From contig NZ_AP025592.1 in assembly GCF_023169965.1 (NCBI RefSeq), positions 3,472,001 through 3,536,000 on the forward strand: DNA of 64,000 nucleotides, in the 5' to 3' direction. The translations under genes were made by a program, and so were the position numbers. The notes under the pieces are model-generated. The model was not told where the DNA came from. It was given only the letters and a program-made list of their open reading frames with translations, and did not search any database. Shown here one piece after another: positions 1 to 64,000 of this stretch. Within the stretch, counting starts at the first letter, position 1. Each line of letters begins with the position of its first letter. This DNA is from Anaeromyxobacter paludicola. Lineage in GTDB: Bacteria; Myxococcota; Myxococcia; Myxococcales; Anaeromyxobacteraceae.

Positions 1-133
1 GGAGGTCCTTGTTCTGCCGCCCGGCGAGGGCCAGGGCGTCGTCGAGGGTGAGCGCGCCGCCCGCCGGCGCCGCGGCGGCCGGGGAGGCCACCGCGCCGAG
101 GACCGCGAGCAGGCAGAGGGCCCCGGCGCTCAC
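1..133 (-). CDS. TolC-like outer-membrane efflux protein, N-terminal fragment
   Basis: Only the first 44 codons are inside the window; the rest lies beyond the left edge. The translation starts with a hydrophobic signal peptide (VSAGALCLLAVLGAVASPAA) followed by LTLDDALALAGRQNKDL, which is the typical first helix of TolC/OMF proteins (LTLxEAlxlAlxxNxxL). The GTG start at 133-131 overlaps the TGA of the upstream YIP1 gene (GTGA), so the two are probably translationally coupled. The family forms the outer-membrane duct of tripartite efflux pumps; an adaptor and a pump would be expected next, outside the window. The family call rests on a short stretch. Confidence 0.7.
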   Translation of the reverse strand, partial: MSAGALCLLAVLGAVASPAAAAPAGGALTLDDALALAGRQNKDL

Positions 134-843
134 GCCGCACCTCCGGCGAGCGCGGGGAGGGCGAGCTTCGCCGTCACGACGTACCCGGCCCAGAGCGCCC
201 CCACCACCGCGGCGGCGCGGCGGCGCGACACGCCGGCCACCGGGGCGAGCCCGAGGACGAGGAGCGCGGCCGCCCAGAGCGCGAACAGGTCGAGGCTCGC
301 GGCCGGCGCGAGCCAGCGCGGCGGCGCGCCCGGCGGCAGCCAGGCGGCGAGGTTGGCGGGGAGGACCGTATCGAGCGCCTCGGGCCGGAGCCGCCCGGCC
401 CGGAGCAGGGCCGGGATGGCGAGGAGCCGCTCGAGCGCGAGCGGCAGGAGGGCGTGCGCCGTCACCGCGAGGGTGGGCCGGAAGGCGGGCCGGCCGCCCG
501 CGGTGCGCAGCCCCGCGAGCAGCGCCGCCGCCACCGCGAGCGCCTGCAAGGAGGGGCCGAGCGCGGCGCCCGCCCAGCCGGAGAGGGCGCCGACCTTGCG
601 GGCCTGCGCGGCGGCCTCCTCGCGCTGGTGGTCGGTCGGCTCGGGCTGGCCGGGCTGCTGCTCCTTGTCGAGCCGCTCGACGCCGGCCCGCTCGAGGTCG
701 AGGCGCGGCAGCGCCACCGCGGTCGCGAGGAGGGCGGCGGCGGTGGCGGCGAGGAGCGGGGCCAGGAGGGCGCGCCGCCCGGCGGCGCGGGCGAGCGCGC
801 CGGGCGGGCTGCGGAAGGTGTCGAGGAGGAGGTCGGCGGTCAT
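130..843 (-). CDS. YIP1-family integral membrane protein
   Basis: A 237-residue protein with a short cytoplasmic N-terminus, one membrane segment near residues 27-46, a charged Q/E/K-rich stretch at about 55-80, and four further hydrophobic segments to the C-terminus. The layout and the N-terminal D-T-F-x-x-P motif (DTFRSPPGAL) fit the YIP1 family of bacterial membrane proteins, whose biochemical role is not established. It starts at ATG 843 and its TGA overlaps the GTG of the downstream TolC-like gene. YIP1 genes are often found in front of tripartite efflux operons, so a helper role in that pump is a reasonable inference. A candidate promoter lies at 881-910. Confidence 0.7.
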   Translation of the reverse strand: MTADLLLDTFRSPPGALARAAGRRALLAPLLAATAAALLATAVALPRLDLERAGVERLDKEQQPGQPEPTDHQREEAAAQARKVGALSGWAGAALGPSLQALAVAAALLAGLRTAGGRPAFRPTLAVTAHALLPLALERLLAIPALLRAGRLRPEALDTVLPANLAAWLPPGAPPRWLAPAASLDLFALWAAALLVLGLAPVAGVSRRRAAAVVGALWAGYVVTAKLALPALAGGAA

Positions 844-880
844 GTGGGTGCCGCCCCGCCCTACGGGGCAGGGGGCGCCC

Positions 881-910
881 GTATTTCAACCAGACCGCCG
901 AAGGAGTCAA
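881..910 (-). promoter_or_regulatory. Candidate sigma70 promoter for the YIP1-TolC operon
   Basis: On the minus strand, TTGACT (910-905) is followed after 17 nt by GAAATA or after 18 nt by AAATAC (886-881). The -35 matches the consensus in five of six positions; the -10 is weak. Between it and the ATG lies a small stem-loop, GCCCCG-TAGGG-CGGGGC, that would sit in the leader. The spacing to the start codon (about 38 nt) is reasonable. Confidence 0.4.
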
Positions 911-974
911 AGCCTTGCCCGGAATACCCTGGCCGGCCCGCTCGACCGCGCCGGCCGGCCCGCGGGCCCGGCGC

Positions 975-1493
975 TCACTTCAGGAGCTTGAGCGCGCGGG
1001 TGAGGAGGCTCGGCTGCGCGCGCCGGAAGAGCCGCCGCGCCCGCCCCCGCCCGTAGGAGAGCTCCTCGACCGCCTCGTGCGCCGAGAACCGCCCCGGCCC
1101 GGCCACGAGCAGCCCGAGGGCGATGGCCATGAGGGCGAGGTTGTACTCGTAGCCGCCCTTGGTGATGTCGAACCCGTTCCGGGCGTGGACCCGCCAGACC
1201 GCCACCGCCTGCGTGGCGAGCACCGCCAGCGCCGCCGGCCGCGTCGCGAACCCGAGCAGCGCCATCGCCCCGGCCGCCGTCTCGGCGATGCCGGTGGCGA
1301 GCGCCCAGCGCTCTCCCGGCGCGATGCCGACGCTCTCCATGAACTGGCCGGTCTGCGCCCGACCCTCGGCCCGGAGCTTCCCGGTGCCGTGGTAGAGCAT
1401 GCTCGCGCCGAGCGCCATCCGCGCCGGCAGCGTCGCCGCGTCGCGGACCGCGCTGCGCCCCGTCATCATCCCCGCCGCGTCGATCGTCGTCAT
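975..1493 (-). CDS. DoxX-family membrane protein
   Basis: A 172-residue protein with four predicted membrane segments (about residues 23-40, 68-86, 88-104 and 120-135). The pattern LPARMALGASMLYHGTGKL, followed later by ATGIAETAAGAMALLGF and GYEYNLALMAIALGLLVAGPG, is characteristic of DoxX/DoxD-like proteins, where the conserved Y-N-L-x-L-I motif lies in the fourth helix. DoxX proteins act with redox enzymes and thiol or sulfur stress in the membrane, but no specific partner is encoded here. The gene is upstream of the YIP1-TolC pair on the same strand with a 131-bp gap, so it is probably transcribed separately. Start ATG at 1493. Confidence 0.8.
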   Translation of the reverse strand: MTTIDAAGMMTGRSAVRDAATLPARMALGASMLYHGTGKLRAEGRAQTGQFMESVGIAPGERWALATGIAETAAGAMALLGFATRPAALAVLATQAVAVWRVHARNGFDITKGGYEYNLALMAIALGLLVAGPGRFSAHEAVEELSYGRGRARRLFRRAQPSLLTRALKLLK

Positions 1494-1588
1494 GCCTCCG
1501 CCTCCCGGGGAAATGTCGGGACCCCCGCGCGGCCCGGCAACGCTCCGCGGCGCTGGAAAGCGGGCGGGGCGGCGGCTATGGTCGCGGG

Positions 1589-2374
1589 ATGGCCCGCCCG
1601 CTCCTCGCCCTGGCGCTCGCCGCGCTCCTCACGCGGCCGGCGTCCGCCGCGCCCGCCGGCGCGCCCCCCCGGACGCTGACCGTCGCCGCCGCCGCCAACC
1701 TCAAGGCGCCCATGGCCGATCTCGTCGCCGCCTTCGAGGAGGATCGCCCCGGCGTGAAGGTGCGGACCACCTTCGGCGCCTCCGCCAACCTCGCCGCGCA
1801 GGCGCGCGCCGGTGCGCCGTTCGACCTGTTCCTCTCGGCCGACGACCTCCACCCGCGCAAGCTCGCGGAGGCCGGGCTCGCCGACGCGGGCGGGCCGTTC
1901 ACGTACGCGCTCGGGCGGCTGGCGCTCTGGGCCCCCGCCGGCTCGCCGCTCGCCGTCGAGAAGGAGGGGCTCGCGGTGCTCGCCTCCCCCGCCGTGCGCA
2001 AGGTGGCGGTCGCGAACCCCAAGCTCGCCCCCTACGGCAAGGCGGCCGAGGAGGCGCTCTGGGCGGCGAAGCTCCTCGACGCGGTCCGGCCGAAGCTGGT
2101 GTACGGCGAGAGCGTCGCGCAGGCGGCGCAGTTCGCCGAGAGCGGCGCCGCCGACGCGGCGCTCCTGCCGCTCTCGATGGTGCTCACCGGCCCTCTCGCC
2201 CCCGGCAAGCGGCTCGTGCTCCCCGACGACGCCCACCCGCCCATCGACCAGGCCGGGGTGGTGCTCAAGGGCGCCCGCGAGCTGGAGCTGGCGCAGGCCT
2301 TCGCCCGCTTCGTCCGCGGCGGCCACGGCCAGGCGATCCTGGCCCGCCACGGCTACGGCCTGCCCCCGAGGTAG
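1589..2374 (+). CDS. modA: Molybdate ABC transporter, periplasmic binding protein ModA
   Basis: A 261-residue exported protein with a signal peptide ending around APAGA. The mature part begins RTLTVAAAANLKAPMADLVAAFE, the ModA signature in which the early Ser/Ala of the AAAANL loop contacts the oxyanion. FGASANLAAQARAGAPFDLFLSAD and KLVYGESVAQAAQFAESGAADAAL are further family hallmarks. It captures molybdate or tungstate in the periplasm for the ModBC importer encoded directly downstream (4-bp gap to modB). Molybdenum supply fits anaerobic respiratory enzymes. No ModE box was recognised in the 95 bp upstream. Confidence 0.95.
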   Translation: MARPLLALALAALLTRPASAAPAGAPPRTLTVAAAANLKAPMADLVAAFEEDRPGVKVRTTFGASANLAAQARAGAPFDLFLSADDLHPRKLAEAGLADAGGPFTYALGRLALWAPAGSPLAVEKEGLAVLASPAVRKVAVANPKLAPYGKAAEEALWAAKLLDAVRPKLVYGESVAQAAQFAESGAADAALLPLSMVLTGPLAPGKRLVLPDDAHPPIDQAGVVLKGARELELAQAFARFVRGGHGQAILARHGYGLPPR

Positions 2375-2378
2375 CGGC

Positions 2379-3059
2379 TTGGACTACGCCGCCCTCCGGC
2401 TCAGCCTCGAGCTCGCGGCGCTCACCACGCTGGCGCTGCTCGTGCTCGGCCTGCCGCTCGCCGCCTGGCTCGCCCGGAGCACCTTCCGGCTCAAGTTCCT
2501 CGTCGAGGCCGTGGTGGCGCTGCCGCTCGTGCTCCCGCCCACCGTGCTCGGCTTCTACCTCCTGCTCGCCTTCGCGCCGCAGAGCCCGCTCGGCCGGTCC
2601 TGGGAGCGGCTCACCGGCCACCGGCTCGCCTTCTCCTTCGACGGCCTGCTCATCGCCTCGATCCTCTACAGCCTGCCGTTCGCGGTGCAGCCCTTCGCCG
2701 CGGCGCTCTCGGCCGTGGACCGGCGCCTCGTCGAGGCCTCGCACACGCTCGGCGCCTCCCCGCTCGCCACCTTCCTCCGCGTCAGCCTGCCGCTCTCGGC
2801 GCGCGGCGTCCTCGCCGGCGCGGTGCTCACCTTCGCCCACACGCTCGGCGAGTTCGGGGTGGTGCTGATGGTCGGCGGCAACCTGCAGGGCGAGACCCGC
2901 ACGCTCTCCATCGCCATCTTCGACCACGTCGAGGCGCTCGAGTACGCCGCGGCCGGCCGCACCGCCCTGTTCCTGCTCGTCCTCTCCTTCGCCGTGCTGG
3001 CCGTGACCTACGGGCTGCAGCGCGGGGCCTTCGAGAAATGGCCGGCGCGCTCTCGCTAG
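2379..3059 (+). CDS. modB: Molybdate ABC transporter permease ModB
   Basis: A 226-residue permease with about five to six membrane helices. The EAA loop (ASHTLGASPLATFLRVSLPL) and the stretch TFAHTLGEFGVVLMVGGN are diagnostic for ModB. The reading frame has no ATG or GTG close to modA; TTG at 2379 gives a start with GAGG 7 nt upstream and a normal ModB length, so TTG is taken as the start. It overlaps modC by 22 bp, in keeping with one modABC transcript. It forms the membrane channel for molybdate uptake. Confidence 0.93.
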   Translation: MDYAALRLSLELAALTTLALLVLGLPLAAWLARSTFRLKFLVEAVVALPLVLPPTVLGFYLLLAFAPQSPLGRSWERLTGHRLAFSFDGLLIASILYSLPFAVQPFAAALSAVDRRLVEASHTLGASPLATFLRVSLPLSARGVLAGAVLTFAHTLGEFGVVLMVGGNLQGETRTLSIAIFDHVEALEYAAAGRTALFLLVLSFAVLAVTYGLQRGAFEKWPARSR

Positions 3060-4114
3060 ACCTGGTGCGCCGCTTCCCGGGCGGCGCGGCGGTGGCGGCC
3101 AGCCTCGAGGCCGCGCCCGAGGGGGTCACGGTCCTCTTCGGCCCCTCCGGCGCCGGCAAGAGCACCGTGCTCCGCTGCGTCGCCGGGCTCGAGGCGCCGG
3201 ACGTGGGGGTGATCCGGTTCGACGAGGAGACCTGGTTCGACCGGGCCCACGGGGTGGACGTGCCGCCGCAGGCCCGCCGGGTGGGCTACGTGTTCCAGGA
3301 CGCGGCGCTCTTCCCCCACCTCACGGTGGAGGAGAACGTCCGCTACGGCGCGCGGGCGCGCGGCGCTCCGCCCGGCGCGGCCGGCGAGGCGCTGGAGCGG
3401 CTCGGGCTCGCGCTCCTCTCGCACCGGCGGCCGGCGGAGCTCTCCGGCGGCGAGCGGCAGCGGGTGTCCCTGGCGCGCGCGCTCGCCTCGCGCCCCCGGC
3501 TCCTGCTCCTCGACGAGCCGCTCTCGGCCCTCGACGCCCCCACCCGGGAGGCGCTGCGCGCGACGCTGCGCGACCTCCTCGCGGCGGTGGGGCTGCCGGC
3601 GCTCCTCGTCACCCACGACCGGATCGAGGCGCTCGCGCTCGGCGACCGGCTGGCGGTGCTCGCGAAGGGGCGCATCCGGCAGTGCGGGCCGGTGGCGGAG
3701 GTGTTCGCCCGCCCGGCCGACCTCGAGGTCGCGGCGGTGGTCGGGACCGAGAACGTGCTGCCGGCGGAGGTGGCCGGCGAGGAGGGGGGGCTCGTGCACC
3801 TGCGCGTCGGTCCGGCCGAGCTCTCGGCCGTCGGGCCGGCGCCTGGGAGGCGGTGCTTCGCCTGCTTCCGCGCGGAGGACGTGCTGCTGGAGGCGCCGGG
3901 CGGCTCGCCCACCTCGGCGCGCAACCGGCTCGCGGCCACGGTGCGGGCGCTCGCGCCGGAGGGGCCGCTGTCGCGGGTGACGCTCGACTGCGGCTTCCCG
4001 CTCGTGGCTCTCGTGACGCGCCGCAGCGTGGAGGAGCTCGAGCTCGCCCCGGGGCGGCCGGTGCTGGCGCTGCTCAAGGCGCCGGCGGTGCGGCTGGTCG
4101 CGCGGGCGGGGTGA
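3038..4114 (+). CDS. modC: Molybdate ABC transporter ATPase ModC
   Basis: A 358-residue ATPase with Walker A GPSGAGKST (residues 35-43), Q-loop in VGYVFQDAALFPHL, signature LSGGERQRVSLARAL, Walker B LLLLDEPLSALD and switch His in LLVTHD. After the nucleotide-binding domain (about 1-230) comes a C-terminal TOBE/Mop-like domain (about 285-355, beginning SARNRLAATVRAL), which in ModC senses molybdate and tunes transport. It drives import through ModB. Start ATG 3038 lies inside modB. No terminator was found immediately after the stop. Confidence 0.95.
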   Translation: MAGALSLDLVRRFPGGAAVAASLEAAPEGVTVLFGPSGAGKSTVLRCVAGLEAPDVGVIRFDEETWFDRAHGVDVPPQARRVGYVFQDAALFPHLTVEENVRYGARARGAPPGAAGEALERLGLALLSHRRPAELSGGERQRVSLARALASRPRLLLLDEPLSALDAPTREALRATLRDLLAAVGLPALLVTHDRIEALALGDRLAVLAKGRIRQCGPVAEVFARPADLEVAAVVGTENVLPAEVAGEEGGLVHLRVGPAELSAVGPAPGRRCFACFRAEDVLLEAPGGSPTSARNRLAATVRALAPEGPLSRVTLDCGFPLVALVTRRSVEELELAPGRPVLALLKAPAVRLVARAG

Positions 4115-4212
4115 GCCGCGCGCCCGGCGGCCCCGCGGCGCCGATGGACCATCGACAAACAAGGAGGCCGTGCGCCCTGCACCGCTGGCCCGCGCCGGGG
4201 ACGCGGAACCCC

Positions 4213-4249
4213 GAAAAAGAAGAAGGCCGGCTCCTTTCGGAACCGGCCT
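4213..4249 (-). terminator. Rho-independent terminator of the lysine-rich protein gene
   Basis: On the minus strand an 11-bp stem (AGGCCGGTTCC paired with GGAGCCGGCCT, one G-T pair) closes a GAAA tetraloop and is followed by the T-rich tail TCTTCTTTTT. It lies 24 bp past the stop codon of the small gene at 4274-4507. This is one of only two textbook intrinsic terminators in the window. Confidence 0.9.
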
Positions 4250-4273
4250 CCTTCGAAATGCGTTCTCGCGAAC

Positions 4274-4507
4274 TTACTTCGCGGGAGCGGCCTCGGGGGC
4301 CGGGGCGGCCTCGGCCTTCTCGGCCTTCTTGGCGGCCTTCTTGGCCTTCTTGGCCTTCTTGGCCTTCTTCTCGGCCTTCACCTCGGCCTTGGGGGCCTCG
4401 GCGGCCGGGGCGGCGGCCGGAGCGGCGGCAGCAGCCTCCTCGGCGAAGGTCGGGGCGGCGACGGCAACGAAGGCGACGGCGACGATGGCGCTCAGGATCT
4501 TCTTCAT
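4274..4507 (-). CDS. Small exported lysine/alanine-rich protein
   Basis: A 77-residue protein with a clear signal peptide (MKKILSAIVAVAFVAVAAPTFA, cut after TFA) and a mature part of about 55 residues made almost only of A, K, P and E. The middle carries a run of KKA-type triplets; the flanks are AP-rich, like a histone H1 tail or a PE/KA linker. No folded domain is recognisable and no function can be assigned. It has a strong ribosome site (AAGGAGAT, 7 nt before ATG 4507) and its own terminator, so it looks like an independently and probably highly expressed gene. A highly basic, disordered periplasmic protein could bind envelope polymers or nucleic acid, but that is speculation. Confidence 0.8.
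   Translation of the reverse strand: MKKILSAIVAVAFVAVAAPTFAEEAAAAAPAAAPAAEAPKAEVKAEKKAKKAKKAKKAAKKAEKAEAAPAPEAAPAK
4322..4369 (-). repeat. 9-bp tandem repeat coding for KKA triplets
   Basis: On the plus strand GGCCTTCTT occurs four times head to tail (4334-4369), with a fifth copy at 4322-4330 separated by GGC. On the coding strand each unit AAGAAGGCC gives Lys-Lys-Ala. The exact nucleotide repetition suggests recent slippage expansion, so copy number may vary between strains. Confidence 0.85.
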
Positions 4508-4733
4508 GGGTAATCTCCTTGGGGTCGCGGGCGTTGATGCACGCAGACGGCTGGAGAGAATACAAGCCGCGTGCCGATCCCCGGCCCCCGGGCGGAACCA
4601 GGAAGATCGCTCGCTTACGGGTCCTCGGCCGGGCGTTCCCGGGGCGGCGGGGAGTCCCGCCCCGGGCGCCGCGCCCCGAGTGGCCCATTCCTCCGCGCTC
4701 GACAGGGCGGACGGCGCGCCGCATGGATGGCGG

Positions 4734-5255
4734 ATGGACCTGCACCTGCTCCCCCCGAAGTCCCCGAAAGGGGGCTACCACATGGTCATCGAGTCGCCGC
4801 GGGGCTCCGGGGTGAAGCTCAAGTACGACCCGTCGCTCGGGGTGATGGGGCTCTCGCGCCCGCTCCCGCTCGGCCTCTCCTACCCCTACGACTGGGGCTT
4901 CATCCCCGGGACCCGCGCGCCGGACGGCGACCCGGTGGACGCGCTCCTGTGCTGGGACGTCCCGAGCTTCCCCGGCGTGGTCATCCCGAGCCGGCCGCTC
5001 GGGCTCCTCCAGCTCGAGCAGGACGGCAAGAACGGCCACCGCACCCGGAACGACCGGCTCATCCTCCTGCCGCTCCGCTACCGTCGCGGTGACGACCTCG
5101 AGTCGGTGGACGACCTGCCGCAGCGGGTCCGGGAGGAGATCCAGCAGTTCTTCCTCTCCTCGGTCTTCTTCGAGCAGAAGAACCCGTCGGCTCTCGGCTG
5201 GAGGGGGCCGGCGGAGGCGGAGGCGCTCATCGCGGCCTGCGAGCTGAAGGGGTAG
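4734..5255 (+). CDS. ppa: Inorganic pyrophosphatase, family I
   Basis: A 173-residue protein that hydrolyses pyrophosphate to two phosphates. The family I signature D-x-D-P-x-D is present as DGDPVDALL (about residues 63-71), with the preceding YPYDWGFIPGT strand and the downstream LPLRYRRGDDLESVDDLP loop giving further metal ligands. Length fits the prokaryotic hexameric class. ATG 4734 is the first in-frame ATG before MDLHLLPPKSPKGGYH. The gene converges on the exopolyphosphatase gene with a 9-bp gap. Sequence similarity to canonical family I enzymes looks moderate, so it may belong to a divergent subgroup. Confidence 0.88.
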   Translation: MDLHLLPPKSPKGGYHMVIESPRGSGVKLKYDPSLGVMGLSRPLPLGLSYPYDWGFIPGTRAPDGDPVDALLCWDVPSFPGVVIPSRPLGLLQLEQDGKNGHRTRNDRLILLPLRYRRGDDLESVDDLPQRVREEIQQFFLSSVFFEQKNPSALGWRGPAEAEALIAACELKG

Positions 5256-5264
5256 GCGTCGCTC

Positions 5265-6770
5265 CTACCTGCGCCGTCCGGCCACCTCGACGGCCAGCTT
5301 GCGGCGGAAGACCTGCCGGAAGAGGGCCGTCTCTCGGTCGAGGTCCCAGAGCTCGAGGTCGAGCGGCGCGCGCGCCTTGAGCGTGAGCTTCACGGCGCCC
5401 GTCCGGCCGCGGGCGGAGAGCGAGCGGAGCGGCTGGTGGTGGCTGCGGTCGAGGGCGTCGGCCACCCGGAGCAGGGTCGAGAGCCGGCGCACCGCCTGGA
5501 ACTCGTCGTCGGAGAGCGGGGCGAGGTCGGCCCGGTGGCGCTCCGGCGCCGAGCGCCGGTGGTACCGGGCGGTGAGCGCGGCGAGCGTCCGCTCCTGGTC
5601 GGAGAGGCCCGGCAGGTCGGCGTTGGCGACGAGGTACCAGGTGTGCTTGTGGTGGCGCTGGTGGCTCACGGCGTTGCCCACGTCGTGCAGCAGGGCGGCG
5701 GTCTCGAGGATGCGCCGGGCGGCCGCGGGCAGGCCGTGCACCGCCGGGAGCTGGTCGAAGAGCGAGAGCGCCACGTCCCGGACCTTGAGCGCGTGGGCCT
5801 CGTCGAACTGGAAGCGCCGGCCCATGGCGAGCGCCGCCTCGGCCGCGAGCGCCGCCTGCCCCTGGCTCGCCCTGGGCGGCAGGGTGCGGCGCACCAGGTC
5901 CACCAGGATCCCGTCGCGCAGCCCGGTGTCCACCGAGGTGATCGAGGCGAGCCCGAGGTGGCGCATCGCCGACTCGAGGATCACCGCCCCGGCCACCACG
6001 ATCTCGGCCCGGCGCGGCTCGAAGAGCTTGCGACGCTGGTCCACCCGCATGGCCGCGAGCGCGTCCACCGCCCGCCCCACCTCCCGCAGCGAGGCCCGCC
6101 TCGCCCCCCGCTCGGCGGCGAAGGCCACGAGGGCGTTGATGGTGCCGGAGCTGCCGAGGGCCGTCCGGAAGCGGGGGAAGCTCTCGGGGAGCGCCTCCCG
6201 GAAGGCCTCGGCCGCGTAGGCGCGCATGAGGTCGAGCCGGGGGGGCGGCACCTTGTCGGCGGCGGCGAACATCTCGGTGAGCCGGACCGCGCCCACCGCC
6301 ACGCTCCAGAGGCTGTCGGGCGACTCGCCCACCGCGGCGGCCACCTCGGTCGAGCCGCCGCCGATGTCCACCACCAGGTTCCGGGCGCGCGGCGCGGCCC
6401 CCTGGAGCACCCCGAGGCAGATGAGCCGGGCCTCCTCGCGGCCGGAGACCACCTCGAGGTCGAGCCCGGCCTCCCGCTTGGCCCGCTTCACGATCTCCGG
6501 GCCGTTGCGGGCCTCGCGGACCGCCGAGGTGGCGACCGCGCGCACCCGGGCCCGGTGGCGGCGGCAGAGCGCGGCGTAGCGACGCAGCGCGGCGAGGAGC
6601 CGGTCGGCGACGGGGCGCGGGATGTTGCCGGTGAGGAACACGCCCTCGCCCGGGCGGACCGGGTCGCGCTCGGTGTGGAGGGTCTCGAGGGTGTGGTCCG
6701 GCAGCGAGCGCGCGATCTCGAGCCGCACGGCGTTCGTTCCCACGTCGATCGCCGCCAGCACCTCGGTCAC
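5265..6770 (-). CDS. ppx: Exopolyphosphatase / pppGpp phosphohydrolase (Ppx/GppA) with HD domain
   Basis: A 501-residue protein. The N-terminal half is an ASKHA-fold Ppx/GppA domain with AAIDVGTNAVRLEIAR at residues 6-21 and the second phosphate-binding loop VVDIGGGSTEVAAAV near 136-150. The C-terminal part (about 310-500) is an HD-type domain with LLHDVGNAVSHQRHHKHTWY. The family removes terminal phosphate from polyphosphate or the 5' phosphate of pppGpp; the two activities cannot be told apart here. GTG 6770 is preceded by GGAGG at a good distance. A polyphosphate kinase is encoded at 52029-54239. Confidence 0.92.
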   Translation of the reverse strand: MTEVLAAIDVGTNAVRLEIARSLPDHTLETLHTERDPVRPGEGVFLTGNIPRPVADRLLAALRRYAALCRRHRARVRAVATSAVREARNGPEIVKRAKREAGLDLEVVSGREEARLICLGVLQGAAPRARNLVVDIGGGSTEVAAAVGESPDSLWSVAVGAVRLTEMFAAADKVPPPRLDLMRAYAAEAFREALPESFPRFRTALGSSGTINALVAFAAERGARRASLREVGRAVDALAAMRVDQRRKLFEPRRAEIVVAGAVILESAMRHLGLASITSVDTGLRDGILVDLVRRTLPPRASQGQAALAAEAALAMGRRFQFDEAHALKVRDVALSLFDQLPAVHGLPAAARRILETAALLHDVGNAVSHQRHHKHTWYLVANADLPGLSDQERTLAALTARYHRRSAPERHRADLAPLSDDEFQAVRRLSTLLRVADALDRSHHQPLRSLSARGRTGAVKLTLKARAPLDLELWDLDRETALFRQVFRRKLAVEVAGRRR

Positions 6771-6996
6771 GAAGGCCCTCCGGACCCCATCGAGTCTAGC
6801 CCATCTTCCGTTGGCGGCCGGGGTGGAGTAAAAGGTCCGTCACGCCGGCCCCCCGGCGGGCAGGAAGGCGACGACTTGCGCCGCTTCCCCGCGTACCGGT
6901 GAAAACCTCCCGGCCAGCGCCGGATTTTGGAGAGCCCGGGGTTTCGAGCACGAAGAGCGACCCCTTGCCACGCCGTGCCGCCAGCCGCCGTGCCGG

Positions 6997-7025
6997 TTGA
7001 CGCTTTTTTCTCGAGGGACTAGATG
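6997..7025 (+). promoter_or_regulatory. Candidate sigma70 promoter for the inositol-3-phosphate synthase gene
   Basis: TTGACG (6997-7002), a 17-nt spacer containing a run of six T, then TAGATG (7020-7025). The -35 is strong and the -10 weak. It ends 45 bp before ATG 7071. The rest of the 300-bp gap 6771-7070 shows no gene; it is noticeably less G+C-rich near 6900-7020 than its surroundings. Confidence 0.5.
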
Positions 7026-7070
7026 GGTGCCCGCCGGTAAGGGGCAGGGCTCCACCGTCAGAGGGTGCAC

Positions 7071-8375
<1,305 letters not shown>

Positions 8376-8414
8376 CCGCGAGCGCTCCCGGACCGGGAGC
8401 CCGCCGAAGTCCTC

Positions 8415-8452
8415 GAGGGCCCGCGGCCAGCGCCGCGGGCCCTCTTCTCTTT
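8415..8452 (+). terminator. Rho-independent terminator after ino1
   Basis: A perfect 13-bp stem, GAGGGCCCGCGGC paired with GCCGCGGGCCCTC, with a CAGC loop, followed by TTCTCTTT. It lies 39 bp after the stop of the inositol-3-phosphate synthase gene. Confidence 0.92.
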
Positions 8453-8522
8453 GGTGGCCCCGCCCAGGGCTGGCGCCGCGCGCCGCGGGGGCGCATCCCT
8501 TCAAGCGCCACCGGGAGGACGC

Positions 8523-8867
8523 ATGGCCAACTCACAGGGTTACCACGAGCCCGTCGAGGAGCTCTCCAGCGAGACCCGCGACCTGCACCGCGCGCTCACC
8601 TCCCTCATGGAGGAGCTCGAGGCCGTGGACTGGTACCAGCAGCGGGTCGATGCGATAAAGGACCCGGAGCTGAAGCGGGTCATCGAGCACAACCGGGACG
8701 AGGAGAAGGAGCACGCGGCCATGGTGCTCGAGTGGATCCGGCGCCACGATCCCGCCTTCGACCGGCAGCTCCGCGCCAAGCTCTTCAAGGAGGGCGAGAT
8801 CGCCCATGAGGAGGAGCTGGAGGAGGCCGCCGGTGAGATCCCGCCCCCCGGCGGACGAAAGCCCTGA
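8523..8867 (+). CDS. Encapsulated-ferritin-like (EncFtn) protein
   Basis: A 114-residue two-helix protein closely resembling EncFtn, the small ferritin-like ferroxidase packaged inside encapsulin shells. The core MEELEAVDWYQQRVDA and HNRDEEKEHAAMVLEW carries the expected iron ligands: E30, E31, E33, W37, E61 and H64 line up with E31, E32, E34, W38, E62 and H65 of the Rhodospirillum rubrum protein as I recall it. Such proteins oxidise Fe(II) for storage. The C-terminus is only about 25 residues past the helices and shows no SLxIGSL-type cargo-loading peptide, and no encapsulin shell gene is in the window. GGGAGGA precedes ATG 8523. The last 35 bp overlap the ClC gene. Confidence 0.88.
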   Translation: MANSQGYHEPVEELSSETRDLHRALTSLMEELEAVDWYQQRVDAIKDPELKRVIEHNRDEEKEHAAMVLEWIRRHDPAFDRQLRAKLFKEGEIAHEEELEEAAGEIPPPGGRKP

Positions 8868-10410
8868 CCCCGGGCCGGCCGTGGCCGGAGCGGCCGACCC
8901 CCGACCATTGCCCGGCCCGCGCCGGGCCGCCCGGGCCGGCTTCTCCTTCCTGCGGCGCGCCGCCCCGCCGCTCGACCTGCCCATCCTCGGGCGGACGCTC
9001 CTGCACGCCGCCCTGGTCGGCGGCGCGGCGGGGCTCGTCGGCGCCGGGTTCTTCGCCTCTCTCGAGGTGGCCCAGCGCGGGCTCCTGGCCGGCCTCGCCG
9101 GCTACGCCCCGCTGCGGGCCTTCGGCGAGACGTTCCTGAAGGAGGGGGCGGCGGGCCCGCCCCGGCTGCTGGTCCTGGCGCTCCTCCCGGCCGCCGGCGG
9201 GCTCCTGAGCGGCGTCCTCACCACCTGGCTCGCCCCCGAGGCGGCCGGCGGCGGCGGCGACGCCATCATCCACGCCTACCACCACGGCGGGCGGGTGCGC
9301 CGGCGGGTCCTCTGGGTGAAGTGGCTCGCGGCGCTCGGTACGCTCGCCTCGGGCGGCTCGGGCGGCCGCGAGGGGCCGACGATGCAGATCGGCGGCGCCA
9401 TCGGCGCGCTCGTGGGCCGCGCCCTGCCGGCCACCCGGCGCGAGCGGCGCATCCTCCTCGTGGCCGGGATCGCCGCCGGCATCTCCGCGGTCTTCCGCAC
9501 CCCCCTCGGCGCGGCGCTGCTGGCGGTGGAGCTCCTCTACCGCGACGACTTCGAGGCCGAGGCGCTCGTCCCGGCGGTGCTCTCGAGCGTCATCGCCTAC
9601 TCGGTGGTGATCGCGCTCTACGGCGAGACGACGCTCTTCGGGCGGCTGCAGCCCTTCCCGTTCGTGCCCGCCCACCTCCCGCTCTACGCGCTCCTCGCGG
9701 TCGCCACCGCCGTCGGGGCCTCGGCCTTCGTGCGGGCGCTGCGGCTGGCGCAGGGGGCCGCGGCGCGCCTCCCGGGGCCGGAGTGGGCCCGCCCGGCGCT
9801 GGGCGGCCTCGCCATGGGCACCCTCGGGGCGATGGTGGCGTGGCGGCTCGGGGCGCGGTACGGGCCCGAGGCGGCGCGGCTCGGGGTGTTCGGCGGCGGC
9901 TACGGCGTGGCGCAGGCGGCGCTCACCGGCCACCGCGGCCTGCCCGGCGGCTGGGAGCTCGTCGCGCTGCTCCTGCTCCTCTGCGCCGCCAAGCTGGTCG
10001 CCTCCGCCCTCACCATCGGCAGCGGCGCCGCGGCGGGCGACTTCGCCCCCTCGCTGGTGGTGGGGGGCCTGCTCGGCAGCGCCTTCGGCCACGCCGCCGC
10101 GCTCCTGGTGCGCGATCCGCGCCTCGACCCGGCCGCCTTCGCCCTCGTCGGCATGGGGACCTTCTACGGCGGGGTGGCCCACGCGCCGCTCGCCGCCCTG
10201 GTCCTCGTGGCCGAGCTCGCCGGCAGCTACGACCTGCTCGTGCCCATGATGCTCGCGGTGAGCGTCGCGCTCGTCGCCCTGCGCGGCGTCAGCCTCTACC
10301 CCGCCCAGCCGGAGAACAAGGCGGGCGCGCCGGACCTGCGCCGGGCGGCGCGCTGGCGGTCGGCCCAGGGGTGGAAGCCGCCGCGGCTGCGGGGCGTGCG
10401 CCGGCGGTAG
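8833..10410 (+). CDS. ClC-family chloride channel or H+/Cl- antiporter
   Basis: About 525 residues with ten or more hydrophobic helices. The family filter motifs are present: GGREGPTMQIGGAIG (the GREGP loop with the gating Glu), GSGAAAGDFAPSLVVGG (the GxFxP loop) and a GGGGDAI loop in place of GSGIP. FYGGVAHAPLAALVLVAEL fits the region with the conserved Tyr near the central ion site. The start is uncertain: GTG 8833 has GGAGG 7 nt upstream and is preferred, while ATG 8806 would add nine residues and lacks a well-placed ribosome site. Both overlap the ferritin gene, suggesting coupled translation. There is no C-terminal CBS pair. Confidence 0.9.
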   Translation: MRSRPPADESPDPGPAVAGAADPRPLPGPRRAARAGFSFLRRAAPPLDLPILGRTLLHAALVGGAAGLVGAGFFASLEVAQRGLLAGLAGYAPLRAFGETFLKEGAAGPPRLLVLALLPAAGGLLSGVLTTWLAPEAAGGGGDAIIHAYHHGGRVRRRVLWVKWLAALGTLASGGSGGREGPTMQIGGAIGALVGRALPATRRERRILLVAGIAAGISAVFRTPLGAALLAVELLYRDDFEAEALVPAVLSSVIAYSVVIALYGETTLFGRLQPFPFVPAHLPLYALLAVATAVGASAFVRALRLAQGAAARLPGPEWARPALGGLAMGTLGAMVAWRLGARYGPEAARLGVFGGGYGVAQAALTGHRGLPGGWELVALLLLLCAAKLVASALTIGSGAAAGDFAPSLVVGGLLGSAFGHAAALLVRDPRLDPAAFALVGMGTFYGGVAHAPLAALVLVAELAGSYDLLVPMMLAVSVALVALRGVSLYPAQPENKAGAPDLRRAARWRSAQGWKPPRLRGVRRR

Positions 10411-10613
10411 GCGGCGATCCCATTCACCCAGCGACCTCCGCCGTGTCTCTCTGCCAGAGGTCGGGTCGCGCGTGCCCCTCCGCTCGCGTCACGGCCCGAA
10501 GAAGCTCAGGGCTCGGCGCGCGAGCGCCGTTCGACCGAGGGAAGCTCGGCGAGTGACTGGCATTGCCGTCAGTCCGCGCGGCGCCTTCTGCCCGGAGCCG
10601 CCTCCCGCGCCCG

Positions 10614-12293
10614 TCAGTCGCGCGCCGAGAGCCCGAGGGTGCCGGCGAGCCCCGCCGGCAGCGCCGACTGGCCGCCCTGCGTGGAGACGCGCCCCAGGGC
10701 CGAGAGCCGGATCGAGAGCCAGGAGGCGAGGTCCGCCGAGCCGCTCAGGTAGAGCGCCACGTCGCCGTCGGTCGCGCCGGCCGGCGCGGCCGCGCTCTCG
10801 TAGGAGGTCCGCGCGAGGAGCCGCAGCCCGTCGGTGGGCCGCGTCACCGCTTGCAGGTACACGCTCCGCCCCGCCAGCCACCCGAACTCCTCCTGGTAGC
10901 CGGCCGAGACGCCGCCGCGCCGGCCGAAGGCGCGCGGCACCGAGACCTCCGGCCCCACCCACTGGCGCGACAGCCCGCTCGTGAGGTCGTCGGCGAGCCC
11001 GCCCTGGGCGGTGAGGCTCACCCAGCCCCAGGGGTCGAGGGTGAGGGAGGCGTCGCCGTGCCGCGACGGCCCGGGGAAGCGGGCGGGGGCGGCGAGGTCC
11101 GGCGTGGCGAGCCCCTCGTAGCGGTAGCTCGCCGAGACCGAGAGCCGCTCCAGGGGGCGCGCGGAGAGGTCGAGCCGCACGAGGTCGAGGAGCGCCGGGG
11201 CGGTGACGTTGCCGCCGGCGCCGACGCGGGCCGAGGCGGCGAGGTCGAGGTCGCGCCCGAAGACCGCCTGGGCGAGCGCCTCGCCCTCGAAGCGGCTCCC
11301 GAGCTCCGGCGAGGAGACGAGCGCGAGCCGCGCCTGGCCCCGCGTCCAGGCCGGGCCGAGCTGGCCGTCCTGCGCCAGGTAGACGCCGGCCGTGCTCCGC
11401 TTGGTGGTCGGCTCGGTGGTGGCGAGGTCGGGGACGCCGCCGCCGAAGATCCCGATCTCGCCGCGCGCCCCCTTCCAGCCGAGCTGGGCGCCGTCGAAGA
11501 GGGTGGCGCCGGGGATGCGCCACGGCAGCACCCGGCCCACCGCCACCGCCCAGGGGCGCTCCGGCTCGCGCAGCGCCACCTCGGCCTCCCAGACGTAGAG
11601 CTGGGTCCGGTCGCCGGGGCGGAAGCGGGCGTCGTCGGGCCGGGTGGTCTCGTGGATGGCGGAGAGGTCGGCGTAGAGCCGGTACCCGGCGCCGAGGTCG
11701 GCGCCGCGGAGCGCGGCGTCGAGCCGCTCCCGGTTCCAGGCGGTGGCGCCGGTGGAGCTCCAGAGCGCGTGCGAGACGGTCACCTCGGCCACCCCGGCGC
11801 CGCCGGCCGGGCGCGGCGCCGAGGGCGTGCCCTTCCACTCGATCCTGGGGAAGGGCGCCGCCGCGAGCGCCGCCTGGCGCGCGGCCGTCTCGGCCGGCGC
11901 GAGCGGCGGCGGGAGCCTGGCCGGGGCCGTCCCGGAGGGCGGCGGCGGCGCGGCGAGCGCGAAGGCGTCGCCGGGGCGGAGCCCGGGGCCCGTGCAGGTG
12001 GCGTGGTCGGGGCTCACCGCCTCCACCTCGCAGCTCCCGGCCGGCCGGCCGTTGCGCGTGAGCGCCAGGGTCTGGCCCGGCTGGAGCCCGTCGCGGCCGC
12101 CGGCGTCGAGGTAGGCGCGGTGCGCGGTGACGTAGCGGACCTCGCCCCGGCCCGGCGCGTGCCGGTGGGGCTTGCGGGGCGCGGGCGGCTGGAGCGCCGG
12201 CGCCGCCTCGACGGCCGGGGCCGCCTTCTTGCGCGGCAGCGTCCCGGGGGGCGCGGCGGCGAGGAGCGCGAGCAGCAGGGCGGAGGTGCTCAT
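10614..12293 (-). CDS. Outer-membrane beta-barrel protein of a cytochrome conduit
   Basis: A 559-residue exported protein and the last gene of the cytochrome operon. After a short signal peptide and a Pro/Ala linker, residues of about 48-115 form a small domain with two Cys (SCEVEAVSPDHATC) that may form a disulfide. From about residue 150 onward the sequence alternates polar and hydrophobic residues in short strands ending in aromatics (AGYRLYADLSAIHET, SVSASYRYEGLATPD, LSIRLSALGRVST), as in a transmembrane barrel of 16 or more strands. In porin-cytochrome conduits of Geobacter and Shewanella, such barrels hold a multihaem cytochrome across the outer membrane; that role is inferred from the neighbours. 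It starts 3 bp after the 9-haem gene stop. Confidence 0.75.
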   Translation of the reverse strand: MSTSALLLALLAAAPPGTLPRKKAAPAVEAAPALQPPAPRKPHRHAPGRGEVRYVTAHRAYLDAGGRDGLQPGQTLALTRNGRPAGSCEVEAVSPDHATCTGPGLRPGDAFALAAPPPPSGTAPARLPPPLAPAETAARQAALAAAPFPRIEWKGTPSAPRPAGGAGVAEVTVSHALWSSTGATAWNRERLDAALRGADLGAGYRLYADLSAIHETTRPDDARFRPGDRTQLYVWEAEVALREPERPWAVAVGRVLPWRIPGATLFDGAQLGWKGARGEIGIFGGGVPDLATTEPTTKRSTAGVYLAQDGQLGPAWTRGQARLALVSSPELGSRFEGEALAQAVFGRDLDLAASARVGAGGNVTAPALLDLVRLDLSARPLERLSVSASYRYEGLATPDLAAPARFPGPSRHGDASLTLDPWGWVSLTAQGGLADDLTSGLSRQWVGPEVSVPRAFGRRGGVSAGYQEEFGWLAGRSVYLQAVTRPTDGLRLLARTSYESAAAPAGATDGDVALYLSGSADLASWLSIRLSALGRVSTQGGQSALPAGLAGTLGLSARD

Positions 12294-12296
12294 GGG

Positions 12297-13106
12297 CTAC
12301 CCTCCTCCCTGGCCGCTCGGGTGGCACCCGGCGCAGGCCGAGGAGCTCCCGGTGGGGAAGTTGGTCACCCGGCCCACGTGGATCGACGCCACCTGGGCCG
12401 CGTCGTGGCAGCCGGCGACGTAGCAGGAGAGCGCTGCCTGTCCGAAGTCGGCGCCGTAGGGCTTGGTGTCGGTCCTCAGCTGCGCGTGGCACCTGAAGCA
12501 GTCGGTCGGGTGGCGCGTCCCCGGCGCGATCGCGAACGGGGTGTGGCCGGCGAGGGTGAGCCCGCCGTCGGCGTGGCAGCGCAGGCAGAGCGCGTCGGTG
12601 TAGCCGTACGAGGTCGCGGCGACGCTGGCGTGCTGGCCGGCGGCGGTGGCCTGGTCGTGGCTGCCCCCGTGGCACCCGGTGCAGGTCACCTGCGTCCGGT
12701 CGGCCGCGTTCACGTGGCAGTCGGAGCAGCCGACGGTGGCGTGCTTGGAGGTGGAGCCGATGGGGAACTTGGTGGTGTGGTCGATCCCCGCCGCGGTGCC
12801 GTCGGGGTGGCACTGGTAACAGGAAGGGCTCGACCAGGCGTAGCCCGTGACGCCGGTGTGCCAGGGATCGGTCTGGGCCTGGGTGTGGCAGCCGACGCAG
12901 GTGAACTGCCGGAAGGTGTCGTACGGGCCGTGGCAGTCGTCGCACTTCGCCACGGCCGGCGAGGCGTGGACGCCGCCCGCGATGGGGAACTTGGTGTGCG
13001 TGGCCGGCGTGGCGCTCGTGAGCCAGGGCGCGCGGGCGTTGCCGCCGCACGCGGCGAGGAGGAGCGCCGCGAGCGCGGCGGCGAGGGGCCTCGGGGAGCG
13101 GGTCAT
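12297..13106 (-). CDS. Multihaem c-type cytochrome lipoprotein (9 haem sites)
   Basis: A 269-residue protein. The start MTRSPRPLAAALAALLLAAC gives a lipobox (LLAAC), so the mature protein would be lipid-anchored. Eight CxxCH motifs (CDDCH, CVGCH, CYQCH, CSDCH, CTGCH, CLRCH, CFRCH, CAGCH) and one CX4CH motif (CYVAGCH) give nine probable c-haems in about 240 residues, close to one per 27. Many extra His can serve as sixth ligands. ATG 13106 overlaps the TGA of the upstream 10-haem gene (ATGA). As the lipoprotein beside the barrel gene it is the best candidate for the outer-membrane component, but which side of the membrane it faces is unknown. Confidence 0.9.
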   Translation of the reverse strand: MTRSPRPLAAALAALLLAACGGNARAPWLTSATPATHTKFPIAGGVHASPAVAKCDDCHGPYDTFRQFTCVGCHTQAQTDPWHTGVTGYAWSSPSCYQCHPDGTAAGIDHTTKFPIGSTSKHATVGCSDCHVNAADRTQVTCTGCHGGSHDQATAAGQHASVAATSYGYTDALCLRCHADGGLTLAGHTPFAIAPGTRHPTDCFRCHAQLRTDTKPYGADFGQAALSCYVAGCHDAAQVASIHVGRVTNFPTGSSSACAGCHPSGQGGG

Positions 13107-13966
13107 CGCGCCGACCTCCGCAGCGCCTGGGAGGCGCCCGAGAACTGGTGGCACTCGTAGCACTTGCGATCCTTGCACTGGAACCCGGCCACCTGGGCGT
13201 GGCGCGCCGAGGTCACCGCGCAGGAGTGGCAGCGGGTGCACTGGGCGGTGCCGGTGGAGCAGGCGCCGCTCGCGCCGCCCTGGAAGGCGCCGGCGAGGGT
13301 GGTGTGGCAGTCGAGGCAGCGCACCCCGGCGTGCGGGCCGCCCGAGAGCTGGAAGCAGCGGTCGTGGCCGGGGAAGGAGGCGCCCTGGAACCGCCACGGG
13401 CCGTGGCAGTCGAGGCAGCGGCCGGTGAAGCCGGCGGCCTGGTGGTCGAGGCCGGTCCGCGCCGCGCGGGAGAGGTCCTTCTGGTGGCACTGCGCGCAGT
13501 CCACGGTGGCGCGGGCGAAGGCGCGGTCGCGCCGGTCGCCGTGGCACTCCTCGCAGGGGATGAGCGCGTGACGCCCGGTGAGCGGGAAGTTGGTGCGCCG
13601 GTGCGCCTCGACCCCGAAGGCGGGCCGCCACGCCTCGGTGGAGTGGCAGCCCTGGCAGCGGAGGCTGGCGAGGCCGGCGTGCGGGTCGCGGTGGCAGGCG
13701 GCGCAGGCGGTCGGGAGCTTCTGCTGGAAGGAGCCCGGGTGGCAGCTCTTGCAGGTGGCCCGGCGGTGGGCGCCCTCGAGCGGGAAGCCGGTCCGCTCGT
13801 GCGCGAAGGCGACGTCGCTCCAGCTCTCGCTGGTGTGGCAGGCGGCGCAGTCGGTGCCGGTGGCGTGGCCGGGCGACGCCTGCGGGACCGCCGGGGCCCG
13901 CGCCGAGAGGTCGGGCAGGGCCGCCGCCGGCGCGGCGAGGAGGAGGGCGAGGAGCGCAGCGGTCAC
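13103..13966 (-). CDS. Periplasmic decahaem c-type cytochrome
   Basis: A 287-residue exported protein with a signal peptide (TAALLALLLAAPAAALP) and ten CxxCH motifs (CAACH, CKSCH, CAACH, CQGCH, CEECH, CAQCH, CLDCH, CLDCH, CTRCH, CYECH). The N-terminal two thirds repeat a module of the form H-x-x-T-x-F-P-L-x-G-x-H followed by CxxCH, as in the 20-haem neighbour, so the two share ancestry. The C-terminal 60 residues have a different, more Cys-rich pattern (CSTGTAQCTRCH, CKDRKCYECH). GTG 13966 overlaps the TGA of the upstream gene (GTGA) and its own TGA overlaps the next ATG. It probably carries electrons through the periplasm. Confidence 0.9.
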   Translation of the reverse strand: MTAALLALLLAAPAAALPDLSARAPAVPQASPGHATGTDCAACHTSESWSDVAFAHERTGFPLEGAHRRATCKSCHPGSFQQKLPTACAACHRDPHAGLASLRCQGCHSTEAWRPAFGVEAHRRTNFPLTGRHALIPCEECHGDRRDRAFARATVDCAQCHQKDLSRAARTGLDHQAAGFTGRCLDCHGPWRFQGASFPGHDRCFQLSGGPHAGVRCLDCHTTLAGAFQGGASGACSTGTAQCTRCHSCAVTSARHAQVAGFQCKDRKCYECHQFSGASQALRRSAR

Positions 13967-15765
13967 GGCGTGAACCCCCGGAAGGCGCCCTGGTGGAAGT
14001 CGGCGTGGCACCCCTCGCAGGTGCGCGGCAGGCCGCGGTAGCGGCGCACCGGCGCGCCCCCGCCCACCGCGACGGGCGCGTGGCAGGCCTCGCACTTCGC
14101 GCGGGCGTGCTTCCCCTGGAGCAGGAAGGTGGTGAAGGGCGGCGCGTGCTGGAAGGAGGTCTGCTTCCAGTCGCGGGTGTCGTGGCAGCGGGCGCAGTCG
14201 TCCCGTCCGTTCACGGCGAGCTGCCCGGCGTGCGGGTCCCGGTGGCAGGCGGCGCAGGCGGTCTCGAGCGGCTTGTAGCGCACCGCGCCCGCCGCGCCGG
14301 GCGCGTGGCACGAGGCGCAGGCGGCCTTCCCGTGCTTGCCGGTGAGCGGGAACCGGCTGTCCTTCTGGTGGTCGAAGCGGGCCGGCAGGAAGCTCTGCTG
14401 CTCGTGGCACGCGGCGCAGCTCTCGCGCGCCATCCGCTCCGGGAACTGGCCGGCGTGCGGGTCGGCGTGGCACTGCTCGCAGCGCTGCGACGGGCCGAGG
14501 GAGAAGAGGGCCGGGCTCACCCGCGCCGGCCGCTTCTCGCGCGCGAGCCGGGCGCGCGCCTCCGCCGGCACCCGGTCGGCGAGCCGCGGGTCGTGGACGT
14601 GGCAGAGCGAGCAGGCCACGGTCCGGTGGGCGCCCTGGAGCGCGTAGCGGCTCGTCGTGTGGTCCTCGAGGTCGAAGCGGGCCGGCTGCCAGCCCTGCAC
14701 GGTGTGGCACCGCTCGCAGGCCCCGGCGCGGCTCCCGCCGGTGAGCTGCCCCACGTGCGCGTCGAGGTGGCAGTCGCGGCAGGCCTGGAAGGCGAGGCCG
14801 CGGAACCGCGCCGGCTGGCCGGCGAACGGGCCGTGGCAGGCCTGGCAGGCGACGGTCTCGTGCGCGCCCTGGAGCGGGTAGCGGGTCTTCTGGTGGAAGG
14901 CGCGCTCCTTCGCGGTGGCGCGCACCTCCGTCCAGGCGAGGGCCGGCGCGTGGCAGCGCTGGCAGTCCTGGCCGAAGCGGGCCTGGTGCGGGTCCTTGTG
15001 ACAGTCCTGGCACCCGCCGTGGGCGACGGGCCGGTAGCGCGTGAACGCCTCCGGGCTCGCCGGCCGCGTGAGCGCGCCGGGGTCGCGCGCCGGCTCGCGC
15101 TCGACCTTGTGGCACTTCGCGCAGGCGACCGGCCGGTGCTTCCCCTCGAGCGGGTAGCCGGTCCGGTCGTGGGCGAAGAGCGACGCCGGCTTCCAGCCCT
15201 GGAGGCCGTGGCACTTCTGGCAGTCCTGCGAGAGCTGGCCGCGGTGCTCGTCGAAGTGACAGGAGGCGCAGGCCTGCGGGGCGCCCAGGAAGGTCCGCCG
15301 TCCGGGCTCGCGGGCGAGGAGCTGCTTCACGCCGGGGTCGGCGATCCGCGCGGGCGCGTGGCACCCGTCGCACCTCGCCGCGGCGTGCTTCCCCTCGAGC
15401 CGGTACCCGGTGCGCGCGTGGTCGAACCGCTCCTTCGGGCCGCCCCAGTCCACCAGGGCGAAGTCGCGCCCCTGGTGCTCGAGGTGGCAGCGGTTGCAGG
15501 CCTCGCGGTCCGCCGCCGGGAGCCGGCCGTGGAGGCCGCGCCCCTGCTTCACGCGCCCGGCGAGCTCCTGGTGGCACTCGAGGCAGCGCGCCGCCGAGAG
15601 CTGCCCCTTCACCACGTGGCACTTGGTGCACTGCTGGAGCCCCTCGAGCTTCTCGTGCGCCCGCGAGAGCGGGCCGGGCGAGAAGACGTCGGCGCGGGCG
15701 GCCGGCGCGGGCGCGGCGAGCGCCGCGGCGAGGAGGGCGAGGAGCGGGAGCCTACTGGAGGCCAT
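13963..15765 (-). CDS. Large periplasmic c-type cytochrome with 20 haem sites
   Basis: A 600-residue exported protein (signal peptide MASSRLPLLALLAAALAAPA, cut near ARA). I count 20 CxxCH motifs, from CTKCH and CLECH near the N-terminus to CEACH and CEGCH near the end. The body is built of about six copies of a 70-90-residue module: F-x-H-x-x-T-x-Y-P-L-x-G-x-H, CxxCH, then CxxCH-x-D-x-H-x-G-Q, then CxxCH. This suggests a long haem wire grown by duplication. No catalytic domain is visible. ATG 15765 lies within the 3' end of the upstream ferredoxin-flavin-cytochrome b gene (14-bp overlap). Expected location is the periplasm, bridging the inner membrane and outer-membrane complexes. Confidence 0.92.
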   Translation of the reverse strand: MASSRLPLLALLAAALAAPAPAARADVFSPGPLSRAHEKLEGLQQCTKCHVVKGQLSAARCLECHQELAGRVKQGRGLHGRLPAADREACNRCHLEHQGRDFALVDWGGPKERFDHARTGYRLEGKHAAARCDGCHAPARIADPGVKQLLAREPGRRTFLGAPQACASCHFDEHRGQLSQDCQKCHGLQGWKPASLFAHDRTGYPLEGKHRPVACAKCHKVEREPARDPGALTRPASPEAFTRYRPVAHGGCQDCHKDPHQARFGQDCQRCHAPALAWTEVRATAKERAFHQKTRYPLQGAHETVACQACHGPFAGQPARFRGLAFQACRDCHLDAHVGQLTGGSRAGACERCHTVQGWQPARFDLEDHTTSRYALQGAHRTVACSLCHVHDPRLADRVPAEARARLAREKRPARVSPALFSLGPSQRCEQCHADPHAGQFPERMARESCAACHEQQSFLPARFDHQKDSRFPLTGKHGKAACASCHAPGAAGAVRYKPLETACAACHRDPHAGQLAVNGRDDCARCHDTRDWKQTSFQHAPPFTTFLLQGKHARAKCEACHAPVAVGGGAPVRRYRGLPRTCEGCHADFHQGAFRGFTP

Positions 15766-17695
15766 AGCCGAGGTAGAGGGAGACGGCGATGTGGGCCGCG
15801 ATGGCCACCACCAGGAAGCCGGCCAGCGAGGCGTGAAAGACGCGCCAGGCGCGCATGAGCTGCTTCAGCCCGCGGGTGGCGCGGGCGGCCTCGCCCAGGT
15901 CGGGGCGCACGAGGCCGTAGATGAACCGGCCCACGACGCCGGTCAGCACCACCACCCCGAGCGCCGAGGCGGTGCCGGTGGCGAGCAGGTTCTTCGACTG
16001 GAAGGCGGCGTGGAAGGCGATGACGAGCGGGCTCATGAACCCCACGAAGACGTGGAAGTCGAGCCAGGCCCGGATCGAGCCGAAGCCGGTGAGCGCGCGC
16101 GAGCGCTTGCGCGCGGCGTAGAGGAAGTTGGACAGCATGAACCCGGTCGCGACGATGCCGATCCCGTGGCCGAACGGGCCGGAGGAGCGGAGCGAGGGGT
16201 GGAGCGGCGAGTGGAGCCGCGCCAGCCGGGGCAGCCGGTAGTAGTCGGCGCCGTGCCAGGCGAGCCACGCCAGGATGGCGCCGCCGGCGAGGACGTAGAG
16301 CGACGCGGCCGCCCAGCGGGCCCGCGTCTCGCGCCGCCGCTCGTCGGTCGGGGGAGGCGGCTCCGCCCCGCGCGGCCCGCCGGGCGCCTCGCCGTGGTAG
16401 CGCCGCAGCGCCACGCCGGATCGCTCGAGGAGGTCGAGCGGCAGCTCGCCGCCGACGTTCACGATGACGTGGTCGTTGGCGAGCACCTCCCGGTGGCCCT
16501 TCACCGTGAGCGCCACCCGGGTCTCGCCCACCTCCGTCACCTCCGACTCGAGCAGCAGCCGGACGCGGCCCGACTGGGCGAGGGCGGCGAGCCGGGCCCG
16601 GTTCTTCTCGCGGCAGCGGGTGAGCTCCGGCCCGCGGTAGGAGAGGGTGACCTCGGCGGTGGACTCCTCGGCGAGCTGGGCCGCGGCCTCGACCGCGGCG
16701 TCGCCGCCGCCCACCACGAGCACCCGCGCCCCCTCGTACTGCGCCGGGTCGTCGAGCGCGTACACCACCTTCTCGCGCTCCTCGCCCGGGACGCCCAGCT
16801 TGCGCGGGCTGCCGCGGCGCCCCACCGCGAGCACCACCTTGCGCGCCGCCACCGGCCCCTGGTCGGTGTCCACCCGGAAGGCGCCGTCCTCCCCGGTGAC
16901 CCCGGTGACCTTCACCCCCTCCTCCACCGCGAGCCGCGCCTCGCGCACCGCCCGCTGGAAGGTGGCGAGGAGCTCCTCCTTCTCCACCGTGCGCCGGTCG
17001 AACCGTCCGAGCGGCGGCAGCTCCAGCGGCTCGGTCATGACGAGCTTCTGGCGCGGGAAGTGGGCCACGGTCCCGCCCACGCTCCCCTGCTCCAGCAGCC
17101 GGCAGCTCCGGCCCCGCTGGGAGAGGGCCAGCGCGGTGGCGAGGCCGGCCGGCCCGGCGCCCACCACCGCCACGTCCACCGCGCCGTTCGCCGGCTCGCG
17201 GGAGAGCACCTGGTCGAGCCGCTCGGCCACCTGGACGCCCTGCCGCACGGCGTTCTTGATGAGCCCCATCCCGGCGAGCTCGCCGACGATGTGGACCCCG
17301 GGCCGGGAGGACTCGAAGAACGCGTCCACCTCCGGCAGGTCCACGCCGCGCTCCAGCGTGCCGAAGACGAGCTTGATGGCGTCCACCGGGCACTCGGCGG
17401 CGCAGCGGCCGTGGCCGATGCAGTGGTCGCCGTGGATGAGCGCCCCCGCGCCGTCCACCACCCCGAGGATGTCGCCCTCCGGGCAGGCCTTCACGCAGGA
17501 GAGGGAGCCGATGCAGACGTTCGGGTCGATGACGGGGTGGAGCGAGCGCGGCAGGTGCTGGTTGCGCGCCCGCCGCTCGGCCAGGGCGGCCGCGTCGCGC
17601 GCCTGCCGCCAGCGCCGTCGGCCGACGTGCGCCGCGCCCAGGACCGCGACCAGCGCGGCGGAGGCGGCGACGATCCAGGCGGTGGCGAGGTCCAT
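15752..17695 (-). CDS. Ferredoxin - FAD/NAD(P) oxidoreductase - cytochrome b membrane fusion
   Basis: A 647-residue protein and first gene of the cytochrome operon. Domains in order: a membrane helix (about 5-22); two iron-sulfur motifs, C61-x5-C67-x3-C71-P and C92-x5-C98-x3-C102-P; a thioredoxin-reductase-like flavoprotein with GAGPAG (179-184, FAD) and GGGDAA (329-334, NAD(P)); then about five membrane helices from 462 with His at 510, 548, 562, 621 and 635 suited to bind two b-haems. No redox CxxC of classic thioredoxin reductase is seen. The fusion could pass electrons from NAD(P)H or ferredoxin through b-haems to the periplasmic cytochromes, or the reverse. ATG 17695 starts at the first helix; an earlier GTG at 17830 would add 45 unconvincing residues. 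Confidence 0.85.
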   Translation of the reverse strand: MDLATAWIVAASAALVAVLGAAHVGRRRWRQARDAAALAERRARNQHLPRSLHPVIDPNVCIGSLSCVKACPEGDILGVVDGAGALIHGDHCIGHGRCAAECPVDAIKLVFGTLERGVDLPEVDAFFESSRPGVHIVGELAGMGLIKNAVRQGVQVAERLDQVLSREPANGAVDVAVVGAGPAGLATALALSQRGRSCRLLEQGSVGGTVAHFPRQKLVMTEPLELPPLGRFDRRTVEKEELLATFQRAVREARLAVEEGVKVTGVTGEDGAFRVDTDQGPVAARKVVLAVGRRGSPRKLGVPGEEREKVVYALDDPAQYEGARVLVVGGGDAAVEAAAQLAEESTAEVTLSYRGPELTRCREKNRARLAALAQSGRVRLLLESEVTEVGETRVALTVKGHREVLANDHVIVNVGGELPLDLLERSGVALRRYHGEAPGGPRGAEPPPPTDERRRETRARWAAASLYVLAGGAILAWLAWHGADYYRLPRLARLHSPLHPSLRSSGPFGHGIGIVATGFMLSNFLYAARKRSRALTGFGSIRAWLDFHVFVGFMSPLVIAFHAAFQSKNLLATGTASALGVVVLTGVVGRFIYGLVRPDLGEAARATRGLKQLMRAWRVFHASLAGFLVVAIAAHIAVSLYLGYGLQ

Positions 17696-17733
17696 GCGAG
17701 GGGAGGGGCGCTCCGTCGGCGGCCAACCGAGCG

Positions 17734-17739
17734 AGTATA
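17734..17739 (-). promoter_or_regulatory. Candidate -10 element of the cytochrome operon
   Basis: On the minus strand TATACT lies about 38 nt upstream of ATG 17695 in an otherwise GC-rich gap. No good -35 is seen 16-18 nt upstream (GGGCTT at 17 nt), so the promoter may need an activator. The call rests on the one element. Confidence 0.35.
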
Positions 17740-17797
17740 AGCTGCCACCATCGGGGAAGCCCTTCGCCGTGGGCGCGCGCCCCCTCGGGGGCTTCCG

Positions 17798-17828
17798 TTG
17801 ACAGAACGTGAACGCGGGGCGGTAAACC
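17798..17828 (+). promoter_or_regulatory. Candidate promoter for the PAS kinase gene
   Basis: A perfect -35 hexamer TTGACA (17798-17803) is followed by GTAAAC after 18 nt or TAAACC after 19 nt. It ends about 46 bp before ATG 17875. It lies in the same 179-bp divergent gap as the -10 of the cytochrome operon. Confidence 0.45.
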
Positions 17829-17874
17829 ATCTGCGCCGCTGCGGCTGGCGGATCGCGGGCTTACTACTACGAGG

Positions 17875-19038
17875 ATGGAGGCGAGCCACTCCTCGTCGGC
17901 GGAGCCGGCGCGCGGCAAAGAGCGGGAGGGCCCCAAGTTCTCGGGGGACCTCTTCCGGCTCCTCGTCGAGAGCGTCCTCGACTACGCCATCTTCATGCTC
18001 GACCCGTCGGGGCACGTCCTCACCTGGAACGCCGGGGCCGAGCGCATCAAGGGCTGGCGGGCGAGCGAGATCATCGGCGCGCACCTGTCGCGCTTCTACA
18101 CGCCGGAGGACCTGGCGCGCGGCAAGCCGGCCTGGCTGCTCGCGCAGGCCGCCAAGGACGGCCGGGTCGAGGACGAGGGCTGGCGGGTCCGCAAGGACGG
18201 CACCCGCTTCTGGGCGCTGGTGGTGCTGACCGCGCTGCGCGACCCCGACGGCGGGCTGCGCGGCTTCGCCAAGGTGACCCGGGACATGTCGGGGCGGCGC
18301 AAGGCGGAGCTGGAGCGCGAGGGGCTCCTGCGCGCCCAGGAGGCGGTGCGCGCCCGCGACGAGTTCCTCGCCATCGCCTCGCACGAGCTCAAGACGCCCA
18401 TCACCGCGCTGCAGCTGCAGGTCCAGTCGCTCTTGCGCCACGCCGAGGCCAAGGGCTCCGACCCGGCGCTGGCCCCCCGGCTCGAGTCGGTGCTGCGGCA
18501 GGCGGAGCGGCTCACGCGGCTCGTCGAGGGCTTCTCCGACGTGGTCCGGGTGAACACCGGGACGCTCGATCTCTCGCGCGAGCGGCTCGACCTCGGGGAG
18601 CTGGTCCGGTCGGTGGTGGCGCGCTTCGCGGACGACCTCGAGCGCGCCCGCTGCAAGCTCGAGCTCTCCACGCCGGAGCCCGTGATGGGTCGCTTCGACC
18701 GGACGCGGCTCGAGCAGGTGGTCGTGAGCCTGCTCGGCAACGCGGTGAAGTACGGCGCTGGCAAGCCGGTGCACGTCTCCGTCCAGGGCGCGGGGCCGCG
18801 GGCGCTGCTCACGGTGCGGGACGAGGGGATCGGCATTCCACCCGAGTTCCAGTCGCGCGTCTTCGACCGGTTCGCGCGGGCGGTGTCCACCCGACATTAC
18901 GGCGGTTTCGGCCTCGGGCTCTGGATGGTGGTGCAGATCGTCCAGGCGCACGGGGGGTCGGTCGGCATCGAGAGCGCGCCGGGACGGGGAGCGTCCTTCG
19001 AGGTGGAGCTGCCCCGCGGAGAGGACAGTTCTGGTTAG
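17875..19038 (+). CDS. PAS-domain sensor histidine kinase (soluble)
   Basis: A 387-residue protein without membrane helices. A PAS domain spans about 22-140 (FRLLVESVLDYAIFMLDPSG, then WRVRKDGTRFWALVVL and the PAC-like FAKVTRDMS), followed by a dimerisation/phosphoacceptor domain with H170 in FLAIASHELKTPITALQLQ and a catalytic ATPase domain with N289 (GNAVKYG), DEGIG (316-320) and GGFGLGL (343-349). It senses a cytoplasmic signal of unknown nature. The gene is divergent from the cytochrome operon and 72 bp upstream of a response regulator gene, so the two probably form a pair. Confidence 0.93.
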   Translation: MEASHSSSAEPARGKEREGPKFSGDLFRLLVESVLDYAIFMLDPSGHVLTWNAGAERIKGWRASEIIGAHLSRFYTPEDLARGKPAWLLAQAAKDGRVEDEGWRVRKDGTRFWALVVLTALRDPDGGLRGFAKVTRDMSGRRKAELEREGLLRAQEAVRARDEFLAIASHELKTPITALQLQVQSLLRHAEAKGSDPALAPRLESVLRQAERLTRLVEGFSDVVRVNTGTLDLSRERLDLGELVRSVVARFADDLERARCKLELSTPEPVMGRFDRTRLEQVVVSLLGNAVKYGAGKPVHVSVQGAGPRALLTVRDEGIGIPPEFQSRVFDRFARAVSTRHYGGFGLGLWMVVQIVQAHGGSVGIESAPGRGASFEVELPRGEDSSG

Positions 19039-19110
19039 CCCAAGAGGGACGCGCTCGCTCGCTCCCTCGCCGTGGCGCATCCCGCGGGTTCGTGCTTGGA
19101 TGCGCCCCCG

Positions 19111-19518
19111 ATGCACGCATCCACCCCCCGGCACGATCCCCTGCCCGTAACCCGGCCTGCCTCCTACGACGTCCTCGTCGTGGACGACGACGCGGACATC
19201 CGCGAGACGGTCGAGGAGATCCTCTCCTGCGAAGGCTTCGAGGTCGCGACGGCGCGCAACGGCGCCGAGGCGCTCGAGCGGCTGCGCGCCGGCGTGCCGC
19301 GCCTCATCCTGCTCGACCTGTTCATGCCGGTGATGGACGGCGTGGAGTTCCGCCGCAACCAGCTCGCCGACCCCGCGCTCGCCGGCGTCCCCACGGTGGT
19401 CATCTCGGCCGCCGACGCGCTCGAGCTCCGCGTCTCGACCCTCCACCTCACCGGCGCGCTCGAGAAGCCGCTGCACCTCGACGTGCTCATGCAGACCGTC
19501 GAGCGCTTCTGCTGCTGA
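19111..19518 (+). CDS. Single-domain response regulator
   Basis: A 135-residue receiver domain with no output domain. Acidic pocket D25-D27 (VVDDDAD), phosphoacceptor D69 in LILLDLFMPVMDG, and the conserved Lys in ALEKPLHL. Without a DNA-binding domain it would act by protein contact or in a phosphorelay. It follows the PAS kinase gene on the same strand, its likely partner. ATG 19111 is preferred; a GTG at 19072 would add 13 residues with no motif. Confidence 0.88.
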   Translation: MHASTPRHDPLPVTRPASYDVLVVDDDADIRETVEEILSCEGFEVATARNGAEALERLRAGVPRLILLDLFMPVMDGVEFRRNQLADPALAGVPTVVISAADALELRVSTLHLTGALEKPLHLDVLMQTVERFCC

Positions 19519-19559
19519 GCGCCGCCGCGGCGCCGCCCCCACTCCCCGGAGGACCCCCG

Positions 19560-19859
19560 ATGGTCGTGCTGCACGCCCACCTCACGCTCGCGCCCGGCGC
19601 GCGCGCCCGCTTCGAGGCGCTGCTCGCGCCCCTGGTCCCCGCCTCGCGCGCGGAGCCCGGCTGCCTGAGCTACGCCGCCTACCGCTCGCTCGAGGCAGAG
19701 GACGAGGTGGTGTTCGTGGAGGAGTGGGAGAGCTGGGACGTGCTCCAGGCCCACTTCGGCACGCCGCACTTCAGGGCCTACGACGGGGCGGTGGGCGCGC
19801 TGCTCGCCGCGCCGAAGCGCGTCCGCGTCTACGAGGTCGCGAGCCACCGCGACCTGTAG
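19560..19859 (+). CDS. Antibiotic biosynthesis monooxygenase (ABM) family protein
   Basis: A 99-residue dimeric alpha-beta barrel protein. LHAHLTLAPGARARFEALLAPLV, EPGCLSYAAYRS and VFVEEWESWDVLQAHFGTPHF are typical of the ABM/YgiN group, which includes small quinol or heme-related monooxygenases and many proteins of unknown substrate. GGAGG stands 7 nt before ATG 19560. It follows the response regulator by 41 bp and could share its transcript. Function beyond the fold is unknown. Confidence 0.85.
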   Translation: MVVLHAHLTLAPGARARFEALLAPLVPASRAEPGCLSYAAYRSLEAEDEVVFVEEWESWDVLQAHFGTPHFRAYDGAVGALLAAPKRVRVYEVASHRDL

Positions 19860-19876
19860 CCCCCCGGCGCGGCCCG

Positions 19877-20365
19877 CTACCCGAGCCGCAGGCCGAGGAT
19901 GGCGAGGTCCCGCTCGACGCCGTCGAGCAGCGCCACCCTGGGGAGGAAGCCCCAGCGCTCGAAGCCGTGGCGCCGGAAGAGCGCCAGGCTCGGCTCGTTG
20001 TGGCCGAAGACGAAGGCGACCAGGTTCTTCACCGCCATCGACGGCGCGCGGGCCAGGAGCTCGCCGAGCAGGGTGCGCGCGACGCCGCGCCGCGCCGCCT
20101 CGGGCGCGACGTAGATCGACACCTCGGCGGTGCCGGAGTAGGCGCAGCGCCCGTAGAAGTCCTGCAGGCTCACCCAGCCGAGGATGCGCCCGTCCTCCTC
20201 GAGGACCCAGAGCGGCCGCCGCGCGGGGTGGTGGGCCTGGAACCAGGGGGTGCGCTGCGCCACCGACACCGGCTCGAGGTCGGCGGTGGCGAGGCGGCCG
20301 GGGATGGAGGCGTTGTAGATCTCGACGATACGGGGCAGGTCGTCGAGGGCGGCGTCGCGGATCAT
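19877..20365 (-). CDS. GNAT-family N-acetyltransferase (phosphinothricin/methionine sulfoximine type)
   Basis: A 162-residue acetyltransferase. MIRDAALDDLPRIVEIYNAS is the usual start of the Pat/YwnH group that acetylates phosphinothricin, methionine sulfoximine or similar amino acid analogues. The acetyl-CoA loop is EAARRGVARTLLGEL, followed by VFGHNEPSLALFRRHGFERWGF. ATG 20365 overlaps the TGA of the M64 peptidase gene, so they are co-translated, though no functional link is evident. Substrate not determined. Confidence 0.85.
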   Translation of the reverse strand: MIRDAALDDLPRIVEIYNASIPGRLATADLEPVSVAQRTPWFQAHHPARRPLWVLEEDGRILGWVSLQDFYGRCAYSGTAEVSIYVAPEAARRGVARTLLGELLARAPSMAVKNLVAFVFGHNEPSLALFRRHGFERWGFLPRVALLDGVERDLAILGLRLG

Positions 20366-21756
20366 CGCGGGGCTCCGGCGTAGAGGTCGATGACCTCGTC
20401 CAGGGTGGCCCGGCAGACGGCGCAGAACGGCACGTCGTCGCGGGTGAACATGACGCAGTCCTCCTGCGGGCGGAAGTAGCCCTTGGCCTCGTAGTTGGCG
20501 CCCTCGAAGGCGCCCACGGCGCGGCCGTAGCGGTCCTTCCCCAGGAGCTCCTCCTCGGCCCGCTTCTGCGCGCTGAAGAGCCGGTCGATCTCCTCCTCGG
20601 GCCGGCCCTGCTGGCGCAGCTTCTTGCGCTCCTCCTGGAACGTCCGCGCCTCGCGCGAGAAGCGCTCCTCCTGCCACGGCGTGGGGAGCGGCGTGCCGGC
20701 GGTGACGAGCGCCCTCCACTTCAGCTTCGCCGGGTCGGCGGTGGCGCTGGCGTTCCGCTCCCAGGGCTCGACCCGCTCCTCGGGGGCGGGCCCGTAGACC
20801 GGATCGGAGGTGAAGTACTCGTCGGCGAGGCCGGCGAGGTGGTGCCCGAGCTCGTGCACGAAGACGTACGGCGCCCAGAGGCTGTCGGCGGCCGCGGTGG
20901 CGTACAGGTTGAAGATGCCGCCGCCGCCGTAGGTGCGGCCGTTCACCAAAATCTCGACCGCGTCGTAGGGCGCGTACGAGGCGACGTCGCGCCAGGTCCG
21001 GTTCTCGAACGTGAGCACGTAGCGCTCGGCGCCGAAGGCGTCGTAGCCGGCGCCGAGGGGGCTGCGCCGGTGCACCCCGCTCGAGGGGCGCGAGACGCCG
21101 CTCTCCTGCGCCGGCGGGCAGAGCCCCCACACGTTGAAGTCCTTCCGGCGCTCCTTGAAGGGCGACTTCTGGAACAGCGCCTCGGTGAGCTTCCGCGCGT
21201 CGGCCACGAACTTGTCGCGCTCCTTGGCGGTGTAGCCGTCGCCCAGGATGAGCAGGTCGAGCTTCTGCTCGGGGGGGCCGCTCCGCTGGAGCTCGACGAG
21301 CGGGCCGGGGGAGGGCGGGGGCGACGGGTCGATGGCCGGGTCGGCGGGGTCGACCGTGAAGGTCCAGACCTCGCGGAAGGCGTTCTCGGCGTCGCGCTTC
21401 TTCACCGACACCTGCACCGGCCCGGCCGGGCGGGGGAAGCGCAGCGACTCGGAGAAGCTGCGGCGCACCCGCTTCGCCTCGGGGGTGGTCTCCCACTCGC
21501 CGAAGATGGTCGCGAACCCGCGCGAGTAGAGGAGCCGGTTGGTGGCCCGGTCGCGCACCTCGAACAGGTAGCGGCCGAGGTTGGTCTCGTCGATGGGCCG
21601 CGCCGGGTTGCCCGGGAAGGGCAGCGGCTCGAGCACGAGCCGGTCGAGGCTGAACATCTCGGTCGCGGCGTCGCCGCCGTGGACGTAGTCCACGCGCAGG
21701 GTCCGTGGCGTGGGCTGGGCGGCGAGGAGGGCCGCGAGGAGTGGGGCGAGCGTCAT
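20362..21756 (-). CDS. M64-family (IgA peptidase-like) metalloprotease, exported
   Basis: A 464-residue protein with a short signal peptide (MTLAPLLAALLAAQP). The zinc site H301-E-L-G-H-H-L-A-G-L-A-D fits the M64 motif HExxHxxGxxD, with E302 as the general base, and LLILGDGYTAKERDKFVADA plus GGGGIFNLYATAAADS are family blocks. Two Cys pairs near the C-terminus (DCVMFTRDDVPFCAVC) match the metal or disulfide tail of the family. M64 peptidases are secreted or periplasmic. An upstream 22-codon extension to 21822 is possible but would hide the signal peptide. Confidence 0.88.
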   Translation of the reverse strand: MTLAPLLAALLAAQPTPRTLRVDYVHGGDAATEMFSLDRLVLEPLPFPGNPARPIDETNLGRYLFEVRDRATNRLLYSRGFATIFGEWETTPEAKRVRRSFSESLRFPRPAGPVQVSVKKRDAENAFREVWTFTVDPADPAIDPSPPPSPGPLVELQRSGPPEQKLDLLILGDGYTAKERDKFVADARKLTEALFQKSPFKERRKDFNVWGLCPPAQESGVSRPSSGVHRRSPLGAGYDAFGAERYVLTFENRTWRDVASYAPYDAVEILVNGRTYGGGGIFNLYATAAADSLWAPYVFVHELGHHLAGLADEYFTSDPVYGPAPEERVEPWERNASATADPAKLKWRALVTAGTPLPTPWQEERFSREARTFQEERKKLRQQGRPEEEIDRLFSAQKRAEEELLGKDRYGRAVGAFEGANYEAKGYFRPQEDCVMFTRDDVPFCAVCRATLDEVIDLYAGAPR

Positions 21757-21850
21757 GGGGGGCGCAGTGTAGCGCGGGCGGCGCGCGCCGTGCGGCCCGA
21801 CTCCGCCGCTCCGGCTCCCCATGTCGCCCCGCCCCGGTTACGATGGGCCC

Positions 21851-22792
21851 ATGCGCATCGTCATCGTCGGGGCCGGCGGCGTCGGAGGGCTCCTCGCCGG
21901 GCTCCTCTCCCAGGCCGGCGAGGAGGTCGCGGTGGTCGCCCGCGGCGCCCACCTCGCCGCCATCCGCGAGCACGGCCTCCGGGTCGAGGGGGACATGGGC
22001 AGCTTCACGGCCCGGGTGGAGGCGACCGACTCCCTCGACGCGCTCGCGCCGGCCGACGCGGTGCTGGTCGCCACCAAGGCCTGGCAGGTGGCGGACGTCG
22101 CGCCGAAGCTCGCGCGCCTCGTGCGCGAGGGCACGGTGGTGGTCCCGCTCCAGAACGGCGTCGAGGCGGCGCTGACGCTGCTCGGCGGGCTCTGGCCCGG
22201 GCCGGTGCTGGGCGGGCTCTGCGCCGTCTTCTCCTGGATCGACGCGCCGGGCGTCATCCGCATGGTCGGGCCGCCGATCTGGGTCAAGGTCGGCGAGTGG
22301 CCGAAGGGGCGCAGCGCCCGGGTGGAGGCGCTCTGCGAGGTGCTGCGCCGCGCCGGCGTGGACGCCCGCCCGCAGGAGGACGTCGAGGCGGCCGCCTGGG
22401 AGAAGTTCCTCTTCATCGACCCGTTCGGCGCCTGCGGGGCGCTCGCGGCCGCGCCCATCGGCGCGGTGCGCACCACGCCGGAGACGCGGGCGCTCCTCGA
22501 GCAGCTGGTCCACGAGGTCGGGACGCTGGCGCGGGCGCGCGGGGTCCACCTCTCGCTCGAGGCCGAGGCCCGCACGATCGCCTGGTTCGACCGGCTGGCG
22601 CCCGACTCGACGGCCTCCATGCAGCGCGACCTCGCCGCCGGGCGCCCGTCGGAGCTCGTCGATCAGGTCGGCGCCGTGGTCCGCATGGCGGCCGAGTCGG
22701 GCGTGGGCGCCCCGGCGCACCGCTTCGCGCTGGCGGCGCTCCTGCCGCGCGAGCAGGCGGCCCGGGAGAAGGCGGGGCTCGGGAGGAAGTAG
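21851..22792 (+). CDS. panE: Ketopantoate reductase-family protein
   Basis: A 313-residue NADP-dependent enzyme reducing 2-dehydropantoate to pantoate for coenzyme A synthesis. Rossmann motif MRIVIVGAGGVGGLLAGLL, VVPLQNGVEA, and AAWEKFLFIDPFGACGAL, where the Lys and the following block match the PanE catalytic KxxxN region, although the usual Asn-rich stretch is changed (ID in place of N-x). SMQRDLAAGRPSELV matches the Ser/Glu substrate pocket. Because paralogues of PanE act on other keto acids, the exact substrate is not certain. It is a single gene. Confidence 0.85.
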   Translation: MRIVIVGAGGVGGLLAGLLSQAGEEVAVVARGAHLAAIREHGLRVEGDMGSFTARVEATDSLDALAPADAVLVATKAWQVADVAPKLARLVREGTVVVPLQNGVEAALTLLGGLWPGPVLGGLCAVFSWIDAPGVIRMVGPPIWVKVGEWPKGRSARVEALCEVLRRAGVDARPQEDVEAAAWEKFLFIDPFGACGALAAAPIGAVRTTPETRALLEQLVHEVGTLARARGVHLSLEAEARTIAWFDRLAPDSTASMQRDLAAGRPSELVDQVGAVVRMAAESGVGAPAHRFALAALLPREQAAREKAGLGRK

Positions 22793-22842
22793 GCCGCGGG
22801 GTCGTCCTGGCCGCCCCTCCCCCGCGGCTCGCCGGGGTCCGG

Positions 22843-24336
22843 CTACGCCTTCGCGAGCGACGACACCTGCGCCTCGCGGCGCGGCTGGTTGCGCGGCTCG
22901 GGCACCGGGGCGGGCGGGGGCTCGAGCTCGAGGAGCGTCGGCATCCCGCGGGCGTTGGCCTGGCGCACGAACTCGTAGCGGTCGGTCTCGAGGGCGGCCG
23001 CGAGGCTCGCGGCGAGGTTGCGCAGGTCCACGTGCCGGCTCTCGGCGAGCTCGGCCGCGCCGCGCCGGGCCTCCACGCTGCGCCGGTGGAGCGTGCGCAG
23101 CCGGGCCTGGGCGGCCTGCCGCTCGAGCTCGAGGTGCACCCGCTCCCGCTCGGCCCGCTCGAGGAGCTCCTCGCGGCGGACGCGCTCGGTCAGCGTGCGG
23201 AACCGCTCCACGTCCCACGCCCGCGCCGCGACGAGCAAGGCCTCGCGCTGCGCGGTGAGCCGCTCGGCGACCTGGATGAGGCAGGCGACGGCGAGCGGCA
23301 CGATGAGGGCGAGCAGGAAGAAGGCGAAGCGGGCGGTGCGGACCGAGTCGCTCCCCTGGAAGATCTGGGCCGCGGTCTCGGCGGTGGGCCGGAGCGAGCC
23401 GAGGAGCCAGGCGGTGATGGACGCGAGCAGCGCCGCGCCGCCCATGGAGAAGCCGATCCAGAGCTTGTGCCGGGTGGCCCCCTCGCCGCGGTACAGGTCG
23501 AGGCCGCGCCGCAGCGCCACGTGGGCGAAGACGAAGAGGCTGGTGGCCGCGCCGAGCGCGAAGACCGAGCCGAGCACGATGCCGATGGGGTTCCGCCTCA
23601 CCTCGGCGCCGAGGTGCAGGGTGTCGATGCCGATGGCCGACAGGTAGGGCACCGCGAACTGCCAGGCCTGGGCGAGGAGCAGGAGGGCGGAGAAGACGTA
23701 GATGGCCATCACGCCGCCGAGGCTCGGGACGGGCGGGCGACCCATCTGCTCCGGCGTGGCCTCCACCACCTGCGGGGCCGCCGCCGCGCCGCTCGCGATG
23801 GCCTGGTCGAGGTCGCGCAGGAGCCCGTCCACCCGGCCCGCCTGCTCGGCGGCCTGCTCGGTGATCCGGTCGAGGTCCTCCTTGGCGGTCCGGATCTCCT
23901 GGGCCGCGACCGGACCCTCGATCTGCACCAGCGCGTCGATCCAGGCGTCGGCGCTGGCGGGGGGCGGCAGGGCGCCGGCGGGCTGGATCGCGGGGAGCGG
24001 TGCGGCGGCCTCGACCGCCACCACCTTCCCCTGCTCCACGGACACGCGCAGGGGGAGCTCGTCCTGCGGGACCGGGAGCTCGCCGACGTAGTGCGAGAGC
24101 CGGAACCGGAGGTAGTCCTCGAGCTTCACGCCCGCGCCGACGGCGAGGTACGCCTGCCACCAGGCCGACCACTGCGACCGGACGAGGGGCTTGATCCGCT
24201 TGTACTTCGGCAGATCGAGCGACGGCAGGCTGTGCGAAGCCACCTTCGCCGAGAGCAGGCCGACGAGCCGCTGCGCGAGCCCCTGCGGAGCCGCGGGCGC
24301 GCCCGGAGCGCGGTTATCGTTGCTGGGAGCTGCCAC
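22843..24336 (-). CDS. Unrecognised membrane protein with C-terminal coiled coil
   Basis: A 497-residue protein I cannot place in a family. The N-terminal 200 residues are soluble and Pro/Ala-rich with a helical stretch at 140-180. Four membrane helices are predicted at about 208-232, 251-274, 291-312 and 336-356. Residues 358-455 form a highly charged helix (ERVRREELLERAERERVHLE) likely to be a coiled coil, and the tail is Pro-rich. GTG 24336 is chosen because GGAGG precedes it by 5 nt; upstream in-frame codons have no ribosome site. It is a monocistronic gene. The layout could be a scaffold or mechanosensing protein, but nothing in the neighbourhood decides it. Confidence 0.7.
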   Translation of the reverse strand: MAAPSNDNRAPGAPAAPQGLAQRLVGLLSAKVASHSLPSLDLPKYKRIKPLVRSQWSAWWQAYLAVGAGVKLEDYLRFRLSHYVGELPVPQDELPLRVSVEQGKVVAVEAAAPLPAIQPAGALPPPASADAWIDALVQIEGPVAAQEIRTAKEDLDRITEQAAEQAGRVDGLLRDLDQAIASGAAAAPQVVEATPEQMGRPPVPSLGGVMAIYVFSALLLLAQAWQFAVPYLSAIGIDTLHLGAEVRRNPIGIVLGSVFALGAATSLFVFAHVALRRGLDLYRGEGATRHKLWIGFSMGGAALLASITAWLLGSLRPTAETAAQIFQGSDSVRTARFAFFLLALIVPLAVACLIQVAERLTAQREALLVAARAWDVERFRTLTERVRREELLERAERERVHLELERQAAQARLRTLHRRSVEARRGAAELAESRHVDLRNLAASLAAALETDRYEFVRQANARGMPTLLELEPPPAPVPEPRNQPRREAQVSSLAKA

Positions 24337-24652
24337 GCCTTCCTCCAGTTCCACGAAGCGCGATTCTAGATCCGTCGCTCCTCTACCACCTATCCGGCCC
24401 TGCGAGTGCTCGCCCGGTCGAGCGACCCTCACCGGGTGAGCGCGGTTGAAACCACTCGGAAACCCGATTCCTTCCCGTTCGGGTTGGCTGGCGGTCGGGG
24501 AGCGACCGGGCCACCTCACGCGAGTTTGGTCATCCCTCCGCCTACACGGAACCGAGCGCCCGAAGTGGTCCGCCCGGGGCCACCGCAGGGGCCCGCGGCC
24601 GCCGCGAGGCTGCTATCTTCGCGCCGCGGCGCCGTCGCGCCCCGGAGGTCCC
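24337..24652. other. Divergent intergenic region between the membrane protein and VKOR genes
   Basis: A 316-bp gap with no supported gene. It holds a perfect 6-1-6 inverted repeat CTCACC-G-GGTGAG at 24428-24440 and a possible -10 TATCTT at 24614-24619 ahead of the VKOR gene. Composition is a little lower in G+C at 24440-24480. The inverted repeat might be an operator. Confidence 0.5.
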
Positions 24653-25795
24653 TTGCGAGCAGAGCCCGTCTCCCCGGCCGACGTGAACCACCCCGCCCGC
24701 GGCCCCCTCCTCGTGTTCGCGGTGCTCTGCCTCGCCGGGCTGGCGGTGGCGGGGGACCTGACCCTCATCCACACCCGGGTCCACGCCAGCGAGAGCTACC
24801 GCAGCTTCTGCTCCATCAGCGAGGCGGTGAACTGCGACAGCGTGGCGCGGAGCCGCTGGTCGATCTTCCTCGGCCTGCCGGTGTCGGTCTGGGGGCTCGT
24901 GGGCTACGCGCTCATGGGGGCGCTCGCCGCGACCGGGCTCTCGGCGCGCCGCGGCTGGCCCTCGGGCCTCCTCCTGCTCCTCTCGGGCGCCGCGGTGGGG
25001 GGCTCGGTGGCGCTGGCGCTGGTGAGCAAGCTCGTCCTGCACTCCTGGTGCATCCTCTGCATGGCGTCCTGGACGGTGAACCTGCTGCTCTTCGCCACCG
25101 CCCTCGTCGCCGCGCGCCGGCTGGGCGGCCCCGGCAGCGCGCTCCGGCAGGATCTCTCGGCGGCGTGGCGGCGGCGGCGCGAGGCGGCGCTCGCGCTGGT
25201 GGTGCTCGCGGCCGGGGTCGGCGCCCTCTGGACGCGCTACCCGCGCTACTGGCAGGAGGCGCGCACCGGCCCGGGCGGCCACCGCGTCGGCGAGGAGCAC
25301 GGCGCGCCCTGGATCGGCGCCGCCCACCCGAAGGTCACCGTCACCCTCTGGAACGGGCACGCCTGCGAGGACTGCGGCGCCGCGCACCGGCGGCTGCGGC
25401 GGCTCCTCGGCGAGCACCCCGAGGCGCTGCGGGTGGTCCACCGGGCCGCCAGCGACGACCCGCTCGAGCGCGCCGCCTGGTGCGCCGGCCGCCAGGAGCG
25501 GTTCTGGGAGCTCGAGGACGCGCTCTACCGGGCGGAGGAGGACGGCGTGGCCGATCCGCGGGTCGCGGCGGTGCGGGTGGGCGCCGATCCCGACGCGCTC
25601 TCGCGCTGCGCCGGCTCCGGCAAGGCGGCGCGCGCGGTCGAGGACGACCTCCGGCTCGGCCGGGCGCACGGCGTGACCGCCCCGCCGGCGCTGGAGCTCG
25701 ACGGCAAGGTCTACGGGGTGGACGACGGCGTGGCCGAGGTGGAGCGCCGTCTCGGCAAGGCCCCGGCCGCCGCCGGCGACCTCTGGCTCAGGTAG
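24653..25795 (+). CDS. VKOR-thioredoxin fusion (disulfide bond formation)
   Basis: A 380-residue protein joining a vitamin K epoxide reductase domain (five membrane helices, about residues 15-200) to a DsbA/thioredoxin-like domain (about 225-368). VKOR Cys are C53 and C61 in the periplasmic loop (SFCSISEAVNCDSVA) and C133/C136 in the quinone-side CILC motif; the thioredoxin domain has C238-E-D-C241. Such fusions oxidise periplasmic thiols and pass electrons to quinone, doing the joint job of DsbA and DsbB. This would serve folding of exported Cys-rich proteins, including cytochromes. TTG 24653 follows GGAGG; GTG 24683 is the alternative. Confidence 0.88.
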   Translation: MRAEPVSPADVNHPARGPLLVFAVLCLAGLAVAGDLTLIHTRVHASESYRSFCSISEAVNCDSVARSRWSIFLGLPVSVWGLVGYALMGALAATGLSARRGWPSGLLLLLSGAAVGGSVALALVSKLVLHSWCILCMASWTVNLLLFATALVAARRLGGPGSALRQDLSAAWRRRREAALALVVLAAGVGALWTRYPRYWQEARTGPGGHRVGEEHGAPWIGAAHPKVTVTLWNGHACEDCGAAHRRLRRLLGEHPEALRVVHRAASDDPLERAAWCAGRQERFWELEDALYRAEEDGVADPRVAAVRVGADPDALSRCAGSGKAARAVEDDLRLGRAHGVTAPPALELDGKVYGVDDGVAEVERRLGKAPAAAGDLWLR

Positions 25796-26969
25796 GGCCC
25801 GCGCCGCGCCGCGCGGCGAGCGCGCCGAGCCCGGTGGCGCACAGGGCCGCGCCCGCGGCGCAGACGCCGGTCCAGCCGAACCGCGCCCAGGCGAAGGCGC
25901 CGAGCCCGGTCCCGGAGGCGCCGCCGGCGAAGTAGGTGACCATGTAGAGCATGTTGAGCCGGCTGCGCGCCTCCGACCGGAGGGCGTGGACGCGCGACAG
26001 GTTCGCGACGTGGTTCACCTGCACGCCGAGGTCGAGCAGGAGCACCCCGGCCACGAGCCCCGCGAGCGCGAAGGCGGGCACCGCGAAGACGGCGAAGGCG
26101 GCGAGGGTGATGACGAGGCCGAGCCCGGCGATGCGCCGGCGCGGGAGCCGATCGGCGAAGCGGCCGGTCACGGTGGCGCCGAGCGCCCCGGCCACGCCGA
26201 CCAGGCCGAACAGGCCGGCCGCCTGGCTGCCGAGCCCGAACCGCTCCTCGAGCAGGAACACGAGCGTGGTCCAGAAGGCGCTGAAGGCCGCGAAGCCGAG
26301 GGCCCCGAGCGCCGCCGCCTCGCGCAGCACCGGCTCGTCGCGCACCAGCCGCGGCAGGGACGCGAGGAGCGCGCCGTAGCGGACCGGCTCGGCCGGCCGG
26401 CTGCGCGGGAGGAGCGCGCGGAGCGAGAGCGCGAGGAGCACCATGACGGCGGCGGCGGCGAGGTAGACCGCCCGCCAGCCGAGGTGCGCCCCGAGGACGC
26501 CGCTCGCGGTGCGCGCGAGCAGGATGCCCACGAGGAGCCCGCCCATGACGGCGCCCACCACCCGCCCGCGCTCCTGCGGGCGCGCCAGGTGGGCCGCGAG
26601 CGGCACGGCGATCTGCGGCACCACCGTGGTGCAGCCGACCGCGAAGGAGGCGCCGGCGAGCACGGGCACCGAGGGCGCGGCGGCGCAGGCGCAGAGCGAC
26701 ACCGTCACCGCGCCGAGGAGCCAGAGCATGAGCCCCCGCCGCTCGAGCGCGTCGCCGAGGGGGACGAAGAGGAACAGGCCGGCGGCGTAGCCGAGCTGCG
26801 TCAGCATCGACACCAGGCCGAGCTCGCGCAGGGAGGCGCCGAGGTCGCGCCCCACCAGCGCGAGCAGGGGCTGCAGGTAGTAGAGGTTCGCCACGCTCAC
26901 GCCCGCGGTGACCGCGAGCACCGCGAGCTGCGTCCGGGTGAGCCCCTGCCCCTCGGCGGTCTCGCTCAC
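25788..26969 (-). CDS. Major facilitator superfamily transporter
   Basis: A 393-residue protein with twelve predicted helices. Motifs: GYAAGLFLFVPLGDALERRGLML (the G-x-x-x-D-R/E-x-G-R-R-like loop 2-3) and the equivalent VTGRFADRLPRRR in the second half. ARPQERGRVVGAVMGGLLVGILLART resembles the YgaY/YtbD-like or AraJ-like drug efflux group. Substrate unknown. GTG 26969 overlaps the TGA of rsmE (GTGA), and its 3' end overlaps the VKOR gene by 8 bp tail to tail. Confidence 0.88.
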   Translation of the reverse strand: MSETAEGQGLTRTQLAVLAVTAGVSVANLYYLQPLLALVGRDLGASLRELGLVSMLTQLGYAAGLFLFVPLGDALERRGLMLWLLGAVTVSLCACAAAPSVPVLAGASFAVGCTTVVPQIAVPLAAHLARPQERGRVVGAVMGGLLVGILLARTASGVLGAHLGWRAVYLAAAAVMVLLALSLRALLPRSRPAEPVRYGALLASLPRLVRDEPVLREAAALGALGFAAFSAFWTTLVFLLEERFGLGSQAAGLFGLVGVAGALGATVTGRFADRLPRRRIAGLGLVITLAAFAVFAVPAFALAGLVAGVLLLDLGVQVNHVANLSRVHALRSEARSRLNMLYMVTYFAGGASGTGLGAFAWARFGWTGVCAAGAALCATGLGALAARRGAGPT

Positions 26970-27706
26970 GTCCGGCCCCCGCGCGCCCAGAGCTCCACCT
27001 GGCCCACCGCGAACGGCACCGCCGCGTCCACCCGGAGCACCCGGGCGCCGAGCGAGAAGGGGGCGAAGCCGCGCGCGGCAAGCGTCTCCGCCTCGTACGG
27101 CGTGAAGCCGCCCTCCGGGCCGATGGCGAGCAGCACCTCGCGCGCGGCGGGGGCCGGGAGCCCGTCGAGCGTGGGGCTCGCGCCGGGGTGGGCCACGAGC
27201 CGGGCCGCGCCCCCGAAGCGCCGGTCGAGCTCGTCCTCGACGAAGGGCTTGAAGTGGCGGAAGAGCGCCACCTCCGGCAGCGCCGTGTCCTTCCCCTGCT
27301 CGAGGCCGAGCAGGAGCTGCTCCCGGATCGCCGCCGGCGCGAGCAGCGGCGAGGCGAAGTAGCTCTTCTCGACGCGGTAGGTGCCGAGGAGCGCGATCCG
27401 CTTCACGCCCATGCTGGCCGCCGACTGGAGCACCTTGCGCAGGATCTTCGGCCGCGGCAGGGCGAGGAGCAGCGACACCGGCGAGGGGGGCGGCGGCGGC
27501 GCGTCGAGCGCGGCGCGGAGCACGAGCAGGTCGGGCGAGCTCTCGAGCACGGTGGCCCGGCCCATCCGGCCGCCCACGACGCCGACCGCCAGGGTGTCGC
27601 CGGCCGCGGCGCGCAGCACCTCCCCGGCGTGGCGCGCCCGGCGCCCGTCCAGCCGGGCCACGCCGGCGTCGTCGAGCTCGCCGTCCTCGAGCAGGAGCAG
27701 GTTCAC
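26966..27706 (-). CDS. rsmE: 16S rRNA m3U1498 methyltransferase RsmE
   Basis: A 246-residue SPOUT-fold methyltransferase that methylates U1498 of 16S rRNA using S-adenosylmethionine. LLLALPRPKILRKVLQSAASMGVKRI, LLAIGPEGGFTPYEAETLAARGF and LGARVLRVDAAVPF are the RsmE blocks; the last two build the SAM-binding knot. The usual LRxETA reads LRVDAA here, a conservative change. GTG 27706 start. It is followed at once by the MFS gene, which probably depends on it for translation. Confidence 0.92.
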   Translation of the reverse strand: MNLLLLEDGELDDAGVARLDGRRARHAGEVLRAAAGDTLAVGVVGGRMGRATVLESSPDLLVLRAALDAPPPPPSPVSLLLALPRPKILRKVLQSAASMGVKRIALLGTYRVEKSYFASPLLAPAAIREQLLLGLEQGKDTALPEVALFRHFKPFVEDELDRRFGGAARLVAHPGASPTLDGLPAPAAREVLLAIGPEGGFTPYEAETLAARGFAPFSLGARVLRVDAAVPFAVGQVELWARGGRT

Positions 27707-27718
27707 GGGGGCGCTTTT

Positions 27719-29005
27719 CTACACGCCGTCGCCCGGCAGCGCCACGCGGAAGGTGCTCCCCTCGCCCTCGGCGCTCTCCACCTCGATCCGCCCGCCCTGG
27801 GCCTCGCTCAGGAGGCGCGCGATGAAGAGCCCCAGGCCGAGCCCCTGCTTGCGCCGCGCCCCCTGCCCGCGCACGTAGCGCTGGAAGAGGCCGGGCAGCT
27901 CCGCCGCCGGGATGCCGGCGCCCCGGTCGCGCACCGAGAGCAGGACCTCGCGCCCGGCCTGGGCCGCGCCCACCTCGACCGGCGAGCCCTCGGGAGAGTT
28001 CTCGAGCGCGTTGTTCACGAGGTTCATGAGGATGCGCTCGAGGTGGCGCGGGTCGGCGCGGGCGGCGAGCCCGGGCGGCGCCGCGACGGCGATCCGCGCC
28101 TGGTCCGGCCCGGGGAAGAGCCGCTCGCGCACCTCGAGCGCGAAGGCGCGCAGCTCGATCCGCTCCGGCTCGACCGGGATCTGCCCCTCGGCGAAGCGCG
28201 CCATCTGCACCAGGTCCTCGATGGCGTGGGCCATCCGCCGGGCGCTCGCCTCGATGGCCGTGGCCCGCTGCGCCGCCGCCGGGACGCTCGACGCCTCGCG
28301 CGCCGCCAGCCGCGCCTGGAGCACGATGGCCGAGAGCGGCGTGCGCAGGTCGTGCGAGATGCCGCGCACCAGGTCCTCGCGCTCGGTCCGCAGCCGCTGC
28401 TCCCCCTCCAGGAGCCGGACCCGGTCGAGCGTGATGGCGCAGCGGTCGGCCACCGTCCGGGCGAAGGAGCGATCCGCCTCCCCGAGCGCCTCGGGCGCGC
28501 CGAACCCGAGGGTGAGCACCCCGATCCGCTCGCCGCGGACCGCGAGCGGCAGCCCCAGGAAGGAGCCGAGCCCGAGCCGCTCCCGGGCGGCGCGGCGGGT
28601 GGGGAACCGCGCGTCGCAGGCGGCGGGGTCGGGGAGCCAGACGACCTCGCCGGAGCGGAACACCTCCATGGGCGCGGACTGTGGGCTGAGCGGCAGCTCG
28701 CTCGGGCCGGTCCCCTCCGGGAACCCGGTCGCGTTCACCACCTCGAGCTGGCCCCCGGCCCCGGGCAGCAGGATGGCGAGCTGGGTGGGGCGCACCCCGG
28801 CGGCGCAGGCGTCGAACGCGGCCCGGGCCGCCTCCGCCAGGGTGGTGGCGCCGGCCAGGTCGCGCGCGAGCGTCTCGAGGAGCCGCAGGCGGAGGGCGTC
28901 GCCGGCCCGGGCGCGCCGGTGCCGCGCCTGCCCGGCGGCGAGGCCCAGCATCCCACCCAGCGCGAGCGCCAGGAGCACGGCGAGCCAGGTGGAGATGTCG
29001 CCCAA
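27719..29005 (-). CDS. GAF-domain sensor histidine kinase
   Basis: A 428-residue protein with one N-terminal membrane helix (about 7-25), a GAF domain (about 45-195, including GLGSFLGLPLAVRGERIGVLTLGF), a phosphoacceptor domain with H218 in LVRGISHDLRTPLSAIVLQ, and an ATPase domain with NLVNNALENSPEG, DRGAGI and GLGLGLF. The GAF domain may bind a small ligand or a redox cofactor. No response regulator is adjacent. The start TTG 29005 is supported by GGGAGG about 7 nt upstream and by lack of other start codons before the membrane helix. Confidence 0.9.
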   Translation of the reverse strand: MGDISTWLAVLLALALGGMLGLAAGQARHRRARAGDALRLRLLETLARDLAGATTLAEAARAAFDACAAGVRPTQLAILLPGAGGQLEVVNATGFPEGTGPSELPLSPQSAPMEVFRSGEVVWLPDPAACDARFPTRRAARERLGLGSFLGLPLAVRGERIGVLTLGFGAPEALGEADRSFARTVADRCAITLDRVRLLEGEQRLRTEREDLVRGISHDLRTPLSAIVLQARLAAREASSVPAAAQRATAIEASARRMAHAIEDLVQMARFAEGQIPVEPERIELRAFALEVRERLFPGPDQARIAVAAPPGLAARADPRHLERILMNLVNNALENSPEGSPVEVGAAQAGREVLLSVRDRGAGIPAAELPGLFQRYVRGQGARRKQGLGLGLFIARLLSEAQGGRIEVESAEGEGSTFRVALPGDGV

Positions 29006-29072
29006 GCGGTCGGCCTCCCGGAGGGATCCTGCCGGGCCCGGGCGACGATCGCCAGCGCTTCCGCAGGGCCCG

Positions 29073-29609
29073 TCAGCGCCCGGGGCCCGGGGGGGCCCGC
29101 CGGGCCCGCAGCTCGTCGCGGGCGCGGGCGTCGGCCTGCGCGTCGAAGAGCCGCCGGATGGCCGGGAAGATCACCCGCTCCTCGGCCTCGAGGTGCCGCT
29201 CGAAGTGGCCCCGCAACCCGGCCGCCGCCCGGGCCAGGGCCGGCGCCAGCTCGGCGTGGCGGGACGGGTCGTCGCGCAGCGCGGCGCAGAGCGCGAGCAC
29301 GGCGCCCACCGGCTCCTCGTGCGCCGCGTGCTCGGCCCGCATCTCGGAGAGCGCCCGGTCCACCGCCGCGTCCCGCCCCTCGAGCCTGGGCAGGATCGAC
29401 TCCTCCTCGTCGCGGGCGTGCAGCGGCAGCGCCTCGGAGAAGTACCGGTGCACCCGGGCGGCGGCGTCGCGCACCTCGTCCGGCGCGGGGCGCTCGGCGG
29501 CCGCGAGCCGCGCCGCGAGCTCGGTGAAGGTCCGGATCCGCTGGTGGCAGTCGAGCAGGAGGTCCACGAGGTCGCCCTCGGCCGGGCGCGCTCCGAGTCG
29601 GGTCAGCAT
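29073..29609 (-). CDS. Haemerythrin HHE-domain protein
   Basis: A 178-residue four-helix bundle protein with the iron-ligand pattern of the HHE family: H22 ([10 protein letters not shown]), H54 ([22 protein letters not shown]), H93 and H96 (EHAAHEEPV), and H136/E140-E143 ([14 protein letters not shown]). Such proteins bind a di-iron centre and sense or carry O2, or protect iron-sulfur clusters from nitric oxide and oxygen. The C-terminal 25 residues are Arg/Pro-rich. It is 67 bp upstream of the GAF kinase gene on the same strand, so a joint role in oxygen response is conceivable. Confidence 0.85.
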
Positions 29610-29677
29610 GGGGAGGGCTCATAACGCCGCGGATGCCGACGTGCCCCGGCGGGCTCCCCGGAGTAGACTGCCCCGCC

Positions 29678-30694
29678 ATGCTCATCGTGATGAAGCCCAG
29701 CGCGACCGCGGCCGAGGTGGAGGCCGTGGCCGAGAAGATCCGCTCCCTCGGCCTCGCCCCGCACCCCATCCCCGGCGCCGAGCGCGTCGCGATCGGCATC
29801 ACCGGCAACAAGGGGCCGCTCGATCCCGCCCTCTCCGACGGCCTCTCCGGCATCGCCGACACCATCCGCGTGTCGCAGCCCTGGAAGCTGGTCTCGCGCG
29901 AGGTGAAGGCGGAGGACACCGTCATCGACCTCGGCGACGGGGTGCGGCTCGGCGGCCCGTCGATCGTGGTGATGGCCGGGCCGTGCTCGGTCGAGTCGCG
30001 CGAGCAGGTGCTCGAGACCGCCCGCGCGGTGAAGGCGCTCGGCGCGACCCTCCTGCGCGGCGGGGCCTGGAAGCCGCGGACGAGCCCCTACGAGTTCCAG
30101 GGGCTGGCCGAGGAGGGATTGAAGCTCCTCGCCGAGGCGCGCGACGCCACCGGCCTCAAGGTGGTCACCGAGGTGATGGACGCGGAGACGCTCCCGCTCG
30201 TCGCCGAGTACGCCGACCTCATCCAGATCGGCGCCCGCAACATGCAGAACTTCTCGCTGCTCCGGAAGGTGGCGGCCACGAACAAGCCGGTGCTCCTGAA
30301 GCGCGGCCCCTCGGCCACCATCAAGGAGTGGCTCATGGCGGCGGAGTACCTGCTCGCCGGCGGCAACTACCAGGTGGCGCTCTGCGAGCGCGGCATCCGC
30401 ACCTTCGAGAGCATGACCCGCAACACCCTCGACCTGAACGCCGTCCCGGTGCTGAAGCAGCTCACGCACCTGCCGGTGGTGGTCGATCCCTCGCACGGCA
30501 TCGGGCTGCGCGCGCACGTGCCGGCCATGGCTCGCGCCGGGGTGGCCGCCGGGGCCGACGGGCTCATCGTCGAGGTCCACCCGCGGCCCGAGAAGGCGCT
30601 CTCCGACGGCCACCAGTCGCTCACGCCCGAAGAGTTCGGGCGGCTCATGGCGCAGGTGCGGGTCATCGCGGGCGCGCTCGGGCGGCCGGTCTAG
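29678..30694 (+). CDS. aroF: 3-deoxy-7-phosphoheptulonate (DAHP) synthase, ferredoxin-like-domain type
   Basis: A 338-residue enzyme that condenses phosphoenolpyruvate and erythrose 4-phosphate, the first step of the shikimate pathway. Residues 1-70 form the ferredoxin-like regulatory domain of the class I-beta subgroup ([20 protein letters not shown]), followed by the TIM barrel with [45 protein letters not shown] and [10 protein letters not shown]. Metal and substrate residues all look intact. It is a single gene between two minus-strand haemerythrin genes. The N-terminal domain implies feedback control by an aromatic amino acid. Confidence 0.95.
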
Positions 30695-30745
30695 GGCGCC
30701 CCGCCGGGGGTCGCCGATCGCCCGGCCGCGCGGGCCGGGGGAGCC

Positions 30746-31165
30746 TCAGCTCCGCGCCGGGTGATGCGCCTCGCGCCGCCCGCGCCAGCGCACGAACTGC
30801 TGGTCCGTCCCGAGGATGTGCTCGACGAGCCAGTTGCGCACGAAGGCGAGGGCCGCCGCCGCGCCCGGCCCGTTCACCTCGAGCTCCTTCAGGTGGTGCA
30901 GGAACCGGCCGTGCTCGCGGATCTGCTGGTCGAGCTCGGGGTAGCCGGCCTGCGCGAGGTACCGCTCCTCGTCGCGGAAGTGGATCCGCGCGTACTCCCG
31001 GAGGGCCGTGTAGAGCGCGCCGAGCACCTCGTCCCCCCGCCGCGCCCGCATGGCGAGGTCGAGCTCCTCGAGGAGGTGGAAGAAGTAGCGGTGCTCGGTG
31101 TCGATCCGGTCGTCGCCGATCGCGAAGCGCTGCTTCCAGCGGAAGTGGTCGCCCACGGCCGTCAT
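30746..31165 (-). CDS. Bacteriohaemerythrin
   Basis: A 139-residue oxygen-binding di-iron protein. Ligands in order: H25 (DTEHRYFFHLLEEL), H62 and E66 (ARIHFRDEERYL), H84 and H88-89 (REHGRFLHHL), and H116 with D120 (VEHILGTDQQF). The I-G-D-x-x-I-D-x-E-H start and HILGTDQQF ending are diagnostic of the McHr type. In related soil bacteria it delivers or buffers O2. It is monocistronic. Confidence 0.93.
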   Translation of the reverse strand: MTAVGDHFRWKQRFAIGDDRIDTEHRYFFHLLEELDLAMRARRGDEVLGALYTALREYARIHFRDEERYLAQAGYPELDQQIREHGRFLHHLKELEVNGPGAAAALAFVRNWLVEHILGTDQQFVRWRGRREAHHPARS

Positions 31166-31232
31166 GGGGGTAACCTGGCGGGCAGGGGGCCGCAGGCCAA
31201 GGACCTCTCGGGGACCCCGCCTCCGGGGCAGC

Positions 31233-32006
31233 CTACGCCACCGCGGGGGCGAGCGCCGGCGCGTGCTCGCCGGGCAGCGCCAGCCACTGCACCCTCACCA
31301 CCTCTCCCGCCTCGTGCTCGAGGACCCGGACCTGCCGCAGGGCGGTGCTGCTGCCGGCGTTCAGCACGCGCAGCGGCCGCCGCGCCTCGCCGATCGCGGC
31401 GCCGCTCGCGACGTGCCGGTGGCCGTGGAGCACGAGGTCGCACCGGCCGCGCAGCCGGGCGAGGAGCGCCGCCCCGAGCCGCAGCTCGTCGGCGAACGGC
31501 CAGCCGAAGAAGCTGGCGAGCCGCTCCGCCAGGTCCTCCTCGGGGAGCGGCATGACGTGGTGGTGGAGCATCACCGCCACGAGCGCGCCCGGAGCGGCCT
31601 CGGCCACCGCGCGCTCCACCCGCGCGAGGTCGCCGGCGGTGAGCCGGCCGTGGCCGGTGACGAGGCTCCGGTTGTGGGGCGCGGTCGAGTCCACGCGGAT
31701 CGCGTGGAGCCCCGGCAGGCGCGCCACCGCCACCCGCTCGCCGTCCATGAAGGCCCGGCGCACGTCGTCGCCCATCCGATCGTGGTTGCCGGGGACGAGC
31801 AGCACCCGGCCGGTGGCGAGCAGCGGGCGGAAGAGCTCGCGGAAGCGGCGCAGCTCCGCGGTCCGGCCGCGGTGCGTCACGTCGCCGGTCAGCAGCACGG
31901 CGTCGAGATCCGCCGCGAGCAGCGCGGCGCAGAGCTGGCGGGCGGCCTCGTCGGTGGCCTCGTCGCGACCGATGTGGAGGTCCGACACGTGCGCCAGCGC
32001 CCTCAC
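31233..32006 (-). CDS. Metallophosphoesterase (calcineurin-like)
   Basis: A 257-residue phosphoesterase with all five metal motifs: HVSDLHIG (7-14), LLTGDVTH, VPGNHDR, MLHHHV and LVLHGHRH. This group includes 3',5'-cyclic-AMP phosphodiesterases (CpdA) and other phosphomonoesterases; the short D-x-H-x(n)-GD pattern fits CpdA-like enzymes but substrate is not decided. GTG 32006 start. It stands alone, divergent from the lipoprotein operon at 32115. Confidence 0.88.
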   Translation of the reverse strand: MRALAHVSDLHIGRDEATDEAARQLCAALLAADLDAVLLTGDVTHRGRTAELRRFRELFRPLLATGRVLLVPGNHDRMGDDVRRAFMDGERVAVARLPGLHAIRVDSTAPHNRSLVTGHGRLTAGDLARVERAVAEAAPGALVAVMLHHHVMPLPEEDLAERLASFFGWPFADELRLGAALLARLRGRCDLVLHGHRHVASGAAIGEARRPLRVLNAGSSTALRQVRVLEHEAGEVVRVQWLALPGEHAPALAPAVA

Positions 32007-32114
32007 CCTGCTCCTCCGCCCCCCGGCTCGTCGGTGAAGCTAACCACCGGCCCGCCCCGCAGCGAGGCGGGCGGAGCGGTGGAAATGGGGTAGGGCTGCT
32101 ACGATGCGGGGCCG

Positions 32115-32780
32115 ATGACCACCCGACCCGTCCTCCTCCTCTGTGCGCTCGCGGGGCTCGGCGCCACCGGCTGCCGCCGCGCCGAGAGGCCCGCCCCCGC
32201 CGCGGTCTCACCCCAGCCCGCCCCGGACGCAGCGCCTGCCGCGAGCGCCCCCGACGCTGCGCCGCCCGGCGCCGCGGCCGCCCCCGAGCCGGCCCTGGCC
32301 GCGCCCGCTCCCGCCGCGGCGCCCGGCGAGCCCCGGGCCGAGGCGGCCGCGCCCGAGCCGCTCGCGCCGGCCGCGAAGCCGGCCGCGGCGCCCCCGGCGA
32401 AGGGGCTCGCCGGCGATCCGGACGAGGGCGTCGTCTACCGGTGGGAGGACGCCGACGGCGTGCACTACGGCCACCTGTTCGAGGTTCCCGCCGCGCTCCG
32501 GAAGCGCGCCCGGCCGGTGGACGCGGAGGTGGGGAGCGTCTCGGTCGAGCCGGCGGCGCCGCCCGCCGCCGCGGCAAGCGCCGCCGGCAGCGGAGCCGCC
32601 GGGCCGGCCGCGGCGCCGGCCGAGCGCGCCGCGAAGCCCGCGGAGGCGGCGCCCGACAAGGGGCCCGAGAAGAGCCACTACCAGCGCGCCGTGGACCTCG
32701 CGACCGGCCGCCCCTCGGCGGACCGCCCGCCGGACCCGAAGTGCCGCCGCGAGAACGGCATGCTGGTCTGCGATCCATGA
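32115..32780 (+). CDS. DUF4124-like lipoprotein, alanine/proline-rich
   Basis: A 221-residue lipoprotein with lipobox LGATGC (Cys at residue 20), a long A/P-rich linker (25-100), and a short core VYRWEDADGVHYGHLFEVP (about 107-125) that resembles the DUF4124 motif (Y-x-W-x-D-x-x-G-x-x-x-x-S/G). The rest is again low complexity, ending in KCRRENGMLVCDP with two Cys. The linker could span the periplasm from a membrane anchor. It is the first gene of a three-gene unit and its TGA overlaps the next ATG. Confidence 0.7.
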   Translation: MTTRPVLLLCALAGLGATGCRRAERPAPAAVSPQPAPDAAPAASAPDAAPPGAAAAPEPALAAPAPAAAPGEPRAEAAAPEPLAPAAKPAAAPPAKGLAGDPDEGVVYRWEDADGVHYGHLFEVPAALRKRARPVDAEVGSVSVEPAAPPAAAASAAGSGAAGPAAAPAERAAKPAEAAPDKGPEKSHYQRAVDLATGRPSADRPPDPKCRRENGMLVCDP

Positions 32781-33181
32781 GGCGCCGGACCGCCCGCCTC
32801 GAGCTCTCGCTGCTCCTCGCCGCGGCCGCGGCCGTCGGCTGCGGGCCCTCGCAGCGGCGGGCCTGCGTGGACGGCGAGGGGCGGCGCGCCGACGACGCGC
32901 GCTGCGAGCACCCGGGCGCGAGCGACGACTGGACCGCCTCGAACGGCGCCGACGCGGGCGCGCCGGTGGCCGCGGGAGGCGGCTATCACTGGGTCTACTA
33001 CCCGCGCCCCTGGTACGGGTGGGGCTTCGGCTGGGGCGGCGGCGGGTACGGCGGGCCGGCGCCGGCCGGCTTCCACGCGGGCGAGGGGGGCGTGTCGCGC
33101 GGCGGCTTCGGCGGCACCGGCGCGGCGCACGCCGCCGGCGCCGGCCACGGGGGGGCCGCCGGGCACGGGGCGGGCGCGTGA
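32777..33181 (+). CDS. YgiB-like (DUF1190-type) lipoprotein
   Basis: A 134-residue lipoprotein with lipobox AAAVGC (Cys 22), two further Cys-containing segments (RRACVDGEG, ARCEHPG), a Trp/Gly/Tyr-rich middle (YYPRPWYGWGFGWGGG) and the ending SRGGFGGTG. The terminal S/T-R-G-G-F-G motif is also the hallmark of Escherichia coli YgiB. Together with the next gene, a glutathionylspermidine-synthase-like protein as in the ygiB-ygiC pair, this supports a YgiB-like role, which is itself not well defined (envelope). ATG 32777 and stop both overlap neighbours. Confidence 0.7.
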   Translation: MRRRTARLELSLLLAAAAAVGCGPSQRRACVDGEGRRADDARCEHPGASDDWTASNGADAGAPVAAGGGYHWVYYPRPWYGWGFGWGGGGYGGPAPAGFHAGEGGVSRGGFGGTGAAHAAGAGHGGAAGHGAGA

Positions 33182-34311
33182 GGCGGGTGGAGGTGGCGCC
33201 GCGCCCAGGCTGGCAGGCGCGGCTGGAGGGGGACGGCTTTCCCATCCACACGCCCGACGGCCCGTACTGGGACGAGTCGGCCTGCTACGAGCTCGAGCCC
33301 GCCGAGGCCGACGCGCTCGAGGCGGCCACCAACGAGCTGCACGCCCGCTGCCTCGAGGCGGTGGAGCACGTCATCGGCGAGCGGCTCTACCCGAAGCTCG
33401 GGATCCCCGAGCTGGCGGTGCCGCTCATCGAGCGCTCCTGGAACGCGCTCGACGGCCAGGGGGCGCCCTCCATCTACGGCCGCATGGACCTCGCGGTCGG
33501 CGAGGGGCCGCCCAAGCTCCTCGAGTACAACGCCGACACCCCCACCGCCCTCATCGAGGCGGCGGTGCTGCAGTGGCGCTGGCTCGAGGAGACCTCGCCC
33601 GGCGCCGACCAGCTCGACTCGATCCACGAGCGGCTGGTGGCCGGCTGGAAGGACCTCGCCCCCTACCTGCCCGGGCCCCTCCACTTCTCGGCGCTCGACC
33701 TCCCGGAGGACGTCCTCACCGCGAGCTACCTCCAGGATACCGCCGCCCAGGCTGGCCTCGAGACGCGCTTCATCGAGGTCCGCGACCTCGGCTGGGACGC
33801 CCGCCGCCGCACCTTCGTGGACCTCGAGGGCGCGCCGATCGCGTCGCTCTTCAAGCTCTACCCGTGGGAGTGGCTCTTCGCCGAGCCCTTCGGCGCCCAC
33901 CTCCCGGAGGCGGCGACCACCTTCGTCGAGCCGCCCTGGAAGATGATCCTGAGCGGCAAGGGGATCCTGGCGGTGCTCTGGGAGCTCTTCCCCGATCACC
34001 CGAACCTGCTCCCGGCCTTCTTCGAGCCGCACGGCATGGACCGCTACGCGCGCAAGGCGCTCTACGGCCGCGAGGGGGCCGAGGTGACGCTCTTCGAGGG
34101 CGGGCGCGCGGTGGCCGGCGGCGAGCGGGCCGCCTTCTCGCGCGAGGGGTTCGTCTACCAGGCGCGAGCCCGGCTCGAGCCGCACGACGGCAAGTGGCCG
34201 GTCGTGGGGAGCTGGCTCGTGCAGGGCGAGGCGGCCGGGATCGGGATCCGCGAGGGCGACGGCCCCATCACCGACGACCGGAGCCGGTTCGTGCCGCACC
34301 GGATCCGGTAG
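33178..34311 (+). CDS. Glutathionylspermidine synthase-like ATP-grasp protein (YgiC type)
   Basis: A 377-residue protein of the Gsp_synth / YgiC-YjfC group. VLLxYNADTPT appears as KLLEYNADTPTALIEAAVLQW, followed by WEWLFAEPFGAHL, PPWKMILSGKGILAVLWELFPDHPNLLPA and the C-terminal SWLVQGEAAGIGIREGDGPIT, all family blocks. It ligates an amine or peptide using ATP; for YgiC-like proteins, which lack the amidase half, the true substrate is unknown and need not be spermidine. GTG 33178 overlaps the TGA of the YgiB-like gene (GTGA), so coupling is tight. Confidence 0.9.
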   Translation: MRRVEVAPRPGWQARLEGDGFPIHTPDGPYWDESACYELEPAEADALEAATNELHARCLEAVEHVIGERLYPKLGIPELAVPLIERSWNALDGQGAPSIYGRMDLAVGEGPPKLLEYNADTPTALIEAAVLQWRWLEETSPGADQLDSIHERLVAGWKDLAPYLPGPLHFSALDLPEDVLTASYLQDTAAQAGLETRFIEVRDLGWDARRRTFVDLEGAPIASLFKLYPWEWLFAEPFGAHLPEAATTFVEPPWKMILSGKGILAVLWELFPDHPNLLPAFFEPHGMDRYARKALYGREGAEVTLFEGGRAVAGGERAAFSREGFVYQARARLEPHDGKWPVVGSWLVQGEAAGIGIREGDGPITDDRSRFVPHRIR

Positions 34312-34324
34312 CCGGCGACGGCGC

Positions 34325-35995
34325 TCAGTAGGTGAGCACCGCCGTGTCCTGGCTCAGGCCGGCCGCCGGGTCGGCCTGGACGACCACGTACTTCTTCGAG
34401 CAGCCCGCTCCGTAGAAGACGAAGCGGCCGTGCGTCGGGAACGAGTTGGCGCCCACGTTCCAGTACGGCAGCGTGATGCTCCGGGTGGGGCCGAGGTAGG
34501 TGGCGTTCAGGAGCTCGACTGTGCCGTCGAGGGCCCAAGATCCGTAGGAGGGGCTGGCCGGGATGGCCGCGAGCTCGGAGGCGCAGTCGTCGAGGTGGGT
34601 CACCGCGCTGAGCCCTGGCAGCGCGCCCCCGTAGGCAAGATCCAGGGACTGGGTCTCATCGGCGCGCAGCGTCGTGGAGGAGGAGGTGTAGATCCGGTTG
34701 CCATCCCCGCTCATCCAGATCCTGGCGGGGGCCCAGAAGTTCCCCCAGCTCGAGTCCCAGACGTGCGTCACCGTGCTGGTGGAGACGTTCCAGCGCTGGA
34801 CCCCGCCGCTGATCCCGACGTACATCCGGTCCCCGTCGCGGTGGAGGCGCGCGCTGGCGGGCGGGTCGGTCAGGTACGCGCCGATCTTCGTCTCGGCGCC
34901 GGTGGCCAGCTCGATCGCGCGGATCCCGGCCGAGGTGTCGCTGCGCGGGAAGAGGTAGGCCCATCCGTTGCCGGCCAGCACGCAGGTGCCGACGTCGGTG
35001 GTGACCGGGATCGTGTTCAGGAGCGCGGGTCCCGAGAGATCCACATACGAGAGCCAGGCGTCGTGCCCGATGACGGCATGAAGGCCGTCCGGGCTCAGGC
35101 TCAGGCACTGCGGCGCGAGCGGCAGCGCGACGCTCTTCTCCGCCCCGGTCGCCGGGTCCTGGACGTAGAGCGCCCGAGAGGCCGCGTCGGCCATCACCAG
35201 GCGATCGAGGGCGCGGCTGTACTCGGCGAGCAGCACCCCGTGCGAGAGGGCGGTCATCCTCTGCCCGGCCGGCCCGACGATGACCGTCACCGAGGCGGTG
35301 GCGCTCTGGTGGTCGTCAGCGGTGACCGTCACCTGGAGCGTGTAGCTCCCCGTGACGGTGGCGCTGAAGGAGGGCTTGGCGGTCGCGGCGCCGATGATCG
35401 CGCCATCGCCGCCCATGGGCTGCTGGGTCAGGTTCCAGGAGAAGGAGAGCGAACGGCCGTAGGGGTCGGAGCTGGCGCTGGCGTCGAGGGTCACCGGCGC
35501 GCCCGGCGGCGTGGTCACGCTCGCGTTTGCGACCTGAGCTGTCGGAGGGCCGTCCTGCCGCCCCGTGAACGTGAGGGTCGCCACCTGCGTCGTGATGCCG
35601 CAGCCCCCGATGGAACCGTCGAACGTGACGGAGAAGCTCCCATCGGTCAGGCTGCCGTAGCCGCTGTGGATCTCCCAGGTGTACGTGCAGTTCCTGCCGG
35701 GAATCGTGCAGGTATGGGCGCCGACGGTGATGGCGGTGTCGGAGGTCACGCGCGCGGCCGGCCCCTTGCCGTCCCGGCAGAACCCCGGGAAGGTGAGCGC
35801 GTTCCGCCCCGTGGTCGAGACGTCCAGCGCTGCGGACCCGCTGCTGGCGCCCGAATGCATGGTGCCAATCCAGCGGCCGACGAACGGGCCGGATGCGTCG
35901 TGGTCCAGGACGTCGTCCGGAACGTTCGAGCTGGAGCCGCCACAGCCCGCGAGGCAGCAGCCCAGGCCGAGCCCGACGAGAAGCGCAGCGCGCAT
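34325..35995 (-). CDS. Cell-surface lipoprotein with PKD-like domain and beta-propeller-like repeats
   Basis: A 556-residue lipoprotein with lipobox CLAGC (Cys 18). An N-terminal beta domain (about 35-150) with four Cys is followed by an immunoglobulin/PKD-like domain (about 155-245: PPTAQVANASVTTPPGAPVT then SYTLQVTVTADDHQSATASV), then about 300 residues of YVTN- or Kelch-like repeats (LDRLVMADAASRALYVQDPA and similar) that probably fold as a propeller. No catalytic motif is seen; binding or adhesion is a guess. GGGGGGAG precedes ATG 35995. Codon use is less G+C-biased than the neighbours, a possible sign of later acquisition. Confidence 0.75.
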   Translation of the reverse strand: MRAALLVGLGLGCCLAGCGGSSSNVPDDVLDHDASGPFVGRWIGTMHSGASSGSAALDVSTTGRNALTFPGFCRDGKGPAARVTSDTAITVGAHTCTIPGRNCTYTWEIHSGYGSLTDGSFSVTFDGSIGGCGITTQVATLTFTGRQDGPPTAQVANASVTTPPGAPVTLDASASSDPYGRSLSFSWNLTQQPMGGDGAIIGAATAKPSFSATVTGSYTLQVTVTADDHQSATASVTVIVGPAGQRMTALSHGVLLAEYSRALDRLVMADAASRALYVQDPATGAEKSVALPLAPQCLSLSPDGLHAVIGHDAWLSYVDLSGPALLNTIPVTTDVGTCVLAGNGWAYLFPRSDTSAGIRAIELATGAETKIGAYLTDPPASARLHRDGDRMYVGISGGVQRWNVSTSTVTHVWDSSWGNFWAPARIWMSGDGNRIYTSSSTTLRADETQSLDLAYGGALPGLSAVTHLDDCASELAAIPASPSYGSWALDGTVELLNATYLGPTRSITLPYWNVGANSFPTHGRFVFYGAGCSKKYVVVQADPAAGLSQDTAVLTY

Positions 35996-36111
35996 GAGAC
36001 TCCCCCCTTCGCCGCCTTGTACCGGCCGGTGAGGGAGAGAGGAAGGACAAATTGACCGTAGGTACGGGAGCGCATCGCGGGGGCGGATTCCATGGAAGCC
36101 GGCGCCCGGCT

Positions 36112-36146
36112 TCGTGTTAGTAGCACGATTCATGAAGTCGTATGCC
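36112..36146 (+). promoter_or_regulatory. Candidate NikR operator at the TonB-dependent receptor start
   Basis: TAGCACGA-N9-TCGTATGCC (36121-36146) is repeated with the same spacing upstream of nikM (42753-42778). Directly upstream, TCGTGTTA-G-TAGCACGA (36112-36128) is a 17-bp palindrome with a single mismatched pair. The element covers the ATG at 36132, so repressor binding would block a transcript that starts at or near the start codon; there is no ribosome site, consistent with a leaderless message. NikR as the binder is inferred from the adjacent nikR gene; the spacing differs from the E. coli operator. Confidence 0.6.
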
Positions 36147-38195
36147 GAACTGTTCTTCCTCGCGGCCGCGGCGCTCGTCTCGGTTCCGGCGCGGGCGCTC
36201 GAAGTCTCGGGTGAGCCGATCGAGCTGCCGGAGGCGGTGGTGGTGCTGCACTACGAGGACAGGATCGGCAGCTCCGACGCCGCCAGCGCCGGGACGGTGA
36301 CCCAGCAGCTGGTGGAGGACCGGCCCATCCTGCGCCCGGGCGAGGTGCTCGAGCTCGTGCCCGGGCTGGTCATCACCCAGCACAGCGGCGCCGGCAAGGC
36401 CAACCAGTACTTCCTGCGCGGCTTCAACCTCGACCACGGCACCGACTTCGCGACCACCCTGGACGGCGTGCCGCTCAACCTGCGCACCCACGCGCACGGC
36501 CAGGGCTACACCGACTTGAACCCGCTCATCCCCGAGCTCGTCGATCACGTCGATTACTTCAAGGGCCCCTACTTCGCCTCGAAGGGCGACTTCGCCTCCG
36601 CGGGGGCGGCCGACCTCCACTACGCCGAGGCGCTCCCGGAGACGCTCTTCCAGGCCACCCTCGGCACGCTCGGCTACCGGCGGGCGGTCGCCGCCGGCTC
36701 GCCGGAGCTCGCGGGCGGCCGGCTCCTCTACGGGTTCGAGTACGCCCACGAGGACGGGCCCTGGGTGCACCCCGACGACTACCGGCGCGTGAGCGGCGTG
36801 CTGCGCTACACCCATCCGCTCGGCGCGGGGAAGGTCTCGGTCGAGGCGACCGCCTACGCCGGCACCTGGGACGCCACCGACCAGATCCCGCTGCGCGCCG
36901 TGGTCTCGGGCGCGCTCGACCGCTACGGCGCGGTCGATCCGACGAGCGGCGGCAGCTCACACCGGTACGGCCTCTCCGCGAGCCTGGAGGAGCCGCTCCT
37001 CGGCGGCGTGCTGCGCGCCAACGCCTACGCGGTGAAGTACGATCTCGACCTCTTCTCCGACTTCACCTACTTCCTCGACGATCCCGTGCACGGGGACCAG
37101 TTCGAGCAGCGCGACGACCGCTGGTATTACGGCACCTCCGGGAGCTGGCGGTGGCTCGGCGCGCTCGCCGGCGCGCGGCTGCAGGCGGAGCTCGGCTGGG
37201 AGGGGCGGCTCGAGCGGATCGCGCCGGTGGGGCTCTATCACACGGCGGCGCGCGTCCGGCTCGAGACCACGCGCGAGGACCGGGTCTGGGAGGCGAGCGG
37301 GGCGCTCTACGGGTCGCTCGACGCCGCCTTCACGCCCTGGCTGCGGGCGATCGTGGGCGCGCGCTACGACGGCTACCTCTTCGACGTCGCGAGCAGCGAT
37401 CCTCGCAACGGCGGGCACGCCAGCGCTGGCCGCGCGTCGCCCAAGGCGTCCCTGGTGCTCGGCCCCTGGGCACAGACCGAGCTCTTCGCCAACTTCGGGT
37501 ACGGCTTCCACTCCAACGATGCCCGCGGCGTCACCACCACCGTCGATCCCGCCACCGGCGAGCGGGTTCAGCCGGTGACCCCGCTCGTGCAGACGCGCGG
37601 CGGCGAATTGGGGATCCGGACGGAGCTCGTGCCGCGCATGCAGACCTCGCTCTCGCTCTGGCGGCTCGACCTCGACTCGGAACTCCTCTTCACCGGCGAC
37701 GCCGGCACCACCGAGCCCTCGCGCCCCTCGCGCCGGCAGGGGCTCGAGTGGAGCGTGCGCTACGAGCCCCTGCGCTGGCTCCTCTTCGACCTCGACCTCG
37801 CCTGGTCGCGCGCCCGCTTCACCGACCCCGATCCGGCCGGCGACCACGTCCCCGGCTCCATCGAGACCGCGGTCTCCGCCGGCGCGACCGTCCACGCGCT
37901 CGGCCCCTGGTCGGCGAGCGCCTTCCTGCGCCACTTCGGCCCGCGCCCGCTCGTCGAGGACGACCGCGTGCGCTCCTCGGCCTCGACCACCGTGAACGCG
38001 CAGCTCGCCTACCGGCTCGGGGAGCACGTCCGGCTCACCCTCGACGTCTTCAACCTGCTCGACAGCCGGGTGGACGACATCGCCTACTTCTACGTCTCGC
38101 GCTCGAAGGGGGAGCCGGCCGCCGGCGTGGCCGACGTCCACTTCCACCCCGCCGAGCCGCGGAGCGCCCGGGCCACGGTGGCGGTGCTCTTCTAG
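36132..38195 (+). CDS. TonB-dependent outer-membrane receptor, probably for nickel
   Basis: A 687-residue receptor with a signal peptide (MKSYAELFFLAAAALVSVPA), a possible TonB box near LPEAVVVLHY, a plug domain (about 45-165, with FLRGFNLDHGTDFATTLDGVPL and NLRTHAHGQGYTDLN) and a 22-strand barrel ending in the C-terminal Phe (ARATVAVLF). It imports a substrate across the outer membrane with TonB energy. Nickel is inferred from nikR 59 bp downstream on the same strand, and from the shared sequence motif with nikM. His-rich plug loops fit a metal ligand. ATG 36132 gives a standard signal peptide; GTG 36114 would spoil it. Confidence 0.9.
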   Translation: MKSYAELFFLAAAALVSVPARALEVSGEPIELPEAVVVLHYEDRIGSSDAASAGTVTQQLVEDRPILRPGEVLELVPGLVITQHSGAGKANQYFLRGFNLDHGTDFATTLDGVPLNLRTHAHGQGYTDLNPLIPELVDHVDYFKGPYFASKGDFASAGAADLHYAEALPETLFQATLGTLGYRRAVAAGSPELAGGRLLYGFEYAHEDGPWVHPDDYRRVSGVLRYTHPLGAGKVSVEATAYAGTWDATDQIPLRAVVSGALDRYGAVDPTSGGSSHRYGLSASLEEPLLGGVLRANAYAVKYDLDLFSDFTYFLDDPVHGDQFEQRDDRWYYGTSGSWRWLGALAGARLQAELGWEGRLERIAPVGLYHTAARVRLETTREDRVWEASGALYGSLDAAFTPWLRAIVGARYDGYLFDVASSDPRNGGHASAGRASPKASLVLGPWAQTELFANFGYGFHSNDARGVTTTVDPATGERVQPVTPLVQTRGGELGIRTELVPRMQTSLSLWRLDLDSELLFTGDAGTTEPSRPSRRQGLEWSVRYEPLRWLLFDLDLAWSRARFTDPDPAGDHVPGSIETAVSAGATVHALGPWSASAFLRHFGPRPLVEDDRVRSSASTTVNAQLAYRLGEHVRLTLDVFNLLDSRVDDIAYFYVSRSKGEPAAGVADVHFHPAEPRSARATVAVLF

Positions 38196-38254
38196 CCGGC
38201 GCGCGGTTGCGCCCGATCGGAGGCGCTGGTAGGCATCTTCGCGGAGGCACCTGC

Positions 38255-38674
38255 ATGCTGGAGCGCATCGGCATCTCGCTGGAGCACGACCTGCTCGCGC
38301 AGTTCGACCGGCTCATCGAGGAGAAGGGCTACGAGAACCGCTCCGAGGCGATCCGCGACCTCATCCGCGAGCAGCTCGTGGCGCGCGGCTGGTCGGAGGC
38401 GCGGGGCGACGAGGAGCGGGTGGCGGTGGTCACGCTGGTCTACGACCACGACTCGTCGAGCCTGGCGCAGAAGCTCACCCACATCCAGCATGAGAACCAC
38501 CTCGCGGTGGTCTCGGCGCTCCACGTCCACATGGACCACCACAACTGCCTCGAGGTGCTGGTGCTCCGCGGCAAGGCCAAGGAGATCCTGCGGATGGGCG
38601 AGAGCCTGGTGAGCACCAAGGGCGTGCGCTACGGGAAGGTGGTCCCGGCGACGACGGGGCAGGAGCTGAAGTAG
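38255..38674 (+). CDS. nikR: Nickel-responsive transcriptional regulator NikR
   Basis: A 139-residue ribbon-helix-helix repressor. Residues 1-45 form the DNA-binding domain (MLERIGISLEHDLLAQFDRL). The ACT-like C-terminal domain holds the nickel site: H in THIQHENHL, two His in ALHVHMDHHNC and the Cys of that block, corresponding to H76, H87, H89 and C95 of the E. coli protein. With nickel it represses nickel uptake. GGAGG lies 8 nt before ATG 38255. It is likely co-transcribed with, and autoregulated through, the receptor gene upstream. Confidence 0.95.
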   Translation: MLERIGISLEHDLLAQFDRLIEEKGYENRSEAIRDLIREQLVARGWSEARGDEERVAVVTLVYDHDSSSLAQKLTHIQHENHLAVVSALHVHMDHHNCLEVLVLRGKAKEILRMGESLVSTKGVRYGKVVPATTGQELK

Positions 38675-38681
38675 CCCGCCG

Positions 38682-39182
38682 CTAGGCCCGCCGCGCGGGC
38701 CGGGGCCGCGGCGCCTCGTGCCCGGCGCGGGCGTCCTCCTGCCGCGCGCGGTGCTCCTCGTGCCGCGCACGGTGCTCCTCGTGCCGCGCACGGTGCTCCA
38801 GGATGCGCGGGAGGCGCTCCTCGATCCAGTCGGTCAGCGCCTCCACGTGCCCGGCCACCTCGCGCCCGAGCGGCGTCAGGCTGTAGTCCACCCGGGGCGG
38901 GATGACCGGGTAGACCTCCCGGAGGACGAAGCCGTCGCGCTCGAGCGCCTGGAGCGTCTGGGCGAGCATCTTCTCGCTCACGCCCGCCACCTTGCGCCGG
39001 AGCTCGCTGAAGCGGTGCGTGGACTCGAGCAGCGCCACCAGCACCAGCACGCCCCAGCGGCTGGTCACGTGGTCGAGCACCCCCCGCGACGGGCAGGCGG
39101 GCGCGTAGAGATCGCCGCGGCGAGGCAATGCGTTCCGGTTCATCGCCCGGGCCAGGTGGCCGCTGCGCCTCGTCTCGATCAT
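38682..39182 (-). CDS. qorR: HxlR-family redox-type transcriptional regulator (QorR-like)
   Basis: A 166-residue winged-helix protein of the HxlR (YtfH/YodB) family. CPSRGVLDHVTSRWGVLVLVALL carries the conserved N-terminal Cys that senses electrophiles or oxidants in this family, followed by the wing RFSELRRKVAGVSEKMLAQTLQALERDGFV and VPPRVDYSLTPLG. It is divergent from a qorB homologue, as in E. coli qorR/qorB, so it probably represses qorB and itself. The C-terminus carries an unusual EHRARHE repeat. ATG 39182 or ATG 39143 could be the start; neither has a strong ribosome site. Confidence 0.88.
   Translation of the reverse strand: MIETRRSGHLARAMNRNALPRRGDLYAPACPSRGVLDHVTSRWGVLVLVALLESTHRFSELRRKVAGVSEKMLAQTLQALERDGFVLREVYPVIPPRVDYSLTPLGREVAGHVEALTDWIEERLPRILEHRARHEEHRARHEEHRARQEDARAGHEAPRPRPARRA
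38751..38800 (-). repeat. 21-bp tandem repeat coding for the EEHRARH tail of the regulator
   Basis: The plus-strand unit GTGCTCCTCGTGCCGCGCACG occurs twice exactly (38751-38771, 38772-38792) with a partial third copy to 38800 and a degenerate copy before it (38731-38750). Each unit encodes seven residues on the minus strand. The exact copies point to recent slippage; length may differ among strains. Confidence 0.9.
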
Positions 39183-39189
39183 GTCAGTA

Positions 39190-39220
39190 ACTTACCAAAA
39201 GGTAGGTACTTTCGCAAAGT
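39190..39220. promoter_or_regulatory. Candidate HxlR-type operators in the qorR/qorB gap
   Basis: Two adjacent inverted repeats: ACTTACC-AAAA-GGTAGGT (39190-39207, one mismatch) and ACTTT-CGC-AAAGT (39208-39220). The TACC...GGTA form resembles known HxlR/YodB sites with TAC and GTA half-sites. They lie just upstream of qorR and 55 bp from qorB, where they could control both genes. This AT-rich patch stands out sharply from the surroundings. Confidence 0.55.
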
Positions 39221-39275
39221 GAGTGTCAGCGTTAGGTTCCGCTCCAGACCAACCCCTTGCAAGGAGAGAGACCCC

Positions 39276-40130
39276 ATGTTCGTCGTCACCGCAGCCACCG
39301 GAAAGCTGGGCCGCCACGCGGTCGAGGCGCTGCTCCAGAAGGTGCCCGCCCGCGAGATCGCGGCGGCCGTGCGCCACCCCGAGAAGGCGGCCGACCTCGC
39401 CGCCCGCGGCGTGCAGGTGCGAGAGGCCGACTACACCCGCCCCGGCACCCTGCAGGCGGCCTTCCAGGCCGGCGACAAGGTGCTCTTCATCTCGTCGAGC
39501 GCCGTCGGCGAGCGGCTGCCGCAGCACCGGGCGGTGGTGGAGGCGGCGCGGAAGGCCGGGGTGGCGCTCCTCGCCTACACGAGCCTGCTCCGGGCCGACC
39601 GCTCCACCCTCGGGCTCGCCCCGGAGCACAAGGGCACCGAGGAGCTCGTCCGCGCCTCCGGCCTGCCGTTCGTCTTCCTGCGCAACGGCTGGTACCTCGA
39701 GAACTACACCGAGAACCTCGGGCCGGCGCTGGCGCACGGGGCCATCGCCGGCTGCGCCGGGCAGGGCCGCATCGCCGCCGCCTCCCGGGCCGACTACGCG
39801 GCCGCCGCGGTCGAGGTGCTCACCGGCGCGGGCCACGAGGGGAAGGCCTACGAGCTCGCCGGCGACGCCCCCTTCACGCTGGCCGAGCTCGCGGCCGAGG
39901 TCTCGCGCCAGCTCGGCCGGACCATCGCCTACGCCGACCTGCCGCCGGAGGAGTACCGCAAGGTGCTCACCGCGGCCGGGCTGCCCGGCCCGTTCGTGGA
40001 GCTGCTCGTCGACTCCGACCTGGGCGCCTCCCGCGGCGAGCTCGACGACCGGACGGGCGAGCTGCGTCGCCTCATCGGCCGCCCCACCACCTCGCTCGCG
40101 GCGGCGGTGAAGGCGGGGCTGGGGCGCTGA
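39276..40130 (+). CDS. qorB: NAD(P)H:quinone oxidoreductase QorB (NmrA-like SDR)
   Basis: A 284-residue atypical short-chain dehydrogenase. TAATGKLGRHAVEALLQKVP is the NADPH loop; AYTSLLRADRSTLGLAPEHKGTE, LRNGWYLENY and SRADYAAAAVEVLTGAGHEGKAYELAGD follow the E. coli QorB (YtfG) sequence block by block. It reduces quinones with NADPH and is linked to quinone or electrophile stress through the divergent HxlR regulator. AAGGAGAG stands just before ATG 39276. Confidence 0.93.
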   Translation: MFVVTAATGKLGRHAVEALLQKVPAREIAAAVRHPEKAADLAARGVQVREADYTRPGTLQAAFQAGDKVLFISSSAVGERLPQHRAVVEAARKAGVALLAYTSLLRADRSTLGLAPEHKGTEELVRASGLPFVFLRNGWYLENYTENLGPALAHGAIAGCAGQGRIAAASRADYAAAAVEVLTGAGHEGKAYELAGDAPFTLAELAAEVSRQLGRTIAYADLPPEEYRKVLTAAGLPGPFVELLVDSDLGASRGELDDRTGELRRLIGRPTTSLAAAVKAGLGR

Positions 40131-40151
40131 CGCGAGGCGCCGCGCCTTCGC

Positions 40152-40946
40152 TCAGCCGCCGCGCAGCGCGCCCCCGTGCGGGTGGCGGTGCTTGAGGATG
40201 TGCGGCGTCTCGAGCCGGTGCGCCGCCATGAGCCGCTCGTCCCCGAGCACCGCGGCGGTCGGGCCGTCGGCCACCACCCGGCCGCCGTCGAGCACCGCCA
40301 CCCGCGGGCAGAGCTCCACCACGAGCTCCAGGTCGTGCGTCACCACGAGCAGCCCCTGCTCGAGCCGCGAGAGCCGCCCCAGGAGCTGGCGGCGGGCGTA
40401 GGGGTCGAGGAAGGCGGTCGGCTCGTCGAGCACGAGGAGCCGGGGCCCGGTGACGAGCGCGCCGGCGAGCGTCACCGCCCGCTTCTCGCCCGAGGAGAGG
40501 TGCCCCGGGAAGCGGCCGGCGAGGCGGCCCGCCCCCATCTCCTCGAGCGCGGCCCGCGCGCGCGCCTCGGCCTCGGCGGGCGGCACCCCGGCGGCGAGCG
40601 GCGCGAAGGCCACGTCCTCGAGCACCGTGGGCATGAAGAGCTGGTCGTCGGGGTCGTTGAAGAGGAAGCCGGTGCGGGCCCGGATCTCGGGGAGCGACGC
40701 CGGCGCGAGCGGCAGCCCGGCCACCCGCGCCGTCCCGGCGGAGGGCTCCACCAGCCCGGCGAGGAGCGAGATGAGGGTGGTCTTGCCGGCGCCGTTCGGC
40801 CCCACCAGGCCGAGCCGCTCCCCCTCGCCGAGCCGGAGGTCCACGCCGCGCAGCGCCTCGGTGCCGTCGGGGTAGCGGAAGGCGACGCCCTCGAGCGCGA
40901 CGAGCTCGGCGGGGCGGGCGCCGGGGGCGGGAGCGGGACCGGTCAC
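40152..40946 (-). CDS. nikO: Nickel/cobalt ECF transporter ATPase NikO/CbiO
   Basis: A 264-residue ATPase with Walker A GPNGAGKTT, FNDPDDQLFMPTVLEDVAFAP (the Q-loop block typical of ECF ATPases), signature LSSGEKRAVTLAGAL, Walker B LLVLDEPTAFLD and LLVVTHDLELV. The tail is His-rich (HILKHRHPHGG), which suits metal transport. It powers uptake through NikM/NikQ. GTG 40946 overlaps the TGA of nikQ (GTGA). Tail to tail with qorB. Confidence 0.92.
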   Translation of the reverse strand: MTGPAPAPGARPAELVALEGVAFRYPDGTEALRGVDLRLGEGERLGLVGPNGAGKTTLISLLAGLVEPSAGTARVAGLPLAPASLPEIRARTGFLFNDPDDQLFMPTVLEDVAFAPLAAGVPPAEAEARARAALEEMGAGRLAGRFPGHLSSGEKRAVTLAGALVTGPRLLVLDEPTAFLDPYARRQLLGRLSRLEQGLLVVTHDLELVVELCPRVAVLDGGRVVADGPTAAVLGDERLMAAHRLETPHILKHRHPHGGALRGG

Positions 40947-41740
40947 GAGAGCCTCGAGAGGAGCGCCTCGCCGGCCCAGCGCGAGAGCGGCAGGAGCCGG
41001 GCGGCGGCGCAGAAGGTGACCCCGAGCGCGAGGAACGCGGCGTCGCGGGCCCGGAACCGCTCGGTCGCGAGCGAGGGGAGCTCGCCTTGGAAGCCGCGCA
41101 CCTGCATGCAGCGGTAGACGCGCTCGCCGCGATCCCAGGTCCGGCGGAGCAGGGTGAAGAGCATGCCGCGGGCGGTGGCGAGCCGGGGCAGCCTTCGCCG
41201 GGGCTCGCGCAGGAGCCGCGCCGCCTGGAGCCGCTCCCCCTCGGCGACCAGGAGGAAGAGGTAGCGGTAGAGGAACTGGAGCTGGGTGGTGAGCGCCGCC
41301 GGGGTCCCGAGGAGCCGGAGCCCGCGCACCAGCCGCGGCATGGAGGTGGTGGCGACGAGGAGGAGGAGCGTGCTCGTGCAGAGGGCGAACCGGAGCAGGA
41401 TCGAGAGCAGCGACAGCACGCCCCCGCGCACCGCCACGCCGGCGACGTGCGCCGCCGGCGCGGTGTCGAGGAAGGGGTTCGCGAGCCCGACCAGCAGCGC
41501 GAACGGGCTCGCCGCCAGCACGAGCCGCAGCACCGGGCGCGGCGCCACCCGGCCGCCGAGCCCGAGCGCCACCGGCACCGCGAAGAAGGGCAGGAGCCCC
41601 GCCACCTCGTAGCGCGGGAAGGAGCTCACCGCGAGCACCAGCGCGGCGGCGACGAGGAGCTTGGCGCGCGCGTCGAGCCGGTGGACGGGGCTGTCGGCGT
41701 ATCCGAGGCGATCGAGCTCGCGCGCGGCGACCCGGCTCAC
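40943..41740 (-). CDS. nikQ: Nickel/cobalt ECF transporter T component NikQ/CbiQ
   Basis: A 265-residue membrane coupling protein with about five to six helices. The two cytoplasmic coupling motifs appear as ATARGMLFTLLRRTWDRGERVYRCMQVRGFQ (with the E-R-V-Y-x-A/C-M-x-x-R-G box) and SSFPRYEVAGLLPF in the first helix region. It links the ATPase to the substrate-specific NikM. GTG 41740 overlaps the TGA of nikM, and its TGA overlaps nikO, so all three are co-translated. Confidence 0.9.
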   Translation of the reverse strand: MSRVAARELDRLGYADSPVHRLDARAKLLVAAALVLAVSSFPRYEVAGLLPFFAVPVALGLGGRVAPRPVLRLVLAASPFALLVGLANPFLDTAPAAHVAGVAVRGGVLSLLSILLRFALCTSTLLLLVATTSMPRLVRGLRLLGTPAALTTQLQFLYRYLFLLVAEGERLQAARLLREPRRRLPRLATARGMLFTLLRRTWDRGERVYRCMQVRGFQGELPSLATERFRARDAAFLALGVTFCAAARLLPLSRWAGEALLSRLS

Positions 41741-42723
41741 CGGGCGTCGCTCCGGCCGGCGCGCCCGCGGCGCAGGAGCGCGGCGGCGCCGCCCACCAGG
41801 CCCAGGGTGGCGAGGAGCCCGAGCCCGCCGGCGAGCGAGGTGCCGAGCCGCGCCGAGCCGGGCGCGCGCGCGGGCAGGGCGTAGTCGGGGAGGAGCGCGG
41901 TGCGGGCCTGCACCGCCCGCAGCGCCGCGTGCGCCGCGCCGTCCTCGCGCACCGCGGCCCCGGAGCGCGCCAGCGCCCACTCGAGCCCGTCGGGCCGCGC
42001 CGAGGCGAACCAGGCGCCCACGCACCCCGTGAACACCGCGAGGGCGAGGACGGTGGGCGCGAGCGGCAGCCGCCCCGCGGCCGGGGCCGGCGCCGGGCCG
42101 GTCGCGCCGAGGCGCGAGGCGAAGCGGATCATGCCGGCGGTGACCAGTCCCTCGACGGCGCCGATGGGCAGGTGGACGCCGAGCATGAGCGCGGCGAAGC
42201 GGGAGAAGGGGAGGTCGGCGCGGCCGGAGAGCTGCGTCTCCACCATCACGCCGAGCGCGCCGAGCTCGGCGGCGAGCAGGGCCGGGGCGAGGCAGGCGAG
42301 GGTGAGCCGCGCCGGGCCGGGGGCGTCCCCCGCGAGCCTGCGCTGCAGCGGGAGCCCGAGGAGGGCCGGCCAGACGCCCATGTTGAAGAGGTTGCAGCCG
42401 AGGGCCAGCAGGCCGCCGTCGGCGAAGAAGAGCGCCTGCACCAGCAGCACCGAGGCCATCACCACCAGCGCCGCGCTCGGCCCGAGCAGGACCGAGAGGA
42501 GGAGCCCGCCGGCGAGGTGGCCGGAGGAGCCGGTCCCCGGGATGGCGAAGTTCACCATCTGGGCGGCGAAGACGAACGCCCCGAGCACGCCCATGAGCGG
42601 CACCCGGCGGGCCTGGTCGGGCTCGCGCGAGAGCCGGCGCGCCGCGCCCGCCACGAGCAGCCCGGCCGCCGCGTCGAACGCGAGGCCCACGGAGGGCGAG
42701 AGCAGGGCGTCGGCCATGTGCAT
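41737..42723 (-). CDS. nikM: Nickel ECF transporter substrate component NikM fused to a NikN-like domain
   Basis: A 328-residue protein starting MHMADALLSPSVG. In NikM/CbiM the free N-terminus and His2 coordinate the metal, so ATG 42723 must be exact. About seven helices form the S component (to residue 215), including GSSGHLAGGLLLSVLLGP with the conserved His and GVHLPIGAVEGLVTAGM. The C-terminal third has ARPDGLEWALARSG and a last helix, matching the separate NikN/CbiN subunit, so the two are fused. Nickel rather than cobalt is inferred from the NikR motif 30 bp upstream. Confidence 0.92.
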   Translation of the reverse strand: MHMADALLSPSVGLAFDAAAGLLVAGAARRLSREPDQARRVPLMGVLGAFVFAAQMVNFAIPGTGSSGHLAGGLLLSVLLGPSAALVVMASVLLVQALFFADGGLLALGCNLFNMGVWPALLGLPLQRRLAGDAPGPARLTLACLAPALLAAELGALGVMVETQLSGRADLPFSRFAALMLGVHLPIGAVEGLVTAGMIRFASRLGATGPAPAPAAGRLPLAPTVLALAVFTGCVGAWFASARPDGLEWALARSGAAVREDGAAHAALRAVQARTALLPDYALPARAPGSARLGTSLAGGLGLLATLGLVGGAAALLRRGRAGRSDAR

Positions 42724-42752
42724 GGTCGGTCGGGCGGCCGCGGCGGGAGCCG

Positions 42753-42778
42753 TAGCACGAGAACGACACTCGTATGCC
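42753..42778 (-). promoter_or_regulatory. Candidate NikR operator upstream of nikM
   Basis: On the plus strand TAGCACGA-N9-TCGTATGCC, identical outside the spacer to 36121-36146 at the TonB-dependent receptor. The inner ACGA...TCGT forms a dyad. It lies 30 bp upstream of ATG 42723, in the position of a promoter for the nikMQO operon. The identical 17 fixed bases at the same spacing in two nickel-gene promoters make chance unlikely. Confidence 0.65.
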
Positions 42779-42855
42779 TGGCGGGCCGGCTGGTCAAGGA
42801 CGTTGGGGCCTCGGGGGCGGCCGCGCCGCGCCGCCTTCCGCTACACTCGCCCCCC

Positions 42856-43860
42856 ATGCGCGCGCTCCTCATCGGCGGGACCCGCTTCGTCGGCTACCTC
42901 CTGGCGCGCCGGCTCCTCGCCGGCGGTCACGAGGTGACGGTGCTCAACCGCGGCACCCTCGCCGACCCCTTCGGCCCCGAGGTGGAGAAGCTCCGCGCCG
43001 ACCGGACCGGGCCCGCCCTCGGCGAGGCGCTCCGGGGCCGGAGCTTCGACGCCGTCTTCGACTTCGCGGGCTACACCGCCGAGGACGGGCGGCGCGCGGC
43101 GGAGCTGCTCGACGGCCGGGTGGGCCACTACCTCGCCGTCTCCACCGGGCAGGTCTACCTGGTGCGCGAGGGGGCGCCGCGGCCGGCGCGGGAGGCCGAC
43201 TACGACGGGCCGGTGATGGCCCGCCCCGCCGAGGCGGAGGAGCTCGCCGAGTGGGAGTACGGCGTCGGCAAGCGCGGCTACGAGGACGCGCTCCGGGCCG
43301 CCCACGCGGCGCGCGGCTTCCCGGTCACGGTGGTGCGCATCCCCATGGTGAACGGCGAGCGCGACTACTACCGGCGCATCGAGCGCTACCTCTGGCGGCT
43401 CGGGCAGGGCGGCCCGGTGCTCCTCCCCGACGGCGGCGGGCACGCCACGCGCCACGTCTACGGCGGCGAGGTGGCCCGGTTCCTGGCGCTCGCCGCCGGG
43501 CGGCCGGAGACCTTCGGGCAGGCCTACAACCTGGCCCAGGAGGAGACCCCGACCCTGCGCGAGCTCGTGGCCGCGCTCCGCGACCTCCTCGGCTCGGCGT
43601 CGCCGCTCGCAGCCGCGCCGGCCGAGCTCCTCCGCGCGCGCGGGCTCGACCCGCTCCTCCTCTCGCCCTTCAGCGGCGCCTGGATGAGCTTCCTCGATCC
43701 CTCGCGCGCCCGCGACGCGCTCGGCTTCCGGCACGAGCCGCTCGCCTCGTACCTGGGGCGGATCGTGGCGAGCTGGCTCGCACACCCGCCCGAGGACGCG
43801 CCGCCGGGCGCCGAGCGGCGCGGGGACGAGCTCGCGCTGGCGGCGGAGCTGCTGGGCTAG
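42856..43860 (+). CDS. NAD-dependent epimerase/dehydratase (atypical SDR)
   Basis: A 334-residue protein with the nucleotide-binding start MRALLIGGTRFVGYLLARRLL (G-G-T-R-F-x-G, the CSP41-like atypical SDR pattern) and the loop DAVFDFAGYTAED. The region YLAVSTGQVYLVREG holds the Ser of the active site, and the expected Y-x-x-x-K appears as YGVGKRGYEDAL. The product and substrate are unknown; nucleotide sugar chemistry is possible. It is divergent from nikM and ends tail to tail with argJ, sharing a CTAG. Confidence 0.8.
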   Translation: MRALLIGGTRFVGYLLARRLLAGGHEVTVLNRGTLADPFGPEVEKLRADRTGPALGEALRGRSFDAVFDFAGYTAEDGRRAAELLDGRVGHYLAVSTGQVYLVREGAPRPAREADYDGPVMARPAEAEELAEWEYGVGKRGYEDALRAAHAARGFPVTVVRIPMVNGERDYYRRIERYLWRLGQGGPVLLPDGGGHATRHVYGGEVARFLALAAGRPETFGQAYNLAQEETPTLRELVAALRDLLGSASPLAAAPAELLRARGLDPLLLSPFSGAWMSFLDPSRARDALGFRHEPLASYLGRIVASWLAHPPEDAPPGAERRGDELALAAELLG

Positions 43861-45182
43861 CTCCGGTAGTCCGCGTTCTCGGTCACGTACTCGTGGGTGC
43901 GGTCGGCGCCCAGCACCTCGCAGGCGCCGTCGCCCATCCCGAGCGCCACCGCGATCTCGACGCAGCGCTCGTGCGGCGGGTGCCGGTGCGGCGGCTGGAA
44001 GGTGAGCCCGTCCGGCGGCGGCGCGCTCGCGTACATCTCCGCGGCCTTGAGGTGGGCCACGAGCCGCTGCTCCTTCTCCGGGTCGAGCCGCATCGCGCCG
44101 CCCTCGAAGACCACCTCGCCGCCCACCGCGATGCGGACGCGGGCCGGGTCGAGCGGCATCCCCTCGCGCCCGGCCAGCTTGCCGATGGCGCAGAGGATCC
44201 GGCCGAGGTTCGGGTCGTTGCCGGCCACGGCGCACTGGAGCAGGGGCGAGTTCACGAGCGACTTGCCGAGCGCGCGGGCCGCCCGGGCGTCGGGCGCGCC
44301 CTCGAGCCGCGCCCGGATGACGTGGTGGACCCCCTCGCCGTTGCGGACCACGTCCTCGGCGAGGTCGCGGCAGACCTGGCGGAGCGCGGCCCGGAAGGCG
44401 GCGGCGTCCACCTTCGGCCCGGCGGCGGAGGAGACCAGCGCCACGGTGTCGGAGGTGCTGGTGTCGGAGTCGATGGAGATGCAGTTGAAGCTCGCCTCGT
44501 TCGCCTCGGCGAGCGCGGCGCGCAGCTCCTCGCGCGGCAGGTCGGCGTCGGTGAGGAGGAAGACCAGCATGGTGGCGAGGTCGGGCTCGATCATCCCGGC
44601 CCCCTTGGCCACCCCGACCAGGCTCGCGCCGCCGGGCAGCTCGGCGCGGCGGACCTTGGGGTAGAGGTCGGTGGTCATGATCGCCTCGGCGAGCGGCAGC
44701 GCGCTCTCGCCCTGCAGCGCGCCGGCCGCGGCCGGCAGCGCCGCGAGCATGGCCTCGACCGGCAGCCGCCAGCCGATGACGCCGGTGGAGGAGGGGAGCA
44801 CCTCGGTGGGCGCCATCCCCAGGAGCCGGGCCGCCTCGGCGCAGATCCGCTCCGCCGCCGCCTCGCCGCCGGGGGCGCAGACGTTCGAGACCTTGTTGTT
44901 GACGACGAGCGCCCCGAGCCGGGGCTCGGCGAGCCGCCGGCGGCCCACCAGGACCGGCGCGCCCGGGAAGGCGTTCCGCGTGAACGCCGCGGCGAAGGCC
45001 GCGCTCGGGCGCTCCAGGGCGACGAGCGAGAGGTTCATGCGGGCCCGCTTCGACGGGACCTCCACCGGCGCGAACTCGAGGGAGGCGGTGCCGGTGCGGA
45101 AGCCCTTCGGCAGCCGGGACTGGGTCTCGAGCCAGGCGCGGTGCGCGGCGGCGCTCTGGAAGGTGAGGGCGGTGGAGTACAT
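43857..45182 (-). CDS. argJ: Bifunctional glutamate N-acetyltransferase / ornithine acetyltransferase ArgJ-like
   Basis: A 441-residue enzyme of arginine synthesis that moves acetyl groups between N-acetylornithine and glutamate. The autocleavage and nucleophile site is KGAGMIEPDLATML (T204), and the oxyanion block is SSTGVIG (131-137). EASFNCISIDSDTSTSDTV and AVAGNDPNLGRILCAIG also match. The usual T-N-S-G-N-A-N-A-x-T-G segment is replaced by VNNKVSNVCAPGG, so this is a divergent subgroup and its exact acetyl donor is less certain. The gene is single; other arg genes are not in the window. Confidence 0.88.
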   Translation of the reverse strand: MYSTALTFQSAAAHRAWLETQSRLPKGFRTGTASLEFAPVEVPSKRARMNLSLVALERPSAAFAAAFTRNAFPGAPVLVGRRRLAEPRLGALVVNNKVSNVCAPGGEAAAERICAEAARLLGMAPTEVLPSSTGVIGWRLPVEAMLAALPAAAGALQGESALPLAEAIMTTDLYPKVRRAELPGGASLVGVAKGAGMIEPDLATMLVFLLTDADLPREELRAALAEANEASFNCISIDSDTSTSDTVALVSSAAGPKVDAAAFRAALRQVCRDLAEDVVRNGEGVHHVIRARLEGAPDARAARALGKSLVNSPLLQCAVAGNDPNLGRILCAIGKLAGREGMPLDPARVRIAVGGEVVFEGGAMRLDPEKEQRLVAHLKAAEMYASAPPPDGLTFQPPHRHPPHERCVEIAVALGMGDGACEVLGADRTHEYVTENADYRS

Positions 45183-45214
45183 GCGGAGCCTCTACCCCCG
45201 GCCGGCCCGCCCGG

Positions 45215-46093
45215 TCAACGGCGCGGCGCGCCGGGCGCCCCGTCCTGCCGGAGCGAGGCGGCGAGCCCGTCCACCGCCGCCCGCAGCCCGCCGATGAGCT
45301 GGCCCACCTCGGCCAGGCTCGCGAGCTGCTCCTTCGTGCCCGCGGCGGCGCGGGCGATGGCGCCGTCGAGGCTGCCGATCGCCTCGCGCGCGTCGGAGAG
45401 GGTCTTCTGCACGTCGCCCGCCGCGCCGCGGGCGTCCTCGGCGAGCCGGAGCATGTCCTTCGAGATGACGGCGAAGGCCCGGCCCCGCTCCCCGGCGCGC
45501 GACGCCTCCACCGCCCCGTTGATGCTCAGGATCCGGCTCTGGAGCGCGATCTGCTGGACCCCGCTCACCACGTCGTCCGTGGCGGCGAGCCGCTCGCGGG
45601 CGGCGCCGGCCGCCTTCTCCATGCCCTCGACCAGCTCCGACGACTCGCGGGCGAGCGTCCCGAGCCGCGCCACGAGCCCCTGCACCCCGCCCGACACCTT
45701 GCTCGCGGCGTCCTGCAGCCGGCGCTGCTGGTCGAGCTCCTCCACCCAGGCGGCGAGCACGGTCGCGGCCACCCGGGCGAGCGGCTTCGACAGCGCGAGC
45801 GGGCCGGTGATGCCGAAGGTCCCGGCGCGCCGGCCGTCCACCACCACCGGGCAGCTGTAGCCCTCCCGCACCAGCGGGTTCGCGGCCGCCTCCTCGGCGG
45901 TGACCGCCGCCTCGTCCACCTCGCCGCGGAGGATGCGCTGCGCCCCGGCGTGCTTCTGGCCGATGCGGCTCCGGTCCACCGCCTTCACGATGGTGCCGGT
46001 CTCGTCGCAGATGATGAGGGGGAAGCCGGTCTCGGCCCGGAGGAACTCGAGGAAGCGGTCGGCGAGGCGCCAGAAGTCGGGACCGAGGGTCAT
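45215..46093 (-). CDS. Methyl-accepting chemotaxis-type protein with diacid-recognition sensor domain
   Basis: A 292-residue soluble protein. Residues 1-120 (LADRFLEFLRAETGFPLIIC, then GYSCPVVVDGRRAGTFGITGP) resemble the sugar-diacid recognition (CdaR N-terminal) sensor domain. Residues 125-280 form the coiled-coil signalling domain; the hairpin is AVISKDMLRLAEDARGAAGD with IALQSRILSINGAVEASRAG before it, equivalent to the E-I-A-x-Q-T-N-L-L-A-L-N-A-x-I-E-A-A-R-A-G block. It has no membrane helix. It probably signals to a CheA-type kinase in response to an unknown cytoplasmic ligand. Confidence 0.85.
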   Translation of the reverse strand: MTLGPDFWRLADRFLEFLRAETGFPLIICDETGTIVKAVDRSRIGQKHAGAQRILRGEVDEAAVTAEEAAANPLVREGYSCPVVVDGRRAGTFGITGPLALSKPLARVAATVLAAWVEELDQQRRLQDAASKVSGGVQGLVARLGTLARESSELVEGMEKAAGAARERLAATDDVVSGVQQIALQSRILSINGAVEASRAGERGRAFAVISKDMLRLAEDARGAAGDVQKTLSDAREAIGSLDGAIARAAAGTKEQLASLAEVGQLIGGLRAAVDGLAASLRQDGAPGAPRR

Positions 46094-46171
46094 GGTCTTG
46101 TTCCCCGGGGTGGGCCGGGATCATGGCACGGCCCCGCACCCTTCCGCCAGCCGCGTGGTAGAACCCGCGCC

Positions 46172-46905
46172 ATGCAGCCCTGGGAGACGGTGGATCGCGC
46201 GCGCGCGCCCGACGGGACGGAGCTCGTGCTCGCCCGGCGGGGGGAGGAGTGGGTGGTGCGGGCCGGCGGGCACGTGCTCATGTCGTCGCGCGTGCACGGC
46301 TCGGAGGAGGCGCTCGCCGCGCTGGCGCTGCGCCGGGTCGATCGCCCGCGGGCCGTGCTGCTCGGCGGGCTCGGCCTCGGCTTCACGCTGCGGGCGCTGC
46401 TCGACCGGCTGCCGCCGGACGCCAAGGTGGTGGTGACCGAGCTCTCCCCCGAGCTCGCCGGCTGGAACCGCGACCACGTCGCGCACCTCGCCGGCCGGCC
46501 GCTCGACGACGCCCGGGCGCGGCTGCAGGTCGGGGACGTGCTCGGCCGGATCGCCGAGGCGAAGGGGGCCTACGACGCCATCGTCCTCGACGTGGACAAC
46601 GGCCCCTCCGCGCTCGCCCACGCCGGCAACCAGAAGCTCTACCTGCGCAAGGGCATCGAGGCCTGCCGCGACGCCCTGCGCGGCGGCGGCGTGCTGGCGG
46701 TCTGGTCGGCCGGGCCCGACGAGGCCTACCTGGCCCGGCTCACCCGCGCCGGCTTCGACGCCCGCGCCGAGGTGGTGCCGGCGCGCCAGGGCGGCGGACA
46801 GAAGCACGTGGTGTTCGTGGCCAAGAAGGCGGCCGGGCGGCCGGTCGCGCCCCGGGGCGGCGCGGGTGGCGCGCAGGCGCCGCGGCGTGCTACGAAGCGC
46901 CGGCC

Positions 46906-46909
<4 letters not shown>
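46172..46909 (+). CDS. Spermidine synthase-like methyltransferase-fold protein
   Basis: A 245-residue Rossmann protein. AVLLGGLGLGFTLRALLDRL is the nucleotide loop, VVVTELSPELAGWNRDH the acidic strand, and AIVLDVDNGPSALAHAGNQKLYLRKG the position of the SpeE catalytic loop, where the Asp pair is partly retained. The N-terminal beta domain is short. These proteins are usually annotated as spermidine synthase-like; aminopropyl transfer has not been shown and the GGGxG motif is altered to GGLGLG, so function is open. The TGA overlaps the TTG of the ABC-F gene. Confidence 0.75.
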
Positions 46910-48543
<1,634 letters not shown>

Positions 48544-48660
48544 GGCTCGCGACCCTGGGCGCTCGCGCGCCGCAACCGGGGCGGCCGCGAGGGGTTGAAT
48601 GCGGCAGGGGCCCGCTGCGTCCCTCTCGCAGCAGCCCCCCATCTCGAAGGGAGACGCCCC

Positions 48661-48978
48661 GTGAAGACCCTCGCCGCGAAGCTCGCCGCCGCCGCCCTCG
48701 TCGCTTCCCTCTCCGTCCCCGCCCTCGCCGCAGAGGTGGACGCGCGCCAGGAGAACCAGCAGCGCCGCATCGCCGAGGGGGTGGAGTCTGGCCAGCTCAC
48801 GCCGCGGGAGACCGCGCGGCTGGAGCGCAAGGAGGCCAGGATCCGCCGTGAGATCCGGCGCGACCGGGCCCAGAACGGCGGGAAGCTCACCCCGGCCGAG
48901 AAGGCCAGGATCAACCGCGAGGAGAACCGCACCTCGCGCCAGATCTACCGCGCGAAGCACAACGGCAACCGCACGTAG
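48661..48978 (+). CDS. Small exported protein with LT-x-x-E repeats
   Basis: A 105-residue protein with a signal peptide (VKTLAAKLAAAALVASLSVP, cut near ALA). The mature part is basic and helical and has two copies of G-x-L-T-P-x-E-x-x-R-L/I-x-R-x-E (GQLTPRETARLERKEARI and GKLTPAEKARINREENR), ending in K-H-N. Similar small periplasmic proteins are common in proteobacteria without assigned function. GTG 48661 follows AAGGGAGA. A 6-bp-stem hairpin (GCTGCG...CGCAGC) lies in the leader. Confidence 0.78.
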   Translation: MKTLAAKLAAAALVASLSVPALAAEVDARQENQQRRIAEGVESGQLTPRETARLERKEARIRREIRRDRAQNGGKLTPAEKARINREENRTSRQIYRAKHNGNRT

Positions 48979-48997
48979 GGCGCGGTAGCCCGGTGCG

Positions 48998-49648
48998 CTA
49001 CGGGGCCGGCGCGCCGGCCCCGACGCCCCCGCCGCGCTCCACCCCCCGCGCGCCGCGCACCGCCCCCCGGGCGAGCGCGGCCACGTCCTCGAGCCCCATC
49101 GCCGCCGCGATCCCGGCGAGCCGGGCCGCCGCCTCGGGGTCCCCCGCCGCCGCGAGGAGGTCCACCGCCACCGCGGTGAGCGGCCGCGGCGCCGGGGCCC
49201 GCTCCCGCCAGGCGCCGAAGACCGAGGCCACCGGGTCGCCGGTGAGGAGCCGCTCCTGCCACTCGCGCGGGAGCTGCCGGGCGGCGTCGAGCAGGATGGC
49301 CGGGGAGACGAAGGCGCTGCCGCGCGGGGAGGAGCAGGCCACGAGCTCGCCCGTCCCGAGCAGCCCCTCGATGCCGGAGCGGCGGAACTCGGGCAGCCCG
49401 GCCACCGGCACGCTGAGCCGCGGGCGGTTCGCCGCGCAGACGTAGAGGACCCACGCGAGCGCGCCCTGCCGCTCGATCGAGGCGGCCACCTCGGGCCGCT
49501 CGGCGCGGAACCGCGAGGAGACGTTCACGAACGCGTGGACGAAGCGCGTCCAGGCCGGGTCCGGCGCGTGCTGCGCCGTCGCGGGATCGGTGCCGCCGGG
49601 GAGGTCGACGAGGGGCATGGGGGCTCGGGAGCCCTGGACGGTGGACAC
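48998..49648 (-). CDS. Hypothetical protein, no recognised domain
   Basis: A 216-residue protein (206 if ATG 49618 is used). The middle section (about 30-130: WTRFVHAFVNVSSRFRAERP, then LLGTGELVACSSPRGSAFVS) is well ordered and not low complexity, whereas the last 40 residues are Gly/Ala/Arg-rich. No family is recognised. There is no signal peptide or membrane segment. It lies between the small LT-repeat protein (convergent) and ilvD (68 bp apart, same strand). It is called a real gene because its frame shows regular amino acid use and no competing gene overlaps it. Confidence 0.6.
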   Translation of the reverse strand: MSTVQGSRAPMPLVDLPGGTDPATAQHAPDPAWTRFVHAFVNVSSRFRAERPEVAASIERQGALAWVLYVCAANRPRLSVPVAGLPEFRRSGIEGLLGTGELVACSSPRGSAFVSPAILLDAARQLPREWQERLLTGDPVASVFGAWRERAPAPRPLTAVAVDLLAAAGDPEAAARLAGIAAAMGLEDVAALARGAVRGARGVERGGGVGAGAPAP

Positions 49649-49715
49649 GCCCCCGTCCCGCCGCGACTCCGCGCTTGGGGCGGCACACTTCCGGGAGGGA
49701 GCCCGCGCCGCCCCG

Positions 49716-51392
49716 CTACTCCGCCTCGAGCACCGCCCCGCTGGCCGCGTTGGTGACCTGCGCCGCGTAGCGGCGCAGCCACTTCGACCGGACCTCCCGC
49801 TTCCTCGGCTGGAACGCGGCGCGCCGTCGCGCCAGCTCGGCCTCGTCCACGCCGAGGACGAGCACCCGCTCCTCCACGTCGATGGTGATGGGGTCGCCGT
49901 CCACCACGAGGGCGATGGCGCCGCCCTCCGCCGCCTCGGGCGAGACGTGGCCCACGCAGGCGCCGCGGGTGGCGCCGGAGAAGCGGCCGTCGGTGACGAG
50001 CCCCACGCTCTCCCCGAGCCCCATGCCCATGATGAGGCTGGTGGGCGAGAGCATCTCCTGCATGCCCGGCCCGCCCTTCGGCCCCTCGTAGCGGATCACC
50101 ACCACCGAGCCGGGCGTCACCTTGCCGGCCATGATCCCGGCCACGGCGTCGTCCTGCGAGTCGAAGCAGACCGCCTTGCCGGTGAAGCGGCGCATCGAGG
50201 GCTGGATGCCGGCGGTCTTCACCACCGCGCCGTCCTCGGCCAGGTTGCCGAAGAGCACCGCCAGCCCGCCCACGTCGGAGTACGCGTTCTCGAGGGAGTG
50301 GATCACCTCGGGGTTCTTGATGCGCGCCCCGGCGATCCGCTCGCCCACGGTCTCGCCGGTGACGGTGAGGGCCCCGGTGCGGACCACGTCGCCGCGGCGC
50401 GCCACCTCGGCCAGCACCGCCGGCACGCCGCCGGCGTCGTGGACGTCCTCGATGTGCACCGTCGAGAGCGAGGGGGCGATCTTGGCGATGTGGGCCACCT
50501 TGCGGGCCACCTGGTCGATCTGCCGGAGGTCGAGCGCGACGCCCGCCTCGCGCGCGATGGCGAGCATGTGGAGCACGGTGTTGGTGGAGCCGCCCATCGC
50601 CATGTCCACCACGAAGGCGTTGTGGACCGCGTCGTCGTTCAGGATGCGCCGGAAGCGGAACCGCTCGTCGAGGGCGATCTCCACCACCCGCCGCGCGGCG
50701 CGCCGCACCAGCGCCTCGCGCTCCGGGGTGAGCGCCGGGGCGGTGCCGTTGCCGGGCAGGGCGATGCCCATGGCCTCGCAGAGCACGTTCATCGAGTTGG
50801 CGGTGAACATGCCGGAGCAGGAGCCGGCGCCGGGGCAGGCGCCGCACTCGATCTCGTAGAGCTCCTCGTCGGTCATCTGGCCGCGCGCCCGCATCCCGAC
50901 CGCCTCGAAGGCGGTGGTGAGGTCGATGGCGGTGCCGTCCTTCTTCTTGCCGGCCTTCATCGGGCCGCCGGAGACGAACACGGTGGGCACGTCCACCCGC
51001 GCCGCGCCCATGATCATGCCGGGCACGATCTTGTCGCAGTTCGGGATGCAGAGGAGCGCGTCGAGGCTGTGGGCGTTCATCACCGTCTCGATGGAGTCGG
51101 CGATGAGCTCGCGGCTGGGCAGGCTGTAGCGCATGCCCTCGTGGCCCATGGCGATGCCGTCGTCCACGCCGATGGTGTTGAACTCGAAGGGGATGCCCCC
51201 GGCCTTGCGGATCTCCTCCTTGGCGATGCGCCCGTACTCGCGCAGGTGGATGTGCCCGGGGATGATGTCGATCTGGCTGTTGGCGATGCCGATGAAGGGC
51301 TTGCCGAAGTCGGCGTCGCCGAGCCCGGTGGCCCGGAGCAGGCTGCGGTGGGGGGCCCGCTCGAACCCCTTCTTGATCGTGTCGCTGCGCAT
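49716..51392 (-). CDS. ilvD: Dihydroxy-acid dehydratase IlvD ([4Fe-4S] type)
   Basis: A 558-residue enzyme of branched-chain amino acid synthesis, dehydrating dihydroxy acids to the 2-keto acids of valine and isoleucine. Cluster Cys are C119 (CIPNCDK) and C186/C192 ([18 protein letters not shown]). At the position of the third Cys of oxygen-stable [2Fe-2S] enzymes (P-C-N) it has Gly-His (IIPGHIHL), as in E. coli IlvD, which holds an oxygen-labile [4Fe-4S] cluster. The C-terminal [21 protein letters not shown] is also conserved. ATG 51392 follows AGGA at 8 nt. An oxygen-sensitive form fits a facultative anaerobe. Confidence 0.95.
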
Positions 51393-51471
51393 CCGACATT
51401 CCTGACCCGCGGGGCGGGGGGATGTCAATCGACGCTCGCGGGGGCGCAGCCGCCTGCTCGCCCGGCAGGGG

Positions 51472-51693
51472 TCAGGCGTCGAAGCAGTCGCCCTTCTTCA
51501 CGCTCAGCACGAAGAGCTGCGCGTCCTCGTCGCTGGCGCAGAACTGGCGGGCGTAGGCCTGCAGCTCGGCCTCGTCCTGATCGCGGGCGGCGCTCCGGAC
51601 GAGCGCCTTGCGCATGCTGCGGCGCACCGCGCCCTCGTCGAGGTGGAACTCGAGGGCAAGCTCCTTGGAGATGGCGTTGAGCGCTTGTTTCAT
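51472..51693 (-). CDS. Small acidic protein, unknown function
   Basis: A 73-residue mostly helical protein with two Cys ([18 protein letters not shown]) and no signal peptide. No family is recognised. AAGGAGGGAGG is a very strong ribosome site just before ATG 51693, so high expression is likely. The upstream segment has CCCTTGAAA, which resembles a heat-shock -35 element, but no matching -10 was found. It could be a small regulatory or stress protein; that is a guess. Confidence 0.7.
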
Positions 51694-52028
51694 GCCTCCC
51701 TCCTTCTGCACGCTCCGGGCCGGCCCGGATCCGGCCGAAACGGTCGCATACGTCCCGCGTTTCAAGGGCTTGGCCTGGGGCAGATCCCCCACGGTTGGGC
51801 CATCTCGACCGGGCGCCTTCGCCACCCAGGCGAGGGGCGCTGCTACCCGGCGTCCGGGTCGGCGCGGCCCCCGTCGGACCGGACGGCCGCATCCGGGCCG
51901 GGGGCGCGCGGCGAGCGCGTCCAGGGCGGCCTGGAAGCTCGGGCCGGCCATGCCGGGGAGGAGGAGCCCGCGCCCACGCGCCGGCCGCAAGCTGGACGGT
52001 CGCTCGATCCGACGGTTAGATCCCGGGG
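51694..52028. other. Divergent promoter region between the 73-residue protein and ppk1
   Basis: A 335-bp gap with no supported gene. On the minus strand CCCTTGAAA (about 51762-51770) lies about 70 bp upstream of the small gene. Toward ppk1 only GC-rich sequence is seen and no clear promoter could be named. Long open frames cross the region on both strands but without ribosome sites or recognisable protein content. Confidence 0.5.
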
Positions 52029-54239
52029 GTGAGCCAGGCAGAGACCCTTCCGGAGGGGAGCCCGGCGGCGCCGGAGCCGCCCTCGCCGCCGCCGCTGTAC
52101 GTGAACCGCGAGCTCAGCCTGCTCCGCTTCCAGCACCGGGTGTTCGAGGAGGCGCGCGATCCGCAGAACCCGCTGCTCGAGCGGGTGAAGTTCCTCGCCA
52201 TCGTCGCCTCCAACCTCGACGAGCTCTTCATGATCCGGGTGGCCGGGCTGAAGCAGCAGCTCGCCGCCGGCTTCGCCGAGCCGACTGCCGACGGGCTCAC
52301 CCCGGCGCAGCAGCTGGCCGAGATCCGGCGCGAGGCGCTGGCGCTCGGGCGGGCGATGAGCGACTGCCTGCACAACGAGCTCGTGCCGCAGCTCGCCCAG
52401 GCCGGCATCCAGCTCCTCGACTACCCCGCGCTCACCGAGAAGGAGGCGGCGCAGGCCCGCGCCTACTTCGAGGAGATGGTCTTCCCGGTGCTGACGCCGC
52501 TGGCCTTCGACCCGGGCCGGCCGTTCCCGCACATCTCCAACCTGAGCCTCAACCTGGCGGTGCTGGTGGCCGGGCCCGACGGCGAGGAGCGGTTCGCCCG
52601 GATCAAGGTCCCGGACACGCTCCCGCGGCTCGTGCCGGTGAGCCGCGGCTCGGCGATGCTCAAGATGGACGGCGCGACCCCGCACCACCAGGGCTTCGTC
52701 TGGCTGGAGCAGCTCATCGCCGCCAACGCCGAGCGGCTCTTCCCGGGCATCAAGGTGCTCGAGGTCCACCCGTTCCACGTCACCCGCAGCGCCGAGATCG
52801 CGCTGCAGGAGATGGAGGCGGCCGACCTGCGCGAGACGGTCCAGCAGAGCGTGCGGGACCGGCGCTTCGGCTCGGTGGTGCGGCTCGAGGTGACGCCCTC
52901 CACCCCGGCGCGGCTGCGGGAGCTGCTCGCCGACAACCTGGAGATCGGCCCGCACGACATCTACGCCGTCGATCCGCCCCTGGCGCTCTCCGGGCTCTCG
53001 GCCCTCGGCGGGGTGGATCGGCCGGACCTCAAGTTCCCCTCCTTCGTCCCCGGCACGCCGCCCCGGCTGCAGGGGCTCGAGGACGAGGACCTCTTCGCGG
53101 CCATCCGCCGGCAGGACGTGCTGCTGCACCACCCCTTCGACAGCTTCGACCCGGTGGTCGAGCTCCTGCGGCAGGCGGCCCGCGATCCGAACGTGGTCGC
53201 CATCAAGCAGACGCTCTACCGGGTGGGGCGCAACTCGCCGGTGGTCGAGGCGCTGCTCGAGGCGAGCCAGAACAAGAAGCAGGTCGCGGTGCTGGTGGAG
53301 GTGAAGGCCCGCTTCGACGAGGAGAGCAACCTCGGGTGGGCGCGCGCGCTCGAGGGCGAGGGCGTGCACGTCATCTACGGCCTCCTCGGCTTCAAGACCC
53401 ACTCCAAGATCGCCCTCGTCATCCGGCGCGAGGGCGGGCGCCTCGTGCGCTACGTCCACCTCTCGACCGGCAACTACAACGCGGTCACGGCGCAGCTCTA
53501 CACCGACCTCGGGCTGTTCACCGCCGACGAGCGGATCGGCGAGGACGCGACCGAGCTCTTCAACTACCTGACCGGCTACTCGCGCCAGCACGACTGGCGC
53601 CGGCTGCTGGTCGCGCCGGTGAACCTGCGCGAGCGGCTCACCGCGCTCATCCAGCGCGAGATCGGCCACGCGCGGGCGGGGCGCGAGGCGCGGCTCATCT
53701 TCAAGATGAACGCGCTCGTGGACCGGGAGATGATCGACCTCCTCGTCGCGGCGAGCCGGGCCGGCGTGCGGGTGGACCTGCTCGTGCGCGGCATCTGCTG
53801 CCTGCGCCCGGGCGTGCCGGGGGTGAGCGAGCGGATCCGCGTGGTCAGCATCGTGGGCCGCTTCCTCGAGCACAGCCGCGCCTACTGGTTCCAGAACGGC
53901 GGGCAGGAGGAGGTCTACCTGGGGAGCGCCGACCTCATGCCGCGCAACCTCGACCGGCGCGTGGAGGTCCTCTTCCCGGTGATCGACCCGGGGCTGGTGC
54001 GGCAGGTCCGGGACGGCATCCTCGAGACCTACCTGCGCGACAACGCGCGGGCCCGCCAGATGCGGCCCGACGCGAGCTACGAGCGGCTCGCGCCGGCGCC
54101 GGGGGAGCCGCGGGTGGACAGCCAGGCCGCGCTCATCGCCGCCCGGACCCTGCGCACCGCGCCCCCCGACCCCGCCACCGCGGCCACGCGCCGGCCGCTC
54201 GCCGCGGCGGTGCCGCTCACGCTGCCGCCGCGGACGTAG
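52029..54239 (+). CDS. ppk1: Polyphosphate kinase PPK1
   Basis: A 736-residue enzyme that polymerises the terminal phosphate of ATP into polyphosphate. Domains: N-terminal (NRELSLLRFQHRVFEEA), head, and two C-terminal phospholipase D-like domains. The phosphorylated His is in LLGFKTHSKIALVIRREGG (about residue 458), with the second motif at VDLLVRGICCLRPGVPG and SIVGRFLEHSRAYWF, and YLGSADLMPRNLDRRVEVLFPV near the end. Length is usual. GTG 52029 is the start. Breakdown enzymes are at 4734-6770. Confidence 0.95.
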   Translation: MSQAETLPEGSPAAPEPPSPPPLYVNRELSLLRFQHRVFEEARDPQNPLLERVKFLAIVASNLDELFMIRVAGLKQQLAAGFAEPTADGLTPAQQLAEIRREALALGRAMSDCLHNELVPQLAQAGIQLLDYPALTEKEAAQARAYFEEMVFPVLTPLAFDPGRPFPHISNLSLNLAVLVAGPDGEERFARIKVPDTLPRLVPVSRGSAMLKMDGATPHHQGFVWLEQLIAANAERLFPGIKVLEVHPFHVTRSAEIALQEMEAADLRETVQQSVRDRRFGSVVRLEVTPSTPARLRELLADNLEIGPHDIYAVDPPLALSGLSALGGVDRPDLKFPSFVPGTPPRLQGLEDEDLFAAIRRQDVLLHHPFDSFDPVVELLRQAARDPNVVAIKQTLYRVGRNSPVVEALLEASQNKKQVAVLVEVKARFDEESNLGWARALEGEGVHVIYGLLGFKTHSKIALVIRREGGRLVRYVHLSTGNYNAVTAQLYTDLGLFTADERIGEDATELFNYLTGYSRQHDWRRLLVAPVNLRERLTALIQREIGHARAGREARLIFKMNALVDREMIDLLVAASRAGVRVDLLVRGICCLRPGVPGVSERIRVVSIVGRFLEHSRAYWFQNGGQEEVYLGSADLMPRNLDRRVEVLFPVIDPGLVRQVRDGILETYLRDNARARQMRPDASYERLAPAPGEPRVDSQAALIAARTLRTAPPDPATAATRRPLAAAVPLTLPPRT

Positions 54240-54277
54240 CATCGGTCCCGCCTCGCGTCGCGCCCCCTCCCTGTCCC

Positions 54278-54438
54278 TCCCCCGCTCCGCGGGAGAGGGG
54301 AGGAGGTCACCTCGCGGCGCGCTGCCCCGTGGCGCCTCGCTGCACTCCCCCGCTCCGCGGGAGAGGGGAGGAGGTCACCTCGCGGCGCGCCGCCCCGGAG
54401 CGCCTCGCTGCACTCCCTCCCCGCTCGGGCGGGGAGGG
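54278..54438. repeat. 68-bp tandem repeat with REP-like hairpins
   Basis: A 68-bp unit beginning TCCCCCGCTCCGCGGGAGAG occurs at 54278-54345 and 54346-54413, nearly identical, and a third degenerate start follows. Each unit holds the complementary arms CCTCCCCC/GGGAGAGGGG-like sequence; the third has a perfect 10-bp hairpin, CCCTCCCCGC-TCGG-GCGGGGAGGG (54415-54438). The block fills the 307-bp gap between ppk1 and the next gene. It looks like a mobile intergenic palindrome family (REP-like). Confidence 0.8.
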
Positions 54439-54546
54439 CAGGGGAGGGGCGGCCAGCAGGCGCAGCGCTGCCGGCGTGACCTTCCGCTCCGGTTCTGGGA
54501 AGCTGCTCCCGGCGCGCCACCCGGCGGCGCCCGGGGGACACCCACG

Positions 54547-55410
54547 GTGAACGGAAAGGCGGCCCGCGTGCTCTGGATCCTCCTCTGGGCGCTCGTCTGC
54601 GTCGTCGGCGGGCTCGGGCTCCTGGTCTCGGTGCAGGGGCTCCGCTTCGAGCGGCGGGTGGCCCGCGAGGCCCGCGCGCTCTGGGCCGCGCCGGGCGCCG
54701 CGGGCGCGCCGGCGCTCACCCCGCTCGAGGCGCTGCCGCCGCCGGTGCGGCGCTACCTGGAGGTCTCGGGCGCCGCGTCGCGCGCGCCCCTCCGCGGCGT
54801 GCGGCTGCGCCACGGCGGCACCTTCCGCCCGGGCGGCGAGGCCTGGCTGCCGATCTCCGGCGTGCAGTACTTCTCGGCCGACGCGCCCGGCTTCGTCTGG
54901 TGGGGCCGGGTCCGGGTGGCGCCGGGGATCTCCGTCGGCGCCCGCGATCGCTCGGTGGGCGGCGAGGGGAACATGCACGTCCTCGTCTCCTCCACCTTCA
55001 CCCTGCAGGACGCCCGCGGCCCGACGCTCGACCAGGGCGCCCTGCTCCGGCTCCTCGGCGAGCTGGTCTGGCTCCCGACGGCGCTGCGCGACGCCCGCTA
55101 CGTCCGCTGGGAACCGCTCGACGCGGCGAGCGCCCGCGCCACGCTCGGCGTCGGGGGGCGCACCGTCACGGCCACCTTCCACTTCGGGCCCGACGGGCTG
55201 CCGGCGCGCTTCACCGCCGAGCGCTACCGCGACGTGAAGGGCGAGGGCGTCCTCACCCCCTTCGTCGGCGCCTGCGCCGACTACCGCGAGGTGGACGGGC
55301 TGAAGGTGCCCTTCCGGATGGAGGCGGCCTGGATCGTGGACGGCCGCGAGCGCCCCTACGCGCGCTTCCAGGTGGAGCAGCTCGAGCTCGATCCGGCCGG
55401 GCCGTTCTGA
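54547..55410 (+). CDS. DUF6544-like membrane-anchored protein
   Basis: A 287-residue protein with one N-terminal membrane helix (about 8-28) and a soluble remainder, probably in the periplasm. VRRYLEVSGAASRAPLRGVRLRHGGTFR and WLPISGVQYFSADAPGFVWWGRVRV with WLPTALRDARYVRWEPLDA are regular beta-rich blocks that I associate with an uncharacterised family often found near hydrolases (DUF6544/DUF6920-type). Function unknown. GTG 54547 start, just after the repeat block. Confidence 0.7.
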   Translation: MNGKAARVLWILLWALVCVVGGLGLLVSVQGLRFERRVAREARALWAAPGAAGAPALTPLEALPPPVRRYLEVSGAASRAPLRGVRLRHGGTFRPGGEAWLPISGVQYFSADAPGFVWWGRVRVAPGISVGARDRSVGGEGNMHVLVSSTFTLQDARGPTLDQGALLRLLGELVWLPTALRDARYVRWEPLDAASARATLGVGGRTVTATFHFGPDGLPARFTAERYRDVKGEGVLTPFVGACADYREVDGLKVPFRMEAAWIVDGRERPYARFQVEQLELDPAGPF

Positions 55411-55458
55411 GCGGCGCCGCTCCGAGCCCGTGAAGGAGAGGACCTCCCTCCCAGGCGC

Positions 55459-56547
55459 TCAGGGCGGGGCGGCGCCGGCCGGCCCGGGGCGCACCAGCGC
55501 CTCGCGCGCCTCGCGGCGCGTCTCGAGCAGCTCGCGCACCACGATCTGCGCCGCGGCCGCCGCCGGCACGGCGACGATCGCCCCCATCACCCCCATCAGC
55601 TCGGCGAGGAACAGGATGGCGAGCAGCGTGATGAGCGGGTTCACGTGGACCGTGCGCCGGAAGACCAGCGGCGCGAGGACGTTCCCCTCGAGCTGTCCAT
55701 AAAGCACGAAGTACGCGGCGACCGCGAGCGCCTTCCAGGCGCCGGCGGTCGCGAGGGCGACGAGGGTGATGGTCGCGCCGGCCACCAGCGGCCCGGCGTA
55801 CGGCACGAGGCTGGAGGTGCCGCTCAGGATGCCGAGCGGCAGGAAGAACGGCAGGCCGGCGATGGCGAGCGCGGTGGTGGTGAGCGTGGCGTTGACGGCG
55901 CAGATGCCGGCGAGCCCCCCCAGGTACCCGCCGATGGCCCGGTAGATCTTGTCCGAGATGCGCCGGTAGCGCTCCCGGTCCTCCGCGGGCGTGGTGTCGA
56001 GCGCCGCCGCGACCAGGTCGCGCCCGAACACCAGCATGAAGACCGCGAGGAAGATGAAGGCGAGCAGCCCGCCCGCCGCCGAGACCACGCCGCCGATGGC
56101 CGTCAGCACCGGCGAGACCGCGCCGCTCGCCGAGCTCCCGGCCTTCTCGAGCTGGCTGCGGAAGTCGAGCTGACGGTCGAGCGCGGAGAAGGCCGGCGTG
56201 TGCTGCAGCTTGCGCCACAGCTCCGGCGCCTGATCCACGAAGGCGCGCCCCTGGCTCACCACGGGGGGGACGAGGAGCAGCAGCAGCCCGGCGAAGACCA
56301 GGAGGACGGCCGCCAGCACCACCGCGATGGCGAGGCCGCGCCGCAGCCGTCTCCGCTCCAGGGCGCGGACGGCGTGGTCGAGCGCGACCGCGACGAGGGC
56401 GCTCCCGAGCGTGAGCATGAGCGAGACGCGGGTGCGCAGGAGGAACAGCACCAGCGCCCCCATGAGCAGCACCGCGAAGCAGACGGTGAAGGCGGTCCGC
56501 AGCGAGACCTGCGAGCGCCGGCGAGGGGGCGGGGCTTCGGGCGACAG
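55459..56547 (-). CDS. AI-2E/PerM-family permease
   Basis: About 362 residues with eight predicted helices, typical of the UPF0118/AI-2E transporter family (FLPLGILSGTSSLVPYAGPLVAGATITLVALATAG and LVFRRTVHVNPLITLLAILFLAELMGVMGAIVAVP are diagnostic). Members include autoinducer-2 exporters and Na+/H+ antiporters; substrate unknown here. The frame contains no ATG, GTG or TTG before the first helix. CTG at 56547 has GGAGG about 7 nt upstream and is offered as a non-standard start; a frame error in the sequence would be the other explanation. Confidence 0.8.
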   Translation of the reverse strand: MSPEAPPPRRRSQVSLRTAFTVCFAVLLMGALVLFLLRTRVSLMLTLGSALVAVALDHAVRALERRRLRRGLAIAVVLAAVLLVFAGLLLLLVPPVVSQGRAFVDQAPELWRKLQHTPAFSALDRQLDFRSQLEKAGSSASGAVSPVLTAIGGVVSAAGGLLAFIFLAVFMLVFGRDLVAAALDTTPAEDRERYRRISDKIYRAIGGYLGGLAGICAVNATLTTTALAIAGLPFFLPLGILSGTSSLVPYAGPLVAGATITLVALATAGAWKALAVAAYFVLYGQLEGNVLAPLVFRRTVHVNPLITLLAILFLAELMGVMGAIVAVPAAAAAQIVVRELLETRREAREALVRPGPAGAAPP

Positions 56548-56681
56548 GGCGCACCTCCGCCCGGCGGCGGGGGCTGCGGCCGGGCATCGCTCAACTAGCG
56601 CCGCCGCGGGCGGCCCGCAACCCGGCGAGCGCGATGCTTGGCGCTCGCCGCGGCGGCGGGAGGGGAGCTCTTCAAGGCTCT

Positions 56682-56951
56682 TCAGTGGCGGCGCGACGGG
56701 CGGCCGTGGTGGCCGAAGGCGAGCCGCTCGCCGAGGTGGAGGCCGTGCAGGTGCTCGGCGAGCCGGCGCAGCCGCTCGGCGATGGCCCGCCGCCCCGAGT
56801 AGAGCTGGCAGGCGGCCGCCGCGCCGACGCCGAGGAGCGCGAGCGGGCCGGCCTCGCCCGTGCCGACCAGGCTGGCGCCCGGCTCTGCGGCGGCCGTCGG
56901 CAGCGCGAGGACGGCGAGGAGGGCGGTGAGGATCCAGAGGAGCTTGTTCAC
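56682..56951 (-). CDS. Small exported or membrane protein
   Basis: An 89-residue protein with a signal-like helix (VNKLLWILTALLAVLALP), a second hydrophobic stretch (AGPLALLGVGAAAACQLY) and a basic, His-rich C-terminus (HLHGLHLGERLAFGHHGRPS). No family is recognised. GTG 56951 has GAGG 7 nt upstream; longer forms starting at 57023 would add an unlikely Arg/Pro-rich leader. The ending of VPEID/PEP-CTERM type sorting signals is somewhat similar (helix then basic residues), but no PEP motif is seen. Confidence 0.6.
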   Translation of the reverse strand: MNKLLWILTALLAVLALPTAAAEPGASLVGTGEAGPLALLGVGAAAACQLYSGRRAIAERLRRLAEHLHGLHLGERLAFGHHGRPSRRH

Positions 56952-57070
56952 GCGAGACCTCGTACTCGGGGGTGGCGTGTGGGTGAACCGCCGCCCGAGG
57001 GGGACCCTTTCCCCACGACCCATCTGAGGGACGCGCTGCGGGCCCGCGGAGAGAGTCCCATCGTACGCGG

Positions 57071-58543
57071 GTGGATCCCGGGGGCCGGACCGCGCCAGGC
57101 TCGCTCGCGGGCATCCTGGCGGCGCGCCGGGACGCCATCCTCGAGGCCTGGGCCGAGCGGGCGTCCGCCAGCCTCGGCGAGCAGCTCCCCCGGCCGGCGC
57201 TCATCGACAACATGCCGCGCTTCCTCGAGGGGCTCGAGCGCGCCCTCCGCGGCGAGCCATGCGACGCGGCGGCGCAGGCGTCCAGCACCCACGGCGCGGA
57301 GCGGCAGCAGGTGGGGGTGTCGCTGGAGCAGATCCTGCGGGAGTACTGGCTGCTCCGGCAGGTGCTCTACGCCGAGCTGGAGCGGGCAGGGGGCGCGGTC
57401 CGGCTGGACGAGCTGCGGATCCTCTCGGACGTGGTGGACGGCGGCGTCGCGGTGGCGGTGAGCCGGTACGTGCGCGAGCGGGACGCGGCGCTGGCGCAGC
57501 GGGAGCGGGAGTCGGCCCGGGCGGCGCGGCTGCTCGAGCTGGGCGACGCCTTCCTCGAGCTCGACCGCGACTTCCGCATCCTGCGCGTGAACGCGAACCA
57601 GGAGCGGCTCTCGCGGAAGCCCCGCTCGCAGACGGTGGGGCGGCGCTTCCACGAGGTCTGGCCGGAGCTCGTGGACCCGCCCTCCCGCTACCTGCGCGAG
57701 TACGAGCGCGCCATGCGCGACCGGGTGCCGGTCCAGTTCGAGGAGTTCTTCGCGCCGCTCCGGATGTGGACCGAGGTGACGGCGTACCCGGTGGACGGCG
57801 CCGGCCTCGCCGTCTTCTTCCGCGACGTCACCGAGCGCAAGGAGACCGAGGGGCGGCTCGAGCAGGCCCGGCGCTTCGCCCAGCAGCTGCTCGGGATCGT
57901 CTCCCACGACCTGCGCAATCCCCTGAGCGCCGTGCAGCTCGGGGCCAAGTCGCTGCTCCGGCGCGAGGACCTCGGCGACGCGGCCACCGCCGTGGTGGCG
58001 CGCATCATCTCCGCCGCGGAGCGGGCCACGCGGATGATCGCCGACCTGCTCGACCTCACCCAGGCGCGCCTCGGCGAGGGGATCGCGGTGCATCCGCGGC
58101 GCATCGATCTCGGGGAGCTCGCGGAGGAGATGCTGCGCGAGCTCTCGGTCGCCTACCCCGATCGGCCGGTCGAGCTCCGCCGCGAGGGCGACCTCGCGGG
58201 CGAGTGGGATCCCGACCGGCTGAGCCAGGTGCTCGGGAACCTCGTCACCAACGCCTTCAAGTACGGCGACGCGGCGGCGCCGGTGGTGATCACGCTGCGC
58301 GGGGAGGAGCGCCAGGTCTGCTGCGAGGTCCGCAACCGGGGGCCGCCCATCTCGGCGGAGCTCCTGCCCAGGCTCTTCGAGCCGCTCCACCGCGGCCCCT
58401 CGCTCGAGCGGGCGGGCCGCAGCATCGGGCTCGGCCTGTTCATCGTGAGGGAGATCCTGCGCGCGCACGGCGGCCACATCGAGGTCGCGTCGGGCGCCGA
58501 GGAGGGCACCGCCTTCTCGTTCTGCCTGCCGCGCGGCGGGTGA
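57071..58543 (+). CDS. PAS-domain sensor histidine kinase with RsbRD-like N-terminal domain
   Basis: A 490-residue soluble kinase. Residues 10-140 are a helical domain (ILAARRDAILEAWAERASAS, ending SRYVRERDAAL) like the N-terminal region of RsbR/RsbRD-type sensors; residues 150-258 a PAS domain (FLELDRDFRILRVNAN); H279 is the phosphoacceptor (LLGIVSHDLRNPLSAVQL) and the ATPase domain has NLVTNAFKYGD and GRSIGLGLFIV. The D-box reads RNRGPPI in place of D-x-G-x-G. No partner regulator is adjacent on this strand. GTG 57071 start. Confidence 0.9.
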   Translation: MDPGGRTAPGSLAGILAARRDAILEAWAERASASLGEQLPRPALIDNMPRFLEGLERALRGEPCDAAAQASSTHGAERQQVGVSLEQILREYWLLRQVLYAELERAGGAVRLDELRILSDVVDGGVAVAVSRYVRERDAALAQRERESARAARLLELGDAFLELDRDFRILRVNANQERLSRKPRSQTVGRRFHEVWPELVDPPSRYLREYERAMRDRVPVQFEEFFAPLRMWTEVTAYPVDGAGLAVFFRDVTERKETEGRLEQARRFAQQLLGIVSHDLRNPLSAVQLGAKSLLRREDLGDAATAVVARIISAAERATRMIADLLDLTQARLGEGIAVHPRRIDLGELAEEMLRELSVAYPDRPVELRREGDLAGEWDPDRLSQVLGNLVTNAFKYGDAAAPVVITLRGEERQVCCEVRNRGPPISAELLPRLFEPLHRGPSLERAGRSIGLGLFIVREILRAHGGHIEVASGAEEGTAFSFCLPRGG

Positions 58544-58577
58544 GCGCCTGCCGCGCGCCGGGCGCCCGTGGGCCCGC

Positions 58578-60023
58578 TCAGGCCGGGCGGCCCAGCGGGC
58601 CCGCCTCCGCCGCCGGCTCCTCCGGGGCCGCCGGGAGCAGGAGCGTCATGGTGGTGCCCACGCCGAGCGTGCTCGCCGGGACGAGGCTGCCGCCGTGCGC
58701 CTCGGCGATGCGACGGGTGAGCGAGAGCCCCAGCCCCACGCCGCCGGTGGCGCGCGCGCGGCTCTTGTCGCCCCGGAAGAAGGGGGTGCCGAGCCGGGGC
58801 AGGTCCTCGGGCGGGATCCCGTCGCCGGAGTCGATGACCTCGATGGCGACCCCGCTCCCCCGCCGCGACGCCCGCAGCGTGATGGGGGCGCCGGCGCGCG
58901 AGTACTTCCGGGCGTTGTCGAGCAGGTTGTCCACCGCGCGCCGCAGGAGCGGGCCGTCCCCGTCGATCCCCGGGAGCCCCGGCTCGACCTCGACCGCGAG
59001 CGGCCGCTCCGGGTGGCGCTGCCGCAGCCGCTCCGCCGCCTCGCCCACCACGCGGGCCACCTCCAGCCGCGCCCGGCGCAGGGGCGGCGCGCCGGTGAGG
59101 GCGCTGCTGCGCGAGAGGTCGAGGCGAGCGGCCGCGAGGATGTCGGTCACGAGCTGCTCGAGCTCGGAGAGGTCCTGGGCGATCTCGGCGAGCGACTCGC
59201 GCGCCACCGCCGGGTCGCCCGACTCCGCCAGGTCGAGCGCGACGCGGATCCGCGCCAGCGGGGTGCGCAGCTCGTGGGCCACGTTGGCCACGAGCTCGGT
59301 CTGCGAGCGGACGAGCTGCTCCACCCGGTCCGCCATGTCGTCGAAGGCGTGGGCCACGGCGCCGAGCTCGTCGCTGCGCGCGAGGCCGGTCCGGGCGCGC
59401 AGGTCGCCGGCGCCGAGCGCGTGGGCGGTCTGCGCGAGCCGCTCCATGGGCCGCGCCAGCGACCGGCCGAGCAGCGCCGCGGCGACCCCCAGCGCGACCA
59501 GCAGGAGCGCGAAGCCGAGCAGCTCGAGGGGCGGCTTCTGGGGGTGCGGGTGCGCGCTCTCCATCACGAGGTAGCCGGCCGGGCCGTCGTCGCCCGGCAC
59601 CTCGAAGACGAGCTGGCAGCGGTCCGGCAGGCAGGGGCCGCCCCGCTCCACCAGCTCGGCCCGGCCGAGCGCCTCGCGCTCCCCGGCGGTGGGCGCCGGG
59701 AGCGGCGGCTGCCTCGTGGACGCGACCAGCGTGCCGTCCGGCAGCCAGGCGCTGATGGCGACCTGGAGCTGGATGGCGGCGGCGCCCACCTCGGCCGAGA
59801 CCGCGTCCTGCGAGCCCCAGCGGACCGCGAGCTCCCCCGCCGTGAACCGGGCCACGTCGGCGAAGGGGCCGCCGTGGCGCGGCGGGCGCCAGAGGGCGCT
59901 CGCGACCGCGACGAGGGCGAGCACCACCGCGAGGAGCGCGGCGGCGGTCACGAGGTAGATGCGGATCGCGAGCCGCTGGCGGCCCCGCACCGGTCGGGCG
60001 CTCACGGGTCCCGACCCGCTCAC
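58578..60023 (-). CDS. Membrane sensor histidine kinase, CpxA/EnvZ type
   Basis: A 481-residue kinase with two membrane helices (about 20-42 and 167-189) around a 125-residue periplasmic sensor (with one Cys pair, CLPDRC), HAMP (about 186-240), H250 in LVANVAHELRTPLARIRVAL, NLLDNARKYS, DSGDGI and GGVGLGLSL. GTG 60023 overlaps the TGA of the response regulator (GTGA), so they are a pair. The Cys pair may form a disulfide and sense redox or metal changes in the periplasm; this is inference. Confidence 0.92.
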   Translation of the reverse strand: MSGSGPVSARPVRGRQRLAIRIYLVTAAALLAVVLALVAVASALWRPPRHGGPFADVARFTAGELAVRWGSQDAVSAEVGAAAIQLQVAISAWLPDGTLVASTRQPPLPAPTAGEREALGRAELVERGGPCLPDRCQLVFEVPGDDGPAGYLVMESAHPHPQKPPLELLGFALLLVALGVAAALLGRSLARPMERLAQTAHALGAGDLRARTGLARSDELGAVAHAFDDMADRVEQLVRSQTELVANVAHELRTPLARIRVALDLAESGDPAVARESLAEIAQDLSELEQLVTDILAAARLDLSRSSALTGAPPLRRARLEVARVVGEAAERLRQRHPERPLAVEVEPGLPGIDGDGPLLRRAVDNLLDNARKYSRAGAPITLRASRRGSGVAIEVIDSGDGIPPEDLPRLGTPFFRGDKSRARATGGVGLGLSLTRRIAEAHGGSLVPASTLGVGTTMTLLLPAAPEEPAAEAGPLGRPA

Positions 60024-60739
60024 GCCGGCTCCTCCGGGTCGGCCGCGAGCAGGTAACCCGCGCCGCGCACCGTCCGGAGCAGGCGGGGGTGGCGCGGGTC
60101 GTCCCCGAGCTTCTGCCGCAGCCGCGAGATGTGGGCGTCGATGGAGCGGTCGAAGGCCTCGTCGGCGCTCCCCTTGGTGAGGTCGAGGAGCTGCTCGCGG
60201 GTGAGCACGCGCCCGGCACGCTCGGCGAGGACGCGCAGGAGGACGAACTCGGAGGTGGTGAGCGCGAGCGGCCGGCCGCGGAGCGTGGCCCCGTAGTCGC
60301 GCGGCGAGAGCTCGAGCTCGCCCACCCGGAGCCGCTCCCGCGAGGGGCCGAGCGCGCCGCGGCCGCGCCGCACCAGGCCGCGCAGCCGGGCCAGGAGCTC
60401 GCGCGAGGAGAAGGGCTTCGGGAGGTAGTCGTCGGCGCCGGTCTCGAGCCCGAGCACGCGGTCGGCCTCCTCGCCGAGCGCGGTGAGCATGATCACCGGC
60501 ACGGCGGCGCGGGCGCGCAGCTCGCGGCAGATCTCGATGCCGGAGAGGCCGGGCAGCATCACGTCGAGGATGACCACGTCGTGCCGCCCCTTGAGCGCCT
60601 CGACGAGCCCCTGCCGGCCGTCGCCGACCCAGGTCACCTGCAGCCCGTGCCCCTCGAGGTAGCGGGTGGTGAGTGAGGCGAGCCGCTCGTCGTCCTCGAC
60701 GAAGAGCACGCGGAAGCTCTCGGGGTCCTGTCCGGTCAC
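60020..60739 (-). CDS. OmpR/PhoB-family response regulator
   Basis: A 239-residue regulator with receiver domain (acidic pocket E15-D17, phosphoacceptor D59 in VILDVMLPGLSG, K108 in YLPKPF) and winged-helix output domain (about 140-232: PLALTTSEFVLLRVLAERAGRVLTREQLLD, RSIDAHISRLRQKLGDD, TVRGAGYLL). Partner of the downstream CpxA-like kinase. GTG 60739 is chosen since it gives a normal receiver start; earlier frames show no domain. Targets are unknown; the divergent lipoprotein-gspD operon at 60923 is a candidate. Confidence 0.93.
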   Translation of the reverse strand: MTGQDPESFRVLFVEDDERLASLTTRYLEGHGLQVTWVGDGRQGLVEALKGRHDVVILDVMLPGLSGIEICRELRARAAVPVIMLTALGEEADRVLGLETGADDYLPKPFSSRELLARLRGLVRRGRGALGPSRERLRVGELELSPRDYGATLRGRPLALTTSEFVLLRVLAERAGRVLTREQLLDLTKGSADEAFDRSIDAHISRLRQKLGDDPRHPRLLRTVRGAGYLLAADPEEPA

Positions 60740-60922
60740 GCGGCGGATTCTAGCCGGGCCGGCCCCGGGCGGCGCTCCGCGAACATTCCGGCAACCGGCG
60801 GTCACAGCGGCGCGAGGCCGCCCTGCGACGGTGCCGCTCGAAAGGAGCCCGGACCGCGAGGCACGGGCTCGGCGGCTCCCCTCCCTGCCGCCGGGCCCGC
60901 GCCTCCTCCGAACCCTGCCGAC

Positions 60923-61834
60923 ATGACCCACCCTCCGACCCGAACCGCGCTGCTCGCCCTCCTGGCCGCCGTGGCCGGCTGCGCCACCGCCCGGCGGCCG
61001 GCCTCCGCGGCCCCGGCCGCCGCCGAGGCCCCGCCCGCCGCCGCGAGCGCGCCAGGCCCGGCCGCCCCCGCCGCGACCGAGGCGCCCCGCTACGCGGTGG
61101 AGCCGGCGGCCACGCTGCTCGTGCTCGCGAGCGGCCGCGCCTTCCTCCTCCTCGGCGCCGCGCCGATCGCCGGCTCCCAGGGCGAGCCGGAGCTCTCGCT
61201 CAGCTACCTCGCCGCGAGCGACCCCGCGCCCCCCGCCGACCCCGGCGCCGCCGCTCGGCTCGCCTCCGCCGCCCAGGCGCTCTTCGAGGCCTTCCGCTCG
61301 CAGGCGGAGGCCGACGGGCACCGGGCCGTGACCGTGAGCGCGGTCTTCGGCCGGACCGGGGCGCCGGGGACGGTCGCGCACCTCCGCTTCACCCGCCAGG
61401 GCGCGCGGTGGGAGCAGGGCGCGCTCGAGCAGCTCGCCGCGGCCCGCCTGCCGCCCCTGCCGCTCGAGGTGGAGCGGGCCGCCGAGGCCGAGCGGGCCGG
61501 CGCGGCGGCGGCGGAGAAGTTCGTGGACGACGTGGACCACGTCGAGATCGACGCCGCCTGGGCCGCCACCTCGGCGGTCGTGAAGGCGGTCACGAGCCGC
61601 GCCACGTTCGAGAACCAGCTCCTCGATCTCGTGGCCCGGCGCGGCGTGGCCAAGGGGCGCCACCCGCTCTTCTACCGCTACGTCGCGAGCGCGCGGGCGC
61701 CCATCCCCGGGAGCGAGATGCTGGTGCGGTTCGAGAGCCAGGTGGAGGCGGGGCGCGTGGTCGAGGAGGTGCGCCTCCGGCTCGACGACGATCAGGAGTG
61801 GCGCGTGGCCGGGCTCGGGTTCGGCCGCACATGA
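60923..61834 (+). CDS. DUF4019-like lipoprotein upstream of the secretin
   Basis: A 303-residue lipoprotein with lipobox AVAGC (Cys 19), an A/P-rich linker to about 55, a beta-rich middle, and a C-terminal domain (about 195-300: AEKFVDDVDHVEIDAAWAAT then ATFENQLLDLVARRGVAKGR and RLDDDQEWRVAGLGF) that looks like DUF4019, a family of unknown function. It is coupled to gspD by an ATGA overlap. A role in assembling or piloting the secretin is suggested by that coupling and by the lipid anchor; it is not shown. Confidence 0.72.
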   Translation: MTHPPTRTALLALLAAVAGCATARRPASAAPAAAEAPPAAASAPGPAAPAATEAPRYAVEPAATLLVLASGRAFLLLGAAPIAGSQGEPELSLSYLAASDPAPPADPGAAARLASAAQALFEAFRSQAEADGHRAVTVSAVFGRTGAPGTVAHLRFTRQGARWEQGALEQLAAARLPPLPLEVERAAEAERAGAAAAEKFVDDVDHVEIDAAWAATSAVVKAVTSRATFENQLLDLVARRGVAKGRHPLFYRYVASARAPIPGSEMLVRFESQVEAGRVVEEVRLRLDDDQEWRVAGLGFGRT

Positions 61835-64000
61835 GGCTCCCGCCGCTGCTGCTGCTCCTCCTCGCCGCCGCCGCGCCGCCGCCCCGCCCGCCGGTCCCGG
61901 CGCCTTCGTCCGCGCGGCCGGGCGCCGCCGCCGCGCCGCCCGCGCCCGAGCGCGACGGGAGCCCCGCGCCCGGCCGCTCCGAGGCCGCCCTGACCGCGGA
62001 CGGGCCTGACGGCGCGAGGTGCCGTCCGATGGAGGGCAAGTTCCTGCTCGCCTTCAACAAGGCCGAGATCGTGGACGTGCTCGAGCAGGCGAGCCGCTGG
62101 ACCTGCCGGAACTTCGCATACACCGACGAGGTGGCGCGCGGGCGCATCACGCTCGTCTCGCGGACGCCGGTGACGGCCGAGGAGGCCTGGGCCGCCTTCC
62201 TGGCGGCGCTCTCGGCCAACAACCTCGCCCTCTACTCCTCCGGCCGCTACGAGAAGCTGGTCCGGAGCGCCGACGCCCGCAAGGCGCCCATCCCGACCGT
62301 GGGCGAGGGCGGCGAGACGCCCGCCACCGAGCAGCCGGTGACGAAGCTCATCCGGCTGCGCTACGCCGACCCCGACCAGCTCCGGGGGCTGCTCGGCAAC
62401 TTCACCTCCCCGCAGGGCGCCGACGTCCAGGTGGTCTCCCCGGACCTGCTCATCGTCACCGACGTCGGGCTCAACCTGCGGCGCATCGAGCGGCTGGTGG
62501 AGGCGGTGGACCGGCCGGGCGGCGGCGACCTCATCCGCGTGGTCCAGGTGCAGTACGCCTCGGCGAAGGACCTCGCCGACAAGGTGAACCAGGTCTTCCA
62601 GCAGGGCGGCGGCTCCGGCGCGTCCGCGAAGGGCGGCGGGAGGCGCGCGCTGCTCGGCGGCGTGACCGCCTCGGCCCCGGGCGCTCCCGCGGCGGCGCCG
62701 GCGGCCGGGAGCGAGCCGGCCGAGGTCTCGGTCTCGAAGGTGCTCGCCGACGACCGGACCAACAAGCTCATCGTCATCGCCGACGACAAGAGCTTCCAGC
62801 GCATCCTCGACCTCGTGAAGCAGCTCGACCTGCCGGCGGGCGGCACGGGCGGGATCCACGTGGTGTTCCTCAAGAACGCCAGCGCCGAGGACCTGGCGCA
62901 GACGCTCCAGGCGCTGGCGCAGGGGTCCGCCTCGGCCCGCAAGGCGCAGGGGACCGCGGCGCCGGGGGCGGCGCAGCCCGGGGCGGCGGCCCCGCAGCCG
63001 GTCCCCGCGTCGGCGGCCCGCGCCGCCGCCGCCGAGCTCCTGAGCGGCGAGGTGAAGGTCACGGCCGACAAGGCGCAGAACGCCCTCGTCGTCATGGCGA
63101 GCGGCAGCGACTTCGCGGTGATGACCCGGCTCATCGACGAGCTCGATCGGCCGCGCCGGCAGGTGTTCGTCGAGGCGGTCATCATGGAGGTGAACCTCAA
63201 CCACGAGAACCAGTTCGGCGTGTCGATGCACGGGGTGAGCCCGTACCAGACCTCGAGCGGCACCGGGTACATCCCGCTCGGCTCGGAGACCGGCCGGGTG
63301 AGCTCGCTCGACACCGCCAGCCTGCTCTCGCTGGGCGGCTTCCTCACCGGCGTGGTGGCGCCGGTCTCGTCGGAGCTGAAGAGCATCTTCCCGTACTCGA
63401 GCGCCGCCATCCTGGTGCAGGCGCTCCAGACCTCGTCCGACGTGAACGTGCTCTCGACGCCGCACCTGCTCGCCTCCGACAACGAGGAGTCGGAGATCTC
63501 GGTGGGCCAGAACGTGCCCTTCCAGTCCGGCTACTCGGCGGCCTCGACCTCCTCGAGCACCAGCACCAGCTCCACCCTCACCAGCCTGCTCGCGAGCAGC
63601 TACGCCCCCATCCAGCGGCAGAACGTGGAGCTGAAGCTCAAGCTCAAGCCGCAGATCAGCGAGGGCGACATGGTCCGGCTCGACCTCGAGGAGCAGACCG
63701 AGGAGATCGCCTCCAAGGACGCGACCCTGGGTCCCACCACCTCCAAGCGGAGCGTGAAGACCAAGATCGTGGTGAAGGACCAGTCCACGGTGGTCATCGG
63801 CGGGCTCATCCAGGAGCGCACGCTCCAGTCGGTGCACAAGGTGCCGGTGCTCGGCGACGTGCCGCTCCTCGGCTGGCTCTTCCGCGACACCGTCACCACC
63901 AAGGCGAAGACCAACCTGCTCCTCTTCCTCACGCCCTACGTCATCCGCGACGCCTCCGACTTCCGGCGCATCCTCGAGCGCAAGCAGAAGGAGCGGGAGG
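61831..64000 (+). CDS. gspD: Type II secretion secretin GspD (3' end beyond the window)
   Basis: An open frame of 723 codons to the window edge. Signal peptide MRLPPLLLLLLAAAAPPP, Pro/Ala linker, N0 domain (about 66-150, FLLAFNKAEIVDVLEQASRW), N1 to N3 domains (VTKLIRLRYADPDQLRGLL, IRVVQVQYASAKDLADKVNQ and HVVFLKNASAEDLAQTLQAL) and the secretin core from about residue 448 (VFVEAVIMEVNLNHENQFGV), with SVGQNVPFQSGY and VPVLGDVPLLGWLFR (671-685). It forms the outer-membrane pore of type II secretion. ATG 61831 overlaps the lipoprotein stop. The tail FRRILERKQKERE fits the end of GspD. Confidence 0.93.
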   Translation, partial: MRLPPLLLLLLAAAAPPPRPPVPAPSSARPGAAAAPPAPERDGSPAPGRSEAALTADGPDGARCRPMEGKFLLAFNKAEIVDVLEQASRWTCRNFAYTDEVARGRITLVSRTPVTAEEAWAAFLAALSANNLALYSSGRYEKLVRSADARKAPIPTVGEGGETPATEQPVTKLIRLRYADPDQLRGLLGNFTSPQGADVQVVSPDLLIVTDVGLNLRRIERLVEAVDRPGGGDLIRVVQVQYASAKDLADKVNQVFQQGGGSGASAKGGGRRALLGGVTASAPGAPAAAPAAGSEPAEVSVSKVLADDRTNKLIVIADDKSFQRILDLVKQLDLPAGGTGGIHVVFLKNASAEDLAQTLQALAQGSASARKAQGTAAPGAAQPGAAAPQPVPASAARAAAAELLSGEVKVTADKAQNALVVMASGSDFAVMTRLIDELDRPRRQVFVEAVIMEVNLNHENQFGVSMHGVSPYQTSSGTGYIPLGSETGRVSSLDTASLLSLGGFLTGVVAPVSSELKSIFPYSSAAILVQALQTSSDVNVLSTPHLLASDNEESEISVGQNVPFQSGYSAASTSSSTSTSSTLTSLLASSYAPIQRQNVELKLKLKPQISEGDMVRLDLEEQTEEIASKDATLGPTTSKRSVKTKIVVKDQSTVVIGGLIQERTLQSVHKVPVLGDVPLLGWLFRDTVTTKAKTNLLLFLTPYVIRDASDFRRILERKQKERE

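Follow-up and report, generated by a model that had tools for sequence, protein, structure and literature searches.

Two matching inverted repeats at nickel-uptake genes of Anaeromyxobacter paludicola are probably operators of the nickel regulator NikR and resemble sites predicted earlier in related bacteria

NikR sites of the form GTGTTAC-N13-GTAACAC were predicted in delta-proteobacteria in 2004, together with the reversed arrangement, GTAACAC-N13-GTGTTAC, in Desulfotalea (PMC545781). In Helicobacter pylori, NikR represses outer-membrane metal receptors, and 20 bp between half-site centres, i.e. two helical turns, is the distance reported for the NikR tetramer (PMC5385501). Loci that bring together nikR, a TonB receptor and nikMNQO are found in Caldithrix abyssi, where they share a NikR-like motif (PMC5317091). 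In the present work, we have analyzed a stretch of 64,000 nucleotides from Anaeromyxobacter paludicola (contig NZ_AP025592.1, positions 3,472,001 to 3,536,000; referred to as the window, in whose numbering all coordinates of this locus are given), which contains a comparable set of genes and two copies of a common sequence motif.

The motif, GTAGCACGA-N9-TCGTATGCC, is present at positions 36120–36146 and 42752–42778. The original prediction had reported 17 identical bases with the same spacing at two nickel-gene promoters; both sites are indeed present, and a leading G that is also common to them raises the number of fixed bases to 18, while the spacers of the two sites show no sequence relation. 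Viewed as an inverted repeat, the sites read GTAGCAC-N13-GTATGCC and are 27 bp long. Predicted NikR operator 1 (GTAGCACGATTCATGAAGTCGTATGCC; 36120–36146, plus strand) lies over the probable start codon of a TonB-dependent receptor gene, and predicted NikR operator 2 (42752–42778, minus strand), which reads GGCATACGAGTGTCGTTCTCGTGCTAC toward nikM, stops some 29 bp short of the nikM ATG (42723, minus strand); the orientation of the motif relative to the gene is opposite at these two places. When at most 3 mismatches are allowed, the 17-base pattern is found twice in the window versus 0.03 times expected from shuffled sequences, and a scan of the complete genome, a single contig of 4,590,331 bases, yields both window sites and one further stretch with 3 mismatches, so that at up to 2 mismatches the two sites are the sole matches of the motif in 4.59 Mb. 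A genome scan with the symmetric pattern of the family described below, allowing up to 2 mismatches, likewise returned these two sites only, and a wider NikR regulon sought in the genome with the same pattern at 3 mismatches gave noise (79 matches versus 75 for the control).

The receptor gene (36132–38195, plus strand) encodes a TonB-dependent outer-membrane protein of 687 amino acids with Pfam Plug and TonB_dep_Rec_b-barrel domains, which has orthologues in the related genomes G022 (68%) and G033 (56%) and is predicted to be a receptor for nickel or a nickel chelate. Right behind it, as had been noted originally, at a distance of about 60 bp, lies nikR (38255–38674, plus strand), the gene for a nickel-responsive ribbon-helix-helix repressor of 139 amino acids. 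Its product is matched by the NCBIfam NikR equivalog (1.8e-62, above cut-off) and by NikR in the PDB (4.7e-39), and both of its domains, viz. RHH_1 (2.6e-8) and NikR_C (2.5e-28), are above the Pfam cut-off. Residues H79, H90, H92 and C98 of this protein align with the NikR of P. horikoshii, for which the structure has been solved, and we take them to be the His-His-His-Cys nickel ligands (H76, H87, H89 and C95 in E. coli). The ECF importer is encoded on the minus strand from 42723 to 40152 and comprises nikM fused to a PDGLE (nikN/cbiN-like) domain (41737–42723; CbiM 1.6e-51, PDGLE 1.3e-20), nikQ, a CbiQ-type T component (40943–41740; CbiQ 1.1e-30), and nikO, the ECF ATPase (40152–40946; ABC_tran 3.2e-29, with the ECF ATPase models best but below their cut-offs); all CbiM/NikM, CbiQ and CbiO-type subunits of a NikMNQO ECF transporter are thus present. 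The NikM-PDGLE protein is, as judged from its domains, the substrate-specific component of an ECF nickel/cobalt importer. The NCBIfam models listed for NikM are cobalt CbiM models, which fall below cut-off, and from the NikR context and the operator we infer that nickel is the metal of this transporter. The host genome also codes for a [NiFe]-hydrogenase and therefore needs nickel.

The region between nikR and nikO (38682–40130) is occupied by an HxlR-type regulator gene and a divergent NmrA-like oxidoreductase gene, and the 3' end of the HxlR gene contains a short tandem repeat encoding HRARHEE units (38710–38800). As nikR and nikO are immediate neighbours in the congener G024 (L063), this pair of genes has been either inserted in the host or lost in G024. 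The congener has nikR, nikMQO and the nikM operator, and its assembly, which is about 80% complete, yielded no TonB receptor orthologue.

NikR is encoded in 22 of the 24 genomes of the Anaeromyxobacter-like family, and the two genomes without it are represented by assemblies that are 66% and 79% complete. Sites were gathered from the regions around nikR and nikM in these relatives, and in 21 of the 24 genomes the same 27-bp geometry precedes nikM, nikK, nikL or TonB-receptor genes. The family consensus is GTAnYACGa-N9-tCGTRnTAC, and the half-site consensus from 50 halves is G-T-A-(G/A/T)-(C/T)-A-C-G-a, in which the invariance of the ACG core is somewhat inflated by the partly score-based gathering of the motif and in which the sites, coming from related genomes, are not fully independent. 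Inverted GTANYACG octamers in these loci form 24 pairs at a distance of 11 bp, and no other spacing between 0 and 30 accounts for more than 4. When GTANCACG-N11-CGTGNTAC was searched with zero mismatches in 59 whole genomes, 14 sites were found, all of them in the host family beside nik genes; the controls gave no match, and the 36 non-family genomes had no site.

Within the family, G024 carries the exact motif before nikM in the same place as the host, and variants of the site precede nikM in G022, G027 and G033. The receptor gene of G022 that is orthologous to that of the host (68% identical) has a symmetric site of this operator class, 9 bp upstream of its ATG, and a similar site is carried by an unrelated TonB receptor gene beside nikR in G027. 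In G027 (L075, G027:C285, 8168–8235), two sites lie close together before a different TonB receptor gene, which adjoins a second copy of nikR and an operon of nikMQO. Of the 8 scored positions of the consensus half, only 5 are matched by the second half-site of the window sites, GGCATACGA; this degenerate half recurs in a few relatives and is the only peculiar part of the window sites. No site was seen within 800 bp before nikM in the family genome G026, which has nikM and a nikR fragment, and no convincing site near nikR in non-family genomes with NikR at 46–74% identity (G126, G127, G137, G138 and G139). The exact 18-base motif occurs in 9 stretches among 84,980 species: two belong to family members at nik operons and one precedes a TonB receptor gene of a Desulfuromonadales genome, where the receptor has a Plug domain and the genome's own NikR is 57% identical, with no site found beside its nikR. 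The remaining stretches, some of them inside reading frames, show no visible link to nickel genes and are consistent with chance.

The reading of these sites as NikR operators is well supported because conservation, geometry, gene context and co-occurrence with nikR point in the same direction, and the NikR encoded at 38255–38674 is very likely the protein that binds both of them. Metal uptake genes can also be under the control of Fur or Zur. The sites could accordingly belong to another metal sensor, or to HrcA, with nikR a mere neighbour, but this is improbable, as the sites are found only at nik and TonB genes and clear ones were not found at nikM/cbiM-like genes without a NikR hit. In genomes of the order that have such genes but no NikR hit, the loci score at most 11 of 14 and contain no convincing site, versus scores of 11 to 14, mostly 12 or more, for the clear sites in NikR genomes. 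The CIRCE element of HrcA (TTAGCACTC-N9-GAGTGCTAA) does have the same N9 spacing, and TAGCAC is common to it and the left half of the window sites (consensus quoted in PMC545781), but HrcA was rejected because a genome scan for CIRCE with up to 3 mismatches gave no match; in addition, the half-site variants GTAACACG, GTATCACG and GTATTACG shift toward the NikR consensus and not toward CIRCE.

Read in the gene direction, 18 of 25 sites are preceded by TTGAC (TTGCC in one), which stands 19 to 23 bases from the start of the site; this nearly constant distance would place a −10 hexamer in the first half-site. At nikM, transcription is predicted to begin within the operator, some 40 nt from the ATG, and the predicted −35 element TTGACC (42792–42797, minus strand) is 17 bp from the predicted −10 element TACGAG (42769–42774, minus strand), the latter within the first operator half-site, and the spacing is the same in G024 and one base longer in G033. 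The hexamer is TAnCAC or TAnTAC in most relatives, and TACGAG/TACGAC, a few bases further in, at nikM of the window, G024 and G033. The coincidence of the −10 element with this half would explain why the nikM half-site is GGCATACGA and not GTAGCACGA. Consensus promoter scans gave nothing at either site, and a strict scan did not flag TTGACC, so that the −35/−10 assignment is drawn solely from the conserved spacing. A TTGAC at a nearly constant distance, together with TACGAG or TAnCAC within the site, is also what would be seen if the shared bases were promoter elements only, kept for RNA polymerase and not for a repressor. Such an explanation is very improbable, as the inverted repeat of fixed 27-bp length extends beyond the −10 element and the pattern occurs at nickel genes only; moreover, the receptor gene and some nik operons have it with no TTGAC in front. 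For a NikR operator lying on the −10 element of nikM, repression would most likely proceed by blocking RNA polymerase.

The site at the receptor gene has the asymmetric form of the nikM site with the opposite orientation; it has no TTGAC and extends across the probable ATG (36132). Its original placement at a receptor promoter therefore stands only in part: the site exists, but it is not clearly upstream of the gene, and an in-frame GTG at 36114 would even place it inside. No recognisable −35 element is present and no promoter is evident here. Directly before the possible GTG start, a perfect 8-bp inverted repeat, GAAGCCGG-CGC-CCGGCTTC (36095–36113), is found, with no T run after it. A divergent gene for a PKD-domain lipoprotein (34325–36001, minus strand) has its intergenic region in common with operator 1 of the receptor, and joint regulation of the two genes is possible, though no promoter was seen; as a promoter of the lipoprotein gene, site 1 offers a −10-like half in that direction, and no −35 element was seen. 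An operator over the receptor start codon would block a near-leaderless promoter or act as a roadblock. We regard as tentative, and rather doubtful, the overall picture in which the operators of the family incorporate the −10 element, their less conserved half being drawn toward promoter sequence, and in which NikR on the start codon of the window's receptor gene stops a near-leaderless or already started transcript.

When nickel is plentiful, a Ni-NikR tetramer would bind across the 27-bp inverted repeat, the 7-base half-sites of which have their centres 20 bp, or two helical turns, from each other. The bound NikR would shut down the nikMQO importer and the unit formed by the TonB receptor gene and nikR, and nickel would so limit its own uptake through both membranes; NikR would probably also limit its own expression (autoregulation). 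A metal riboswitch or leader hairpin in place of a DNA operator was rejected as having next to no likelihood, for although inverted repeats are able to form RNA hairpins, an Rfam search of 34000–44000 gave no family above cut-off, the receptor leader folds no better than shuffled sequences (z −0.59), and the nikM site spans the −10 element and the predicted start, so that it would be only partly transcribed. The predicted NikR regulon for the Anaeromyxobacter-like family thus consists of the inner-membrane ECF importer, the outer-membrane receptor and the regulator itself, and it makes nickel the likely substrate of a TonB receptor for which the sequence gives no other clue to what is taken up.

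In comparison with the known systems, the sites examined here are 27-bp inverted repeats with half-sites N13 apart, in keeping with the 27–28 bp and N13/14 of NikR operators of the delta-proteobacterial type, and they are placed at nickel-uptake genes in genomes that encode nikR. Operators of this type have been predicted already in related bacteria, and the finding, though real, is a fairly ordinary one. The family and the delta-proteobacterial operators share a 27-bp inverted repeat with GTnnnAC halves 13 bp apart and a location upstream of nikMQO/nikK operons in nikR genomes; the family sites are of the reversed kind, and those of G030 and G031 equal GTAACAC-N13-GTGTTAC exactly (PMC545781). 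The family differs in adding an inner G, and usually an A, to each half (ACGa), and the window sites differ in their degenerate second half, GTATGCC, which agrees with GTGTTAC at 3 of 7 positions, versus 6 of 7 for the left half with GTAACAC (PMC545781). Caldithrix abyssi has the same gene constellation as the host, with one motif before both loci, but belongs to a different phylum, and the likeness concerns the gene constellation (PMC5317091). The Helicobacter pylori operators have half-site centres 20 nt apart, as do the host sites, but differ in their AT-rich TRTTA/TAWTA halves (PMC5385501). The original prediction of a lineage-specific NikR operator unlike that of E. coli is well supported as regards NikR and mostly not supported as regards the departure from E. 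coli, a contrast based on the short consensus. The nikABCDE operator, as read upstream of nikA in MG1655, is GTATGACGA-N10-TCGTCATAC; it shares GTAnnACGA with the family, with GTA/TAC on the outside and ACGA/TCGT on the inside, as well as a length of 27–28 bp, and it is different in being one base longer, in having G and not C/T at the fifth position, and in regulating NikABCDE and not an ECF transporter. The delta-proteobacterial and E. coli NikR boxes, with GTAnnACGA half-sites common to both, are thus closer to each other than their consensus strings suggest.
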